DNA from: a virus
Length of the DNA stretch: 47,158 bases
Reading direction: 5' to 3' (one strand)
IMG/VR virus record: IMGVR_UViG_3300028920_000698
Location: 1-47,158 of that record
Shown here: one piece after another, positions 1-47,158 of the stretch
Layout of the letters: each line of letters begins with the position of its first letter
Numbering within the stretch: the stretch's first letter is position 1
Notes under the pieces: model-generated
Database searches by the model: none
The model's input: the letters and a program-made list of their open reading frames with translations, nothing else
Told to the model about the DNA's origin: nothing
Program-made: the position numbers and the translations under genes

Positions 1-144
1 CATGGATGAAATATGTCTGGGTTGCGGATGATTTCAATTTTATTGAGTTTTTAGAAAACGAAAATGTGCCTCATACATTGAGGGCATTGGGTATACCAGA
101 CGATTCCAGGTTTGAAGAAATTGCCGTAAGGTCGTGTGCTATAT
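1..144. repeat. Terminal direct repeat, left copy
   Basis: Bases 1-144 are repeated at 47015-47158 with a single difference (T at 18, G at 47032). This is what an assembler leaves when a circular or circularly permuted molecule is written as a line, so the non-redundant unit is about 47,014 bp. The repeat lies inside a coding gene, which argues against a biological terminal repeat such as that of T7-like phages, although a short direct terminal repeat cannot be excluded from sequence alone. Confidence 0.93.
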
Positions 145-221
145 ATCCAAGCGGAACTATTGGTAATTATAAACGATTGGATGTGAATGATGTCATTAGA
201 TTGTTACAGGCAGCGTATTAG
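1..221 (+). CDS. Iron-containing alcohol dehydrogenase, C-terminal part (gene crosses the contig junction)
   Basis: This is the 3' end of the gene that starts at 46159. Joined through the terminal repeat it gives a protein of about 358 residues, close to the usual 380-400 of this family. The frame is open from base 1, codon boundaries match the right-hand copy, and the protein ends at the TAG at 219-221. The single base difference between the two terminal copies changes a Trp (here) to a Gly (right end). The metal-binding residues are all in the part at the right end of the window. The ATG at base 6 is an internal Met codon, not a start. Confidence 0.85.
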   Translation, partial: WMKYVWVADDFNFIEFLENENVPHTLRALGIPDDSRFEEIAVRSCAIYPSGTIGNYKRLDVNDVIRLLQAAY

Positions 222-678
222 GCAAATTGAGTTTGGGGAAAATTGTCCCTGGGAAGGTGATCCCATTTGGGAGTTGCCAATGAATATATGTCCGATTTTA
301 TGGCACACACTCTATCCATACTTTTTGACTTTGGTTTTTAATGGGGAGACCCCTGAAGAAGGGCGTAAAGTATGTTGTCCAGCTAAAAATGGAATTGATT
401 TGGTTGTCAAGATGCACGGATATACTGAAAAATTTGGTAAGGAAGTTCCTAAAAATTGGCGTGATGTTATATATGCCGAGGTTGTAACAAATCATGGTGA
501 TTGTGATTATGAGGTTGGTCAGATATTTTTATTCCCGACATTTGATAAGAAAAGGATTTGTCCGGCTGGAGTATATAATGTTTTTCCTTTTTTGCGGGTA
601 GATAAGCCTAAGTGTATTGATTTAGATTATTTACGGTGTCCCGATTGGAATGAAACAGTTGCTTATCAAATTGAATAG
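187..678 (+). CDS. Duplicated TIGR04076-like small-protein domain
   Basis: 163 residues. I read two copies of one Cys-containing domain: residues about 10-75 and about 93-163. Each has the pattern of a C near the start (GENCPW; GDCDY), an ICP followed by a conserved helix (ICPILWHTLYPY; ICPAGVYNVFPF) and a late Cys-Pro (CCP; CP). This is the pattern I associate with the TIGR04076 family, whose function is unknown; single-domain members are the norm, so the tandem form is unusual. The start overlaps the Fe-alcohol dehydrogenase stop by 35 bases (ATGATG at 187; either codon could be used), so the two genes are probably translated together. Confidence 0.7.
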   Translation: MMSLDCYRQRIRQIEFGENCPWEGDPIWELPMNICPILWHTLYPYFLTLVFNGETPEEGRKVCCPAKNGIDLVVKMHGYTEKFGKEVPKNWRDVIYAEVVTNHGDCDYEVGQIFLFPTFDKKRICPAGVYNVFPFLRVDKPKCIDLDYLRCPDWNETVAYQIE

Positions 679-687
679 GGGGTGGGA

Positions 688-780
688 ATGAAAATAGAAT
701 GGGATAAATTCCTTGTTTGGACAGGGATATTAACTTTCTGTTTTATTTTTTGGGGTTGGGTTATATCGCTAATTTTATGA
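688..780 (+). CDS. 30-residue single-span membrane peptide
   Basis: The ATG at 688 follows a purine-rich GGGGGTGGGA, the same type of ribosome-binding site used by many genes at 40-43.6 kb. The product is 30 residues with one hydrophobic stretch (about residues 9-29) after a short charged N-terminus. The stop overlaps the ATG of the next gene (ATGA at 777). Size and coupling suggest a real small membrane protein, but no family is recognised. Confidence 0.5.
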   Translation: MKIEWDKFLVWTGILTFCFIFWGWVISLIL

Positions 781-944
781 AAGACGACGAAAAAAAAGAT
801 CGGTATGACGTTTTGGAATTGCTTGCAAAATTAGCAAGTTACAAAGAAGTTCATTATGAGATTGGGGAAATGAAGGATGGGCGTATTCAGACCATCCGTA
901 ATGTAAAAATTGAAGAAATAGATTTAACACGATACCCGCTTTAA
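777..944 (+). CDS. Hypothetical acidic protein, 55 residues
   Basis: The start at 777 (MKDDEKKDRYD) overlaps the stop of the membrane peptide in an ATGA arrangement. The reading frame is open further upstream, but that stretch is the membrane peptide read in another frame. The product is charged and soluble. It is the last gene before the terminator at 965-1006 and therefore the end of the operon that begins at 44.0 kb. No family recognised. Confidence 0.55.
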   Translation: MKDDEKKDRYDVLELLAKLASYKEVHYEIGEMKDGRIQTIRNVKIEEIDLTRYPL

Positions 945-964
945 CAGGTCGTTGACCCGGTTTT

Positions 965-1006
965 AGAGGTATCTCTTAACACAAGTTAAGGGGTGCCTCT
1001 TTTTTT
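965..1006 (+). terminator. Strong rho-independent terminator
   Basis: A 16-bp stem (965-980 with 985-1000; 13 Watson-Crick and 3 G-U pairs), a 4-base ACAA loop and a run of eight T (999-1006). It closes the accessory operon and separates it from the sigma-like HTH gene. This is the clearest terminator in the window. Confidence 0.92.
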
Positions 1007-1025
1007 ATGCCCTGGAAAGGAAATC

Positions 1026-1262
1026 ATGAGAGAACACATTGTTTATCAGTTATTAGATAAGGATAATTGGGAGGTTGTTGATGTAATTGATTCATTTTTA
1101 TATGTTTTTGACAAAATGCCGGATCAAATGAGGTTATGTGTGGATTTAAGAATGACTGGGAACACTATTCCAGAAATAGCAAAAATGTTAAATGTTCATG
1201 TTGAAACTGTCAGAAAACAGCTAAACAGAGCAAAAGAAAGGGTATTGGATGCAATTTATTGA
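1026..1262 (+). CDS. Sigma region 4-like helix-turn-helix protein
   Basis: 78 residues from the ATG at 1026, which has AAAGGAAA just upstream; the frame is open further upstream only through the terminator. Residues about 47-68 (TIPEIAKMLNVHVETVRKQL) are a helix-turn-helix of the sigma-70 region 4/LuxR type, followed by a basic helix (NRAKERVLD). There is no region 2, so it is too short for a complete ECF sigma factor. A transcription regulator placed just after the terminator and upstream of the head genes is a reasonable candidate late-gene activator; that role is inference from position. Confidence 0.65.
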   Translation: MREHIVYQLLDKDNWEVVDVIDSFLYVFDKMPDQMRLCVDLRMTGNTIPEIAKMLNVHVETVRKQLNRAKERVLDAIY

Positions 1263-1353
1263 AAATTTTTGTCTTGAAAACACCCAAATAAGACACATAG
1301 GTATGTAGAACAAGAGTTTCGGTGTACGTTCTCGATATAGGTCGGGCCTTAGA

Positions 1354-1629
1354 ATGGAAAATCGTATGCTTTACCAACAATCAAAGTTCACAGTTCCCGG
1401 CACTAGGCCGGAAGATCACAAAATATGTTTCTTTAATGATTGCGCAAATGAGGGGGAGTGTGAAAATTGCAGACTAATACAAGGGCGGTTCAGCCTGTAT
1501 GTAAAGAGTGTCGCGGTGAACTCGAAGTCGTTGAATTTGAGGGGCAAGATATCGGGTTGTGCCATAAATGTAAGAAATCTTATAAGTTGCAAAGATGCGA
1601 GGTTTACTCAAGGGTTGTCGGATATTTGA
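1354..1629 (+). CDS. Hypothetical Cys-containing ORF, N-terminal half plausible
   Basis: 91-codon frame starting at the ATG at 1354. Residues 23-41 hold a Cys cluster (CFFNDC, GECENC) that looks like a metal-binding knuckle. The second half overlaps the NrdD-tail-like gene (1467-1697) in another frame and looks like a shadow. The true gene may be shorter through an undetected sequence error, or the two may overlap. No family recognised. The 91 bases before it (1263-1353) carry no gene and no convincing promoter. Confidence 0.35.
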   Translation: MENRMLYQQSKFTVPGTRPEDHKICFFNDCANEGECENCRLIQGRFSLYVKSVAVNSKSLNLRGKISGCAINVRNLISCKDARFTQGLSDI

Positions 1630-1697
1630 GGCCCATAAGTCAATGGAATAAGGGCAAAAAAGAGGAATTTAGAACCAGGGTTAATTATGCGGTTTAA
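1467..1697 (+). CDS. Stand-alone class III ribonucleotide reductase C-terminal (zinc plus glycyl radical) domain
   Basis: 76 residues. Two CxxC pairs (C12, C15 and C32, C35) precede the motif YSRVVGYLRPISQWNKGKKE (residues 47-66). This reproduces the C-terminal tail of anaerobic NrdD, where a four-Cys zinc site is followed by the Gly that carries the radical (here G52). No catalytic barrel is encoded upstream, so only the tail is present. By analogy with YfiD/GrcA, a free glycyl-radical domain that repairs pyruvate formate-lyase, it might supply or replace the tail of host NrdD. The start is the TTG at 1467 behind GGGGGAG; no ATG is available. The role is inference; the motif is seen directly. 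Confidence 0.68.
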   Translation: MQTNTRAVQPVCKECRGELEVVEFEGQDIGLCHKCKKSYKLQRCEVYSRVVGYLRPISQWNKGKKEEFRTRVNYAV

Positions 1698-1830
1698 ATG
1701 TAATCGAAATTGCGGATATTGTGGGAAAACACTTTATTGCACCGAAGAAGAATTTTTGATTCATGTAAATTATTGCGAGAAAGAATGTTGTGATAAGAAT
1801 TATGGGGAGTTAGATGGCGACGCGGCCTAA
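1687..1830 (+). CDS. Cys-rich putative zinc-binding protein, 47 residues
   Basis: Seven Cys and one His in 47 residues (CNRNCGYCGK, YCTEEEFLIHVNYC, ECC), a spacing that suggests one zinc finger or treble-clef site. The ATG overlaps the end of the NrdD-tail-like gene, and its stop lies inside the following glycosyltransferase gene. Below usual ORF size cut-offs. Function unknown. Confidence 0.5.
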   Translation: MRFKCNRNCGYCGKTLYCTEEEFLIHVNYCEKECCDKNYGELDGDAA

Positions 1831-2581
1831 AGTAACATTTGTTTTTATTAATTATTATGAACAGTTTTTCAATGATGCAGTTAAAGGGATTTTAAACCAG
1901 ACTTTACAGGACTACGAGGTATTACATTACGATAAATGTAACACCGGGTTTAAGCATCCTAAGTTCCGCAACATAAAGACTGAAAAGAATTTATATATTG
2001 GCAAGATATTGAATGATGCCAAATGTATTGCGGAATCCGATATTTTGATTGTCGCATATGATGATGATATTTCCATACCATGTAGAGCGCAAAGGACTTA
2101 TGAAGGATTGCAAGACGGGGATGTATTTTACAGTTCGTATGTCGCTATGAATGAGAGTGGATTAATTAAGTTTCCCTATCCTGTTGGTGAGTTTGATTAT
2201 GATAGACATTTCTTTGAAAGTAACCGTGCGCCAAGCTGCACTCTGGCATTTCAGAGAAATATTTCAATAGATTTCAGGGAAGAATTGTCATGTTATTACG
2301 ATTATGCCTTTATTTTGGATTGTTACAGCGCGGGGTTGAAGTTTGTTTATTCACCCGATTTCCTGGTTAAATATCGCATTTGGGGTGGATCAGGGACATA
2401 TAAGAAGCTAAATAAGCGTCGAAGCGAAGTTTCTTTGTTAAAAGCTATCTATGGGCCAGATATCCGCAAGGATTATATTGCTACTAAACAAATCTGCATT
2501 AATCTCGATATTACCAACGAGGGTAAATTGACACTTTCTTCAACAATAGGGGATAGTCATGGCAACGGGGCTGATCGTTGA
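1814..2581 (+). CDS. Family 2 glycosyltransferase (GT-A fold)
   Basis: 255 residues. The N-terminus (VTFVFINYYEQFFNDAVKGI, then LNQTLQDYEVL) is the nucleotide-sugar binding strand-helix of GT2 enzymes. A DDD at residues about 83-85 (VAYDDDIS) is the DXD metal and nucleotide-sugar site. It resembles the GT2 gene at 11614 in length and layout (YDDD, C-terminal aromatic strands), so the two are probably paralogues. It is expected to be cytoplasmic and to transfer a sugar to a lipid-linked, protein or polysaccharide acceptor. It stands apart from the main glycan block, just before the packaging genes. Confidence 0.8.
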   Translation: MATRPKVTFVFINYYEQFFNDAVKGILNQTLQDYEVLHYDKCNTGFKHPKFRNIKTEKNLYIGKILNDAKCIAESDILIVAYDDDISIPCRAQRTYEGLQDGDVFYSSYVAMNESGLIKFPYPVGEFDYDRHFFESNRAPSCTLAFQRNISIDFREELSCYYDYAFILDCYSAGLKFVYSPDFLVKYRIWGGSGTYKKLNKRRSEVSLLKAIYGPDIRKDYIATKQICINLDITNEGKLTLSSTIGDSHGNGADR

Positions 2582-2624
2582 TCCTGGGGCATTCTGGGGC
2601 GATTTAGGGGTATCCTAGAAGTGG

Positions 2625-2987
2625 ATGCCAAACATTTGTGCGGGGGTGAGTTTTGTGGATTCCAATAAAGAAGTGGAAAAAACTGGGGATAGGGATGAGT
2701 TGGGCCGATTTGTGCCTGGTCATTCTCCTGCGGGTGGTAGGTCGCCTGGAACTCCCAATAAATTCACTCTGATTAAAAACTCTTTTGCTGAACTTTGGGA
2801 TGAGGAAGATGTTAAGAATAAAATCCGTGATTTGATCTTAAAGACAGATGATCCGAAACTCGTTGAAAAGTTTGTTAATTGGATAGTTGGGATGATTCCG
2901 AAAGAAACCAAGACAGAATTAGATATTAAACCGCCATTAGATATTAACGTCATATTTAACCATGAGCCAGGGGGGAATGATGCATGA
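2625..2987 (+). CDS. DUF5681-like protein upstream of terminase
   Basis: 120 residues. GRFVPGHSPAGGRSPGTPNK (residues 27-46) is the Gly-Arg-Pro motif typical of DUF5681 phage proteins, which are usually found immediately upstream of the large terminase. It is a candidate small-terminase functional equivalent, but this is inferred from position. The start is uncertain: ATG at 2625 or the GTG at 2643. Confidence 0.65.
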   Translation: MPNICAGVSFVDSNKEVEKTGDRDELGRFVPGHSPAGGRSPGTPNKFTLIKNSFAELWDEEDVKNKIRDLILKTDDPKLVEKFVNWIVGMIPKETKTELDIKPPLDINVIFNHEPGGNDA

Positions 2988-3285
2988 GTTGACTGAGAAG
3001 GTACACGACGCTTATAAGGATAGTGAGAATATTGACAAAATCATCCGTGTATGGCTTGAGGAGAAGGCAGAATTGTTGATTAAGTATAGATGGACAGAGC
3101 ATCATCCAGATAGCGAGGTTAGACTTTTTCTCGGCCTCACCGAAAAACCCGAAAAGACGTTGGAGGAGAAGTTTGGGGAAGTTTTTGATTGTCTTCCATT
3201 GGCTGAACCATTAAATCCGTCTTTGCGGAAGAAATCATTTAAATTATTAGCCCAAATCGCCAAAGAACACTATGAATCCAAATGA
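2977..3285 (+). CDS. Hypothetical phage protein between DUF5681-like gene and terminase
   Basis: About 102 residues from the ATG at 2977 (GGGGGG just upstream); an ATG at 2962 is also in frame. Mostly helical and charged, with no signal or membrane segment. It overlaps the end of the DUF5681-like gene by 11 bases. A second packaging-region protein of this size could be part of a small-terminase complex; no family recognised. Confidence 0.6.
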   Translation: MMHELTEKVHDAYKDSENIDKIIRVWLEEKAELLIKYRWTEHHPDSEVRLFLGLTEKPEKTLEEKFGEVFDCLPLAEPLNPSLRKKSFKLLAQIAKEHYESK

Positions 3286-3461
3286 AATGGATTTGTCCAG
3301 CTATACATTGTGTCCGGCAGATTTCTGGAAAGAAAGAGTTGGGCAATTTTCTAATAGAACGCACTTGTCCCTATCGTAAGCGTGGCGAGTGTCCATTTGA
3401 GAAGCGGTATCAGCGGAGGGTGAAGCATGACGGAGTTCCTGTTCAGTCCTCGGCAGACTGA
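3282..3461 (+). CDS. Small Cys-rich protein, 59 residues
   Basis: The frame from ATG 3282 to TGA 3459-3461 encodes CPAIHC near the N-terminus and CPYRKRGECPFEKRY in the middle: four well-spaced Cys in a basic protein, suggesting a zinc site. It fills the gap between the neighbouring genes and overlaps the terminase start by 35 bases. A competing 35-codon frame from 3272 looks less protein-like. Function unknown. Confidence 0.5.
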   Translation: MKWICPAIHCVRQISGKKELGNFLIERTCPYRKRGECPFEKRYQRRVKHDGVPVQSSAD

Positions 3462-4824
3462 TGCTTACAAGACGATAGATAAGGATGATATAGATGTCTT
3501 GCTTTATGGTGGGGCTAAAGGTGGCGGTAAGTCAGTATTCGGAGTGCGTTGGGCGTTTCTTTACTGCTGGAATGTGATTAAAGAGTTTAATTTGAAGCCT
3601 CAAAAGTTCCCGATTCCTTTAGGATTCATGGGGCGTAAGCAGTCAGTAGATTTTAATGATACCACGCTTGAAACATGGAAAGCATTTATTCCCGAAGAAG
3701 CATATGAGTTGAGGTCTGGTGATAAGGAGATAGTCATTCAAGGCACAGTCAAGATACAGTATGGTGGGTTTGACGACAAGTTGACAGTTAAGAAGTTCAA
3801 CTCTGCGGAGTACGCTTTTGGGTTTATAGATCAGGCTGAGGAACTGACCAGAGATGATTACGGGTTATTCCGGGGTACGCTCAGACGCAAGGTACATGAT
3901 AAACCGTTGAAATATAAGGTGTTGTTGACAGCTAACCCGGCAGCTTGTTGGCTCAAGGATGAGTTTATTACAAGTTTGCCTAATAGAGCAGCATTTGTTC
4001 AGGCGTTGCCATCTGATAACCCATTTTTACCACCCGGATATGTTGATAACCTTAAAGAGGCTTTTAAGCACCGCCCTGAACTTTTGGATGCCTATTTATT
4101 TGGTAGCTGGGATGTCATATCAGGCACGAATCTAGTTATCAAGCCGTCTTGGGTTGAACGGGCGGTTAATTTTGAGTTACACATGAACCCTGGCAGACGG
4201 TTGGTGGCTTGTGATCCAGCGAGGTACGGTGATGATGAAACGGTTATATACGTCTTTGAGGATGAAAAGATTATCCATCAGGATATATACGGTCAGAAAT
4301 CAACAATGGAAACAGCCGGGCGGTTAGTAGCGTTAAAGAATCAGTTTAATTGCAAGTTGATTGCGGTTGAATCGGTTGGTATTGGTGCAGGGATATGCGA
4401 TAGGTTGCATGAGTTGAGAGAGCCGATTTTAGAGATTAACCCCGGCGAGAAGGCTACCACAGAAGAAAAACAGAAGATTTACCAGAACAGGCGGGCGCAG
4501 ATGTGGTGGGAAGCGGCTGAACGGTTTGGTGAGGGTGAAGTTTCAGTATTAGAAGATTTAGTGTTGCGCCGTCAGCTTGTCAATGTGCAGTATCAGACCA
4601 AATCGAATGGCAAGATACAGGTTGAGTCAAAAGAAGATATCAAAGAACGAATGAACGGTCAGAGTCCAGACCGTGCAGATTGTTTCATATTAGGGCTTCA
4701 TGCGTTGAATTATGTTAAGCAGGAGGCAACGGATTTTCACAGGCGGCGGCCAAAACCACATAGGCCGAATGATTACGGGTGGCAGATTGGCCCGAACCCG
4801 CAGCTAGGGAATATGTATGCTTAA
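3427..4824 (+). CDS. terL: Terminase large subunit (ATPase-nuclease DNA packaging motor)
   Basis: 465 residues, full length for the family. Walker A is GGAKGGGKS (28-36). The Walker B region is FGFIDQAEEL (131-140), with Gln following the Asp and two Glu after it. The coupling motif is LLTANP (166-171). The RNase H-like nuclease has acidic residues at D263 (ACDPARYGDD), E315 (IAVES) and D415/D418 (SPDRADCF). It cuts concatemers and pumps DNA through the portal. It overlaps the portal gene by 8 bases. The motifs leave little doubt about the family. Confidence 0.96.
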   Translation: MTEFLFSPRQTDAYKTIDKDDIDVLLYGGAKGGGKSVFGVRWAFLYCWNVIKEFNLKPQKFPIPLGFMGRKQSVDFNDTTLETWKAFIPEEAYELRSGDKEIVIQGTVKIQYGGFDDKLTVKKFNSAEYAFGFIDQAEELTRDDYGLFRGTLRRKVHDKPLKYKVLLTANPAACWLKDEFITSLPNRAAFVQALPSDNPFLPPGYVDNLKEAFKHRPELLDAYLFGSWDVISGTNLVIKPSWVERAVNFELHMNPGRRLVACDPARYGDDETVIYVFEDEKIIHQDIYGQKSTMETAGRLVALKNQFNCKLIAVESVGIGAGICDRLHELREPILEINPGEKATTEEKQKIYQNRRAQMWWEAAERFGEGEVSVLEDLVLRRQLVNVQYQTKSNGKIQVESKEDIKERMNGQSPDRADCFILGLHALNYVKQEATDFHRRRPKPHRPNDYGWQIGPNPQLGNMYA

Positions 4825-6850
4825 AGAACCGAATGTAAAAGATAGAACATTAAAAAATCTCACAGATTCCGAGAATGAGTTTCTGCATAAACTCCGGGCT
4901 AAAATCAGGACAGATGACGAGGATCGGAGTCAATGGAAACTCAAGATCATATCGTCTAACAACCAGAGGTTGGGTGTTAAGCGGGTTACTAACTATCCTT
5001 ACCCCGGTGCGCCGAATATCCCGTTACCCGAAACAGATAAGCTGATTAAGAAACAGATACCCAATTTAGTCCTATCGTCTTGGGGGCCGAAGAAGTTAGC
5101 AACTGTCAGAGTTGAGCAAGGGTGTCAGGAAACAGATATATTCAAAGACCAGGCCAAGAAGTGCGAGAAAGCATTAAACATGGTCCTACGGACCAAGATG
5201 AATTTGTACCACAAGTTACAGCTTGCTGCTGATTACGCGAAGGAGAAAGGTCATTGCATATTCCGGGTAGTTGAAGATTTCAAGACCCGTCAGGTTCGGA
5301 AAGTTATTGATTTGAATGAGTATCCCCCTGAAGTCGTTAAGCAGCTGAAACAAGCCAACAATGATGAGCTGAAAAGGTTTATAGCGCAGCGGTTTAGTTT
5401 AGATATGGGTGATGATGATGATAAAGAGATTGTCAAAGATGTGGTAGAACAGTTCCGGTCAGGTAAAGAAGTCATTGAGTTTGATGTTGAGGAGATTAGT
5501 TCATTACCGAACATTGAAGTCCCTATGCCGACTAAAGTCTTAGTCCCGGCGTATGTAACAGATATTAACCAATCCCCGCGAATCACTTATGAATACTACC
5601 TCACTCGTTACGAGATTGAGGAGAGGATGGAACAAGGCATATTTATTAAGCGGGATATGGAAGATTTAAGTTTTGTTAGTTCGTCAAAAGACCAGAACGA
5701 CCAAGATGTTATTGAGCAAACTAAGGGTTGGAATGAAGGGATCACGGATAACACATCTTCGCAAGACCTTTATAAGATTCAAGAGATTTGCACTTGGTAT
5801 AAAGCAAAAGGATGGGATCACGCTGAGCGGTGGGTTTACACGGTGTTTGCTGATGTGTTAGACCCGGATGAAGCCTTACTTAAAAAGATACCATTTCCGT
5901 TTGAGTTTGAGGGTTGGAATTACGAGAAGTTCGATAATGAAGTCAAAGACGAGCGGTATTACAGTTCCAGGGGTGTCCCTGAGCAGGTTAGAGCGTTACA
6001 GGAGATCATGGAAAGATGCGTTAATAACCTCATCATGCGGGATGAAATGAACAATAACCCGACTTACGAGGTTGTTGATACATCAGGTATTTTAGATATG
6101 CACCAGAACTTTATGCCGGGTGAAATGTTGTCTGTTAAGGCTATTGGGGCAGAAATACGCAGACTTAATGATCCGATTACGGTAGATGTATCTTCTGAAA
6201 GATTAATGCAGTTGTTAAAGGCGTATGTTGAGGAGTACCAGAATAGCGCAGACCAGTTGTTCAGAAACGCCACCAATGCCGGTGGGGGTAAGACTTTAGG
6301 TGAGATTCAGCAAGGCATACAACAGACATCAGCCCCAGTAAGTGTTGAAGTTACCCGCTGGAATGAGATTTTGGGTAAAGTTTACACTAAGGTCTTTCAG
6401 ATACTCAAAGAACGGCTTGGGGATTCCATTTTTATAGATGGTCAGGAGATCACGCGGGAAGATTTCAATTTCCCGGCTGAGATCAGGGCTAACGGTCAGT
6501 TGGAAATGGCAGATCAGGATAGAGCAACGTCTAAGGCATGGAATAGGTTAGCTGCTTTACTCAACCCGGCGTTAGGTGAATGTGTTAATGCCGAGGACAG
6601 GTATAACGCTATCGTTGACTGGTTGGAGAAAGACGGAGTAAAAGACCCCGACTTATTCTGTACCAATCCACAACAGATAGCCCAGCAGCAGATCGCACAG
6701 ATGCAGCAGGCGTTACAGCAAGGTGCTATGCAGATACAGGGGTTACAGAAGCAGATTGAAGAAGGAACTAAGCAGTTAGCCAAGATCAAGGAGAACGCGA
6801 AAGAGGAAGTAAAGAAAACTGAAGGTAAACTCGAAGCCATGAGGGATTGA
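4817..6850 (+). CDS. Portal protein (P22-type size class)
   Basis: 677 residues directly after the large terminase, the size and position of podovirus portals. The central region (EYYSSRGVPEQVRALQEIM-like segment near residues 375-395) is the portal pattern where the protein contacts DNA and neighbouring subunits. The C-terminal 70 residues are Gln-rich and coiled-coil, like the portal barrel. It should form the dodecameric ring at one capsid vertex and bind terminase, neck and scaffold. Confidence 0.88.
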   Translation: MLKEPNVKDRTLKNLTDSENEFLHKLRAKIRTDDEDRSQWKLKIISSNNQRLGVKRVTNYPYPGAPNIPLPETDKLIKKQIPNLVLSSWGPKKLATVRVEQGCQETDIFKDQAKKCEKALNMVLRTKMNLYHKLQLAADYAKEKGHCIFRVVEDFKTRQVRKVIDLNEYPPEVVKQLKQANNDELKRFIAQRFSLDMGDDDDKEIVKDVVEQFRSGKEVIEFDVEEISSLPNIEVPMPTKVLVPAYVTDINQSPRITYEYYLTRYEIEERMEQGIFIKRDMEDLSFVSSSKDQNDQDVIEQTKGWNEGITDNTSSQDLYKIQEICTWYKAKGWDHAERWVYTVFADVLDPDEALLKKIPFPFEFEGWNYEKFDNEVKDERYYSSRGVPEQVRALQEIMERCVNNLIMRDEMNNNPTYEVVDTSGILDMHQNFMPGEMLSVKAIGAEIRRLNDPITVDVSSERLMQLLKAYVEEYQNSADQLFRNATNAGGGKTLGEIQQGIQQTSAPVSVEVTRWNEILGKVYTKVFQILKERLGDSIFIDGQEITREDFNFPAEIRANGQLEMADQDRATSKAWNRLAALLNPALGECVNAEDRYNAIVDWLEKDGVKDPDLFCTNPQQIAQQQIAQMQQALQQGAMQIQGLQKQIEEGTKQLAKIKENAKEEVKKTEGKLEAMRD

Positions 6851-6851
6851 T

Positions 6852-7247
6852 ATGTTCAACAAGAAACTGCAAAGCGATAAAGACAAACGCAAACAAGAGT
6901 TATTAAAACGCATTTCCCAAGCCGATAAGGTTAAGTCAACTGTTATGTCAGCCGGGTGGGTAGAGATCATTCAGCCGTTAATTGAAGAAAAGATTATTGG
7001 AATAATCGGGGGACAGAAAGACGGTGTTTGGCAGCAAGGCAAACTTCATCATGGGGCAGAACAGGAAACGCTTAAATACAATATCGGGTATAAACAGTTT
7101 GGCATTGAGTTATTAAATATAGTCAATGGAGTATCCAAGCAGGGCGAGATGGCTCGCAAGCAGTTAGAGATGTTGGCACAGGATAAAGAAGTTTACACCA
7201 AACCCATGTTAGATACTCAGTATGCGCCGGAGGGGAGAGATGTCTGA
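6852..7247 (+). CDS. Hypothetical protein downstream of portal
   Basis: 131 residues, starting one base after the portal stop. The N-terminus is strongly basic and helical (KKLQSDKDKRKQELLKRI), followed by a hydrophobic segment (about 46-55). Position between portal and scaffold suggests a head-assembly or minor virion protein. No family recognised. Confidence 0.7.
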   Translation: MFNKKLQSDKDKRKQELLKRISQADKVKSTVMSAGWVEIIQPLIEEKIIGIIGGQKDGVWQQGKLHHGAEQETLKYNIGYKQFGIELLNIVNGVSKQGEMARKQLEMLAQDKEVYTKPMLDTQYAPEGRDV

Positions 7248-7449
7248 TCCTAAACTTGGCATGAAATTTGATGATGTTGAGAAACGGGTACGCCGAATCA
7301 ATAAGAACGCCGATTCTAAAGCAGCGAAACATTTAACTGAATCGTTACTCAGGCAAGCGGATTTAGCGAATAAGGGTGCAAGTAAAGAGTTACGCAGGGC
7401 TATGGAGTTAGACAACCGGGACAGAAAACACACAAAGAAATACTTTTAA
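7240..7449 (+). CDS. Hypothetical charged helical protein, 69 residues
   Basis: The ATG at 7240 has an excellent ribosome-binding site (GGAGGGGAG), which decides this start over an upstream in-frame codon at 7222. The protein is highly charged and helical with many Arg/Lys. It overlaps the previous gene by 8 bases; its stop shares a base with the next ATG (TAATG at 7447-7451). Likely part of the head operon; function unknown. Confidence 0.65.
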   Translation: MSDPKLGMKFDDVEKRVRRINKNADSKAAKHLTESLLRQADLANKGASKELRRAMELDNRDRKHTKKYF

Positions 7450-7661
7450 TGTTATACGGAAACTTTATATCCAAGAATGAATATTATTCCGGGGGCTGGA
7501 CTAACGGCGGGGAAGCGGTTTCTCGTCGGGCTATTGAAAATGATGCTGCCGGATTTGAGTATTGTTTATGTGCTAATGATGAAGTGATCGGCTGGATTTC
7601 GACTGATAAGCCTCAAGAGTTTGAGGAGTATATTAAAAAGTATGGGTTGCATAAGTTATAA
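7449..7661 (+). CDS. Hypothetical protein, 70 residues
   Basis: Starts in the TAATG overlap with the preceding gene. It contains EVIGWISTDKPQEFEEYIKK, a mixed alpha/beta pattern without membrane segments. No family recognised; it is kept as a gene because of coupling and protein-like composition. Confidence 0.55.
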   Translation: MLYGNFISKNEYYSGGWTNGGEAVSRRAIENDAAGFEYCLCANDEVIGWISTDKPQEFEEYIKKYGLHKL

Positions 7662-7671
7662 AACGCTATTT

Positions 7672-7794
7672 ATGAACTTGTTGTTACGAGCCCGGCAGAT
7701 TGAAGAAGAACTCAAGCATGACCGGGAAGAACTCAAGGAGTTAAAGAAGCAGATTAAGCAGCTGCAAAAACATGAGGTTAGTAGTCATCCATAA
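7672..7794 (+). CDS. Short coiled-coil protein, 40 residues
   Basis: MNLLLRARQIEEELKHDREE followed by more charged heptads: almost the whole chain is a predicted coiled coil. It lies between the 70-residue gene and the scaffold gene. It is too short to assign, but the composition is not that of a random frame. Confidence 0.45.
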   Translation: MNLLLRARQIEEELKHDREELKELKKQIKQLQKHEVSSHP

Positions 7795-7839
7795 ACTACG
7801 GCAGGGGTCTGGATGCCCTTAAAACATCCTGGAGAAATC

Positions 7840-8709
7840 ATGGAAGAAGAAACAAAAGGGTTAGGCGAGAACCAAGAGGAGATTCAGGAACCTGAGAAGG
7901 AGAATGAAGAACCCGAAAACGCCGGAGAGGAAACGCCGGAGCCAGAAAAGACCGACGGAAAAGACTCTGAGGAATTAGAGCCGGAAGTAGATGAAATTGA
8001 GGAGTTGTTGAAGCCCAAGAAGTCCGGGGCTGAAAAACGGATTGATAAGTTAGTTGCACAACTGAGGGCCGCTGAAGAAAAGCTGGCAAAGCTAGAATCC
8101 CAAAAGCCGGAAGAAAAGAAAACCAAATACACACGAGGTCAGTTATCCAAAGCAATTAAAGACGCGATCGAGAACCAAGATGCTGATTTATTGATGGATG
8201 CTATTGATTACCGTGTGAAAGAGGAACGAGAGTTAGCGGAAAAAGAGATTATAGCGAACCAGCAGAAACATTATCAAGCGCAGCAAGCGCAGACTCAGGA
8301 ATGGCAAGAAACTTTACAGGATTTTGCTGAACTGGTTGATCCCAATGAACCCGAAATGTACGTTGGGGCGCATGAGGAACTTGATATTAAAAATCAGAAT
8401 AGCGCACTTTTCAGGTTAGCGTCTAACTTATATACCAATCCAGAAAACGCCTCAAAATATCAAAAACCAGGTGGTCAAAGGTTAGCCGTTACGGATGCGT
8501 TGACTAAAATTTTGCGTGTACGGCAAGGCAAGACCGCAGGATCAATAAAGGCCAAGACGCTAGAGAAGCGGCTGGCAAAAGAACGGCGTAAAACTTCACT
8601 TTCTGGAGGCAGGCCACCGAAGGAAGAAGAAGGGCCGCCGCGACTCATGACCGACGAGGAACGGGTAGATGACTACTTGAAAGAACGCCGGGAAATGGGT
8701 TATCAGTAG
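7840..8709 (+). CDS. Capsid scaffolding protein
   Basis: 289 residues from the ATG at 7840 (GGAG eight bases upstream; an in-frame ATG at 7813 lacks a site). The N-terminal 60 residues are Glu/Pro-rich and acidic, the middle is coiled-coil (residues about 60-90 and 130-170) and the C-terminus is basic. This composition and the position immediately before the major capsid gene are typical of podovirus scaffold proteins, which organise procapsid assembly and then leave or are degraded. Confidence 0.82.
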   Translation: MEEETKGLGENQEEIQEPEKENEEPENAGEETPEPEKTDGKDSEELEPEVDEIEELLKPKKSGAEKRIDKLVAQLRAAEEKLAKLESQKPEEKKTKYTRGQLSKAIKDAIENQDADLLMDAIDYRVKEERELAEKEIIANQQKHYQAQQAQTQEWQETLQDFAELVDPNEPEMYVGAHEELDIKNQNSALFRLASNLYTNPENASKYQKPGGQRLAVTDALTKILRVRQGKTAGSIKAKTLEKRLAKERRKTSLSGGRPPKEEEGPPRLMTDEERVDDYLKERREMGYQ

Positions 8710-8724
8710 TTTTAAGGAGTGAAA

Positions 8725-9654
8725 ATGTCGCAGCAAATATGGGCTGTAAACAGCCTTGGAGGTTATTTGCACTCTGACGCTTTCTCCAAACAAGTGCGCC
8801 ATTCGGCGCAGCCTTTAATGATGTTCCGCAAGTTTGTGGATGTCGAAAAGGCTATGGGGAAAAACGTCGGTGATGCGGTGCTTTTCTCAAAGATCAGTAA
8901 TATTTCTACGCAAGGTGGAACGCTGAGTGAAACGGCGACCATCCCGAAGAACAATTACACAATCAAGAGAGGCACATTAACCATCAATGAATATGGGAAC
9001 TCAATTCCCTATACGTTGAAGGCAAAAACATTAGCGGAAGTATCCGTTAATGATATGGTCAGAACCGTTCTTCAGAACGATATGGCTAAAGTGCTTGATA
9101 GTGCTGCTGCTGCACAGTTTAAAACGTCAGATTATAAGGCGACGGTTAGTAATACCGCCACCACGACGTTTGGAACTGCTGGGGCTGCGTTGGCAACATC
9201 AAGTGGGTCTATGTCGGACAAAAATGTCCGCGATATTATAGACAGATTGAAAACATTGAATATTCCGAAAAGATCAGACGGAAACTATGTTTGTATTGCT
9301 TCCACAAACGCTATTCGCGGGTTGTATGACTTCTTCGAATCGAAGATTATGCAGACTAATGCGAAACCGTTGTATTCCGGCGAAGTTGGGAAGTATTACG
9401 GATGTAGGTTTATCGAGGAAACCAATGTGTTAGTTAATACATTGGGTTCTGGTTCCGTTGATGGTGAAGCTGTATTTTTCGGAAGCGACGCTGTTCGTGA
9501 AGGCGTTGTAATCCCTGAGGAAATTAGGATTGATTTACCTAAAGACTTCGGTAGGGATCAAGCCATAGCCTGGTATGGTCTTACAGGCTTTGTCAAGACC
9601 TGGGATTATAGCTCTGACGCGGAAACGCGGATTATCCATGTTACTAGCTTATAA
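8725..9654 (+). CDS. Major capsid protein, N4-gp56-like family
   Basis: 309 residues. The ATG at 8725 follows AAGGAGTG. The N-terminus (YLHSDAFSKQVRHSAQPLMM), the central GDAVLFSKIS and TIKRGTLTINEYGNSI, and the C-terminal AVFFGSDAVREGVVIPEEI with FVKTWDYSSDAETRI match the pattern of the N4-gp56 family of HK97-fold capsid proteins common in environmental podoviruses. It forms the icosahedral shell. A terminator follows the next gene, which suits high-level expression of this pair. Confidence 0.93.
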   Translation: MSQQIWAVNSLGGYLHSDAFSKQVRHSAQPLMMFRKFVDVEKAMGKNVGDAVLFSKISNISTQGGTLSETATIPKNNYTIKRGTLTINEYGNSIPYTLKAKTLAEVSVNDMVRTVLQNDMAKVLDSAAAAQFKTSDYKATVSNTATTTFGTAGAALATSSGSMSDKNVRDIIDRLKTLNIPKRSDGNYVCIASTNAIRGLYDFFESKIMQTNAKPLYSGEVGKYYGCRFIEETNVLVNTLGSGSVDGEAVFFGSDAVREGVVIPEEIRIDLPKDFGRDQAIAWYGLTGFVKTWDYSSDAETRIIHVTSL

Positions 9655-9665
9655 GGGGGTTTCAA

Positions 9666-10082
9666 ATGGCTGTTGTACCAAAAGGTTCTAGTTATTCGGA
9701 TTCCCGATATGGGCTGGTGCAGAGATACATCTGCCCGACTAAAGACGACCTGGGAACTGCTGGCACATTAGCGGATATTGTTGTTGCCTTCCCCAAGAAA
9801 TCTTTAATTCGGAAATTCGGTGTTATCGCAAATGCTACCGACATTACCTGTTCAACCACGACTGAGGTCGAGTTGAGAACAATTAATGGAACAAAGCTGG
9901 CTACGTTTGTTCCTGGTTCATGCGTAATAGCAACGGGTATGGCTACGGGTTGTGCGCCGGAAACGGCAACGACAGTCGCGGCTAATGCCGGGATGATATT
10001 TTGCGTTGGAACAGATACGGCGGATGCTGGGACTGTTTTCTATTTCATAGATTACACCCAGGATTTTGAGCCTACTGTTTAA
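9666..10082 (+). CDS. Small head protein (decoration or capsid-associated)
   Basis: 138 residues, beta-rich with many Thr/Ala/Gly, starting 11 bases after the capsid stop with AAGGGGG upstream of the ATG. The composition and the shared terminator at 10089-10110 suggest a capsid decoration protein or minor head protein; no domain is recognised. Confidence 0.6.
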   Translation: MAVVPKGSSYSDSRYGLVQRYICPTKDDLGTAGTLADIVVAFPKKSLIRKFGVIANATDITCSTTTEVELRTINGTKLATFVPGSCVIATGMATGCAPETATTVAANAGMIFCVGTDTADAGTVFYFIDYTQDFEPTV

Positions 10083-10088
10083 TTAATT

Positions 10089-10110
10089 GGGGGGTTTCGA
10101 CCCCCCTTTT
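10089..10110 (+). terminator. Terminator after the capsid genes
   Basis: Six G (10089-10094), loop TTTCGA, six C (10101-10106), then TTTT. The next ATG is only four bases later (10114), so transcription of the glycan block depends on read-through or an undetected promoter. Confidence 0.85.
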
Positions 10111-10113
10111 ATT

Positions 10114-11112
10114 ATGAGAATAACATTTATAGCCAACCATTTTTGTATTCGCGCTGTTAAGCAAGCGATAGCTTTAAACAGGCGGGGACATAAGATTTAT
10201 GGGATCGGGTTCCGCAGCCCGCAGGTTGACGACAATTTTGCTACATTGTTTAGATGCAAACATATTGGGCAATTTAAAGAGTCAATCAAGGTTATAGATA
10301 AGTTCACAGATGTCTATTATGTCCATACTGAACCCTATTACTATGTATGGATATTGCGGGAGTTAAGTAAAAAGCCGATTGTGTTGGATATGCACGATTC
10401 AATGCAATGGCGTATGCCGCAGAAGTTTGCTTGGAGATCGGCAGAAGAAAGAAGCGCAATCACAATGGTTGACGCTTTAGTAGTGCCGTCGCAGAAATGT
10501 AAAAGACTTACCCCGACAGATAAGCCGATTGAAGTTTTGCCGCCGTATGTCAATGAGCAGTTTATACAGTATAACTGTCTTGAATGGATTGGTGGGTTGG
10601 TATATGAAGGTCGAGCAGATAAGAAGTCAGCTAAAAAGTTCATGCGGTATTGCAAGTACCATGAGTTAGTAGATGATTGCGCGAAAGAAGGAATCCCGTT
10701 TTACATATATTCTCCCTGGAAAGATCAGCAGCAGCTTAATGAGTATAAGAACGCTTTAACCATGCCAGCGGAACCGTATAAGAAGTTATTGGCGAAGCTG
10801 GGCAGCCATGATTGGGGGCTATGTGGAAATACAGTCAAAACTAAAGAATGGAATTTGGCTATGCCAAATAAGTTATTTGAATATATGGCTGCTGGCATAC
10901 CGATTGTGGCTATCAATGCAAGTGAAGTATCGAAGTTTATTAAGAAGTACAAAATAGGCATAACTGTCAAGTCTATTAAAGAGCTGAAAGACAGGTGGGA
11001 TGAAAGGCAGGAGTGCCAGAATAACGTCTTAAAAATCCGTAACCAGTTCACTATGGAGAAACAAATTGGAAAGGTTGAACGACTCCTTAAAGGAGTATTA
11101 CACAAGGCATAA
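10114..11112 (+). CDS. GT-B glycosyltransferase (GT4-like)
   Basis: 332 residues from the ATG at 10114, chosen because the frame upstream runs through the terminator. The N-terminus MRITFIANHFCIRAVKQAIA and the middle PIVLDMHDSM, then ALVVPSQ, are the acceptor-domain strands. The C-terminal WNLAMPNKLFEYMAAGIPIV is the donor-binding signature of GT4 enzymes. It is cytoplasmic and first of eight glycan genes. Almost no ribosome-binding site is visible, since the terminator occupies the space. Confidence 0.85.
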   Translation: MRITFIANHFCIRAVKQAIALNRRGHKIYGIGFRSPQVDDNFATLFRCKHIGQFKESIKVIDKFTDVYYVHTEPYYYVWILRELSKKPIVLDMHDSMQWRMPQKFAWRSAEERSAITMVDALVVPSQKCKRLTPTDKPIEVLPPYVNEQFIQYNCLEWIGGLVYEGRADKKSAKKFMRYCKYHELVDDCAKEGIPFYIYSPWKDQQQLNEYKNALTMPAEPYKKLLAKLGSHDWGLCGNTVKTKEWNLAMPNKLFEYMAAGIPIVAINASEVSKFIKKYKIGITVKSIKELKDRWDERQECQNNVLKIRNQFTMEKQIGKVERLLKGVLHKA

Positions 11113-11617
11113 CCAGGGCGTTAAGTATTCTTTGCGTAAGTTGGCTTTAGTTAATTTAATTCAGAATTTTGTTGATCGCAAGGATCGGGTTATTGATTTA
11201 GGATGCGGTGATGGGTTTATATCGAACTGTGTTGCTGAGTATGTTAAGGCGGTTGTGGGGATAGACCGGGTAGTTAATAAAATGGTCATGCCAAGCCCAA
11301 AGGTTTATTTTACGAAGTGCGATATAGTTAAAGACGAGTTCACAACAAAGGATATAGAGGTCGTCTTATTACTTGATGTATTAGAGCATATTGAAGAAAA
11401 AGACGAAGAAGCGTTTTTAGATAAAGTTGTCAGTCTTTTCACCAAGCGATTGATTGTCAATATCCCGGTTCATCAGGACAAAAAACAGCCGTTTGATCGT
11501 AAAGTTGACATTTGGAAAGTTATGAATCATTTATCTAAGTCTTTGCGGTTGATATATTTTCAGGAAATATATATGTCTGATAATGAGATATATCAATTTA
11601 TGGTATTTGAAAAATGA
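11066..11617 (+). CDS. Class I SAM-dependent methyltransferase
   Basis: 183 residues or slightly fewer. Motif I is VIDLGCGDGF (about residues 42-51), followed by an acidic post-I (VVGIDRV) and EVVLLLDVLEHIE (motif IV). No ATG is near: the frame opens with TTG at 11066 or 11075, both inside the end of the preceding gene. Related enzymes in glycan clusters methylate sugars or lipid-linked intermediates; the substrate cannot be told. The gene end overlaps the next ATG. Confidence 0.78.
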   Translation: MERLNDSLKEYYTRHNQGVKYSLRKLALVNLIQNFVDRKDRVIDLGCGDGFISNCVAEYVKAVVGIDRVVNKMVMPSPKVYFTKCDIVKDEFTTKDIEVVLLLDVLEHIEEKDEEAFLDKVVSLFTKRLIVNIPVHQDKKQPFDRKVDIWKVMNHLSKSLRLIYFQEIYMSDNEIYQFMVFEK

Positions 11618-12255
11618 AAGTAACCATAATTTACCCGTCGATAAGAAACGATCATTATTCAAAATTAGCGTTAGCAAGTATTTACAACCAGTCGCACAGA
11701 GATTTTGAGTTGATAGATGACCGGGAGGGGCCAAACGCTAATATGGCGATCAATAGGTGTTTAGATAAAGCTAGGGGGGATTTGATTACATGGTGTTATG
11801 ACGACGACGTACTGTTTGCGGAGAAAAACGAAATATTTGCCATGTATGCCAATAGGTATCCCAATATTGATATTTTCTATTGTGGTCATGTTGGGATAGA
11901 TCACAAGAATAGGTTTTTATATTTATGGAACGCCCCGTATTTTGAGGAATCATTATTTGAGCATGGGACATTGTTTGGGACATTATCGGTTGCGGTAAGG
12001 AGGAAATCTTTAAATGGAATACGGTTTCGGGAAAGATACCCTATTACTGGTGAGTTTGTTTTCTTTTATGAGTTGTTTAAAGCCGGGTGCAAGTTTTTAT
12101 GTATAAATGTGCCTTTAGTGTATGTTAGGAATTGGAAAGGTCAAAACACAGTTGAAAAACACGAAGCCAAGAAAAAAGAACATGAACAAATCAGAAAAGA
12201 GTTTGGTTCGCATCTCTATTCTAAGTGCAAATACCAGGAAAGCAAGTTTAGTTAA
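11614..12255 (+). CDS. Family 2 glycosyltransferase
   Basis: 213 residues. MKVTIIYPSIRNDHYSKLAL and SIYNQSHRDFELI form the GT2 nucleotide-binding strand and helix, and CYDDDVLF is the DXD site. It resembles the GT2 at 1814. The ATG overlaps the methyltransferase stop (ATGA). Confidence 0.82.
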   Translation: MKVTIIYPSIRNDHYSKLALASIYNQSHRDFELIDDREGPNANMAINRCLDKARGDLITWCYDDDVLFAEKNEIFAMYANRYPNIDIFYCGHVGIDHKNRFLYLWNAPYFEESLFEHGTLFGTLSVAVRRKSLNGIRFRERYPITGEFVFFYELFKAGCKFLCINVPLVYVRNWKGQNTVEKHEAKKKEHEQIRKEFGSHLYSKCKYQESKFS

Positions 12256-12340
12256 TCGGGTGTATTGGGCTTTAAGGGATACCTGGGTTCGTATAAAAGT
12301 TAAACTCCAAAAAGAGGATGACATTTACCCGTTATGGTAA
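12182..12340 (+). CDS. Possible small basic protein, 52 residues
   Basis: A frame starting MNKSEKSLVRIS bridges the 78-base gap between the GT2 and the SGNH genes and overlaps both. It is basic with an aromatic helix (NRVYWALRDTWVRIKVKLQK). It may instead be untranslated spacer. Included because otherwise the gap is unexplained in a tightly packed operon. Confidence 0.3.
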   Translation: MNKSEKSLVRISILSANTRKASLVNRVYWALRDTWVRIKVKLQKEDDIYPLW

Positions 12341-13173
12341 AGGCAACCGCTATTCAAGCGTTTAGGTACGAGCAGCATCCGTACATTATTTATGTAAAAA
12401 GACCGCATATTTACGGTAACGCACCTTACGGGAAGTATGCCACGAATAACTATGGGTTTGTGGGTACACACGAAACGGCGTTGGAGAAGCATGAAGGGGT
12501 AACTAGGGTTATTTGTATTGGCGGTTCAACAACGGAGATGTCTTACAGCTATGATCCCAATAACACTTATCCGGGTTGGGTACAGAAGTATTTAGGGCCG
12601 AAGTATGAAGTTATCAATGCCGGGTGTGCCGGGTGGACAACGGTTGAAATGCTTATCAATTTCGAGTTAAGGCTTTTAGATTTCAAGCCGGACATTATTG
12701 TTTTATATGCGGGGTTTAATGATATACGGCGTTGTGGGTTGGTCAATGGGTTTAAGTCAGATTACTCACACGCAAGGTTTAATAAGGGGTTTGACAGGGC
12801 CACGCATGGCAGGTCGGTATTAAGTTATGTTTCCCCGAAGAATCCTGATTTAGTTGAGATCGCCCCGGAAGAAGCCATCCAGACATTCAGGCGTAATGTT
12901 AAGACTATTATCGGGGTGGCGAAAGAACACGGAATAATTCCGATCATTGTTAAATTTAACTTAAAACCGAGAAACGAATATGAGATTGGTATAAATGACG
13001 GAGTGGTTAAATGTATGGAAGCGATTAAGGATTTAATCACGGTTGAGGTTGAGGATATGGATGAATCTGATTTTGTAGACGGCTGCCATTTAAACACTTC
13101 TGGTATGGAGAAAATGGGATGGGCCGTCGCTAACGGGGTAGTTAATGCGAATCCTTTGCACAAGTCTGTTTAA
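12334..13173 (+). CDS. SGNH/GDSL-family hydrolase
   Basis: 279 residues. Block I is CIGGSTTE (catalytic Ser about 65), block II is NAGCAGWTT, block III is AGFND (Asn129) and block V is DGCHLN (Asp249, His252). The catalytic Ser-Asp-His set is complete. There is no signal peptide, so it is cytoplasmic or virion-borne. In glycan clusters SGNH enzymes add or remove O-acyl groups. It lies between glycosyltransferase genes and overlaps the next gene by 29 bases. Confidence 0.85.
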   Translation: MVKATAIQAFRYEQHPYIIYVKRPHIYGNAPYGKYATNNYGFVGTHETALEKHEGVTRVICIGGSTTEMSYSYDPNNTYPGWVQKYLGPKYEVINAGCAGWTTVEMLINFELRLLDFKPDIIVLYAGFNDIRRCGLVNGFKSDYSHARFNKGFDRATHGRSVLSYVSPKNPDLVEIAPEEAIQTFRRNVKTIIGVAKEHGIIPIIVKFNLKPRNEYEIGINDGVVKCMEAIKDLITVEVEDMDESDFVDGCHLNTSGMEKMGWAVANGVVNANPLHKSV

Positions 13174-14077
13174 GAATAGTTGGATTCCCTACTGGTCGAA
13201 ATTTCTTAAAGACCGGGGACATACGGTTAAATGGTTAATAGGGCATAATGAAAAACATGAGGCAGATTTAGTAAAAGAGGGTAAAAAGTTCGGGGCGATC
13301 CTATGTATGTGGGGATCAAAATGGGCTAAGGCGTTTATTGATGCTGGATATGACAACGTATTCGTCATTTGTCGATCATTTGAGATGTTCAAAGATGCCC
13401 AAGTCTTTGGGGTTGAGAAGGTTAATCTTGGTAAAGCCCATAAGGTTTTTATGCTGAATGAGGCGCATTATGAGTATTTAAAAGAGAATCATCCCAAAGT
13501 CAGGCCAGTATTCATTAAGAACGGAATAGATTTAGACGAGTGGCCTTTAGTTGAGAGGGACAATGACGCAGGTCATAAAGTTGGTTGGATATGTAATCTG
13601 AATTATAAGAAGGGTGCAATCTTGGCACCCAATGTGATAGCGGAACTAAGCAAGATTGATAAATTATTGCAGGTCTATCATATAGGCGCAATCAATTCTC
13701 GTAGGGCGTATTGTTACATACAGAACATCATGCCGTATTTGCATACCAGATTTTTCAATGATGGGTATGAAAACTCGCATGATTTTGTGAAGAAGTTTTT
13801 AAAGGATAAACGGTATATCCTTTCCTGTTCAATGGTTGAAGGGCATCCCATGAATATACTTGAAGCCGCAGCTACTGGGTGTCAGCCGTTGATTCACAGG
13901 TATCCAGGGGCAGAGCATCAATGGCCTGAAAACTGGATTTGGAGTAGTTTTGATGAGTTACGGGAAATGTATCAGAGAGATTATAACTCCCAAGAATACC
14001 GGGATTACATAGTCAAGAATTACGATTATCGGGAAACTTATAAACCCGTAGCGGAAGCAATAGAGGATGTCGAGTGA
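13145..14077 (+). CDS. GT-B glycosyltransferase (GT4-like)
   Basis: 310 residues. MRILCTSLFKNSWIPYWSKF opens the acceptor domain; FIKNGIDLDEWP is the hinge (typical NGID-x-x-x-F/W); CSMVEGHPMNILEAAATGCQ is the donor-binding loop with the conserved EG...N..EA pattern of GT4. It starts within the SGNH gene and ends inside the sulfotransferase-like gene. Confidence 0.87.
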   Translation: MRILCTSLFKNSWIPYWSKFLKDRGHTVKWLIGHNEKHEADLVKEGKKFGAILCMWGSKWAKAFIDAGYDNVFVICRSFEMFKDAQVFGVEKVNLGKAHKVFMLNEAHYEYLKENHPKVRPVFIKNGIDLDEWPLVERDNDAGHKVGWICNLNYKKGAILAPNVIAELSKIDKLLQVYHIGAINSRRAYCYIQNIMPYLHTRFFNDGYENSHDFVKKFLKDKRYILSCSMVEGHPMNILEAAATGCQPLIHRYPGAEHQWPENWIWSSFDELREMYQRDYNSQEYRDYIVKNYDYRETYKPVAEAIEDVE

Positions 14078-14774
14078 TTTTGTAGATACCCCGCGTCAAT
14101 ACATGACCGGCAAAAAGTTAATTGTAATGTGTGGGTTAAGGAGGTCAGGGAACCATTATTTAAGGGATTGGATAGAGTATCAATTCCCTAAACCCACCCA
14201 CAATATGTATAACTACGGGCTTGATTTTTATTTGGGTACATTAAAGGGGTATCAAACAGAGAAAGTTAATTGCCGGGTAGTTTCGATTGAGGAATACCCT
14301 CCGCAGGCGGTTTTAGTGCCTGATAAATACGGGCATGATGAGATTAAGCGGATTGTGTTATTGCGTGATCCTTATAATTTATTTGCTTCGAGAATGAAAT
14401 GGTACACCCATGATGACGATAGGTATTTCAACCCCAAGTTTATAACGTATTTGTGGGTAGATTATGCCAAGTTCGTTTTAAGCAAACCGGAAAATGTGAT
14501 TATTGTTTTATATAACAAGTTTTTCTCTGATGCCGGGTATCGGCGTGAATTGTCAGACAAACTCGACGGCAGATTTGATGATACGCCTATCAATTTTATT
14601 AATAGCAAGTCTGGTGGCAGTTCGTTTGACGGAACGGCGTTTTTAGGATCAGCACAGAACATGAAGGTCTTGGAAAGATGGAAAGTATATAAAAATAATA
14701 AAAATTACCGAAGTTTATTTACGGATGAGATAAAAGATTTATCAAACCAGATATTCGGGTTTAATCCACTATGA
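14067..14774 (+). CDS. P-loop sulfotransferase-like protein
   Basis: 235 residues. GLRRSGNHYL (23-32) matches the 5'-phosphosulfate binding loop and IVLLRDPYNLFASR (96-109) the 3'-phosphate binding segment of PAPS-dependent sulfotransferases. It is soluble, with no membrane anchor. It could sulfate the glycan built by its neighbours. Host supply of PAPS is assumed. Other P-loop kinases are a less likely reading, because the R-D-P-x-N-x-F-A-S-R pattern is characteristic. Confidence 0.8.
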   Translation: MSSDFVDTPRQYMTGKKLIVMCGLRRSGNHYLRDWIEYQFPKPTHNMYNYGLDFYLGTLKGYQTEKVNCRVVSIEEYPPQAVLVPDKYGHDEIKRIVLLRDPYNLFASRMKWYTHDDDRYFNPKFITYLWVDYAKFVLSKPENVIIVLYNKFFSDAGYRRELSDKLDGRFDDTPINFINSKSGGSSFDGTAFLGSAQNMKVLERWKVYKNNKNYRSLFTDEIKDLSNQIFGFNPL

Positions 14775-15739
14775 AAAAAGCGTTAATTGTGCGTTACGGT
14801 GCTATGGGGGATATGATTATTATTTCCCCGGTAATTAAGAAACTTAAAGAACAAGGATACCATGTCATTCTCAATACAAACTCAAGAGGACAAGAAGTAT
14901 ATAAACACGATAGCCGAGTGGATGAGTTTATTAATCACGACGAAGATACTCCCCTTAATGAACTTGAAAAACTTTGGGAAAAACTCACAAAAAAGCATAA
15001 ACCTGATAGATTCATTAATTTCTGCCAGTCGCTTGAGTGTAACGTTGCGGCACACCCCACAGACCCTATATATATCTATCCGAAGCCAGAACGATACCCT
15101 AAATGTAACCGAAACTATTACGACGTTACTAGCGAATGGGCAGGTTTATCTTCGTGTGATAAAAGACCATCACTCATGTTTACCGAAAAAGAACATGAAA
15201 AGGTCAAAAAGTATTTAAAGCCTGACAAGTTTAATATTCTTTGGAACTTATCAGGATCGGGCAAAAACAAGGTTTACCCCTGGACAGATTTCGTGATGGG
15301 CGAGGTTTTGAAGAACCATAAAGACATACATTTCATTACCACTGGGGATGCCAAGTGTCGGTTACTTGAAACTTTACAGGATGAGAATGTTACGAATTTA
15401 TCCGGGGAAACGTCGATTAGGGAAGTCTTTTTATTAACCAAGTATGTTGATTTAGTAATCAGCCCGGATACAGGGGTATTACATGCTTCGGGGTGTTATG
15501 AAACCCCCAAGATCGGGTTATTGGGTCATACGACCATAGAGAATATAACAAAGTATTTTATTAACGATTATTCAATAGAGGCCAACTGTGCTTGTGCGCC
15601 GTGTTTTCGGTTGATTTACGACCATGATATTCAATGCCCGATTGACAACGTAACACACGCTGCTTGGTGTATGAGTGTGGGGTTAGAGCCGGAAAGAGTA
15701 TATGACCGAATCAAAGAAGTTATCAATCGTTCCGTTTAG
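14771..15739 (+). CDS. Family 9 glycosyltransferase (heptosyltransferase-like)
   Basis: 322 residues. ALIVRYGAMGDMIIISPVIK is the GT9 N-terminal signature (R-x-G-x-x-G-D), and LVISPDTGVLHASGCYETPK is the C-terminal donor-binding signature. Known GT9 enzymes add heptose or related sugars to the LPS core, which hints at a diderm host and an LPS-like acceptor. It overlaps its upstream neighbour by 4 bases and the next gene by 38. Confidence 0.9.
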   Translation: MKKALIVRYGAMGDMIIISPVIKKLKEQGYHVILNTNSRGQEVYKHDSRVDEFINHDEDTPLNELEKLWEKLTKKHKPDRFINFCQSLECNVAAHPTDPIYIYPKPERYPKCNRNYYDVTSEWAGLSSCDKRPSLMFTEKEHEKVKKYLKPDKFNILWNLSGSGKNKVYPWTDFVMGEVLKNHKDIHFITTGDAKCRLLETLQDENVTNLSGETSIREVFLLTKYVDLVISPDTGVLHASGCYETPKIGLLGHTTIENITKYFINDYSIEANCACAPCFRLIYDHDIQCPIDNVTHAAWCMSVGLEPERVYDRIKEVINRSV

Positions 15740-16517
15740 ATGCCCGGTTTGCGGGGTTGATACCAATTATGTTTATAAGATAGAGGCTGAAACCGAGGGT
15801 GGCCTTGAACATTCTACTTGGTATCGTTGCACTTGCGGGGTGGTGTTTCAGGATCAGTTGCCAAATGATAACGATATTTATAATAAGGATTATGCCAAGA
15901 TTTACGGAACGGGTGAGAAAAACCAAGCCAGGGGAATCCACGCTGCTAGGATGTACGCCCCGATAATTGAGGAGTTGACTTATGGCAGAATGATGCTTGA
16001 TGTCGGGTTCGGGACTCTGCATAACTTGAAATTCTTTGAAGATCGAGGATGGTTGACTTGGGGGATAGATAAGCATGACGGGGTTAAGCCAGGGAAGAAT
16101 ATATATAAGGGCGATTTTATGGCTTACAACTTCAATCTTCCTTTGCATACTAAGAGTTTAAAAGAATTGATCGGTACGGATAAGATCAAGAAACGCACGT
16201 TTAATTTAATATGGATGGCTCATATTTTAGAGCATTTTCCTGATCCGTTAATGGCCTTGAGAAAGGCATATGATTTACTCTCAGATGACGGAGTTTTATA
16301 TATAGCAACGCCGGATATTGATTTTGTTTATAAAACAGGTGTCGGGGGATGGCCTCATTGGAAAAAGAAAGAACACTATGTTTTATGGAATGAAGCGTCA
16401 TTACGGCGAGAAGTTGAAAGACTTGGATTCAAAGTCGTGATGTCGAGAAGAAACTTCTCGGCACGATTCACAAGCTGGTGGGATATCCACCTGATTTGTC
16501 AAAAAAATTATTTTTAG
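15702..16517 (+). CDS. SAM-dependent methyltransferase with N-terminal zinc knuckle
   Basis: 271 residues. CPVCG (14-18) and YRCTCG (about 41-46) form a four-Cys knuckle, then a class I methyltransferase fold: MMLDVGFGTL (motif I), WGIDKHD (post-I), NLIWMAHILEHFPDP (motif IV) and DDGVLYIATPD (motif V). Such zinc-plus-methyltransferase proteins are common in polysaccharide clusters. Last gene of the glycan block; the next start (16527) begins a virion operon with its own AGGAG site. Confidence 0.85.
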   Translation: MTESKKLSIVPFRCPVCGVDTNYVYKIEAETEGGLEHSTWYRCTCGVVFQDQLPNDNDIYNKDYAKIYGTGEKNQARGIHAARMYAPIIEELTYGRMMLDVGFGTLHNLKFFEDRGWLTWGIDKHDGVKPGKNIYKGDFMAYNFNLPLHTKSLKELIGTDKIKKRTFNLIWMAHILEHFPDPLMALRKAYDLLSDDGVLYIATPDIDFVYKTGVGGWPHWKKKEHYVLWNEASLRREVERLGFKVVMSRRNFSARFTSWWDIHLICQKNYF

Positions 16518-16526
16518 GAGAAAAAA

Positions 16527-16982
16527 ATGGCGACTAAAACAGTAACAATCGGTGCAAACGAGATGGAGTATATTGACGCAGACGGGCAGCCCCATGTGGT
16601 AAAGACTAGCGAGTCTTTTACATTTACGCTTACAGATGGTGGTTCAACCGCAGTAGTTTATAACCTGATGGCTGGTCAGAATTTTCTTTGTAACGACGGG
16701 TCAAGGGTACATATTATTCCGATGGCTGATGGAAGTAATCAGACATTGAATATCACCACTTTGGCAGATGCGCAGGATAACAAAACCCTGGACAATATCA
16801 GCGGTGAAATCCCCATGAAAAACGATATGTGCGGGACAGTTCAAAACTGGCGGTTTGCCAAGTTTAAAGTCAACAATGTTGATGCCCCGACAGCACTTTA
16901 TGCCACATTAGAAGATCAATTCGGGAATGTAATGAAGTGGGCCGCAGATAAGGCCACTAACGCTTATTTAACAGTATCGTAG
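16527..16982 (+). CDS. Hypothetical virion-type protein
   Basis: 151 residues, beta-rich, with a good ribosome-binding site (AGGAG before ATG 16527) and no signal peptide. It marks the return from glycan genes to structural genes. No family recognised; capsid fibre or head-tail protein are possible. Confidence 0.55.
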   Translation: MATKTVTIGANEMEYIDADGQPHVVKTSESFTFTLTDGGSTAVVYNLMAGQNFLCNDGSRVHIIPMADGSNQTLNITTLADAQDNKTLDNISGEIPMKNDMCGTVQNWRFAKFKVNNVDAPTALYATLEDQFGNVMKWAADKATNAYLTVS

Positions 16983-16992
16983 GAGAAAAAAG

Positions 16993-17766
16993 ATGAGAAA
17001 GTTTTTAATTACTTTATTTTTGCTTAGTATTTGTGTCCCGGCGTTTGCGGCTTCGGCGGTAAAAATCGTTGACGGGACAGGCACAACGGCTATGGATGAA
17101 ACTAACCACAGGGTTAATGTTAATGTGGCTGATGCTTCATCTGGCACGCAAACTAATGAGGTTTTGGTTGAGGGTGGTATAGCCGAAGATTCAGCAAGTT
17201 CACAAAAACCGATTCATGTTGGCGGGATAGCCGAAAGCACCGTTCCGACAGCGGTAGCCGACGGGGATGCTATTGGGTTAAATGTGAATACTTACGGTGA
17301 ACCGAGGATTGCGGGGTATAACTCGGCAACCGGGGCGATAGATGCGACGATTATTAGTGGCCCCCCATTGGTAAATCATACTTGGAATATTGGGTCTGCG
17401 ACACTTGATGATAATCCAACATCTTTAACATCTTCAACGGTAAGTTTGGGGTCATTTCGTAATGCCGGGTTTCTTATTTCTTATGATGAAACAGATACGG
17501 GAAATGATACTCAGATAGCTGTAACCGTTGATGTATCTGATGATAATTCAACATGGTATAGTTCGTCATTTATAGCAGGTGGTTCGCTTGTTGCAACAGT
17601 TGCTATGGGGTCAGATAGTGGAACAGATGATGAGAATTTCCACATATATCTTGATAAAGAAGCAGTTGGCGCACCCTATGTACGGTGTGTATTGACTTGT
17701 ACGGGTTGTGCTGGTGGCGGGGATGACCAAGCCGCTGTATCAATCGAGTTTACTGGACAAAAATAA
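16993..17766 (+). CDS. Secreted beta-rich protein with N-terminal signal peptide
   Basis: 257 residues. MRKFLITLFLLSICVPAFAA is a clear Sec signal (basic start, hydrophobic core, AFA cleavage about residue 19). The mature part is Thr/Ser/Gly/Asp-rich and beta-structured, with a late CTGC Cys pair. A Sec signal on a gene in a tail/structural region is unusual, since virion proteins assemble in the cytoplasm. It may be exported to the envelope or surface of the infected cell. No fold is recognised. Confidence 0.72.
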   Translation: MRKFLITLFLLSICVPAFAASAVKIVDGTGTTAMDETNHRVNVNVADASSGTQTNEVLVEGGIAEDSASSQKPIHVGGIAESTVPTAVADGDAIGLNVNTYGEPRIAGYNSATGAIDATIISGPPLVNHTWNIGSATLDDNPTSLTSSTVSLGSFRNAGFLISYDETDTGNDTQIAVTVDVSDDNSTWYSSSFIAGGSLVATVAMGSDSGTDDENFHIYLDKEAVGAPYVRCVLTCTGCAGGGDDQAAVSIEFTGQK

Positions 17767-17776
17767 GGAGATAAAA

Positions 17777-18046
17777 ATGGCAGAAATATGGGTTAAGGCA
17801 GATGCGAATTTACCTGAAAAAGAAGAAGATACTCCTTTTGTTGTTACAAAAGAGATTAAAGATGAAGTGATGAAGTTAGATGAAATCACTATTAATGATG
17901 TCTGCAATATTGTTGCACCGACAGGCAAAGGGAGTATTGAAGAAGCCAAACAAGTAATTGAGGAGTTGGTTAATGAAAAGAAAATCATTTCTAAAGAAGC
18001 TCGTTACGACGAGTTGTATCCTTCTGCTGTTGAGCTTGGACCGTAA
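17777..18046 (+). CDS. Hypothetical acidic protein, 89 residues
   Basis: Starts at the ATG at 17777 with AAGGAG seven bases upstream; the frame is open upstream only within the preceding gene. Residues about 35-75 (LDEITINDVCNIVAPTGKGS onward) look like a small winged-helix or helical domain. Its C-terminal coding region overlaps the signal-peptide start of the next gene by 74 bases. Confidence 0.6.
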   Translation: MAEIWVKADANLPEKEEDTPFVVTKEIKDEVMKLDEITINDVCNIVAPTGKGSIEEAKQVIEELVNEKKIISKEARYDELYPSAVELGP

Positions 18047-19229
18047 TGCAGAAGCGTTAGACATAGGTAGGTATCGTCAGTTACCGTCGTGCGTGTTGGC
18101 AGAGTCTTTGAGTTCGATAGAGGACTTAGAACGTTCCGGTTGGTCGGTTGCATCTGCCCCGACGTTATTATCAAGCCCTTACGGAACGGCTTTAGATTTT
18201 GACGGTACGGATGACAGTTTTACAAATACGCAACACGCTAACGAAACTGTAAAAACTGTTATTTTTTGGGCTAAGCCAGATACAACTACGGAACAGTTTG
18301 TAGACCTTGACGGGAATACAAATTATATCCATGTTTCTTCCGGCACTTTGACAGCGACGGGGTTTACTACTCCGACGAGGTATGTCAATGGTGTTGCAGG
18401 AACAACTATGACCGCTGATACATGGCACATGGTTGCCGTAACAACGGGAACGGCAGTAACGACCACAAGTATTAAGATTGGAACAGACGGAAGTGCTTTT
18501 GGCGATACTTCATTAAAAAACTTGATGATGTTTGATCGTGCATTATCAGCGACAGAGATAAGCGACATCTATTACGGCACGACGTTTGATTATGACAAGG
18601 ACTTGGTGAGTCATTGGGATATGTCAGAAATCAATCCACAGGATATAGGGTGGAAAGGCAACGGGAACGACGGAATGGGAACGGGGCTTGTGGCGGCTGA
18701 TGATATAGTTTATGAAGATGGGGATTGGGGGGTTGAGTTTAATGGAAGTAATGAAAAAATAGTTATATCTGATAGCAATTCTTTGGATTTGGGAAGCATC
18801 TTTACGATTTCATTACAAATGAAGGAAAATGGTTATGCTGAAAATGCTGGAATAATAGATAAGTATACTTCAAGTAAGGCGATAAGGCTTCTAACTGATG
18901 GTCTTACTACCTTTGGAATGACTATTTCTGATGATGGAACAAATGGTGAATCGGTATTTTCAAGCAAAACTTCTAGTGTTGGACAAGGGCGAAAATATGA
19001 TTTTTCATTTAATAGTGGAGTATTATCTTTTTACGAAGATGGAGTATTAAAAGACACAGACACTTTTGCATCAATGACATCTGTTTTTGCTGGAACTGAT
19101 GATATGACTATTGGATGGAATATTGGCCCTGAGGTTTATTTTAATGGAATAATTAATAATTTGGAAATTTATAATGATGCCCTAACCTACACACAGGTAG
19201 AAGATTTATATATTCGGGAGGGCCGCTAG
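17973..19229 (+). CDS. Secreted protein with two LamG/concanavalin A-like domains
   Basis: 418 residues from the ATG at 17973. It has a basic start and hydrophobic core (MKRKSFLKKLVTTSCILLLL), so probably Sec-exported. Two LamG-type jelly-roll domains follow: about residues 50-205 (ALDFDGTDDSF ... LMMFDRALSATEI) and about 210-418 (GVEFNGSNEKIVI ... NLEIYNDALTYTQVEDLY). LamG folds commonly bind carbohydrate. It belongs to a run of three exported proteins in this region, so host-surface or glycan binding is the likely theme. Confidence 0.78.
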   Translation: MKRKSFLKKLVTTSCILLLLSLDRNAEALDIGRYRQLPSCVLAESLSSIEDLERSGWSVASAPTLLSSPYGTALDFDGTDDSFTNTQHANETVKTVIFWAKPDTTTEQFVDLDGNTNYIHVSSGTLTATGFTTPTRYVNGVAGTTMTADTWHMVAVTTGTAVTTTSIKIGTDGSAFGDTSLKNLMMFDRALSATEISDIYYGTTFDYDKDLVSHWDMSEINPQDIGWKGNGNDGMGTGLVAADDIVYEDGDWGVEFNGSNEKIVISDSNSLDLGSIFTISLQMKENGYAENAGIIDKYTSSKAIRLLTDGLTTFGMTISDDGTNGESVFSSKTSSVGQGRKYDFSFNSGVLSFYEDGVLKDTDTFASMTSVFAGTDDMTIGWNIGPEVYFNGIINNLEIYNDALTYTQVEDLYIREGR

Positions 19230-21098
19230 ATGAAAAAGCTACTACTATCAATACTATTCCTAACCCTCTGCACGACAGCGTGGGCGGGGCGGTTGGATGA
19301 CCCGGATATTTTGAAGGGGTACTGGCGGTTAAACTCTAACGCTAAAGACTATTCGGGGTATGGGAATGATGGGACAATAACTGGAGGGGATTTATATATA
19401 AATACTCCTTGGGGTTCTACTGGTCTTGATTTGGAAGGAAATAATGATTATGTAACTATACCACATTCGCAAGCAATAAGTTCCGCTGGACAAATAACTG
19501 TTACAGCATGGGTTAATCCAGATGTTCTTACAAGAGGAGATATTGTTTCTCAATGGGAATCGGGAGAACAACATTTCAATTTACTCGGTGGATTAACTTC
19601 TGGAAAATTTCAATTTTGTGCTTCCATTACTGGTTCTTCTGGAACTTGCACCGACACAGGAGCTTCTACTTTTGCAGCTGGGCAATGGTATTTTGTTGTT
19701 GGAACTTATGATGGCACAAACAGAAATCTATATGTTAATGGAATGTTGGAAAATGATAAAGCTCTAGCATCAATGTATATGGGCTCAACGAATAGTATTT
19801 ACATTGGTGTCAGCGAAAACTTTTCTAGCGACTTTAACGGCAAAATCGCCGAAGTCCGCATCTACAACATCGCCCTCACCGCCGACGAAATCAAAGAGTT
19901 ATACCAACGCAATCTCCCGCAATTCAGCGCACAGGCACAGCCGTATGACGTATTGCCTGACACTTCTGATTCCTCTTTAAAATTAGCGGTATTGAATAAG
20001 GGGGTTGTGGGGGGGAAGGATTTGAGTAGTAATAATAATGATGGAACGGCTACTGGCGTAATTTGGAAGGATACTGGAGCATATATTAATGGTGCTTCTG
20101 GAAGTGGGATTACAGTTGGGGCAGGTACAAGTCTTGACGCATCCGTTCAAACTGTCACATTTTGGATGAAAAGAAATTCTGTTGCTACAAGTGATGAGTT
20201 CATTTATTCCAACGGGGAATATAATGTTGACGGATTTTATATTATAGTCGCCGATGGTACTGCTGGATCACCATTAGCAGATTTGTCGGTAAGAACAAAC
20301 TCCTCTGGTGGTACTGAACTAAGTACTGATAGTCTTTATACATCAACAACAAACTGGGAATTTATAGCAATTATCGTTGATAATACAAATAAACAAATAT
20401 CCTATTACGTCAATGGTGAATTCCATGAAACAGATACTTATTCCAATGCTTATGCCTCGACAGCATCAAATACGAAAGGTATTGGATATTATACTAATTT
20501 AGTTAATTATGAGTTTACTGGTCAAATTAAAGACGTCCGCATCTACTCCGAAGCCAAGACCGCCGACTGGATAAAAGCCGAGTATCTCAAGAGTGTGCCG
20601 GATGACAGTTTGGTTTTATCAACCATAAACGGCGTTGACGACCTTTCTCGATATGATACTTCCGCAACTGTTACGAGTGCGCCTGTTTTAGGTGGTAACG
20701 GCATAAATTTCGACGGCACAGACGACAAAATAGACTACGGCGATAAAGGCAATATCCGCACAATAGTCATGTGGGTTGAGCCGAACACGACGACACAAGA
20801 ATTAGTGCTTATAGACACCTCAAAAGACATTATGGTTGATTCCGGAACGGTTACTTATGAAACGGTAACAGCGACAGCCACATATGTTAATGGTACGGCT
20901 TCAACAACAATGGTCGCCGATAAACGTCAACATTTAGTTTGTGTATTAAGTGCTGATGTTGACGCTAATAACCTTGAACTCGCTAATGACGGAACGAATT
21001 ATGGCGATATAACTGTCTATGATTTTAGGGTTTACAATGAAAGCAAAAGTGCGGATTGGGCGAAACAAGATTATCTCAATACCAGAAAGTATTATTGA
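19230..21098 (+). CDS. Secreted protein with three LamG/concanavalin A-like domains
   Basis: 622 residues. Signal peptide MKKLLLSILFLTLCTTAWAG with an AWA cleavage site near residue 19. Three LamG units, about 30-230, 255-445 and 470-622, each start with a GNDG-type turn and end in the E(V/D)RIYN pattern (AEVRIYNIALTADEI; KDVRIYSEAKTADWI; YDFRVYNESKSADWA). It begins one base after the preceding LamG gene. Domain 3 resembles domain 1 of that gene, which points to internal duplication and shuffling. Probably carbohydrate-binding and exported. Confidence 0.8.
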   Translation: MKKLLLSILFLTLCTTAWAGRLDDPDILKGYWRLNSNAKDYSGYGNDGTITGGDLYINTPWGSTGLDLEGNNDYVTIPHSQAISSAGQITVTAWVNPDVLTRGDIVSQWESGEQHFNLLGGLTSGKFQFCASITGSSGTCTDTGASTFAAGQWYFVVGTYDGTNRNLYVNGMLENDKALASMYMGSTNSIYIGVSENFSSDFNGKIAEVRIYNIALTADEIKELYQRNLPQFSAQAQPYDVLPDTSDSSLKLAVLNKGVVGGKDLSSNNNDGTATGVIWKDTGAYINGASGSGITVGAGTSLDASVQTVTFWMKRNSVATSDEFIYSNGEYNVDGFYIIVADGTAGSPLADLSVRTNSSGGTELSTDSLYTSTTNWEFIAIIVDNTNKQISYYVNGEFHETDTYSNAYASTASNTKGIGYYTNLVNYEFTGQIKDVRIYSEAKTADWIKAEYLKSVPDDSLVLSTINGVDDLSRYDTSATVTSAPVLGGNGINFDGTDDKIDYGDKGNIRTIVMWVEPNTTTQELVLIDTSKDIMVDSGTVTYETVTATATYVNGTASTTMVADKRQHLVCVLSADVDANNLELANDGTNYGDITVYDFRVYNESKSADWAKQDYLNTRKYY

Positions 21099-21319
21099 TG
21101 AGATACGCAATCCTATTCGCACTAATTGGGTGTCTGATCGGTTGCAATGTTTGTTCATTTACATTTTATGAGGGTAAAGAAGTTACTTTTGTGCATAGAC
21201 AAAAACAAAATATGGAAAAAGGATTATACAATTTAACCGGTAGATTTGAAAAAGTCGGATGGGAAACTGAACTTGGATGCAACATGGTTCTTAATATTAT
21301 TAAATACGAAAGGATATGA
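21098..21319 (+). CDS. Small putative lipoprotein
   Basis: 73 residues starting at the ATG at 21098, in a TGATG overlap with the LamG gene. MRYAILFALIGCLIGCNVCS contains two lipobox-like LIGC sites (Cys12 or Cys16), so lipidation and envelope localisation are likely. The mature part is short and charged. Function unknown. Confidence 0.6.
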   Translation: MRYAILFALIGCLIGCNVCSFTFYEGKEVTFVHRQKQNMEKGLYNLTGRFEKVGWETELGCNMVLNIIKYERI

Positions 21320-21321
21320 TT

Positions 21322-21423
21322 ATGGCTAGAAAAGGCGAATGTGGGGGAACCCCTAGAGTTGGAAAAGCAGGCGATCCGAAACCAAGAGGCCGGGGGCGTG
21401 GTCGTGGCAGACGGCGCAGATAA
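21322..21423 (+). CDS. Small Gly/Arg-rich basic protein, 33 residues
   Basis: MARKGECGGTPR followed by an RG-rich, strongly basic tail. Short phage proteins starting with this MARKGECGGTP-type motif recur in my recollection of environmental podovirus genomes, which supports its being a gene. The basic tail suggests nucleic-acid binding. It is below usual ORF cut-offs. Confidence 0.6.
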   Translation: MARKGECGGTPRVGKAGDPKPRGRGRGRGRRRR

Positions 21424-21571
21424 GTTAGTCAAGCAGGCGTTTTGCCGAAGATGCCGCAGATGGTTTTCTACGGCAAGACAGGATGATTATAGAAGGTGTC
21501 CGTTATGCGGATTGGTATTTAATCCGACAAAGGATGAAGCAAACATTAGGACAGATAATGAATGGAAATAA
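21398..21571 (+). CDS. Small zinc-ribbon protein
   Basis: CRRC and CPLC (about 18 residues apart, within FCRRCRRWFSTARQDDYRRC) form a classical zinc ribbon. No ATG lies near: the GTG at 21398 after GGGGG is chosen, but 21404 or an upstream ATG at 21341 are possible. It overlaps the RG-rich gene in another frame. Confidence 0.5.
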   Translation: MVVADGADKLVKQAFCRRCRRWFSTARQDDYRRCPLCGLVFNPTKDEANIRTDNEWK

Positions 21572-21749
21572 ATGGTTAATACTTACTGTCACGGTTATAT
21601 ATTTAGGTCTTTTTGCGGTTATTGGGCACACCTGGACAGGGGTTTCAGAGAACAGGCGAGATATTGCGAAAGTAAAAGATTGTATCGGTATGGATATGAG
21701 TGAAATTTTGCAGCGATTGGCGAGAATTGAGGCGAAGTTAGAAAACTAG
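21558..21749 (+). CDS. Single-span membrane protein with coiled coil, 63 residues
   Basis: The ATG at 21558 starts MNGNKWLILTVTVIYLGLFA, a transmembrane segment (about 6-27), followed by an amphipathic helix with heptads (ILQRLARIEAKLE). Such small proteins are often holin accessories or spanin-like. Located well upstream of the lysis block; role unassigned. Confidence 0.55.
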   Translation: MNGNKWLILTVTVIYLGLFAVIGHTWTGVSENRRDIAKVKDCIGMDMSEILQRLARIEAKLEN

Positions 21750-21758
21750 GGGGTAGTC

Positions 21759-22418
21759 ATTAATATCTTAGTGCTTGGCGACACCCATATTCCCTTTGAA
21801 CGCAAAGATTACCTAGATTTTTGTGTGCAAATAAAACGGAAGTATAAATGCCAAAAAGTCGTGCATATTGGCGATTTAGTTGATAACCACGCTATTAATT
21901 ACCACGAACACGATCCCGATGGCAGAAGCCCCAAAGACGAGTTTGATAAAGCCAAAGAACGCATTAAGAAGTGGATTAAAGCTTTTCCAGAAGTTTTAAT
22001 ATGCCGAGGCAACCATGACGATTTAGTAAGCCGTAAGGGTAGGACATACGGGTTTCCGAGTCTTGTTTTTAAAGAGTTTAATGAGATATGGGGATTGCCT
22101 AAAAGTTGGGTATTGAAGTGGAACCATACGATTAACGGGATTCGGTTTGAGCATGGTACGGGGTATTCAGGTCTTTACCCACAAGCCCAAGCGTCTAAGA
22201 ATAACAGGCAAAACACGGTTATAGGTCATTGTCATTCAGTTGCGGGCGTAATTTACAGCGCAAATGATATAAGTCTTATTTACGGGATGTCGGTTGGGTG
22301 CGGCATAGACCGTAAACAATATGCTTTCTGGTATGGTAAGGACTTTAAGAATAAACCCATATTGGGGTGTGGGGTTACTATTGATGGAATCCCGAAATTC
22401 GAGCCAATGAAGCTATGA
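21759..22418 (+). CDS. Calcineurin-like metallophosphoesterase
   Basis: About 219 residues. Motifs in order: LGDTH, HIGDLVDNH, CRGNHDD and GHCH, i.e. the full set of metal ligands for a two-metal phosphoesterase. A GTG at 21771 would remove the first beta strand (INILVLGDTH), so the likely start is the rare codon ATT at 21759, which has GGGGGTAG just upstream. Phage homologues act on DNA ends, nucleotides or phosphoproteins; the substrate is unknown. It overlaps the next gene by 4 bases. Confidence 0.8.
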   Translation: MNILVLGDTHIPFERKDYLDFCVQIKRKYKCQKVVHIGDLVDNHAINYHEHDPDGRSPKDEFDKAKERIKKWIKAFPEVLICRGNHDDLVSRKGRTYGFPSLVFKEFNEIWGLPKSWVLKWNHTINGIRFEHGTGYSGLYPQAQASKNNRQNTVIGHCHSVAGVIYSANDISLIYGMSVGCGIDRKQYAFWYGKDFKNKPILGCGVTIDGIPKFEPMKL

Positions 22419-22771
22419 ACCCACAAGATAACATAAAGTATCCTTTATGCCGGATCATGTGGAAAGACGCGCAATCCGATTCCGAGTGGTCGAGTATTGA
22501 AAAAATCAAGATTTGGGCGCAAAAGGATTGTGTTATTAATGATATCGGGTGGTTAGTCTATGAGGATAAAAACCACATAGTTATATGTTCACAAATCGGT
22601 GAAGATGGAGAGTTAGGAAACCGCACGAAAATCCCCGTTGGTTGGGTGCTAAAAAAAGAAAAAGTTACCTTCAGGTATGAAAGAAGTAACAGAAAATTAT
22701 TAAAAAAGGCCGGAAATGAAAACCATAGGCCACAAACTAAAGAAAATCGCACAACTGCTAGTAATGCTTGA
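22415..22771 (+). CDS. Hypothetical phage protein
   Basis: 118 residues, soluble, mixed alpha/beta in the first 85 residues (GWLVYEDKNHIVICSQIG) and a disordered basic tail. The beta-barrel-like core is of a type seen beside head-neck genes. It is coupled to the phosphoesterase by a 4-base overlap. Confidence 0.6.
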   Translation: MNPQDNIKYPLCRIMWKDAQSDSEWSSIEKIKIWAQKDCVINDIGWLVYEDKNHIVICSQIGEDGELGNRTKIPVGWVLKKEKVTFRYERSNRKLLKKAGNENHRPQTKENRTTASNA

Positions 22772-22865
22772 AAGACAACGCAAAGAAACAGACAGACTGA
22801 TGTCATTGTTAGTTAAGACATTAGATGAATTTTATCATTTAATTAAGGACAAAATAGATGGCTAA
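22716..22865 (+). CDS. Short helical protein, 49 residues
   Basis: MKTIGHKLKKIAQLLVMLER and the following residues form one long amphipathic helix, probably coiled coil. It overlaps the preceding gene by 56 bases and the next by 8. Function unknown. Confidence 0.5.
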   Translation: MKTIGHKLKKIAQLLVMLERQRKETDRLMSLLVKTLDEFYHLIKDKIDG

Positions 22866-23760
22866 TTACGCATCATTTTCAACAATGAAAACCAATGTTG
22901 GGAACTTACTTCATGACACCGGGGCGACAATGGGAGGGTTTATAGGTGTCTGGCTAAATGAGTGTTACAGCGAAATTAGCCGTCAAACTATATGGAGTTC
23001 GCTAATTAACTGGGACTACACTTTTGAGTCGGTGGCTGATACGGCGACTTATGATTTACCTGAAGATTTCGGGCAAGAGTTATTTTTAGCGAATATCGCA
23101 AAAGGTGAGATGCTTGAGAGGTTCAGGGAAGGCCGTTGGTGGCATGAAAGGCATAGCGCGTATCAAAGCGATTCGATAGGTTCAGCAGTACCAAGAAATT
23201 ATATCATTCTTCCCGGCGAGTCTAATTTAGGCAAGATTCAGCTTGATCCCCCACCGTTAGACGCTGAAACTTACGCATTACCATATCAAAGAATAGCATG
23301 GAATATGCTAACTACAACCGGGACTTGCACGACTAATACAGAAAATAAAATTATAGCAGCCGCATCAACATTTATCACTAGCGGGGTTAAACCGGGAATG
23401 AGGGTTAAGAATACCACAGACAATACTTATGAATTTATATCTACGGTTGACAGCAATACTCAGTTAACTATGGCTGACGACCTTTGTCCTGACGGTAATG
23501 AGGAGTTCGCTGTTAATGCCGAATGTCTTATCACAGACGCACAGTATATTTTAGAGGCTTACGCTTGCGCTATGGGTTGGGCGTATCAGGAAGAATTTAA
23601 TAAGTCTAATTGGTATATGGAAAAGTTTAATCGGTTGTTAGCAAAACGAGTTGGCGAAGAACGCCGTAAAGTCAACCAGATGTTTCAGCGGGTTTCCGGG
23701 CCTTATCGTATTCGCGGGGCATATAGATTTTCTGGAGATAGCAGTTATGACACCATCTAA
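22858..23760 (+). CDS. Neck/head-tail adaptor protein (P22 gp4-like position)
   Basis: 300 residues. The N-terminus contains FIGVWLNECYSEISRQTIWS, the helical pattern of podovirus adaptors that bind beneath the portal. The middle domain (about 160-225) is beta-rich and looks inserted. The C-terminus is basic and helical. It is directly followed by the tail-hub gene. Assignment rests on position and general pattern rather than a diagnostic motif. Confidence 0.65.
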   Translation: MANYASFSTMKTNVGNLLHDTGATMGGFIGVWLNECYSEISRQTIWSSLINWDYTFESVADTATYDLPEDFGQELFLANIAKGEMLERFREGRWWHERHSAYQSDSIGSAVPRNYIILPGESNLGKIQLDPPPLDAETYALPYQRIAWNMLTTTGTCTTNTENKIIAAASTFITSGVKPGMRVKNTTDNTYEFISTVDSNTQLTMADDLCPDGNEEFAVNAECLITDAQYILEAYACAMGWAYQEEFNKSNWYMEKFNRLLAKRVGEERRKVNQMFQRVSGPYRIRGAYRFSGDSSYDTI

Positions 23761-25525
23761 TAAGATCAGAATAGACGCTAGATACTGTAAGGGCGTTAAT
23801 ACGTTTAATGATTCTTCTGAAATACACGATAACGAAATTCAGACCGGTAATAATATTGTTGTTGATACGCTTGGCAAGATCAAGAAACGGTTAGGGGCTA
23901 ATAAAGTATTAAATGATCCCGGTGGTCGCCCAGTGGTAGCTTTAGGATATTTTAATGCCCCGAATGTTGATGAGCGCATGGTTCAAGTTCAAGACACGGC
24001 TATTTATGATTCTACTTTACCCTTAGCGACTTCCGGCAGTTGGACAGACAGAACGGGATCGAACACGATCACAGCCGATCAGTATGCTACGGATATGACG
24101 GTGTGTGATGACAAGTTATTTATAACTAATGGTAAAGATTATGTCCATTATCATAACGGGGCCGGGATAATTGAAGAAGGCGACGAAAATACTGATCCCC
24201 CGTTCTGCAAGATTGGATGTTATCACAAAAATAGATATTGGTTATTCAACGAAACCGGCAGGGCAACGGTTACGGGTGATGTAACGACTTACACCGCTTC
24301 AGCAGGGGATAAATTGAAAATCATTATAGATGGGGCGACTACATTTGATGATATAGACCTTGAGGGTGATGAAACTATTGCTGATGCCGTAACAAGCATT
24401 AATGCCGTTGACGGGTTCTCAGCTAAAGGATTGGCGTGGAAAGATTCGTCTGGTTATTTACGGATTTCATCATTGACTACTGGGATGGGGTCAAGTGTTA
24501 CGGTAGCAGACGGCGGGGCCGGAAACGGCGGGGAATGTGAGGATTTATTTGACGGGTCAACAGCGTCAGCGACAGGTAACGAAAACCCCGAATGGGGGTA
24601 TTATTCTAACGCCTTAGCCCCGGCGACGTTTAACAGGTCAACCCAAGTCTTTAAAGCTGAAAGCGGGGATGCTACCGAGATAACGGCAGCAGTTCCTTTA
24701 GGTGATTCGATATACATATTTAAAGAGTCGTCAATCCACGAGTTAATCGTTCAGGGGGCAACGGCTACTTACTGGAATTTAAGACCCGTAGAAAGAAGCC
24801 GGGGGTGTATATCTTATTACTGCGCCAAACCGTACAAAGGGGTCATTTATTACTTTTACCGTGATGGTATAGGCGGGCTTGGGGGAGAAGATATACCAAT
24901 AGGCGTTAAATCAACATGGGATACGATTAATTGGGATTACGTCAATCGTAGTCGGATGGTGATTTGGGATGATAAATTATTGTTATCTGTTCCTACAAGT
25001 CAAAACTATCCAGATACAGTATTAGTTTATGATTTTCTTACAAAGGCGTGGTCTGTTTGGTCTGGAATATATGTTAATTGTTGGGGTGTGTTCGTTGAAA
25101 AAACTGCCGGGAGTGCCGGGGCAGAAGAAGAAAACCTTATGTACGGACATTCTAATGATGGATGGATTTATCAATTAGGTAAATCTACCCAATATAACGA
25201 CGATTCCTCAGCAATAGATTTAGATATAGTAACTAAAGACTATGACGCTGGCAGGCCGGATACATATAAACATGGAGGATGGTTTTATCTTAGAATCATC
25301 ACCGGGCCGGACACGGCAGACACAGCGATCACGGTTTATGCAAGCATAGACGGGGGTTCTTACTCTACGCTAGGGACAACCAAAACAACTACAAAATTTA
25401 GTTTATTTCATTTAGGCCGTTTTAAAAAGATCAAGTTCAGGATTCGGCATAACGCTACGGCCTCGACCCAAATAGTCCTCAACGGCTATTCAGCGGAACT
25501 GTATATTAGTGATGCCACTGAATGA
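23747..25525 (+). CDS. Tail stabilisation/nozzle protein (P22 gp10-like)
   Basis: 592 residues from the ATG at 23747, which overlaps the end of the adaptor gene. IRIDARYCKGVNTFNDSSEI near the start and a repeated beta-propeller-like layout (DKLFITNG, GDSIYIFKESSIHEL, DKLLLSVPT) resemble podovirus nozzle proteins. It should form the hexameric tail tube end. Cys residues are sparse and there is no signal peptide. Confidence 0.72.
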   Translation: MTPSNKIRIDARYCKGVNTFNDSSEIHDNEIQTGNNIVVDTLGKIKKRLGANKVLNDPGGRPVVALGYFNAPNVDERMVQVQDTAIYDSTLPLATSGSWTDRTGSNTITADQYATDMTVCDDKLFITNGKDYVHYHNGAGIIEEGDENTDPPFCKIGCYHKNRYWLFNETGRATVTGDVTTYTASAGDKLKIIIDGATTFDDIDLEGDETIADAVTSINAVDGFSAKGLAWKDSSGYLRISSLTTGMGSSVTVADGGAGNGGECEDLFDGSTASATGNENPEWGYYSNALAPATFNRSTQVFKAESGDATEITAAVPLGDSIYIFKESSIHELIVQGATATYWNLRPVERSRGCISYYCAKPYKGVIYYFYRDGIGGLGGEDIPIGVKSTWDTINWDYVNRSRMVIWDDKLLLSVPTSQNYPDTVLVYDFLTKAWSVWSGIYVNCWGVFVEKTAGSAGAEEENLMYGHSNDGWIYQLGKSTQYNDDSSAIDLDIVTKDYDAGRPDTYKHGGWFYLRIITGPDTADTAITVYASIDGGSYSTLGTTKTTTKFSLFHLGRFKKIKFRIRHNATASTQIVLNGYSAELYISDATE

Positions 25526-27012
25526 GCCTATCTATAAGTTCTGATTATTATCTTCCATTAGGGATACCTTACGACCCTACAATGGTTATGGCGGCTATTG
25601 AAAACGCCGTCTTAGCCGTTACATCCACAGACATTTCTAGCGGTGCCGTCGGGTCAGACCAATTAGCAAGCGGATCGGTAACAACTGATGCCCTAGCATC
25701 CGAAGCCGTAACAGCCGCCAAAATTGAAAGCGGTACAATCACATCTAACCTCTTAGCATCAAACTCGGTCATATCCAGCCACATTTCGTCGAATGTTATT
25801 TCAGCCGACAAAATTATGACGGATGCCGTAACAGCAACAAAGATTCAAGCCGGGGCGGTAACTTCCGACAAAATTTATGCAAGTGCGGTAACTTCCGACA
25901 AAATCAGCGTGAATAGTCTTGATGCGATTTCTGCGAATTTGGGTGAGATAACTTCGGGTATAGTTACCGGGGCGACATTACAAACTTCTGTTAATCCAGC
26001 AATTAGCCGGGTAAAGATTACAACTGACGGAATTGTCGGGTATGACGCAGATTTAGGGCAGACATTTAAACTCCCGACAGACGGTTCAGCCCCGACATTT
26101 TCAAGCGGGGTTATTAAATCAGCCACGATTATTGATACAACGATTATCACAAGTACCTTTCAGACTTCAACCGAGTTGCCCTGGATAGAAATTACCGACG
26201 CTGGTGTGGCTTATCGGTTCAATGAGGGCGGGGCGGTATATGACACAGACGTTTACGATACAGGGATTTACGGTGAGGGGACAACGGCGTATTTATTCAA
26301 CTCGTCTAAACCGATTTTAAAGATTGAAGAAGAAATCAGTTATGCTGATATAGGGCTTTATAACAGAAGTTCTAACCCGTCAGGTGCGGCGGCGATAGGG
26401 GATTTAGCGTGTGTTTCAGCAGTTCTAAAATTATGTACCACAGCCGGAACACCGGGGACATACTCAGATATTATTCATAACGGGTATGCCGGAACAGTTA
26501 CGCTTAATGATGCTAGTAACGCTGTTTGTTTAGAAATAGACAACGATGGAACCAATAATGGGTTATATCTTCATCAAGATGGGGTATTGGCTGATAATAC
26601 AGCAGGAGCTTATATTTATTCAAGTGCTGCTCAAACTAATGCCAATGTAAGTTTAATGCAAATTTATCAACAAAACGCTAGTTCTACGGGAACAGTACTT
26701 TCTCTTGCTAATGTTGGTACAGGCGTAAGTTTACATATAGCACAAACTGGCAACGGTATTGCTCAAGAGATTAATAACGACGGTACGAATCACGGTTTAT
26801 ATATTCATCAAGACGGAAATTTAGCTACTGGAAAATATATGTTGTATCTTGACAACAATAGTACCCCTGTTGACGGTACAGGTCGAGCAATTAGATTAGA
26901 TGGTTGCATAATTTCATCAACTAAAAATCCCGAAACAGACGCAGAGGCGGGGTTTATAGCAATAAATGTGGATGGCACTCAGTATGCTGTTCCCTTCTAC
27001 GCTCTATCATAA
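25522..27012 (+). CDS. Tail fibre with AVTSDKI-type repeats
   Basis: 496 residues. Residues about 40-140 are repeats of the pattern A-V-T-x-x-K-I (GAVGSDQLASG, EAVTAAKIESG, DAVTATKIQAG, GAVTSDKIYAS), which form a trimeric fibre shaft in many phages. The C-terminal half is beta-rich with duplicated segments (NGLYLHQDG; HGLYIHQDGN). Expected to bind the host surface. It overlaps the nozzle gene by 4 bases. Confidence 0.8.
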   Translation: MSLSISSDYYLPLGIPYDPTMVMAAIENAVLAVTSTDISSGAVGSDQLASGSVTTDALASEAVTAAKIESGTITSNLLASNSVISSHISSNVISADKIMTDAVTATKIQAGAVTSDKIYASAVTSDKISVNSLDAISANLGEITSGIVTGATLQTSVNPAISRVKITTDGIVGYDADLGQTFKLPTDGSAPTFSSGVIKSATIIDTTIITSTFQTSTELPWIEITDAGVAYRFNEGGAVYDTDVYDTGIYGEGTTAYLFNSSKPILKIEEEISYADIGLYNRSSNPSGAAAIGDLACVSAVLKLCTTAGTPGTYSDIIHNGYAGTVTLNDASNAVCLEIDNDGTNNGLYLHQDGVLADNTAGAYIYSSAAQTNANVSLMQIYQQNASSTGTVLSLANVGTGVSLHIAQTGNGIAQEINNDGTNHGLYIHQDGNLATGKYMLYLDNNSTPVDGTGRAIRLDGCIISSTKNPETDAEAGFIAINVDGTQYAVPFYALS

Positions 27013-27021
27013 GGAGGAGAA

Positions 27022-27216
27022 ATGATTGACAAACTCAAGGCAGAAGTATTTGACATCCTTAAAAACCAGGACATTTTAAAGATCAAATACACACAGTTAG
27101 AAAAACTGAAGCAAGAAAAACTCGCTAAATTGGCAGAGGAGGAGAAATGTCAAAGTTCAAAGTCGGATACAAAGGCAGATTCGTCAGCCCAAAAGTCGGA
27201 CACGCCGAAATCATAA
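27022..27216 (+). CDS. Coiled-coil protein, 64 residues
   Basis: The ATG at 27022 has AAGGAGGAG upstream. The first 45 residues are Lys/Glu heptads (YTQLEKLKQEKLAKLAEEEK) and the tail is Ser/Lys-rich and disordered. It sits between two fibre genes and overlaps the next gene by 70 bases; it may be a fibre chaperone, but that is inference. Confidence 0.55.
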   Translation: MIDKLKAEVFDILKNQDILKIKYTQLEKLKQEKLAKLAEEEKCQSSKSDTKADSSAQKSDTPKS

Positions 27217-27494
27217 AAATTTTAAAGGATGTCAATTATCAACTGCTTTATGAGTTTGACGGAGGGGTGTGTCCCAATTGTGACACAAGATGCAAAATTC
27301 CCCGGACATTTAACATAGATAAATTATTAGTTCTCAAATATGAAGATGGCACTATCGGGTATAAAGGCTTAGAGGCTGGAGATGACGAAAACATTATCCG
27401 TATGCCGGAATCAGTTTTCCATAATCATTTGAAAGCTGATTTTGATAGTAAAGTGGCGGCTTTAACCGCCGAGGAGTTTAAACATGGCGATTAA
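27147..27494 (+). CDS. Hypothetical protein with CPNCDTRC motif
   Basis: 115 residues; ribosome-binding site GGAGGAG before ATG 27147. One four-residue Cys motif (CPNC) plus a nearby Cys suggests a metal site, but only three Cys are visible. The rest is alpha/beta. It overlaps both neighbours and lies between two fibre genes. Confidence 0.55.
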   Translation: MSKFKVGYKGRFVSPKVGHAEIIKILKDVNYQLLYEFDGGVCPNCDTRCKIPRTFNIDKLLVLKYEDGTIGYKGLEAGDDENIIRMPESVFHNHLKADFDSKVAALTAEEFKHGD

Positions 27495-28776
27495 TTTCCC
27501 GACCAGCCTAGATGATCTTGCCAATGTCGGCACAGGCGATACGATCACCCCGGCACATAAAAACGATTTAAACGATATTGTTGAAGCGTTAGAGGCAAAG
27601 GCGGGGATAGATTCGTCTGCCGTTGCGACTTCACACGACTATTTATTAACGCATCTCCCGGCGCAATCCCAAAATTGGGATATAGGGGCATATCAGTTAC
27701 GGGCGCAGACGCTTTACTTAGATATTACCACAGGCACAGCCCCAATGACAATTCTTTCCACGACGAAGGTCAGCAATTTAAATGCCGATCAGGTTGATGG
27801 GAAAAATGTAGATGGTTCAAACGGGGCGGGAGAGATTACAACTAACGACGGAAGCCAGACGCTTACTAATAAAGTTATGACTTCGCCCGATTTAAACACC
27901 CCGGATATTGACGGTGGGACAATAGATGGTTCAACATTAGGTGCTTCTTCGGCAGTTACGATTACTAACATGGATTGTAATGGTGGGAGTATAGACGGGG
28001 TTACAATAGGTGCGGCATCTGCGCCAACGGTTACAAATTTGGGGGCAGTTGCGACTTGTGATATCAACGGAGGCACGATTGACGGAGTTACGATTGGCGG
28101 GGCGGCGGCTCCGACGGTAACTAATTTAGGAAGCGTAACCACTTGCGATATTAATGGGGGTTCAATAGACGGTGTAACCATTGGCGCGGGTTCAGCCCCA
28201 ACGGTTACGAATATAGATATTAACGGCGGCTCGATAGACGGTGTAACGATTGGGGCAGCAGTAGCCCCTACGGTTACGAATTTGGGGGCGGTTACGACAT
28301 GCGATATTAATGGCGGGGCTATTGATGGAACTGCGATTGGTGCAAATTCTGCGTCTACCGGAAAATTCACAACTCTTACAGTTACAAATGCTATAACTGA
28401 ATTTTCTACGGATGGAACATTGGGAGGCAATTCAGATTCAGCCGTTCCCACAGAAAAAGCAGTTAAAACTTATGTTGATGGGGCTAAGGCGTTTTCTCAA
28501 TGGTCAAGTGTTACACGAAATTCTGGTCAGGCATACCAAGCGGCATCTGATGGATTTCTTTCAATTCGAGTTACTACTGGGAGTTCTGGTGGGGGGATCA
28601 GTTATTATGAAGATGATACTGATGCCACCACTTTAATTTTACAGCGAATTGCGCCAAATGCTACTTGGAATTTGGATAAAGTTCCTGTGGTTATTCCTAT
28701 AACAAGTGGGAATTATTACAAAATTGTTGTGAATAGTGGGTGTTCAATAACTTGCTTTTGGAAAAGTATTTCATAG
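27484..28776 (+). CDS. Tail fibre with GGSIDGVTIG repeats
   Basis: 430 residues. The N-terminal 75 residues (NFPTSLDDLANVGTGDTI) are of a kind seen in fibres and may be the attachment part. Residues about 140-290 are six tandem units of the form NGGSIDGVTIGxxxAPTVTN (see the repeat entry). The C-terminus is a compact beta domain ending CSITCFWKSIS. Together with the gene at 25522 this gives two candidate receptor-binding fibres. Confidence 0.82.
   Translation: MAINFPTSLDDLANVGTGDTITPAHKNDLNDIVEALEAKAGIDSSAVATSHDYLLTHLPAQSQNWDIGAYQLRAQTLYLDITTGTAPMTILSTTKVSNLNADQVDGKNVDGSNGAGEITTNDGSQTLTNKVMTSPDLNTPDIDGGTIDGSTLGASSAVTITNMDCNGGSIDGVTIGAASAPTVTNLGAVATCDINGGTIDGVTIGGAAAPTVTNLGSVTTCDINGGSIDGVTIGAGSAPTVTNIDINGGSIDGVTIGAAVAPTVTNLGAVTTCDINGGAIDGTAIGANSASTGKFTTLTVTNAITEFSTDGTLGGNSDSAVPTEKAVKTYVDGAKAFSQWSSVTRNSGQAYQAASDGFLSIRVTTGSSGGGISYYEDDTDATTLILQRIAPNATWNLDKVPVVIPITSGNYYKIVVNSGCSITCFWKSIS
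27904..28355 (+). repeat. Tandem 69/87-base repeats inside tail fibre
   Basis: Six copies of a unit encoding GG(S/T/A)IDG(V/S/T)(T/A)(I/L)G, beginning near 27912, 27982, 28067, 28155, 28224 and 28312. The longer units carry an added LGxVxTC segment. Synonymous differences between copies mean they have diverged at the DNA level while the protein pattern is kept. The number of copies could change by slippage and so alter fibre length. Confidence 0.8.
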
Positions 28777-28790
28777 GTGGATAAATATTG

Positions 28791-29249
28791 ATGCTTTACG
28801 AATATCACACAGAATTAGAGGGTATTTCGGATGATGTGTATAAGACTATTGATAATCTTATACAGCAGGCTAAGTTAGACGAGCCTTTTGATTATCCGCA
28901 TACCCGGTACATTATTACAGGGCATCAAGGAAATGATGTTGTGGGGGCGGTTGTTTACGGGAATTTTATTATACGAGATACGGAGTATCCCCGTTTTTTA
29001 CATATAATTGTTTCACCCAAGTACCAAAAGACAAAAAAAGGTCTTTTGTTAATGGATGAATCAGAGTCATATTTATTGACTAAAGGCTTCACTCAAGTCA
29101 TTGCCGTGATAACACATGATTTGCCGAATAGAAAAATGAAAAGGACATACGCCTTAAAGTTCGGTTACAAGAAGTATCACGAGGACTCAGTTGGAGAATA
29201 TTTTTATAAGAAATTAGGAGTAGATTATGTGCGGAAGTCCAAGCGTTGA
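28791..29249 (+). CDS. GNAT-fold acetyltransferase-like protein
   Basis: About 152 residues. ARGument for GNAT: a central strand GAVVYGNFIIRDTEYPRFLH, the LHIIVSPKYQKTKKGLLLMD segment corresponding to motif A (Q/R-x-x-G-x-G/A is degenerate here) and KFGYKKYHED near the end, as in many GNAT proteins. The acetyl-CoA loop is not canonical, so activity is uncertain. It lies between fibre and S74-chaperone genes, where it could modify a fibre or host target. ATG 28791 is preferred over TTG 28788. Confidence 0.62.
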   Translation: MLYEYHTELEGISDDVYKTIDNLIQQAKLDEPFDYPHTRYIITGHQGNDVVGAVVYGNFIIRDTEYPRFLHIIVSPKYQKTKKGLLLMDESESYLLTKGFTQVIAVITHDLPNRKMKRTYALKFGYKKYHEDSVGEYFYKKLGVDYVRKSKR

Positions 29250-30666
29250 AATAAGCCAACCGGCTGCACCGCCCGCCCCATCCACAGCTGATGCGGTAAA
29301 GGCTTACCGGGAAAACTTGCCCGGAATGATAGAAACACAGTTGCAGTATGCACCGCAATTAGCCGGGGCAGAGTACCAGAATTTTGCCCAGTATGCGCCA
29401 CTTTATGCGGGGATAGCCCAAGCGTTACAGGGTCAGTATGCACCGGAACAAGCGGCGTTAAACTGGCAGATGCAACAGCAGTATGCGCCTCAATATGCGG
29501 CTCAACAACAGGCTATTCAGCAAGAGTACGAGCCGGAGGCTTACGCTGCCAGACAACAACTTGGGGGATTGATGCAGGGGGACTATCTTCAATCGGCTCC
29601 GTATATGCAAGCCCAAGATCAAACCATGTCAGGGTTGCAGGGGTTAGCTTCCCAAAACTGGATGACAGGGTATCAAGCCCCGGACACAACTGATCCCATG
29701 TTAAATCAGGTTAGGGGGATGGTAACACAGGATTGGATGACTAATTATAACCCGGCTCAAGCACCGGGTATGATGGCAGCTAAAGACAGATTAACTCAAG
29801 ATATAAGGGGGGCATGGGCTGATCGAGGGTTAGCTAAATCGGGTATGTCTGCTGAAAATGAAGCCTCATTGATGGCTGAGTTTGAGTTTCCTTATGCCAT
29901 GCAGCAAGAGCAAATGAGGCTTGGAGAATTAGGCCGTCGTCAGTCGTTAGGTGCGACTTTAGGCACTTACGGCACAGATTTGGGTATGCAGCAAGAACAG
30001 ATGCAGTTAGGCGAAGCGGGCAGACGGCAAACCTTAGGTCAAGGGTTGGCTCAACTAGGATTACAGTCTGATGAGAACGCTTTAAATCGGTACTTGTCGG
30101 AGATAGGCCGTCGGCAGAATGTGGGATTAAGTCTAGCCGGAAGATACAATGTCCCGAATATAGCGAATGTTTCGACTCCATATACAGCGACGCCGCAGGT
30201 AGCAAATCCTAATCTGATGGGTGGTTATAACTACGGGAATGTCCAGAATATGTTGACCGGGAATTATAATACAGCCGCCGGGATGTATAACACCCAATAT
30301 AATGCGTATGCTGATGCAGCTATGCAAAACGCAAATAACTGGTCGAACCTTTACGGTAATCTTATTGGGGCAGGGGGCGATATAGGAGCGGCGAAATTTG
30401 CGGCCTCAAGTAGAATCCTTAAAAAAGAAATTAATCCAGTTGAAAATGCTCTTGAAAAAATTAAAGAAATGAAGGGCGTTAATTATCGGTGGATTGCCAC
30501 AGATGAAACCGACGGTGGAGTTATTGCGGAGGAGTTAGAAAAAGTTTTGCCTGATGCAGTAGCCGAGATTAACGGGATTAAACATATAAAACCGATGATG
30601 GTAATTGGTTATTTAATCGAGGCCGTCAAAGAGTTGTCCTTGAAATTGGAGGCCGCTAATGGGTAA
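29227..30666 (+). CDS. Virion protein with C-terminal peptidase S74-like intramolecular chaperone
   Basis: 479 residues. The body is Gln/Ala/Tyr-rich with several repeats (for example GELGRRQSLGA, GEAGRRQTLGQ, SEIGRRQNVGL; also QYAP copies near the N-terminus). The last about 90 residues, beginning SSRILKKEINPVENALEKI, then YRWI and GVIAEELEKVLPDAV, are the S74 chaperone domain which trimerises tail fibres and spikes and is then autocleaved. Catalytic Ser is probably in SSRIL. It overlaps the GNAT gene by 23 bases. The Gln/Ala-rich body also resembles ejection proteins. Confidence 0.75.
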   Translation: MCGSPSVEISQPAAPPAPSTADAVKAYRENLPGMIETQLQYAPQLAGAEYQNFAQYAPLYAGIAQALQGQYAPEQAALNWQMQQQYAPQYAAQQQAIQQEYEPEAYAARQQLGGLMQGDYLQSAPYMQAQDQTMSGLQGLASQNWMTGYQAPDTTDPMLNQVRGMVTQDWMTNYNPAQAPGMMAAKDRLTQDIRGAWADRGLAKSGMSAENEASLMAEFEFPYAMQQEQMRLGELGRRQSLGATLGTYGTDLGMQQEQMQLGEAGRRQTLGQGLAQLGLQSDENALNRYLSEIGRRQNVGLSLAGRYNVPNIANVSTPYTATPQVANPNLMGGYNYGNVQNMLTGNYNTAAGMYNTQYNAYADAAMQNANNWSNLYGNLIGAGGDIGAAKFAASSRILKKEINPVENALEKIKEMKGVNYRWIATDETDGGVIAEELEKVLPDAVAEINGIKHIKPMMVIGYLIEAVKELSLKLEAANG

Positions 30667-31816
30667 CTGGGATGCAATAGGTCGGGCAGGGAGTAATATT
30701 GCCGACATGATGATTAAAAAAGCCGAGATGGAATATGAGGAAAAAAAAGAAAAGAAAGATAAGTTTGAGGCTCTTGGGGATTGGTATTCCAAGCAGGGGG
30801 GGAGTTTAAACGATTACGACAAACTTAAATTATCAACTATGGATGCTGATGACCGCATAGACTTTATGATGGATAAAGTCGCTGAGGTCGGGACGTTAAA
30901 GAGATCGGCTCTTGAAGCAAAGGCCGGGAGAGATCGGCTTGAAGCGTCTATTTTTGAGCAGACATTAGGAAAAACCGGGGGAATCCCCCAAACGACAAAA
31001 TTGGATGATGTCATCAATAGACCCGCCCCTAACGTAGGGGTTCAATCAAATAAAGGCATGGCTAATGATTGGGTTACTTCACAGGTTAAAATCGGGCCGA
31101 TAACAAAAGAAAACTTAGCGGCTGATAAGGCGAAAATCAAAGGAAAAGCTGAAGCCGAATTGGAGTCTGACGTTTTAAAAGGCCGCTTGGTAAATACCAA
31201 CAATCTTGATCTTATTTCTGGTGTTATGCGTGATTTATCAGAGGTTTATGCTGATGCGTATAAAGAGGGCGGGGCTGGTGGTGCTATTCAAGCAGGGAAA
31301 GCTTGGGCTGCTAATAAAATTGGTGATTTACCTGGTGGTGTTAAGGTCGGCAGTAAATTCCCGGCATCTGGTGCTTTTCCAGGTAAACGTATGGAATTGG
31401 TTTTAAAATTAATGCCCATGCTTACCCAACAGGCTACAAAACCAGAGGGGTCTGTTCGTATTATTACCGGGGTTTTAGATGCTCTTGGTGTAACAATTCC
31501 AGAGTTAAGCACGGCCCCGGCAACGGCATTAAGACAGTTACAAGAAAGTCAACGGACTTTTTATAGATTTGCAAAGGCCGCAGAACAAATGGGAATGTCT
31601 TTAGATGAAGTTTTTAAGGGACAAAGCCCGGATACTTTGTCAGAAGATCAAATAAAAACTTGGGCCAGAATGGTTGCGAGAAATAGCGATCAGATTGCAA
31701 TTAAGGGTGATGAAAAAAAATATTTAGATACATTGATGGAAAACACCTTTGAGCCTATTGAAAATATCCTAAATGAAGGTGGGCCACAGATTGATGATGT
31801 TTTTAGGGGGTTATAA
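30659..31816 (+). CDS. Internal virion/ejection-type protein
   Basis: 385 residues, mostly helical, with a coiled-coil N-terminus (MIKKAEMEYEEKKEKKDKFE) and a hydrophobic Gly/Ala stretch in the middle (about 205-235). Located between the S74 protein and a large alpha-helical protein, in the usual position of podovirus ejection proteins that cross the envelope with the DNA. No family is certain. Confidence 0.6.
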   Translation: MGNWDAIGRAGSNIADMMIKKAEMEYEEKKEKKDKFEALGDWYSKQGGSLNDYDKLKLSTMDADDRIDFMMDKVAEVGTLKRSALEAKAGRDRLEASIFEQTLGKTGGIPQTTKLDDVINRPAPNVGVQSNKGMANDWVTSQVKIGPITKENLAADKAKIKGKAEAELESDVLKGRLVNTNNLDLISGVMRDLSEVYADAYKEGGAGGAIQAGKAWAANKIGDLPGGVKVGSKFPASGAFPGKRMELVLKLMPMLTQQATKPEGSVRIITGVLDALGVTIPELSTAPATALRQLQESQRTFYRFAKAAEQMGMSLDEVFKGQSPDTLSEDQIKTWARMVARNSDQIAIKGDEKKYLDTLMENTFEPIENILNEGGPQIDDVFRGL

Positions 31817-33288
31817 TGGCAAGCAAAGATCAATTATTGGCTGTTCGTGAAATTGTTGCTAAGTTTCCAGATAAAAAACGAGCAGAATTTATAAAAAAAT
31901 ATGAATCACTACCCACAGAAAAAAAAGAAATTGTTATTAATCGACTTTTGGGTGAGAATCCACAAAATAAAGAACCCAAACGTGGTCGGGGGGATCGTAG
32001 TGTGATCGGGAACATCTTTGAGCGCCCAGGGGCAGCTATTCGTAATGCAGTTATGAACATTGGCCCTACTGGAAAATCTCCAATGCAAGCCTATGTTGAG
32101 GGCGCGAATGTTCCAGAAGAAGTGCCAACCTTTCAACAAGCGGGGCTTGATAAGCTGTATTCACAACAACGCCCACAATGGGCTGAAGATAATGCTTTAG
32201 GCCGATATGCCTATAATCGTTTTCAGCAATCAGCGGGGATGGGTATATCTGCTATGGGTATGTTAGCTGATATGGTAACTAACCCAGCTGATGTTTTAAT
32301 GACTTTGGCGGGTGGATTAGCTGCTAAACCGCTAGGTGCAACTAAACCAGGACAATCATTGACAAAGTTTATGACTAAATCAAGGTCATTAAAAGATGTT
32401 ACTCGTGGGGCTACAAAATTTGCCAAAGATATGGGGAAAGAAGCGGTAAATAAAATTCCTAAAATTATGGGGGACAGGTGGATTAATCAACAGGCTCAAA
32501 ATACACAAAAAGTAGCCAAGGGATTAGAACGGGTTGTCGGTAAGGCTTTTCGTGAAACGAGGGGGGCGGTGAAAAGTGTCAAGGTTGATCCAAATATGGT
32601 TGATGAAATTTTGTTAAATTCTGAAATTACAACTTATAATCCAATGACGGGTCAAGCTATGGATATGACAGATGATATTTTACGCATTGTGGATAAGACT
32701 TTTGGCGGGCGAGTAGATACGGTTGAAAAGGCTTATGCCCTATCTGATCTTCTCAGAAAAAAGGCTGGATCATCAGTTTATAAGGGGGCCGGGACTATTG
32801 GAAAAGGGGGGCTTAGAAATCCCCAAATACGATCCAAAAATACAATTTATCGTATTAAAGAGTTGATACATGATTCAGTTAATCAGGTAGATGAAAAAGC
32901 TGCTGGGGCTTTAAGGTCTTTAGATAAACACGCTCACGATCAGATATATCCCAAAATTGAAAAAATTTATAGCATTATTGGAAAATCAACAGAGCCAAGA
33001 ACAGAAGGAATTGCATCTGTTTATCGCGTTAGTCAAGGGGGACTTGGTAAGGCGGGGCAAAGACAAACAATACGACAGACACCAAAGGCAATAAAAGGTT
33101 TAAAAAAATATATTGCTGACAAAGAAAACGGTAAAGATTTAAAAGAACTTTTAAGTGCAGCCAAGCAACTTGGTAAAGACATGAAAAAGTATCGTAATCG
33201 CCAATATATTAAAATGGGTGTTGGGGCGGGGGCAGTTTTGGGGGGTGGTAAGTGGGGTTATACTAAAATGCAAACATTAACCCCTTAA
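31816..33288 (+). CDS. Internal virion/ejection-type protein
   Basis: 490 residues, basic and helical, starting in a TAATGG overlap with the previous gene. A hydrophobic Ala/Gly/Met stretch (about residues 135-175, with GMGISAMGMLADMVTNPADV) could span a membrane during ejection; the C-terminal GAGAVLGGGKWGYTK is a Gly-rich tail. Consistent with a podovirus internal protein; assigned by position and composition. Confidence 0.6.
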   Translation: MASKDQLLAVREIVAKFPDKKRAEFIKKYESLPTEKKEIVINRLLGENPQNKEPKRGRGDRSVIGNIFERPGAAIRNAVMNIGPTGKSPMQAYVEGANVPEEVPTFQQAGLDKLYSQQRPQWAEDNALGRYAYNRFQQSAGMGISAMGMLADMVTNPADVLMTLAGGLAAKPLGATKPGQSLTKFMTKSRSLKDVTRGATKFAKDMGKEAVNKIPKIMGDRWINQQAQNTQKVAKGLERVVGKAFRETRGAVKSVKVDPNMVDEILLNSEITTYNPMTGQAMDMTDDILRIVDKTFGGRVDTVEKAYALSDLLRKKAGSSVYKGAGTIGKGGLRNPQIRSKNTIYRIKELIHDSVNQVDEKAAGALRSLDKHAHDQIYPKIEKIYSIIGKSTEPRTEGIASVYRVSQGGLGKAGQRQTIRQTPKAIKGLKKYIADKENGKDLKELLSAAKQLGKDMKKYRNRQYIKMGVGAGAVLGGGKWGYTKMQTLTP

Positions 33289-33401
33289 ACCAGAAATAAA
33301 AATAAGTACCCCAGCAATAATTATTATGCCAATAATTATGAATTGCATAGTAAATATATTAATACTGAACAAATTTTTGTCAACAAAAAGGGAGGTTCAA
33401 A

Positions 33402-33641
33402 ATGGATGCAGTATTAGGATTATTAGGTCAGTATTGGCAGGAAATCGTGGCTTTTATCTTGGGTATTGGGGTAGTCGCCCTGTACGCTGAAAAGTTCCGG
33501 GCTTTGTTAAGAGAAATGGCAGAGGTTTTAATTGCGTTAGATGATATCCTGATTGATGGCAAAGTAACCGAAGATGAGGTTTTAAGAATCAAAAAAGAAG
33601 CCATTGATGTATGGGAAGCAATAAAGAAATTTAAAAAATGA
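33402..33641 (+). CDS. Holin-like membrane protein
   Basis: 79 residues with a strong ribosome-binding site (GGGAGG). One transmembrane segment (about residues 11-29: QEIVAFILGIGVVALYA) and a charged helical C-terminus. It starts the lysis-type block. A single span and charged tail fits a small holin or a pinholin; the 112 bases before it hold no gene. Confidence 0.55.
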   Translation: MDAVLGLLGQYWQEIVAFILGIGVVALYAEKFRALLREMAEVLIALDDILIDGKVTEDEVLRIKKEAIDVWEAIKKFKK

Positions 33642-33820
33642 AAGAACTCTGGCCTGTAATTGGGTCTGTTTTAGCCATTATTATCGGGTTATGGAAGTAT
33701 TTTAGGGCTAGAACATCAGAGAAACAAAAACAAGCTGAGCAGGCCCGGAAGGACTTGGACAATGCCAAAGAAAACGACGATCCTTCTTCTTTTCTTGATG
33801 GGTTTGGTCGGGTGCGCTAG
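33638..33820 (+). CDS. Inner-membrane spanin-like protein
   Basis: 60 residues. It has an N-terminal membrane anchor (ELWPVIGSVLAIIIGLWKYF) followed by a charged periplasmic coiled coil (SEKQKQAEQARKDLDNAKEN). The lipoprotein gene at 33762 is embedded in its 3' end in another frame, the classical Rz/Rz1-type overlapping layout. It is short for an i-spanin, so the assignment is moderate. Confidence 0.55.
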   Translation: MKELWPVIGSVLAIIIGLWKYFRARTSEKQKQAEQARKDLDNAKENDDPSSFLDGFGRVR

Positions 33821-33968
33821 TACCTCTGTATATGTTTTAGATCAATCCGAGGTTGTCCGCGTTAAAGAAGGAGAAACCATAACATCTAAATATAGTGGTT
33901 GGCTTTTATCTGACCGGGCGGTTGACCGGGTGATGAACGCCAAAATAAAGCAGGTGAACTTAAAATGA
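33762..33968 (+). CDS. Outer-membrane lipoprotein (o-spanin-like)
   Basis: 68 residues. MPKKTTILLLFLMGLVGCAS is a lipoprotein signal with lipobox LVGC (Cys18). It overlaps the preceding gene by 59 bases in another frame. Such a pair fuses inner and outer membranes in the last step of lysis of diderm hosts. The mature part lacks the Pro-rich sequence of lambda Rz1, so another lipoprotein role is possible. Confidence 0.55.
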   Translation: MPKKTTILLLFLMGLVGCASTSVYVLDQSEVVRVKEGETITSKYSGWLLSDRAVDRVMNAKIKQVNLK

Positions 33969-34405
33969 CGATATTTTTCGTGGTGGCATTAGCGATTTTA
34001 ACGGCAATTTTGTACCGAATGGGGGGATCAGACGAATACCCTAAAGCCGTGAGGCGGTTTGGCTGCCCGATCACGGTCTTGGCTTCCCTGTATATATTGG
34101 GGATTCACGGCCCCTGGTGGGCTTATTTAGTGTCTTATTTAGCCCTATATGGGGCATTGACCACATATCACGATTATTTAACTGATGATGGTTCGGAAAA
34201 TTGGATTTGCTGGTTAATGACCGGATTGGTGTATGGGTTAGCCATGTTTCCATTTTTCGCACTTTGGAAGATGGTTTTAGCCCGGAGTCTTGTCTTGGCG
34301 GTGTTTACTTGCATCTGGTCAGAGGGCCAATCTGACCCAGTTTGGGAAGAATTGGGAAGGGGATTTTTACTTGGTATTACAATTCCAATTTTAATAATTT
34401 CTTAA
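33965..34405 (+). CDS. Multi-span membrane protein
   Basis: 146 residues with four hydrophobic segments (about 1-17, 37-60, 75-107 and 128-146). It starts in an overlap with the lipoprotein gene. A conserved-looking RMGGSDEYPKAVRRFGCP lies after the first span. Candidate holin/antiholin partner of this block or a superinfection-exclusion protein; no family recognised. Confidence 0.55.
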   Translation: MTIFFVVALAILTAILYRMGGSDEYPKAVRRFGCPITVLASLYILGIHGPWWAYLVSYLALYGALTTYHDYLTDDGSENWICWLMTGLVYGLAMFPFFALWKMVLARSLVLAVFTCIWSEGQSDPVWEELGRGFLLGITIPILIIS

Positions 34406-34446
34406 ATTTTTTTTATTTCTCGACGACAAAATTAAATAAAAAAAAC

Positions 34447-34475
34447 TTGACAAATTGGTTGGTGTATTTTATACT
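34447..34475 (+). promoter_or_regulatory. Sigma70-type promoter for the early region
   Basis: TTGACA (34447-34452), a 17-base spacer, TATACT (34470-34475): perfect -35, five of six at -10. An A/T-rich stretch lies upstream (UP-element-like). The start is expected near 34482. It is the best promoter in the window and precedes the recombination/replication operon, so it is probably the main early promoter read by host RNA polymerase. Confidence 0.88.
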
Positions 34476-34512
34476 TATAGCAGATTAGAAATCAAGAAAC
34501 CCAGGAGGGTTT

Positions 34513-34668
34513 ATGACAATACAAAACGCGATCCTAGTAACAGGTGAATTTTTTATTAACAATTTGCCCCGTGCCTTTAAAGCGGAACAAGCCTTTTCAC
34601 CGAGGCCCGCAGCTAGGATCGCACACGGGGCTTTTTTATTGGGGGTGGCCTATGATTCGTCTTTATGA
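34513..34668 (+). CDS. Possible leader peptide, 51 residues
   Basis: The frame starts at an ATG behind AGGAGG (34503-34508), an unusually good ribosome-binding site just after the promoter, and encodes 51 residues ending after the hairpin run of T. Its coding region contains the interleaved inverted repeats described for the RNA element. Translation of this frame could change the RNA folding. I cannot tell whether the peptide or only the RNA matters. Confidence 0.4.
   Translation: MTIQNAILVTGEFFINNLPRAFKAEQAFSPRPAARIAHGAFLLGVAYDSSL
34528..34637 (+). ncRNA. Candidate pseudoknotted leader RNA / attenuator
   Basis: Two interleaved inverted repeats: GCGATCCTAG (34528-34537) pairs with CTAGGATCGC (34613-34622), and GCCCCGTG (34566-34573) pairs with CACGGGGC (34624-34631). 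The order A-B-A'-B' is an H-type pseudoknot, and B-B' is followed by T6 (34632-34637), as in a terminator. This could be an attenuator of the early operon or the end of a short independent transcript. Both pairings are exact by eye; folding was not computed. Confidence 0.6.
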
Positions 34669-34834
34669 GTCGAACAAGAAGAACGGGCAACACGAGTACG
34701 TTTGGGCTAACAATTTAGGTGAAGCCAGGGCAATAGCCCACAATTATTTAGGTGGCATGCACCGGGTCAAATCAATCAATAAACCACCCTATTCGGAGGT
34801 ATTTACCTATGACCAAGAATCCATCTATATCTGA
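34652..34834 (+). CDS. Hypothetical protein, 60 residues
   Basis: Starts at the ATG at 34652 (GGGGGTGG upstream), rather than at the upstream codon at 34544 that would read through the hairpin. MIRLYESNKKNGQHEYVWAN with EARAIAHNYLG resembles small phage proteins with an alpha/beta fold. First gene after the leader element. Confidence 0.55.
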   Translation: MIRLYESNKKNGQHEYVWANNLGEARAIAHNYLGGMHRVKSINKPPYSEVFTYDQESIYI

Positions 34835-35012
34835 ACAAATTTTAGAAGATGAGGGAATGGTTATGGCAGTCGGCAAGCAAACAGATGAAGCATTGGCTCG
34901 ATTTTGGAAGAAACAGAATGAAAAAGACCACCAGGAATGGGTGGCTTCAATTTCTGTGGCTTGTGGAGTGTTGTTTGTTTTAGCGTTAATCCTTTTATCG
35001 GGGGTAATGTAA
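34809..35012 (+). CDS. Small tail-anchored membrane protein
   Basis: 67 residues from the ATG at 34809 (CGGAGG upstream). The first 40 residues are soluble, and the C-terminus is a transmembrane segment (about 45-66, SISVACGVLFVLALILLSG). Stop and next start overlap (TAATG). Early-gene location; function unknown. Confidence 0.55.
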   Translation: MTKNPSISEQILEDEGMVMAVGKQTDEALARFWKKQNEKDHQEWVASISVACGVLFVLALILLSGVM

Positions 35013-35326
35013 TGAACGATAAACAATTTTTATATGAAAAAGAAAAGAAACGGTTGGGGTTTAAGCAGTTTCTTGAAAAGAACATTGATTGGTGCATTGA
35101 TGAAATCGAAGAACATAAGCGGTTGATCCAAGATCATAAAACATCTATTGAATGGTATGAAACGCAAATACAGAAGCGTGAGGATGCCATTGACAAGATT
35201 GACGAGATGAAGAATGAACTTGAGTATCAGTTAATTGATGTGGTTGAAGAATGTCGTAAATTATCCGATCAAATTGAATTAACGGAGATGGAAAATGACT
35301 TATCAAGAGCGACAATCAGTAGTTAG
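35012..35326 (+). CDS. Coiled-coil protein, 104 residues
   Basis: MNDKQFLYEKEKKRLGFKQF and then long charged heptads (residues about 25-100) make this almost entirely coiled coil. Start in the TAATG overlap. No catalytic motif. It may pair with the recombination proteins downstream, which is speculative. Confidence 0.6.
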   Translation: MNDKQFLYEKEKKRLGFKQFLEKNIDWCIDEIEEHKRLIQDHKTSIEWYETQIQKREDAIDKIDEMKNELEYQLIDVVEECRKLSDQIELTEMENDLSRATISS

Positions 35327-35486
35327 TCAGGGCGGAGGAAGTTGGCAAGCAAGATGGAATGGTGATCCTTTAGAAAAATATTTCAATCGAAATGAGGTGG
35401 ATGATGATAGAGAAGAAATCACAGACATTAACGGAGAAGTTGAGGTACATACAGACAAATCTAATAGCCCCCAAGAACCAGTTTAA
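35295..35486 (+). CDS. Hypothetical acidic protein, 63 residues
   Basis: Starts within the end of the coiled-coil gene and overlaps the ERF gene by 86 bases. Contains SQGGGSWQARWNGDPLEKYF and an acidic C-terminus. It is a low-complexity acidic protein with no family. Translation coupling supports expression. Confidence 0.5.
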   Translation: MTYQERQSVVSQGGGSWQARWNGDPLEKYFNRNEVDDDREEITDINGEVEVHTDKSNSPQEPV

Positions 35487-35994
35487 CAAATTTGGGGGAT
35501 TTAAGTATCGTTCTTGTGAGGACATACTTAATGCCGTTAAACCATTGTTGGATGAAACCGAAACAGCATTAATTATCCATGATGAAGTTGTCTTAATTGG
35601 GGAAAGGTACTATATCAGAGCAACAGCAGAGATAAGTAATGGGGCAGATAAGCTAGCTGTTTGTGCCTATGCCCGTGAACCAGAAAGCCGTAAGGGTATG
35701 GATGAAAGCCAACTCACCGGGGCAACATCAAGCTATGCCCGAAAATACGCCATGAATGGTTTGTTTTGCATTGATGATACCAAAGACGCAGACCACAACA
35801 ATAAGGGTAATGGCGAGTATATAAGCGAAAAAGAACTTAGTTTTATTCGGGATGGCCTTGCTGCTGTGAACGCAACAGAAGAAAGTTTTTTAAAGTATCT
35901 TCAGGTTGATCGTTTAGATCATCTTCCGAAATCTGATTACCAAAAGGCCATTAAAGCAATCGAGGCCCGGAGGTCAAAGAATGAAAATAATTAA
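35401..35994 (+). CDS. ERF-family single-strand annealing protein
   Basis: 197 residues from ATG 35401 (GAGGTGG upstream; 35392 and 35404 are also in frame). The ERF pattern is clear: KNQFNKFGGFKYRSCEDIL, AVKPLL, then SQLTGATSSYARKYAMNGLF and IDDTKDAD. It anneals complementary single strands in phage recombination and works with the exonuclease encoded next. Confidence 0.9.
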   Translation: MMIEKKSQTLTEKLRYIQTNLIAPKNQFNKFGGFKYRSCEDILNAVKPLLDETETALIIHDEVVLIGERYYIRATAEISNGADKLAVCAYAREPESRKGMDESQLTGATSSYARKYAMNGLFCIDDTKDADHNNKGNGEYISEKELSFIRDGLAAVNATEESFLKYLQVDRLDHLPKSDYQKAIKAIEARRSKNENN

Positions 35995-36589
35995 TTGCGA
36001 ACAGCGAAGCCCTGAATGGTATGCAGCCAGGCTAGGGATTCCAACAGCCTCTAATTTTGACAAGATCGTAATAACAGACGGGAGTGTATCAAAACAGGCC
36101 AAGAAGTATATGTATAAGCTAATTGGTGAACGACTTGCCGGGGCATCAGAGGATTCCTATGAGAACGAGGCTATGATTCAAGGCCGGGAAATGGAAGATG
36201 AAGCTAGGCAATTATATCAGATTGCCACAGGTCAATCGGTTGAACAGGTTGGATTTTGCCTTGCAGATACTTGTGTAGGTGTTTTTGGATGCAGCCCTGA
36301 TGGTCTAGTTGGGGAAACGGGTTTAATCGAAATTAAATGCCCGACTATGGCGGTTCATGTCGAGTATTTAATAGATGATAAATTGCCAACTAAGTATATT
36401 CAACAAGTTCAAGGTCAATTGCTGGTAACAGGTCGGGAGTGGTGTGATTTTGTTTCTTATTACCCCGGCATTAAACCCTTGATTGTCAGAGTTAAGCCAG
36501 ATAAAAAATTTATCACCGAGTTAAAGAAACAGTTGTATGTATTTTGTAACGAGATTGAGTTAATAACTAAACAACTGGAGGAGAAATGA
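35981..36589 (+). CDS. YqaJ-family viral recombinase/exonuclease
   Basis: 202 residues. EQRSPEWYAARLGIPTASNF near the N-terminus, GREMEDEA (Glu70), SPDGLV (Asp107) and LIEIKC (Glu117, Lys119) give the PD-(D/E)xK core of lambda-type exonucleases. It resects double-strand ends to feed the ERF protein. It starts inside the end of the ERF gene, as expected for a two-component recombination system. Confidence 0.92.
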   Translation: MKIINCEQRSPEWYAARLGIPTASNFDKIVITDGSVSKQAKKYMYKLIGERLAGASEDSYENEAMIQGREMEDEARQLYQIATGQSVEQVGFCLADTCVGVFGCSPDGLVGETGLIEIKCPTMAVHVEYLIDDKLPTKYIQQVQGQLLVTGREWCDFVSYYPGIKPLIVRVKPDKKFITELKKQLYVFCNEIELITKQLEEK

Positions 36590-36780
36590 AAGATTTATGT
36601 ATCAGGGAGTCCTATGAAAAGGGTGGTGAGGAAAAAGTCAGTTGGAATAAGATCGGGATTTTGTTTGAGGCCAATGGGAAAGAATATGTCAAGTTGTATC
36701 ATATTCCCAATGTCTTAATCAGCGTATTTGAACAGAAGAAAAAAGAAGAAAAGAAAGATGAATCTCAATGGACTCAATAA
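36586..36780 (+). CDS. Hypothetical protein, 64 residues
   Basis: Starts in an ATGA overlap with the exonuclease gene. The first 50 residues are beta-rich (GILFEANGKEYVKLYHIPNV), suggesting a small barrel, followed by a Lys/Glu tail. Possibly a partner of the exonuclease; no family recognised. Confidence 0.55.
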   Translation: MKDLCIRESYEKGGEEKVSWNKIGILFEANGKEYVKLYHIPNVLISVFEQKKKEEKKDESQWTQ

Positions 36781-37091
36781 CCATAGCTAATGCCATTGAG
36801 GAAAGAATAAATAAATTACAGGCGTTATCTGAAGAATTGCCACGTCTGGCAGATGAAAAGGCTCGAACCCTGGCTCTTTATGAACAAAAACTTGAGGAAG
36901 AAATTGAGAAATTAAGGGACACTACCCCGACGACATACATAGAGAAAATCGCACGAGGGAAAGTCTATGATTATTGTCGGGCAAAGGATCGGGCCGAATC
37001 TGCTTTAAAAATTCAATTCAAAGTCATTGATGTTGTTCAAGCACAGTTAAACGGGTATCAAAGTATTAACAGATATTTAGATAAACTTTGA
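36768..37091 (+). CDS. Coiled-coil protein, 107 residues
   Basis: ATG 36768 overlaps the previous gene. Residues about 8-50 are long heptads (INKLQALSEELPRLADEKAR). The remainder is helical. No catalytic residues are seen. Likely an accessory recombination or replication protein. Confidence 0.55.
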   Translation: MDSITIANAIEERINKLQALSEELPRLADEKARTLALYEQKLEEEIEKLRDTTPTTYIEKIARGKVYDYCRAKDRAESALKIQFKVIDVVQAQLNGYQSINRYLDKL

Positions 37092-37107
37092 TTAAAGGAT
37101 TGATCCC

Positions 37108-37353
37108 ATGAAACCATCCTTAAAAAACGCCCTTCGCGGTGCAATCAAATGTTACAACGGTAATGTATATCCTTATTCAAGAATGGAAGAATTGTGTCGT
37201 TTATGCGGTAGACGCATAACAAATGGTGAAAGACGGCTACGCGAGTTAGCAAGTGAAGAAAACACCGAAATAGAAAAGATTAAGCATAAAGGCTGTGTTA
37301 TTGGCTATCGGCTTAAAAAAATTGAAAAAAACGGGCAGATATGCTTGGTATGA
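37108..37353 (+). CDS. Putative HTH/winged-helix DNA-binding protein
   Basis: 81 residues. RRITNGERRLRELASEENTE looks like a recognition helix pair, followed by a wing-like GCVIGYRLKK strand. The C-terminal end overlaps the next start (ATGA). Plausible regulator or origin-binding protein. Confidence 0.5.
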   Translation: MKPSLKNALRGAIKCYNGNVYPYSRMEELCRLCGRRITNGERRLRELASEENTEIEKIKHKGCVIGYRLKKIEKNGQICLV

Positions 37354-37490
37354 AGAAAATACCTTTTCAAAGACGCAAACCAAATAAAAGATCGCGGGCT
37401 TTTAGTATCAGGAAAGTAACCCAAGTTGATATAGATTTGGCTTCTTTTTTAACAGAAAAGCCAAAAATGAATCCGAGGAAGGGGCGGTAA
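37350..37490 (+). CDS. Small basic protein, 46 residues
   Basis: MKKIPFQRRKPNKRSRAFSI: strongly basic and probably nucleic-acid binding. It overlaps the preceding gene by 4 bases and the next by one (TAATGG). Too short for a firm family. Confidence 0.5.
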   Translation: MKKIPFQRRKPNKRSRAFSIRKVTQVDIDLASFLTEKPKMNPRKGR

Positions 37491-38170
37491 TGGCTAAAAG
37501 GTTTACTGATTCCGAAAAATGGAAAAAGCCCTGGTTTCGTAAATTAAAGCCAATTTATAAAGCGTTTTGGGTGTATTTACTAGACAACTGCGACCATGCT
37601 GGGATATGGATTATTGATTTTGAATATGCCGAGTTTTTATTGGGGGTAGTTTTTAATAGGCCTGAAGTCGAAGAAGTTTTTTCAAAACAGTATGTGGTTA
37701 CACCAGATAAGAAAAAATGGTTTCTTCGGGACTTCGTTGATTTTCAGTATGGGGAGTTAAACCCGGAGAACCGGGTTCATAATTCTGTCATACATACCCT
37801 CAAAAAAGAAGGGGTATATAAGGGGCTTATAAGCCCCATGGAAGGGTGTAAGGATAAAGACAAAGACAAGGATAAGGATAAAGACAATATAATAAGGCAT
37901 CTCGATTTTGTTTCGCTTACAGACCAAGAGCATAAGAAATTAACAGATCAGATGGGGCGAAATTGCGTTACAGAATACATTGAAAAACTCAATGATTATA
38001 TGGGTTCTAAGGGTAAACGGTACAAATCCCATTATCATACAATCTTGACTTGGTGGCGTAAAGACGGGAAGCCGTTGAACAAAAAGGATGTTCAAGACCG
38101 CCAAGAGGAAGAATATAACCAAAAATACCCGGTGGATGAGTTGGTCGGGGCAGTCGTGGGGAGGATGTAA
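37490..38170 (+). CDS. Replication initiator/helicase-loader-like protein
   Basis: 226 residues. The N-terminal about 105 residues look like the winged-helix domain found in phage replisome organisers (KAFWVYLLDNCDHAGIWIID). A Lys-Asp repeat (KDKDKDKDKDKD, bases about 37852-37887) forms a linker. The C-terminal domain ends YIEKLNDYMGSKGKRYKSHY followed by a TWWRKDG motif typical of this group. The KD repeat is a likely slippage site. Probably starts replication by bringing in the host helicase. Confidence 0.7.
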   Translation: MAKRFTDSEKWKKPWFRKLKPIYKAFWVYLLDNCDHAGIWIIDFEYAEFLLGVVFNRPEVEEVFSKQYVVTPDKKKWFLRDFVDFQYGELNPENRVHNSVIHTLKKEGVYKGLISPMEGCKDKDKDKDKDKDNIIRHLDFVSLTDQEHKKLTDQMGRNCVTEYIEKLNDYMGSKGKRYKSHYHTILTWWRKDGKPLNKKDVQDRQEEEYNQKYPVDELVGAVVGRM

Positions 38171-38589
38171 TGAGTTTTGGCTACATAAAAAGAGATATAA
38201 ACGACAGGTTGTTCTCCGAATTGGTGAGGATGCACCATACAGTTTGTCAAAGGTGTATGAAGCCGAATCGTTTAGAGTGTTGCCATATATTCAGCCGAGG
38301 TAGATACACGACACGATTTTTAGAGGTCAATGCTATTGTGCTTTGTGCGAGTTGCCATGACTGGTTTGATTCTCACAAGATAAGCAAATGTTTATGGGAT
38401 AAGTCTAAACGGGTGTTTACTGCGGAAGATGAAAGCTATCATTTCTTAGTTGAAAAGTTGGGGTACACCTGGGAACAGTTACAAGAGATATACCATTTAT
38501 CACAGAGGCCATTTCGCGGGTATAAACGACAGAAAAAGGACATCACCCGGTATCTCAAAAGTGAAATCAAGGCAAAGAGGGAACAATGA
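38170..38589 (+). CDS. HNH-type nuclease/recombination protein
   Basis: 139 residues. CQRC (residues about 26-29), LECCHIFSRGRYTTRFLEVN and LCASCHDWFDSH form a zinc-supported HNH/NinG-like core: His in CCHIF, Asn in VNAIVL and His in CHDWF. It may nick or cut DNA or process recombination junctions. Its stop overlaps the ATG of the repeat copy at 38586. Confidence 0.75.
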   Translation: MSFGYIKRDINDRLFSELVRMHHTVCQRCMKPNRLECCHIFSRGRYTTRFLEVNAIVLCASCHDWFDSHKISKCLWDKSKRVFTAEDESYHFLVEKLGYTWEQLQEIYHLSQRPFRGYKRQKKDITRYLKSEIKAKREQ

Positions 38590-38602
38590 GCCACTACGAA
38601 GA
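38586..38602 (+). repeat. 17-bp direct repeat, copy 1 (upstream of dcm)
   Basis: ATGAGCCACTACGAAGA, identical to 39628-39644. Here it opens a truncated 9-codon frame (MSHYEDNKT), whereas the downstream copy opens the 61-residue gene MSHYEERKK. The two copies bracket the dcm gene, as if dcm had been inserted within or beside the start of that gene, or the start had been duplicated. Confidence 0.85.
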
Positions 38603-38611
38603 TAATAAGAC

Positions 38612-39631
38612 ATGAAATACTTTTCAATGTTTTCAGGGATAGGAGGGTTTGAACTTGGGATACAAAGTGCTTATGGTATGGGGGGGACTTCAAGAACATC
38701 AGACACCGAGGACAGACGGGATTTGTCCGTGCCTACCCCAAGCGATGGGAATGGGAGGAGGGCATACCCCGATTGTATTGGTTACTCCGAAATCGACAAG
38801 TACGCCGTGCAAATCTACCAAAAACACTTCGGAAATAATCCTGTACGATCCATACAATCTCAAAATACAGAAGAATCAAAAAATAGCCAATGCTCTACGA
38901 ACAAATTGGAACAACGGAAACACTTGGATAATTATAAAGGACACAAAAACTATGGCAACGCAAGAAACATTATTTGGGAAGAAGTGCCAAACTTCGACCT
39001 TCTCGTTGGGGGATTCCCTTGTCAGGCGTTTTCAATCGCCGGAAAGAGAGGAGGATTTGAAGATACTAGAGGAACTTTATTCTTTGAAATCGCAAGGGCT
39101 TTATCCGTTAAAAGACCTCAACTATGCTTACTGGAAAATGTCAGAGGACTGTTATCACACGATAAAGGGAAAACCTTTGGAACCATCCTTACAACCCTTT
39201 CTGGATTGGGGTATTTTCTCGAGTGGCAGGTACTTAACAGCAAGGATTTCGGAGTCCCCCAAAACCGGGAAAGAGTGTTCATTGTCGGACATCTTAGAGG
39301 AACAAGTAGACCAGAAGTATTTCCTATCGGAGAAACAACAAGTGGCTCTATCCAAGTCAGTAAGCGAGGTAAACACCAACAGGATATAGTTTATAAAGAA
39401 GCTGGGATTATGGCAGCACTACCTTGTGGAACTCACGCTTCTACTCCACATTTAACAAAAACAGAACTTAATGATATGCGTATCAGAAGATTGACCCCAA
39501 CAGAATGTGAAAGACTCCAAGGATTCCCTGATGGATGGACAGAAGGTGTAAGCGATACGCAAAGATATAAATGTTTAGGAAACGCCGTTACGGTCAATGT
39601 CATTCAGGCGATTATGGAGAAATTGTTATGA
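38612..39631 (+). CDS. dcm: C5-cytosine DNA methyltransferase
   Basis: 339 residues with the motifs in order: I MFSGIGGFELG (6-16), II YSEIDKYA (58-65), IV GFPCQAFS (134-141, catalytic Cys137), VI ENV (175-177), VIII QNRERVF (217-223), then LTPTECERLQGFPDGW (IX) and CLGNAVTVNV (X). Two hydrophilic insertions, about residues 23-53 and 74-111, are not usual for the fold and correspond to the overlapping frame described next. It methylates cytosine, probably to protect phage DNA from restriction. Confidence 0.93.
   Translation: MKYFSMFSGIGGFELGIQSAYGMGGTSRTSDTEDRRDLSVPTPSDGNGRRAYPDCIGYSEIDKYAVQIYQKHFGNNPVRSIQSQNTEESKNSQCSTNKLEQRKHLDNYKGHKNYGNARNIIWEEVPNFDLLVGGFPCQAFSIAGKRGGFEDTRGTLFFEIARALSVKRPQLCLLENVRGLLSHDKGKTFGTILTTLSGLGYFLEWQVLNSKDFGVPQNRERVFIVGHLRGTSRPEVFPIGETTSGSIQVSKRGKHQQDIVYKEAGIMAALPCGTHASTPHLTKTELNDMRIRRLTPTECERLQGFPDGWTEGVSDTQRYKCLGNAVTVNVIQAIMEKLL
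38655..39389 (+). CDS. Long same-strand overlapping reading frame within dcm
   Basis: An open frame of about 245 codons in another phase. TTG 38655 has AGGAGGG (38641-38647) seven bases upstream; the ATG at 38952 (MATQETLFGKKCQTSTFSLG) is an alternative. Residues about 10-42 (HQTPRTDGICPCLPQAMGMG then GGHTPIV) and about 66-96 (ILYDPYNLKIQKNQKIANAL onward) resemble sequence I associate with variable regions of phage cytosine methyltransferases. The C-terminal ISESPKTGKECSLSDILEE and KYFLSEKQ resemble a phage protein group found near dcm genes. Translation is not proven; the C-terminal likeness could be a passive effect of dcm conservation. Confidence 0.5.
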   Translation: MGYKVLMVWGGLQEHQTPRTDGICPCLPQAMGMGGGHTPIVLVTPKSTSTPCKSTKNTSEIILYDPYNLKIQKNQKIANALRTNWNNGNTWIIIKDTKTMATQETLFGKKCQTSTFSLGDSLVRRFQSPEREEDLKILEELYSLKSQGLYPLKDLNYAYWKMSEDCYHTIKGKPLEPSLQPFLDWGIFSSGRYLTARISESPKTGKECSLSDILEEQVDQKYFLSEKQQVALSKSVSEVNTNRI

Positions 39632-39644
39632 GCCACTACGAAGA
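39628..39644 (+). repeat. 17-bp direct repeat, copy 2 (downstream of dcm)
   Basis: Identical to 38586-38602. It forms the start codon and first codons of the gene at 39628 and overlaps the end of dcm by four bases. Confidence 0.85.
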
Positions 39645-39813
39645 ACGAAAAAAGCGAGAGCAGGCGATTCTTAATGCCAAGCATAAATGCGTGGATGAGT
39701 TTTGGCACAATTTATTAAATATGGGAATTAGCAAAGCAAATACCATGCGGATATTTTTTAATGAAAGTGATTTTGGTGAAAATTTTGATCGGGCTAGAGA
39801 GTTGGATGATTGA
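39628..39813 (+). CDS. Hypothetical protein, 61 residues
   Basis: MSHYEERKKREQAILNAKHK: basic, helical N-terminus and acidic C-terminus. Its first bases are duplicated upstream of dcm. It may have been the direct neighbour of the HNH gene before dcm arrived. No family recognised. Confidence 0.6.
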   Translation: MSHYEERKKREQAILNAKHKCVDEFWHNLLNMGISKANTMRIFFNESDFGENFDRARELDD

Positions 39814-39816
39814 TTA

Positions 39817-39915
39817 ATGATAATTCCGCCAGAAATAACGACAGAGATGGTGGTTGAGTTTTGGAATTTAGTATTTGAGTTATATTATATGAATCATTCG
39901 TATTTTGTTCTTTGA
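39817..39915 (+). CDS. Possible short peptide, 32 residues
   Basis: A frame from ATG 39817, four bases after the previous stop, ends just before the structured RNA (MIIPPEITTEMVVEFWNLVF at its N-terminus). It has no clear ribosome-binding site. It could be a gene or simply leader sequence. Confidence 0.25.
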   Translation: MIIPPEITTEMVVEFWNLVFELYYMNHSYFVL

Positions 39916-39917
39916 AA

Positions 39918-40020
39918 ACCGAGTGGTGGCGTTCTGGCGCCAGGGGTTAGATGTTACATAACAGCGAACCAGTAAAAGCTGGTAAGGGAAGCAGGGTAGG
40001 GGCAATCCTGCCCACTCGGT
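39918..40020 (+). ncRNA. Candidate structured RNA with 9-bp closing stem
   Basis: ACCGAGTGG (39918-39926) pairs exactly with CCACTCGGT (40012-40020), enclosing 85 bases. Inside are the self-complementary CTGGCGCCAG (39934-39943), ACCAG/CTGGT with a 6-base loop (39968-39983), and GCAGG/CCTGC with an 11-base loop (39991-40011) that lies directly against the closing stem. The layout is multi-branched, but loop sequences are not those of a tRNA (no TTCRA T-loop, 9-bp outer stem). No known RNA family recognised. Strand inferred from gene direction. Confidence 0.5.
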
Positions 40021-40149
40021 CAATATTTAAGGGGCGGTGGCGTGGTAGCCTGATAATTTTCATACTGGCGTTAATGAATCTGGACAAAATATAACAGGAA
40101 CTGTTACAAAATGACAGCTATTGTAAAAAGTTACCGTAACCGCTGTAAG
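39952..40149 (+). promoter_or_regulatory. Inverted-repeat cluster in the 337-bp non-coding region
   Basis: The stretch 39916-40252 carries no credible gene. It has three short perfect inverted repeats: TGTTACATAACA (39952-39963), TAACAGGAACTGTTA (40092-40106) and GTTACCGTAAC (40130-40140). The first two share TGTTA/TAACA half-sites and the third shares TTAC. The third lies between a weak -35 (TTGTAA, 40121-40126) and -10 (TGTAAG, 40144-40149) with 17-base spacing. Operator and/or replication origin is plausible; neither is proven. Confidence 0.45.
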
Positions 40150-40252
40150 TTTTTACCATACGTTTCCGTAAATTATCATTTTTGTATATCAACAGAAATG
40201 GGCAATATGTTAGCCATGACTAAACTAACCCTAATTGCGGAGGGGGTGGGAA

Positions 40253-40450
40253 ATGGATAAGGGATTACAGGACATTTTAAATTTAGTTATGAATTATGTT
40301 GATCGAGCAGATTCTCACAATGTTGATAAGTGTATGATTGAGCAAGAAATACAGGATATTAAGGACATGATTGAAGGGTTGGCAATGAGAGTTGAGAATG
40401 GGGAATTTGAAGTGTCAGCCAACGAAGATAAATGTTATTTGAATGATTGA
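40253..40450 (+). CDS. Hypothetical protein, 65 residues
   Basis: The ATG at 40253 follows GGAGGGGGTGGGA, a variant of the G-rich ribosome-binding element seen five more times downstream; an in-frame TTG at 40235 lacks that context. Helical and acidic (MDKGLQDILNLVMNYVDRAD). First gene after the non-coding region. Confidence 0.6.
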   Translation: MDKGLQDILNLVMNYVDRADSHNVDKCMIEQEIQDIKDMIEGLAMRVENGEFEVSANEDKCYLND

Positions 40451-40462
40451 AAGGGGCGGGGG

Positions 40463-40600
40463 ATGAAAGCTGATCCAAATTGTCCAAGATGCAAAGGTAA
40501 AGGGTGGGTGTTGGTGCAAATATTCGAGTTTGATTTTGAGAAGGATGTTTGTGATTGTGTGGAAGGGGCCGAGGCAAAGGGAATAGATTTAACAAAATAG
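40463..40600 (+). CDS. Small DnaJ-like zinc-knuckle protein, 45 residues
   Basis: CPRCKGKGW (residues 7-15) and CDC (30-32) match the CxxCxGxG and Cys pair of DnaJ-type zinc knuckles. The ATG has GGGGCGGGGG upstream. Below usual ORF cut-offs, but the motif argues for a gene. Function unknown. Confidence 0.55.
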   Translation: MKADPNCPRCKGKGWVLVQIFEFDFEKDVCDCVEGAEAKGIDLTK

Positions 40601-40616
40601 GTGGAAGGGGGGAGGG

Positions 40617-40877
40617 ATGAGTAAAAAAAATTTTAAGAGAAAAGGAGTAGAAGATTTTATTCGTATAAAAGTAGAAAATTGTATGTTGAAAGATGCCAAT
40701 AATGTTTTAATTCATGAATGTCCAAAATGTAGAACACGTTATAATGTTCCTCAAGAAAAACATTTTGGAGTAGAGGCAGTTGTCAACTTCATTATGGAAA
40801 TATATGATGGTTCGGAAGCTGTAAAATTATATATTTTAGGCATAATGGCTAGACAATGGGGGAGAAATGAAAATTAA
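40617..40877 (+). CDS. Hypothetical protein with CPKC motif
   Basis: 86 residues; GGAAGGGGGGAGGG precedes the ATG. HECPKCRTRYNVPQ in the middle suggests a metal-binding pair, but only three Cys are present. The N-terminus is basic. Overlaps the next gene by 11 bases. Confidence 0.55.
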   Translation: MSKKNFKRKGVEDFIRIKVENCMLKDANNVLIHECPKCRTRYNVPQEKHFGVEAVVNFIMEIYDGSEAVKLYILGIMARQWGRNEN

Positions 40878-41310
40878 GGACATGAAGGAAGAAAATTTTA
40901 GGAAAACAAAGGCAATTCGGCCTAAAACAGAAAAAGAATTAATAAATTATATTAAAGAATTTTCCAGTAGGACACACGACTATGGGACTTGTGTTTATGC
41001 CATGTCCTTTGCTGCGACGGCAGCTTTTAATTATGTTGCACACAAACTTGGTGTAACTGGATTTCAGGCCAGGTGTGCTGATATGGATATTTTAAGACAG
41101 ACAAGAAATTTGGAGTGGGGTGCTATTTTAGACTATGAAAACTTATTATATCCGCAATTTAAATACAAGTTTAAGTCTTATGAACAATTATTAATGGAGA
41201 ATCGTGAGGAATTGAGCAAGAGAGCAAAGAAACTTTTAGAAAAATATCCAGACGCATATTCCAACGTGGTTGCTCATTGGAAAAAATTAACTGAGGTGAA
41301 CCATGAGTAA
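40867..41310 (+). CDS. Conserved phage protein of unknown function
   Basis: 147 residues. The central THDYGTCVYAMSFAATAAFN and LGVTGFQARCADMDILRQTR are a pattern I recall from several phage hypothetical proteins in early regions. No catalytic motif. It ends at the first G-rich element. Confidence 0.65.
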   Translation: MKIKDMKEENFRKTKAIRPKTEKELINYIKEFSSRTHDYGTCVYAMSFAATAAFNYVAHKLGVTGFQARCADMDILRQTRNLEWGAILDYENLLYPQFKYKFKSYEQLLMENREELSKRAKKLLEKYPDAYSNVVAHWKKLTEVNHE

Positions 41311-41316
41311 GAAAGA

Positions 41317-41337
41317 GGCGATAGGGGGTGGGGAATG
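41317..41337 (+). repeat. G-rich intercistronic element, copy 1
   Basis: Ends in GCGATAGGGGGTGGGGAATG, whose last bases are the start codon of the MT-A70 gene. It acts as a ribosome-binding site. An 11-codon frame (41303-41338) also ends within it. Other copies: 41919, 42443, 42821, 43341 and 43563. Confidence 0.85.
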
Positions 41338-41949
41338 AAGAAATACCAGATAATTTATGCTGATCCACCGTGGCCATTCGGGAGCATTAGATCAAGCAAG
41401 AAGATAGGTGGAAAGTTTCAGAGATATAAACCTGATACAACGGTTGGCGACGGTAGATATAGTACAATGTCTGGTGAGGAAATAGTTAGGTTGCCGATAA
41501 AAGCCCTTGCTGATAATGACTGTGTATTATTTATGTGGTTTTGCGAAACCAAATTACCTCTTGCATTAAGAGTAATTGAGTCGTGGGGATTTAAATATGT
41601 CAACATTGCTTTTATTTGGAATAAGAAGGAAAAGTCGGGAAAGGATGTCTGTTATTATGGTGGATGGACAATGCGGGGAAGTGAGATGGTAATGCTTGGC
41701 GTGAGGGGGAAGATACATGGTTATATCAAGTCTCATAAAATACGCCAAAAAGTAGAGGCGATAAGGGACAAAAGATTTCATTCGAGGAAACCCCCCATAA
41801 TACGAGATAAGATTGTAGAACTTATGGGTGAATTACCCCGCATAGAACTCTTTGCCCGTGAAAAGACCCCCGGCTGGGATGTCTGGGGTAACGAAGTAGA
41901 AAGTGATATTGATCTCAAGGCGATAGGGGGTGGGGAGAGAAATGGATAA
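41335..41949 (+). CDS. MT-A70-family adenine methyltransferase
   Basis: 204 residues. DPPW (10-13) is the catalytic motif of MT-A70 N6-adenine methyltransferases, with GFKYVNIAFIWNK and GSEMVMLGVRG as typical beta strands and SRKPPIIRDKI near the C-terminus. It ends KAIGGGERNG, encoded by the next copy of the G-rich element. Likely protects phage DNA or marks it. Confidence 0.9.
   Translation: MKKYQIIYADPPWPFGSIRSSKKIGGKFQRYKPDTTVGDGRYSTMSGEEIVRLPIKALADNDCVLFMWFCETKLPLALRVIESWGFKYVNIAFIWNKKEKSGKDVCYYGGWTMRGSEMVMLGVRGKIHGYIKSHKIRQKVEAIRDKRFHSRKPPIIRDKIVELMGELPRIELFAREKTPGWDVWGNEVESDIDLKAIGGGERNG
41919..41936 (+). repeat. G-rich intercistronic element, copy 2
   Basis: GGCGATAGGGGGTGGGGA, followed by GAGAA and the ATG at 41942. 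The repeat is translated as the C-terminal AIGGGE of the MT-A70 protein. Confidence 0.85.
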
Positions 41950-42442
41950 AAATAAGTTTATTTTAGATGCTTGTTGTGGGAAAAGAATGATGTGGTTTAA
42001 CAAGAGTCATAAAAATGTTTTGTTTTTGGATAAAAGGTCATCTGTTTGCCCTGATGTTGTGGGGGATTTTCGTGACTTAGGGTTTTTTGACAAAACTTTT
42101 AAATTGGTGGTTTGGGATGTTCCGCATATTATACAAAAAGAAATTGGCAAAAGTCTTGTTGCCGAAAATTATGGAGTTTTAAGTCCTGATACATGGGAAA
42201 ATGATTTAACACAAGGATTTAATGAATGTTGGCGAGTTCTAGATGATTTTGGTGTATTGATATTTAAGTGGAGTGATTGTAATAAGTGGGCAAATATTAG
42301 TCGGGATGCGACAGTTAAAAAAATTCTTTCATTGTTTAAGGTTGAGCCTTTGTTTGGTCATAAAACTAAGGCAAAATTTGATATAAAAGAAAACAAAAGA
42401 ATAAGTGCAACTTATTGGTTTTGTTTTATGAAATTAGATTAA
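41942..42442 (+). CDS. SAM-dependent methyltransferase-like protein
   Basis: 166 residues. FILDACCGKRMMWFNK (motif I-like, DACCG) and LVVWDVPH (motif IV-like, in place of DPPH) plus FGVLIFKWSDC suggest a class I methyltransferase fold common in phage early regions. The Pro-Pro of the catalytic tetrapeptide is changed to Val-Pro, so activity is uncertain. ATG 41942 is chosen over GTG 41930 because of GGGGAGAG. Confidence 0.65.
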   Translation: MDKNKFILDACCGKRMMWFNKSHKNVLFLDKRSSVCPDVVGDFRDLGFFDKTFKLVVWDVPHIIQKEIGKSLVAENYGVLSPDTWENDLTQGFNECWRVLDDFGVLIFKWSDCNKWANISRDATVKKILSLFKVEPLFGHKTKAKFDIKENKRISATYWFCFMKLD

Positions 42443-42463
42443 GGCGATAGGGAGTGGGGAATG
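42443..42463 (+). repeat. G-rich intercistronic element, copy 3
   Basis: Same element with one change (GCGATAGGGAGTGGGGAATG), ending in the start codon of the next gene. Confidence 0.85.
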
Positions 42464-42841
42464 ATGTATTGCCCTTATTGTAATGGTGATGCTGAATGGG
42501 TAGAAAATAAAGGGGTTTATGGGAAGAATTATGGCAAGTCTGTAATGATTTGGCTATGCCGTAAATGTGATGCTTATGTTGGATGCCACAATAATACCAA
42601 AGAACCTCTTGGAACAATGGCTGATAGAGAAACAAGGGAGTGGCGTAAAAAAGCCCATGCAACATTTGACCCTATTTGGAAAAGCGGAAAGGTGAAAAGA
42701 GATAGAGCGTATGGTTTTCTTAAAAGAAGATTCGGGGCGGATTTTCATATCGGAGAATGTAATGTTGACCAATGTAAGGATATTATAAATTTATGTAAAA
42801 CAGATGAATGGTTTATCAAGTCGATAGGGGGTGGGGAATGA
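42461..42841 (+). CDS. Zinc-finger-containing protein (DUF3268-like)
   Basis: 126 residues. CPYC (residues 4-7) and CRKC (about 33-36) form a zinc ribbon, followed by AYVGCHNNTKEPLGTMAD and a basic helical part, as in the phage zinc-finger-containing family PF11672. It ends SIGGGE, again encoded by the repeated element. Role unknown. Confidence 0.75.
   Translation: MMYCPYCNGDAEWVENKGVYGKNYGKSVMIWLCRKCDAYVGCHNNTKEPLGTMADRETREWRKKAHATFDPIWKSGKVKRDRAYGFLKRRFGADFHIGECNVDQCKDIINLCKTDEWFIKSIGGGE
42821..42840 (+). repeat. G-rich intercistronic element, copy 4
   Basis: TCGATAGGGGGTGGGGAATG, supplying the start codon of the 48-residue gene at 42838. Confidence 0.85.
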
Positions 42842-42984
42842 AGAATATACCTAAAGAAATATGGTTACAGGTTGGAGATTGTGAGAGTTGTAATGATTTT
42901 AATAAATTATCCGAAGTAACTTGGTACACAGATAAAATCAATGATAATGATATTAAATATATTTTGAGTACGGAAAATGAATGA
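42838..42984 (+). CDS. Small phage protein, 48 residues
   Basis: MKNIPKEIWLQVGDCESCND with EVTWYTDKINDNDIKYI at the C-terminus. I recall short phage proteins with this LQVGD and TDKINDxDIKY pattern. It starts from element copy 4 and overlaps both neighbours. Function unknown. Confidence 0.6.
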   Translation: MKNIPKEIWLQVGDCESCNDFNKLSEVTWYTDKINDNDIKYILSTENE

Positions 42985-43348
42985 TAATTATGCGACAGAT
43001 AACAAAATAATGGCACTTTTTGATGGATGGTTTGATCCCTGTCCATTTAATAATGCGGGGAATATCGGTGCTTTATGGGGAACAGATGGTCTTGAAAAAG
43101 ATTGGGAAAATAAAACATTTGTGAATCCTCCATATTCTAACCCCTTGCCTTGGATAAAGAAAGCTATTCAGGAAAGCATAAAAGGTAAAACTGTTGTAAT
43201 GTTGTTGCGGATGGACACATCTACAAAATGGTTTAAAGAATTGCAAGAGGCCGGGGCAGTTTTTTTGTGGGTTAATGGAAGGTTAAGATTTAGAACCGGG
43301 AAACCTGCAAATTTTCCGTCTATGTTGGCTATTCTTGAAAGGCGATAG
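42977..43348 (+). CDS. dam: Phage N6-adenine methyltransferase (Dam-type, PF05869)
   Basis: 123 residues, short for a Dam enzyme. DPCP (20-23), FVNPPYSNPLPW (NPPY 50-53) and VVMLLRMDTSTKWF are the motifs of the phage DNA N-6-adenine methyltransferase family. It is the third DNA methyltransferase in the early region. Confidence 0.88.
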   Translation: MNDNYATDNKIMALFDGWFDPCPFNNAGNIGALWGTDGLEKDWENKTFVNPPYSNPLPWIKKAIQESIKGKTVVMLLRMDTSTKWFKELQEAGAVFLWVNGRLRFRTGKPANFPSMLAILERR

Positions 43349-43361
43349 GGGGTGGGGAGTG
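43341..43361 (+). repeat. G-rich intercistronic element, copy 5
   Basis: GCGATAGGGGGTGGGGAGTG: the final ATG is replaced by GTG, which fixes the next gene's start at 43359. Confidence 0.85.
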
Positions 43362-43553
43362 AAGGATAACGGAAAATTACGAAGATACAATCAATGGGCT
43401 GGCAATCCCAATGGCGAGTTAGAAGATGTCAAAAAATGCGTTCAAGAAGTAAGCGATTCTTCTGGATGGCATTTTTATCAATGTAGCAGAAAGCGTGGTT
43501 TTGGAAAAAACGGTTTATATTGTAAACAACACGCAAAAAGAAATCCGGCGTGA
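43359..43553 (+). CDS. Small Cys/His-containing phage protein
   Basis: 64 residues from GTG 43359. RRYNQWAGNPNGELEDVKKC and YQCSRKRGFGKNGLYCKQHA: the C...C...C-x-x-H set is a putative zinc site. I recall phage hypothetical proteins with the N-Q-W-A-G-N-P and Y-C-K-Q-H-A pattern. Function unknown. Confidence 0.65.
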   Translation: MKDNGKLRRYNQWAGNPNGELEDVKKCVQEVSDSSGWHFYQCSRKRGFGKNGLYCKQHAKRNPA

Positions 43554-43562
43554 AAGATAAGA

Positions 43563-43583
43563 GGCGATAGGGGGTGGGGAATG
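43563..43583 (+). repeat. G-rich intercistronic element, copy 6
   Basis: GCGATAGGGGGTGGGGAATG again, ending in the start codon of the CSFGE-repeat gene. Confidence 0.85.
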
Positions 43584-43952
43584 AGAAAATACACTTTAGT
43601 CGAAGTTGAAAAATTTGAACGAAACAAAAACGGTATTTTGTATTTGCCGACAGGTGATTATACGTTAATAAGCAGGTTTGGCAAGTGGTGCAGTTTCGGC
43701 GAGGGGTGCAGTTTTGGCGAGTGGTGCAGTTTCGGCGAGGGGTGCAAATATTGCGATTTTGTTTTTAAAGTTTTGATTAATTTGAGTGGGTTGTATAAAT
43801 ATCAGATACGCATATATTGCAACGAAGATAAATATATTTTGTCAATCGGTTGCCACAATTTTAAAACAGTTACAGAAGCGGTCGAATATGGGAAGAAAAA
43901 TAATTGTTATTGCAAAAAAACGCATGAGGTTGTGAAGAAAATATTAAGTTAA
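43581..43952 (+). CDS. Protein with CSFGE hexapeptide repeats
   Basis: 123 residues. Residues about 36-55 are WCSFGEGCSFGEWCSFGEGC: three and a half copies of a six-residue unit. The flanking sequences are beta-rich, and the C-terminus ends with a Cys-Lys-rich helix. The repeat resembles left-handed beta-helix or pentapeptide-type solenoids in which each Cys stacks; metal binding is also possible. Confidence 0.6.
   Translation: MRKYTLVEVEKFERNKNGILYLPTGDYTLISRFGKWCSFGEGCSFGEWCSFGEGCKYCDFVFKVLINLSGLYKYQIRIYCNEDKYILSIGCHNFKTVTEAVEYGKKNNCYCKKTHEVVKKILS
43686..43746 (+). repeat. 18-base tandem repeat (CSFGE units)
   Basis: Units 43686-43703, 43704-43721, 43722-43739 and a partial one. First and third are identical (TGGTGCAGTTTCGGCGAG). 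Repeat number could change by slippage. Confidence 0.9.
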
Positions 43953-44006
43953 TTTTAGGAGAGTGGATTGCTTTGTTATTTCATTTGGGGGTGAAATTAT
44001 TTTAAT

Positions 44007-45113
44007 ATGAGTTATTCTGAATATTTCAAAACATACGATTTACCTAGAACGACCACGCAGGTTGATAGTTTATATCATTGGCAGCATGGTGAGACTTTCC
44101 CACCGGTCATAGTCGAGCTCAACCCGATCCATGCCTGTAACCAGAAATGTCGGTATTGTTATACACAGAAAAAGGGGCATCCTAAAGAAAGGTTATCGAG
44201 TGAGTTGTTGAGGCGGTTGCCGGAAGAACTGGAAACCTATGGGGTTCAGTCTGTTCTTATTCAAGGGACTGGTGAGCCGTTGATGAATAAGGATTTAAAA
44301 ATATTCCTTGTTAATACAAAACTTAAAATCGGATTAACGACTAACGGGGTATTGTTTAATCAGGTATGGCAAGATGATGTTTTGGATAAGCTGCATTATG
44401 TTAGGTTTAGCGTGTTGGATCGGAATCCAGAAAGATATGCCAAACTTCATGGGACAACTGTTTCTGATTGGGAAAAACTTATTAACAATATCGCATATAT
44501 GAATAAATTAAGGCATGAAAAAGAGATTCCCGTTGCTATGTGGGGAACGATTTATGTCCATGAAGATAATTATAGGCATATTGGAGATATTATTTCTTTT
44601 TTCCGGGGGTTGGGTATGGATTATTTAGTTATTCAGGAATCACGATATGGTAATTATTCGCTTGATCCCAGTGATTATAGATATTTTTCAGAAACCATTT
44701 CTCGGGAAGCAATTAAAGATATTCAGCGGGAGATTCTTTTACAGGATTCTAATGAGTGTCGGGTAAAATGCAGGTTTCCGATTAATGATGAAACCTTTTT
44801 TGTCGGTATGGATAAAACCACTTGGAAAAAAGATTTTTGTCAGGGGATATATTTTTACGGGATTATTTCATCTGATGCCAATATTTATCCCTGTTGGCGG
44901 TTTTGGGGAAACGATAAGGATTACAGTTATGGTGATCTTACTAAGCAGACATTCAGGGAAATTTGGGAAGGTATGCGTAGGCAAGAGATAATAAAGAGGG
45001 TTTTGACTACTTCACCTCAGGGGGAAGAATGTGCCATATGTAATGCTACGAAACTGAATACTATTTTAGCGCAATATAATCAACCTAATTCATGGCGGGG
45101 GTTTTTAATATGA
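44007..45113 (+). CDS. Radical SAM enzyme with C-terminal Cys cluster (SPASM-like)
   Basis: 368 residues. ACNQKCRYCY gives the CxxxCxxC motif (Cys44, 48, 51) that holds the catalytic [4Fe-4S] cluster; QGTGEPL is the GGE-type SAM motif. Further Cys at CRVKC, DFCQG, IYPCWRFW and ECAICN suggest an auxiliary cluster of the SPASM/twitch type. The reaction is unknown. It starts the accessory operon; its stop overlaps the FkbM gene start. The 54 bases before it hold only spacer. Confidence 0.85.
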   Translation: MSYSEYFKTYDLPRTTTQVDSLYHWQHGETFPPVIVELNPIHACNQKCRYCYTQKKGHPKERLSSELLRRLPEELETYGVQSVLIQGTGEPLMNKDLKIFLVNTKLKIGLTTNGVLFNQVWQDDVLDKLHYVRFSVLDRNPERYAKLHGTTVSDWEKLINNIAYMNKLRHEKEIPVAMWGTIYVHEDNYRHIGDIISFFRGLGMDYLVIQESRYGNYSLDPSDYRYFSETISREAIKDIQREILLQDSNECRVKCRFPINDETFFVGMDKTTWKKDFCQGIYFYGIISSDANIYPCWRFWGNDKDYSYGDLTKQTFREIWEGMRRQEIIKRVLTTSPQGEECAICNATKLNTILAQYNQPNSWRGFLI

Positions 45114-46162
45114 AACAATATAGTGCCGATTTCTTTAGTGGTAAAACTGTGTTTGTTTATGGGGCTGGGGATGGTTGCGAAACATTGTTTTCGTTTGTCC
45201 TAGATAGGTTTGGAATAACGCCGTCTGCTATTCTTGATGCTGATTCAAAGAAGATCGGGGAAAAGCACGGGGTCAATATATATTCACCGTATAATTTTCG
45301 GTTGACCGCTAAAGAGATGGAAAACGGCGTTATTATAATTTCTCTTGGAGATAAGAAGCAGTATCCAAATATTATTAATTTACTGGAACGCATGGGGTTC
45401 AAGTATATCTTATCCGCTATGGATATATACGAATATCACCTGCCATACACTCATTCCGGTAAAATAGATTTTAAGAATAATAAAAAAGATATTGAAGATG
45501 CCCGGAAATTATTTAAAGACAAACTCAGTCTTACTATTTATGACAAAATTATTGAAATGTATCAAACGGAAAGGATCACTAAAATCCCGCGACAAAAGAA
45601 CGAAAAACAATATTATCCAAGAGATATTTGGATTAACTTGCGGCGTTCTATATTTTGCGGTGCATATACTGGCGATACTTTGCCACCTATGGGATTGAGG
45701 TTATCCGTATCCACAATGGTTTGTTTTGAGCCTAACCGAGAAAGTTTTTTAAAATTACGGGAAACAGTTGGAAACAATTATGCGTTTGCCGATACAGTTA
45801 TATTATTACCAACGGGGGTATATAGTTCTACTGTGCGATTACCGTTTGTTGAACGCAAGATGAACTCATCTATCACAGGCAATTCGGATAACCATATTCA
45901 ATGTTGCGCGATTGATGATATCTTGCCGAACTTTTTTCCAACATATATTACTATGGACATTGAGGGGTCTGAACTTGAAGCATTGAAAGGTGCTGCTCGC
46001 ACTATTCAAAAAAATCATCCCCACATGGCTATTTCAGTTTACCACACCCCTGAGCACATATGGGAGATACCATTATATATTAATTATTTATATAATGGTT
46101 ATCAATTAACTCTTAGAAACTATACTGGCTATTTAGCCGAAACCATCCTATACGCCCTATGA
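45110..46162 (+). CDS. FkbM-type methyltransferase with N-terminal Rossmann-like domain
   Basis: 350 residues from the ATG at 45110, which overlaps the radical SAM stop; the frame is open from 45092. TVFVYGAGDGCETLFSFV at the N-terminus is a nucleotide-binding-like domain frequent in FkbM proteins; FCGAYTGDT is motif I, VCFEPNRESFLKL post-I, TYITMDIEGSELEALKG and MAISVYHTPEHIWEIPLYIN the FkbM signature. It O-methylates small metabolites or sugars. Overlaps the Fe-alcohol dehydrogenase by 4 bases. Confidence 0.88.
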   Translation: MKQYSADFFSGKTVFVYGAGDGCETLFSFVLDRFGITPSAILDADSKKIGEKHGVNIYSPYNFRLTAKEMENGVIIISLGDKKQYPNIINLLERMGFKYILSAMDIYEYHLPYTHSGKIDFKNNKKDIEDARKLFKDKLSLTIYDKIIEMYQTERITKIPRQKNEKQYYPRDIWINLRRSIFCGAYTGDTLPPMGLRLSVSTMVCFEPNRESFLKLRETVGNNYAFADTVILLPTGVYSSTVRLPFVERKMNSSITGNSDNHIQCCAIDDILPNFFPTYITMDIEGSELEALKGAARTIQKNHPHMAISVYHTPEHIWEIPLYINYLYNGYQLTLRNYTGYLAETILYAL

Positions 46163-47158
46163 TAAACGCAAACCATTACAATCCTATTAAGTTTATTTTT
46201 GGAAAAGATGCAGAACTTGAGGTAGGTGAGCAGATCAGTAAATATTCTCATAACATAATGGTAATTTATTACGGTAAAGCACCAGGTAAACTTGTTGATC
46301 GTATAAGCAATTCGCTTGGCGCATTTCAAGTTAAATACAGTAATCATTTTGGAGTTAAACCCAATCCCAGGGCGGACTTAGTTTATTCGTTAATCAATAT
46401 TTGTCGGGAAAAGAATATTGATATGGTGTTAGCCGTTGGGGGTGGTAGCGTCATTGATACCGCTAAAGCCGTTGCCGTTGGTGTACCCTATTCGGGTGAT
46501 TTTTTTGGTTTTTATGTTAAGGGGATTAAGCCTAAACAGGCTTTGAATATAGGTGTTATTCTCACTACCGCAGGGTCCGGGAGTGAAACAAGTAATGCGT
46601 CTGTTATTGTAAATGGGGTTAAACGAACGTTTATTAATGATGTTTTATTTCCTAGATTTTCGATACTTAATCCCGAATTAACTTATTCCGTTCCATATCA
46701 TATATCTATGTACGGGATTATTGACGGCATTACTCATGCGCTAGAACGGTATTACTCAAGAACCGATTACACAATGCTGACAAGTGGGTTATGCGAATCG
46801 GTGGTATCAACATTAATCCATTATGGCAAACAGATTAAAAACAATTTGACGGACTATAACATAAGAGCCGAGATTATGTGGGCGTGTAAACTGGCACATG
46901 ATAACTCTTGCGGATTTGGGCGTAAACAGGATTGGTCTTGCCATACCATATCGCATGAGATCGGTGGGATATATGATTTCTCGCATGGCGCGATACTGGG
47001 GGTTTTGTTCCCGGCATGGATGAAATATGTCGGGGTTGCGGATGATTTCAATTTTATTGAGTTTTTAGAAAACGAAAATGTGCCTCATACATTGAGGGCA
47101 TTGGGTATACCAGACGATTCCAGGTTTGAAGAAATTGCCGTAAGGTCGTGTGCTATAT
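46159..47158 (+). CDS. Iron-containing alcohol dehydrogenase, N-terminal and catalytic part (continues at base 1)
   Basis: 333 residues in this window; the C-terminus is at 145-221 of the left end. GGGSVIDTAKAVA is the nucleotide-binding loop; IIDGITHALE supplies Asp and His metal ligands; SHEIGGIYDFSHGAIL supplies two further His ligands. These four are the metal site of the YqhD/group III family. Broad NAD(P)H-dependent aldehyde/alcohol oxidoreductases are typical; in glycan or phosphonate operons they reduce semialdehydes. It is fourth-last before the terminator at 965 in the operon starting at 44007. Confidence 0.9.
   Translation, partial: MINANHYNPIKFIFGKDAELEVGEQISKYSHNIMVIYYGKAPGKLVDRISNSLGAFQVKYSNHFGVKPNPRADLVYSLINICREKNIDMVLAVGGGSVIDTAKAVAVGVPYSGDFFGFYVKGIKPKQALNIGVILTTAGSGSETSNASVIVNGVKRTFINDVLFPRFSILNPELTYSVPYHISMYGIIDGITHALERYYSRTDYTMLTSGLCESVVSTLIHYGKQIKNNLTDYNIRAEIMWACKLAHDNSCGFGRKQDWSCHTISHEIGGIYDFSHGAILGVLFPAWMKYVGVADDFNFIEFLENENVPHTLRALGIPDDSRFEEIAVRSCAI
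47015..47158. repeat. Terminal direct repeat, right copy
   Basis: Same sequence as 1-144 apart from G at 47032 (T at 18). Marks the closing point of the circular contig. Confidence 0.93.

Follow-up and report, generated by a model that had tools for sequence, protein, structure and literature searches.

A probable start-associated sequence with a strong predicted ribosome-binding site precedes successive accessory genes of a phage

Introduction

In T4-type phages, short PeSL cassettes carrying an early promoter and a stem-loop are repeated in the joints between accessory genes, and have been proposed to aid shuffling by recombination. Cluster K mycobacteriophages carry a start-associated sequence (SAS), GGGATAGGAGCCC, at the ribosome-binding site of 11–19 non-structural genes per genome, with conservation that extends beyond the bases pairing with 16S rRNA (PMC3203893; a further source is PMC12699233). 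A different SAS, GGGAAAGGACCCC, is present in ten copies in Microbacterium Cluster EF phages (PMC7302621). The function of SAS is unverified (PMC12699233, PMC11373665) and, in this literature, they are described only in phages of actinobacteria.

Here, we describe a repeated element, AGGCGATAGGGGGTGGGGA, in the viral record IMGVR_UViG_3300028920_000698. The window, that is, the whole stretch of DNA analysed, spans positions 1 to 47,158 of this record. The best match in kind for the element is the SAS of Cluster K and Cluster EF phages; we conclude that it is not a Cluster K SAS, rather a new consensus of the SAS kind that is packed into overlapping gene joints.

Results

An array of accessory genes near the right end of the record

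The record carries a terminase, an SU10-type portal and a capsid family common to many viral contigs, with these genes located at 3.4–9.7 kb and the element copies at 41.3–43.6 kb. The latter lie within an array of seven genes near the right end, all on the same strand, with neighbours sharing up to 8 nt or lying at most about 30 nt apart:

41335..41949, + strand: MT-A70 adenine methyltransferase (Pfam PF05063, E=2.7e-27)
41942..42442, + strand: DNA methyltransferase (phrog_954; the E=1.3e-45 was obtained with a slightly longer ORF, 41930-42442)
42461..42841, + strand: DUF3268 zinc-finger protein (PF11672, E=2.8e-35)
42838..42984, + strand: small ORF of 48 aa (MKNIPKEIW..., from the sequence)
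42977..43348, + strand: Dam-type N6-adenine methyltransferase (PF05869, E=4.4e-20)
43359..43553, + strand: small ORF of 64 aa (VKDNGKLRRYNQW...; no family match)
43581..43952, + strand: 123-residue protein with short GCSFGE-type repeats (no family match)

Adjoining the array, at 44007–46162, are a Radical SAM/SPASM protein and then an FkbM-type methyltransferase. Unusual cargo was also observed within the structural region, where a sugar-related gene block 3' of the capsid gene (10087–16517) includes a heptosyltransferase-like GT9 protein (14771–15739) and other genes resembling glycosyl- and methyltransferases. Upstream of the array, the non-coding stretch 39905–40035 is predicted to fold into a multi-branch RNA closed by an outer stem, ACCGAGTG...CACTCGGT (-48.1 kcal/mol, z -3.6); Rfam returned no match in 39500–44300, and no similar phage DNA was found for this RNA.

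Six near-identical copies abut or closely precede gene starts

The element is a 19-nt block present in six near-identical copies, on the + strand only, in the region 41316–43580, with two weaker relatives elsewhere:

41316..41334, + strand: copy 1 (AGGCGATAGGGGGTGGGGA), directly 5' of the MT-A70 start
41918..41936, + strand: copy 2; the ATG of the next gene (41942) follows after 5 nt
42442..42460, + strand: copy 3, variant GGGAG, overlapping the last base of the upstream TAA stop
42819..42837, + strand: copy 4 (AGTCGATAGGGGGTGGGGA)
43340..43358, + strand: copy 5, directly 5' of a GTG start
43562..43580, + strand: copy 6
40236..40252, + strand: weaker relative TGCGGAGGGGGTGGGAA, preceding ATG 40253 (predicted 16S-tail pairing -15.7)
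674..687, + strand: weaker relative AATAGGGGGTGGGA, preceding ATG 688

An earlier note, made from the sequence alone, had claimed six copies, and all are present, with 20-mer matches (≤3 mismatches) starting at 41318, 41920, 42444, 42821, 43342 and 43564 and none in 100 dinucleotide shuffles; the sites are therefore real, but had been placed one base low. Its two weaker relatives are likewise real, at 678 (before ATG 688) and 40242 (before ATG 40253), each with part of the block missing. The remainder of the 47,158-base record contained no further copy except the two-mismatch relative at 674, in which TAG at 676–678 is the stop of ORF 187–678 and after which ATG 688 opens a 30-aa membrane-like ORF.

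As had been described, the element ends at or just before the next start: the distance to the start codon is 0–5 nt throughout, with direct abutment in five of the six copies (ATG in four, GTG at 43359 in one) and an ATG after 5 nt in the copy at 41920. The invariant block extends from AG at -2/-1 through the A preceding the start codon, and within the 17-nt core the copies are pairwise 96% identical, versus 26% upstream and 36% downstream. All six joints carrying AGGCGATAGGGGGTGGGGA lie between unrelated genes, with the element exactly at gene ends and starts, an anatomy that fits the module boundary suggested earlier. The Dam gene at 42977 is an array member without a copy.

A near-maximal predicted ribosome-binding site with conserved flanks

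Judged from sequence, the ready ribosome-binding site proposed for the element holds up, since its core, AGGGGGTG, constitutes an extended Shine-Dalgarno. This is predicted to pair with the 16S tail over eight contiguous positions, one of them G-U, and it is well spaced, the GGGGG run lying 6 nt from the start codon. Assuming a canonical tail, from which that of the host may differ, predicted pairing reached -14.1 kcal/mol in five of the six copies and was weaker in the variant copy 3 at 42444 (-8.5 kcal/mol), whilst none of 35 other starts of this phage reached -14.1 (median -7.5, best -12.7). In predicted local folds, the Shine-Dalgarno was 26–45% unpaired.

Neither GCGAT, which precedes the core, nor GGGA, which follows it, pairs regularly with 16S rRNA, yet both are as constant as the core itself, indicating that the element goes beyond a good ribosome-binding site. 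Outside the core, the six genes show little or no variation in 11 columns (log10 P about -28 for independent origin), a uniformity that points to shared descent, selection on all bases, or both.

Upstream genes terminate within the element

Three of the six upstream genes (MT-A70, DUF3268 and Dam) end in or through the element. The last residues of MT-A70, KAIGGGERNG, are translated from copy 2 and the DUF3268 tail, SIGGGE, from copy 4, so that the AIGGGE and SIGGGE protein ends noted earlier had been read correctly, and copy 5 supplies the TAG stop of the Dam gene (ends 43348). Among 80 MT-A70 homologues, 56 end within 8 residues of the conserved WGNE motif and 20 stop at the exact codon where the element begins; the phage protein has 17 residues after this motif because it continues through the element. 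For DUF3268, the match to a homologue (68%, L101) ends at residue 120. The element offers TAG (CGA-TAG) in one frame and TGA (GAA-TGA, with the following ATGA) in a second, whilst the third enters the downstream start. With stops in two of three frames, terminating ribosomes would be delivered to the next start, and left there they make translational coupling of the array genes likely, as far as their arrangement can indicate.

Comparison with described systems

The element and the Cluster K SAS are both short, asymmetric, multi-copy blocks that keep a single orientation and lie where non-structural genes have their ribosome-binding site; both contain a Shine-Dalgarno but are conserved beyond it, the upstream stop may fall within them, and GATAGG is common to the two. 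Many same-orientation copies near starts, a ribosome-binding-site position with excess conservation, and confinement to the non-structural region are all found here. The consensus is nevertheless a different one, agreeing with GGGATAGGAGCCC at 8 of 13 positions where a Cluster K SAS would show at most two mismatches, and the block is longer. Whereas Cluster K SAS mostly lie in gaps of >50 bp, the present array has no large intergenic gaps, its genes adjoining or overlapping one another, with upstream proteins read into the element. In about half of cases the Cluster K SAS is extended by 17-bp inverted repeats just upstream, which the element lacks: no closely spaced inverted repeat of at least 16 nt was detected near any copy, in a search that a strongly imperfect repeat could escape. 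The Cluster EF SAS resembles the element in its ribosome-binding-site position and in conservation past the pairing core, representing a second independent consensus, but its sequence and its host group are different, and it is linked to an extended motif lying upstream. Like the PeSL cassettes of T4-type phages, the element repeats in joints between accessory genes; unlike in them, neither a promoter nor a shared stem-loop was seen in it. Promoter-like sites numbered 20 in the region versus 15.5 (sd 3.2) in shuffles, with none in the element, and no hairpin was common to its copies. An integron attC or mobile cassette site was also considered and rejected, as the 19-nt block is not palindromic.

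Relatives lack the element

A single exact match to the element was obtained from IMG/VR; it lay in a G+C-rich phage that is unrelated, and was attributed to chance. An 18-mer of the element had no match in IMG/VR, nor a 21-mer in GTDB genomes, in which the capsid protein also had no relative. None of 44 capsid or terminase relatives carried the element, and searches of 24 and 44 related records gave no matches, or three-mismatch matches at about the rate of a reversed-pattern control. Homologues of the downstream genes at 60–68% identity had ordinary, unrelated starts without the element, and the repeat protein at 43581..43952 likewise has homologues in other phages without it. Accessory regions of those capsid and terminase relatives that were examined shared almost no genes with the array. 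The array's gene order was found in no relative, its accessory genes occurring singly in unrelated phages, and no copy lay away from a start. With no match in related viruses, the array appears private to this phage lineage, as far as the sequence collections searched show.

A second, unrelated array

A repeat survey of 182 sequences, each 7 kb or longer, had as its positive control the published SAS of phage Anaya, which it recovered at 14 starts. Beyond Anaya and the AGGCGATAGGGGGTGGGGA record, only one array at more than four starts was found, comprising ten copies or near variants of TTCTTAAAGCCATTA in IMGVR_UViG_3300031952_000027 (L093, 3211-7431; L224 is the reverse strand). These copies are mostly preceded by CCCC(T/C)TAA and, in nine of ten, the start codon lies at +14 or +39, defining two leader types. 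Like the element, TTCTTAAAGCCATTA lies before a succession of methyltransferase genes, an MT-A70 among them, and small accessory genes, and was seen in one phage only; unlike it, TTCTTAAAGCCATTA is A/T-rich and without a Shine-Dalgarno, and the two sequences are unrelated. We conclude that it is an independent start-associated array lacking a Shine-Dalgarno. Looser repeats in four further loci (L022, L026, L046 and L194) were set aside, since they resemble ordinary Shine-Dalgarno contexts present in a few copies. A G+C-rich viral contig (L008, 1150-2400) contained many repeats of the types GAGCGAGCCA and GAGAGCACCA.

Discussion

We consider it probable that the element is a phage start-associated sequence with a near-maximal extended Shine-Dalgarno, providing one strong start for each accessory gene. 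Less in keeping with this are the limited accessibility of the Shine-Dalgarno in predicted local folds, the spacing at copy 2, longer by 5 nt, the weaker pairing of copy 3, and the Dam gene, an array member that lacks a copy. The conservation of GCGAT and GGGA without 16S pairing would also suit a translational or transcriptional operator, through which a protein or RNA of phage or host switches the accessory genes together; the authors of the Cluster K study argued likewise, leaving open whether a protein or RNA is bound (PMC3203893), and a single block preceding many genes would suit a regulon. This reading is rather unlikely, given that no candidate regulator was identified, that the block lacks dyad symmetry and that recent copying alone could account for its identity. 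Such copying is itself an explanation, in which the copies are recent duplicates produced by recombination or template switching at joints, their likeness reflecting youth rather than selection, around an ordinary ribosome-binding site. Near-identity across the whole block, non-pairing bases included, and the capsid relatives without a copy are in keeping with it, but all copies lie close before starts and none elsewhere, and published SAS demonstrate long-term conservation of such blocks (PMC3203893), making recent duplication by itself an improbable account.

Independent selection of a strong Shine-Dalgarno at each gene might be suggested by AGGGGGT at starts 9666 and 31816 and GGGGGTG at 44007; these starts, however, have different, A/T-rich flanks, and the (near-)uniform columns outside the core contradict an independent origin so strongly that we give it very little credence. 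The earlier note had further raised a four-stranded structure of the G-runs, which might control expression or recombination. Each copy does hold two G-runs (of 5 and 4), but such a structure needs four runs in one strand, quadruplex-enabled folding predicted none at any copy, and the runs have to be available for 16S rRNA pairing at the adjacent start, leaving this suggestion highly implausible.

Under the favoured reading of a start-associated sequence, the element would equip every accessory gene with one common, strong start of translation within a same-strand, abutting array, and would at the same time terminate the upstream gene and pass terminating ribosomes to the next start, such that the array genes may be co-transcribed and translationally coupled. 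The conserved flanks GCGAT and GGGA may have a function of their own. ERF annealing proteins and YqaJ nucleases are kinds of enzyme known for joining short homologies, and this phage encodes both (genes at 35392 and 35981), making it plausible that copies spread by recombination; its own annealase and nuclease would be candidates for spreading them through short-homology recombination or gene conversion. No close relative that could show such spread was found. It is likewise plausible that genes were added by way of the element, as the earlier note had proposed, and genes joined to it would arrive ready for translation; the rearranged gene orders with breakpoints in the element that this could leave were sought among relatives, none of which carried the element or a rearranged order. 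A broader proposal, that phages of many unrelated groups each use a start-associated sequence of their own as a docking module, by which genes are stitched in through short homology, the old gene is ended, a ribosome-binding site is supplied and the array comes under common, possibly regulated, translation, is one that we put forward only as a doubtful extension.

Together, the element and the unrelated TTCTTAAAGCCATTA array suggest that the SAS phenomenon is wider, with a consensus private to each phage lineage. The overlap of the element with upstream protein ends offers a direct way into the question of whether such blocks dock new genes, and the element may show how phages plug in genes that are ready for translation.
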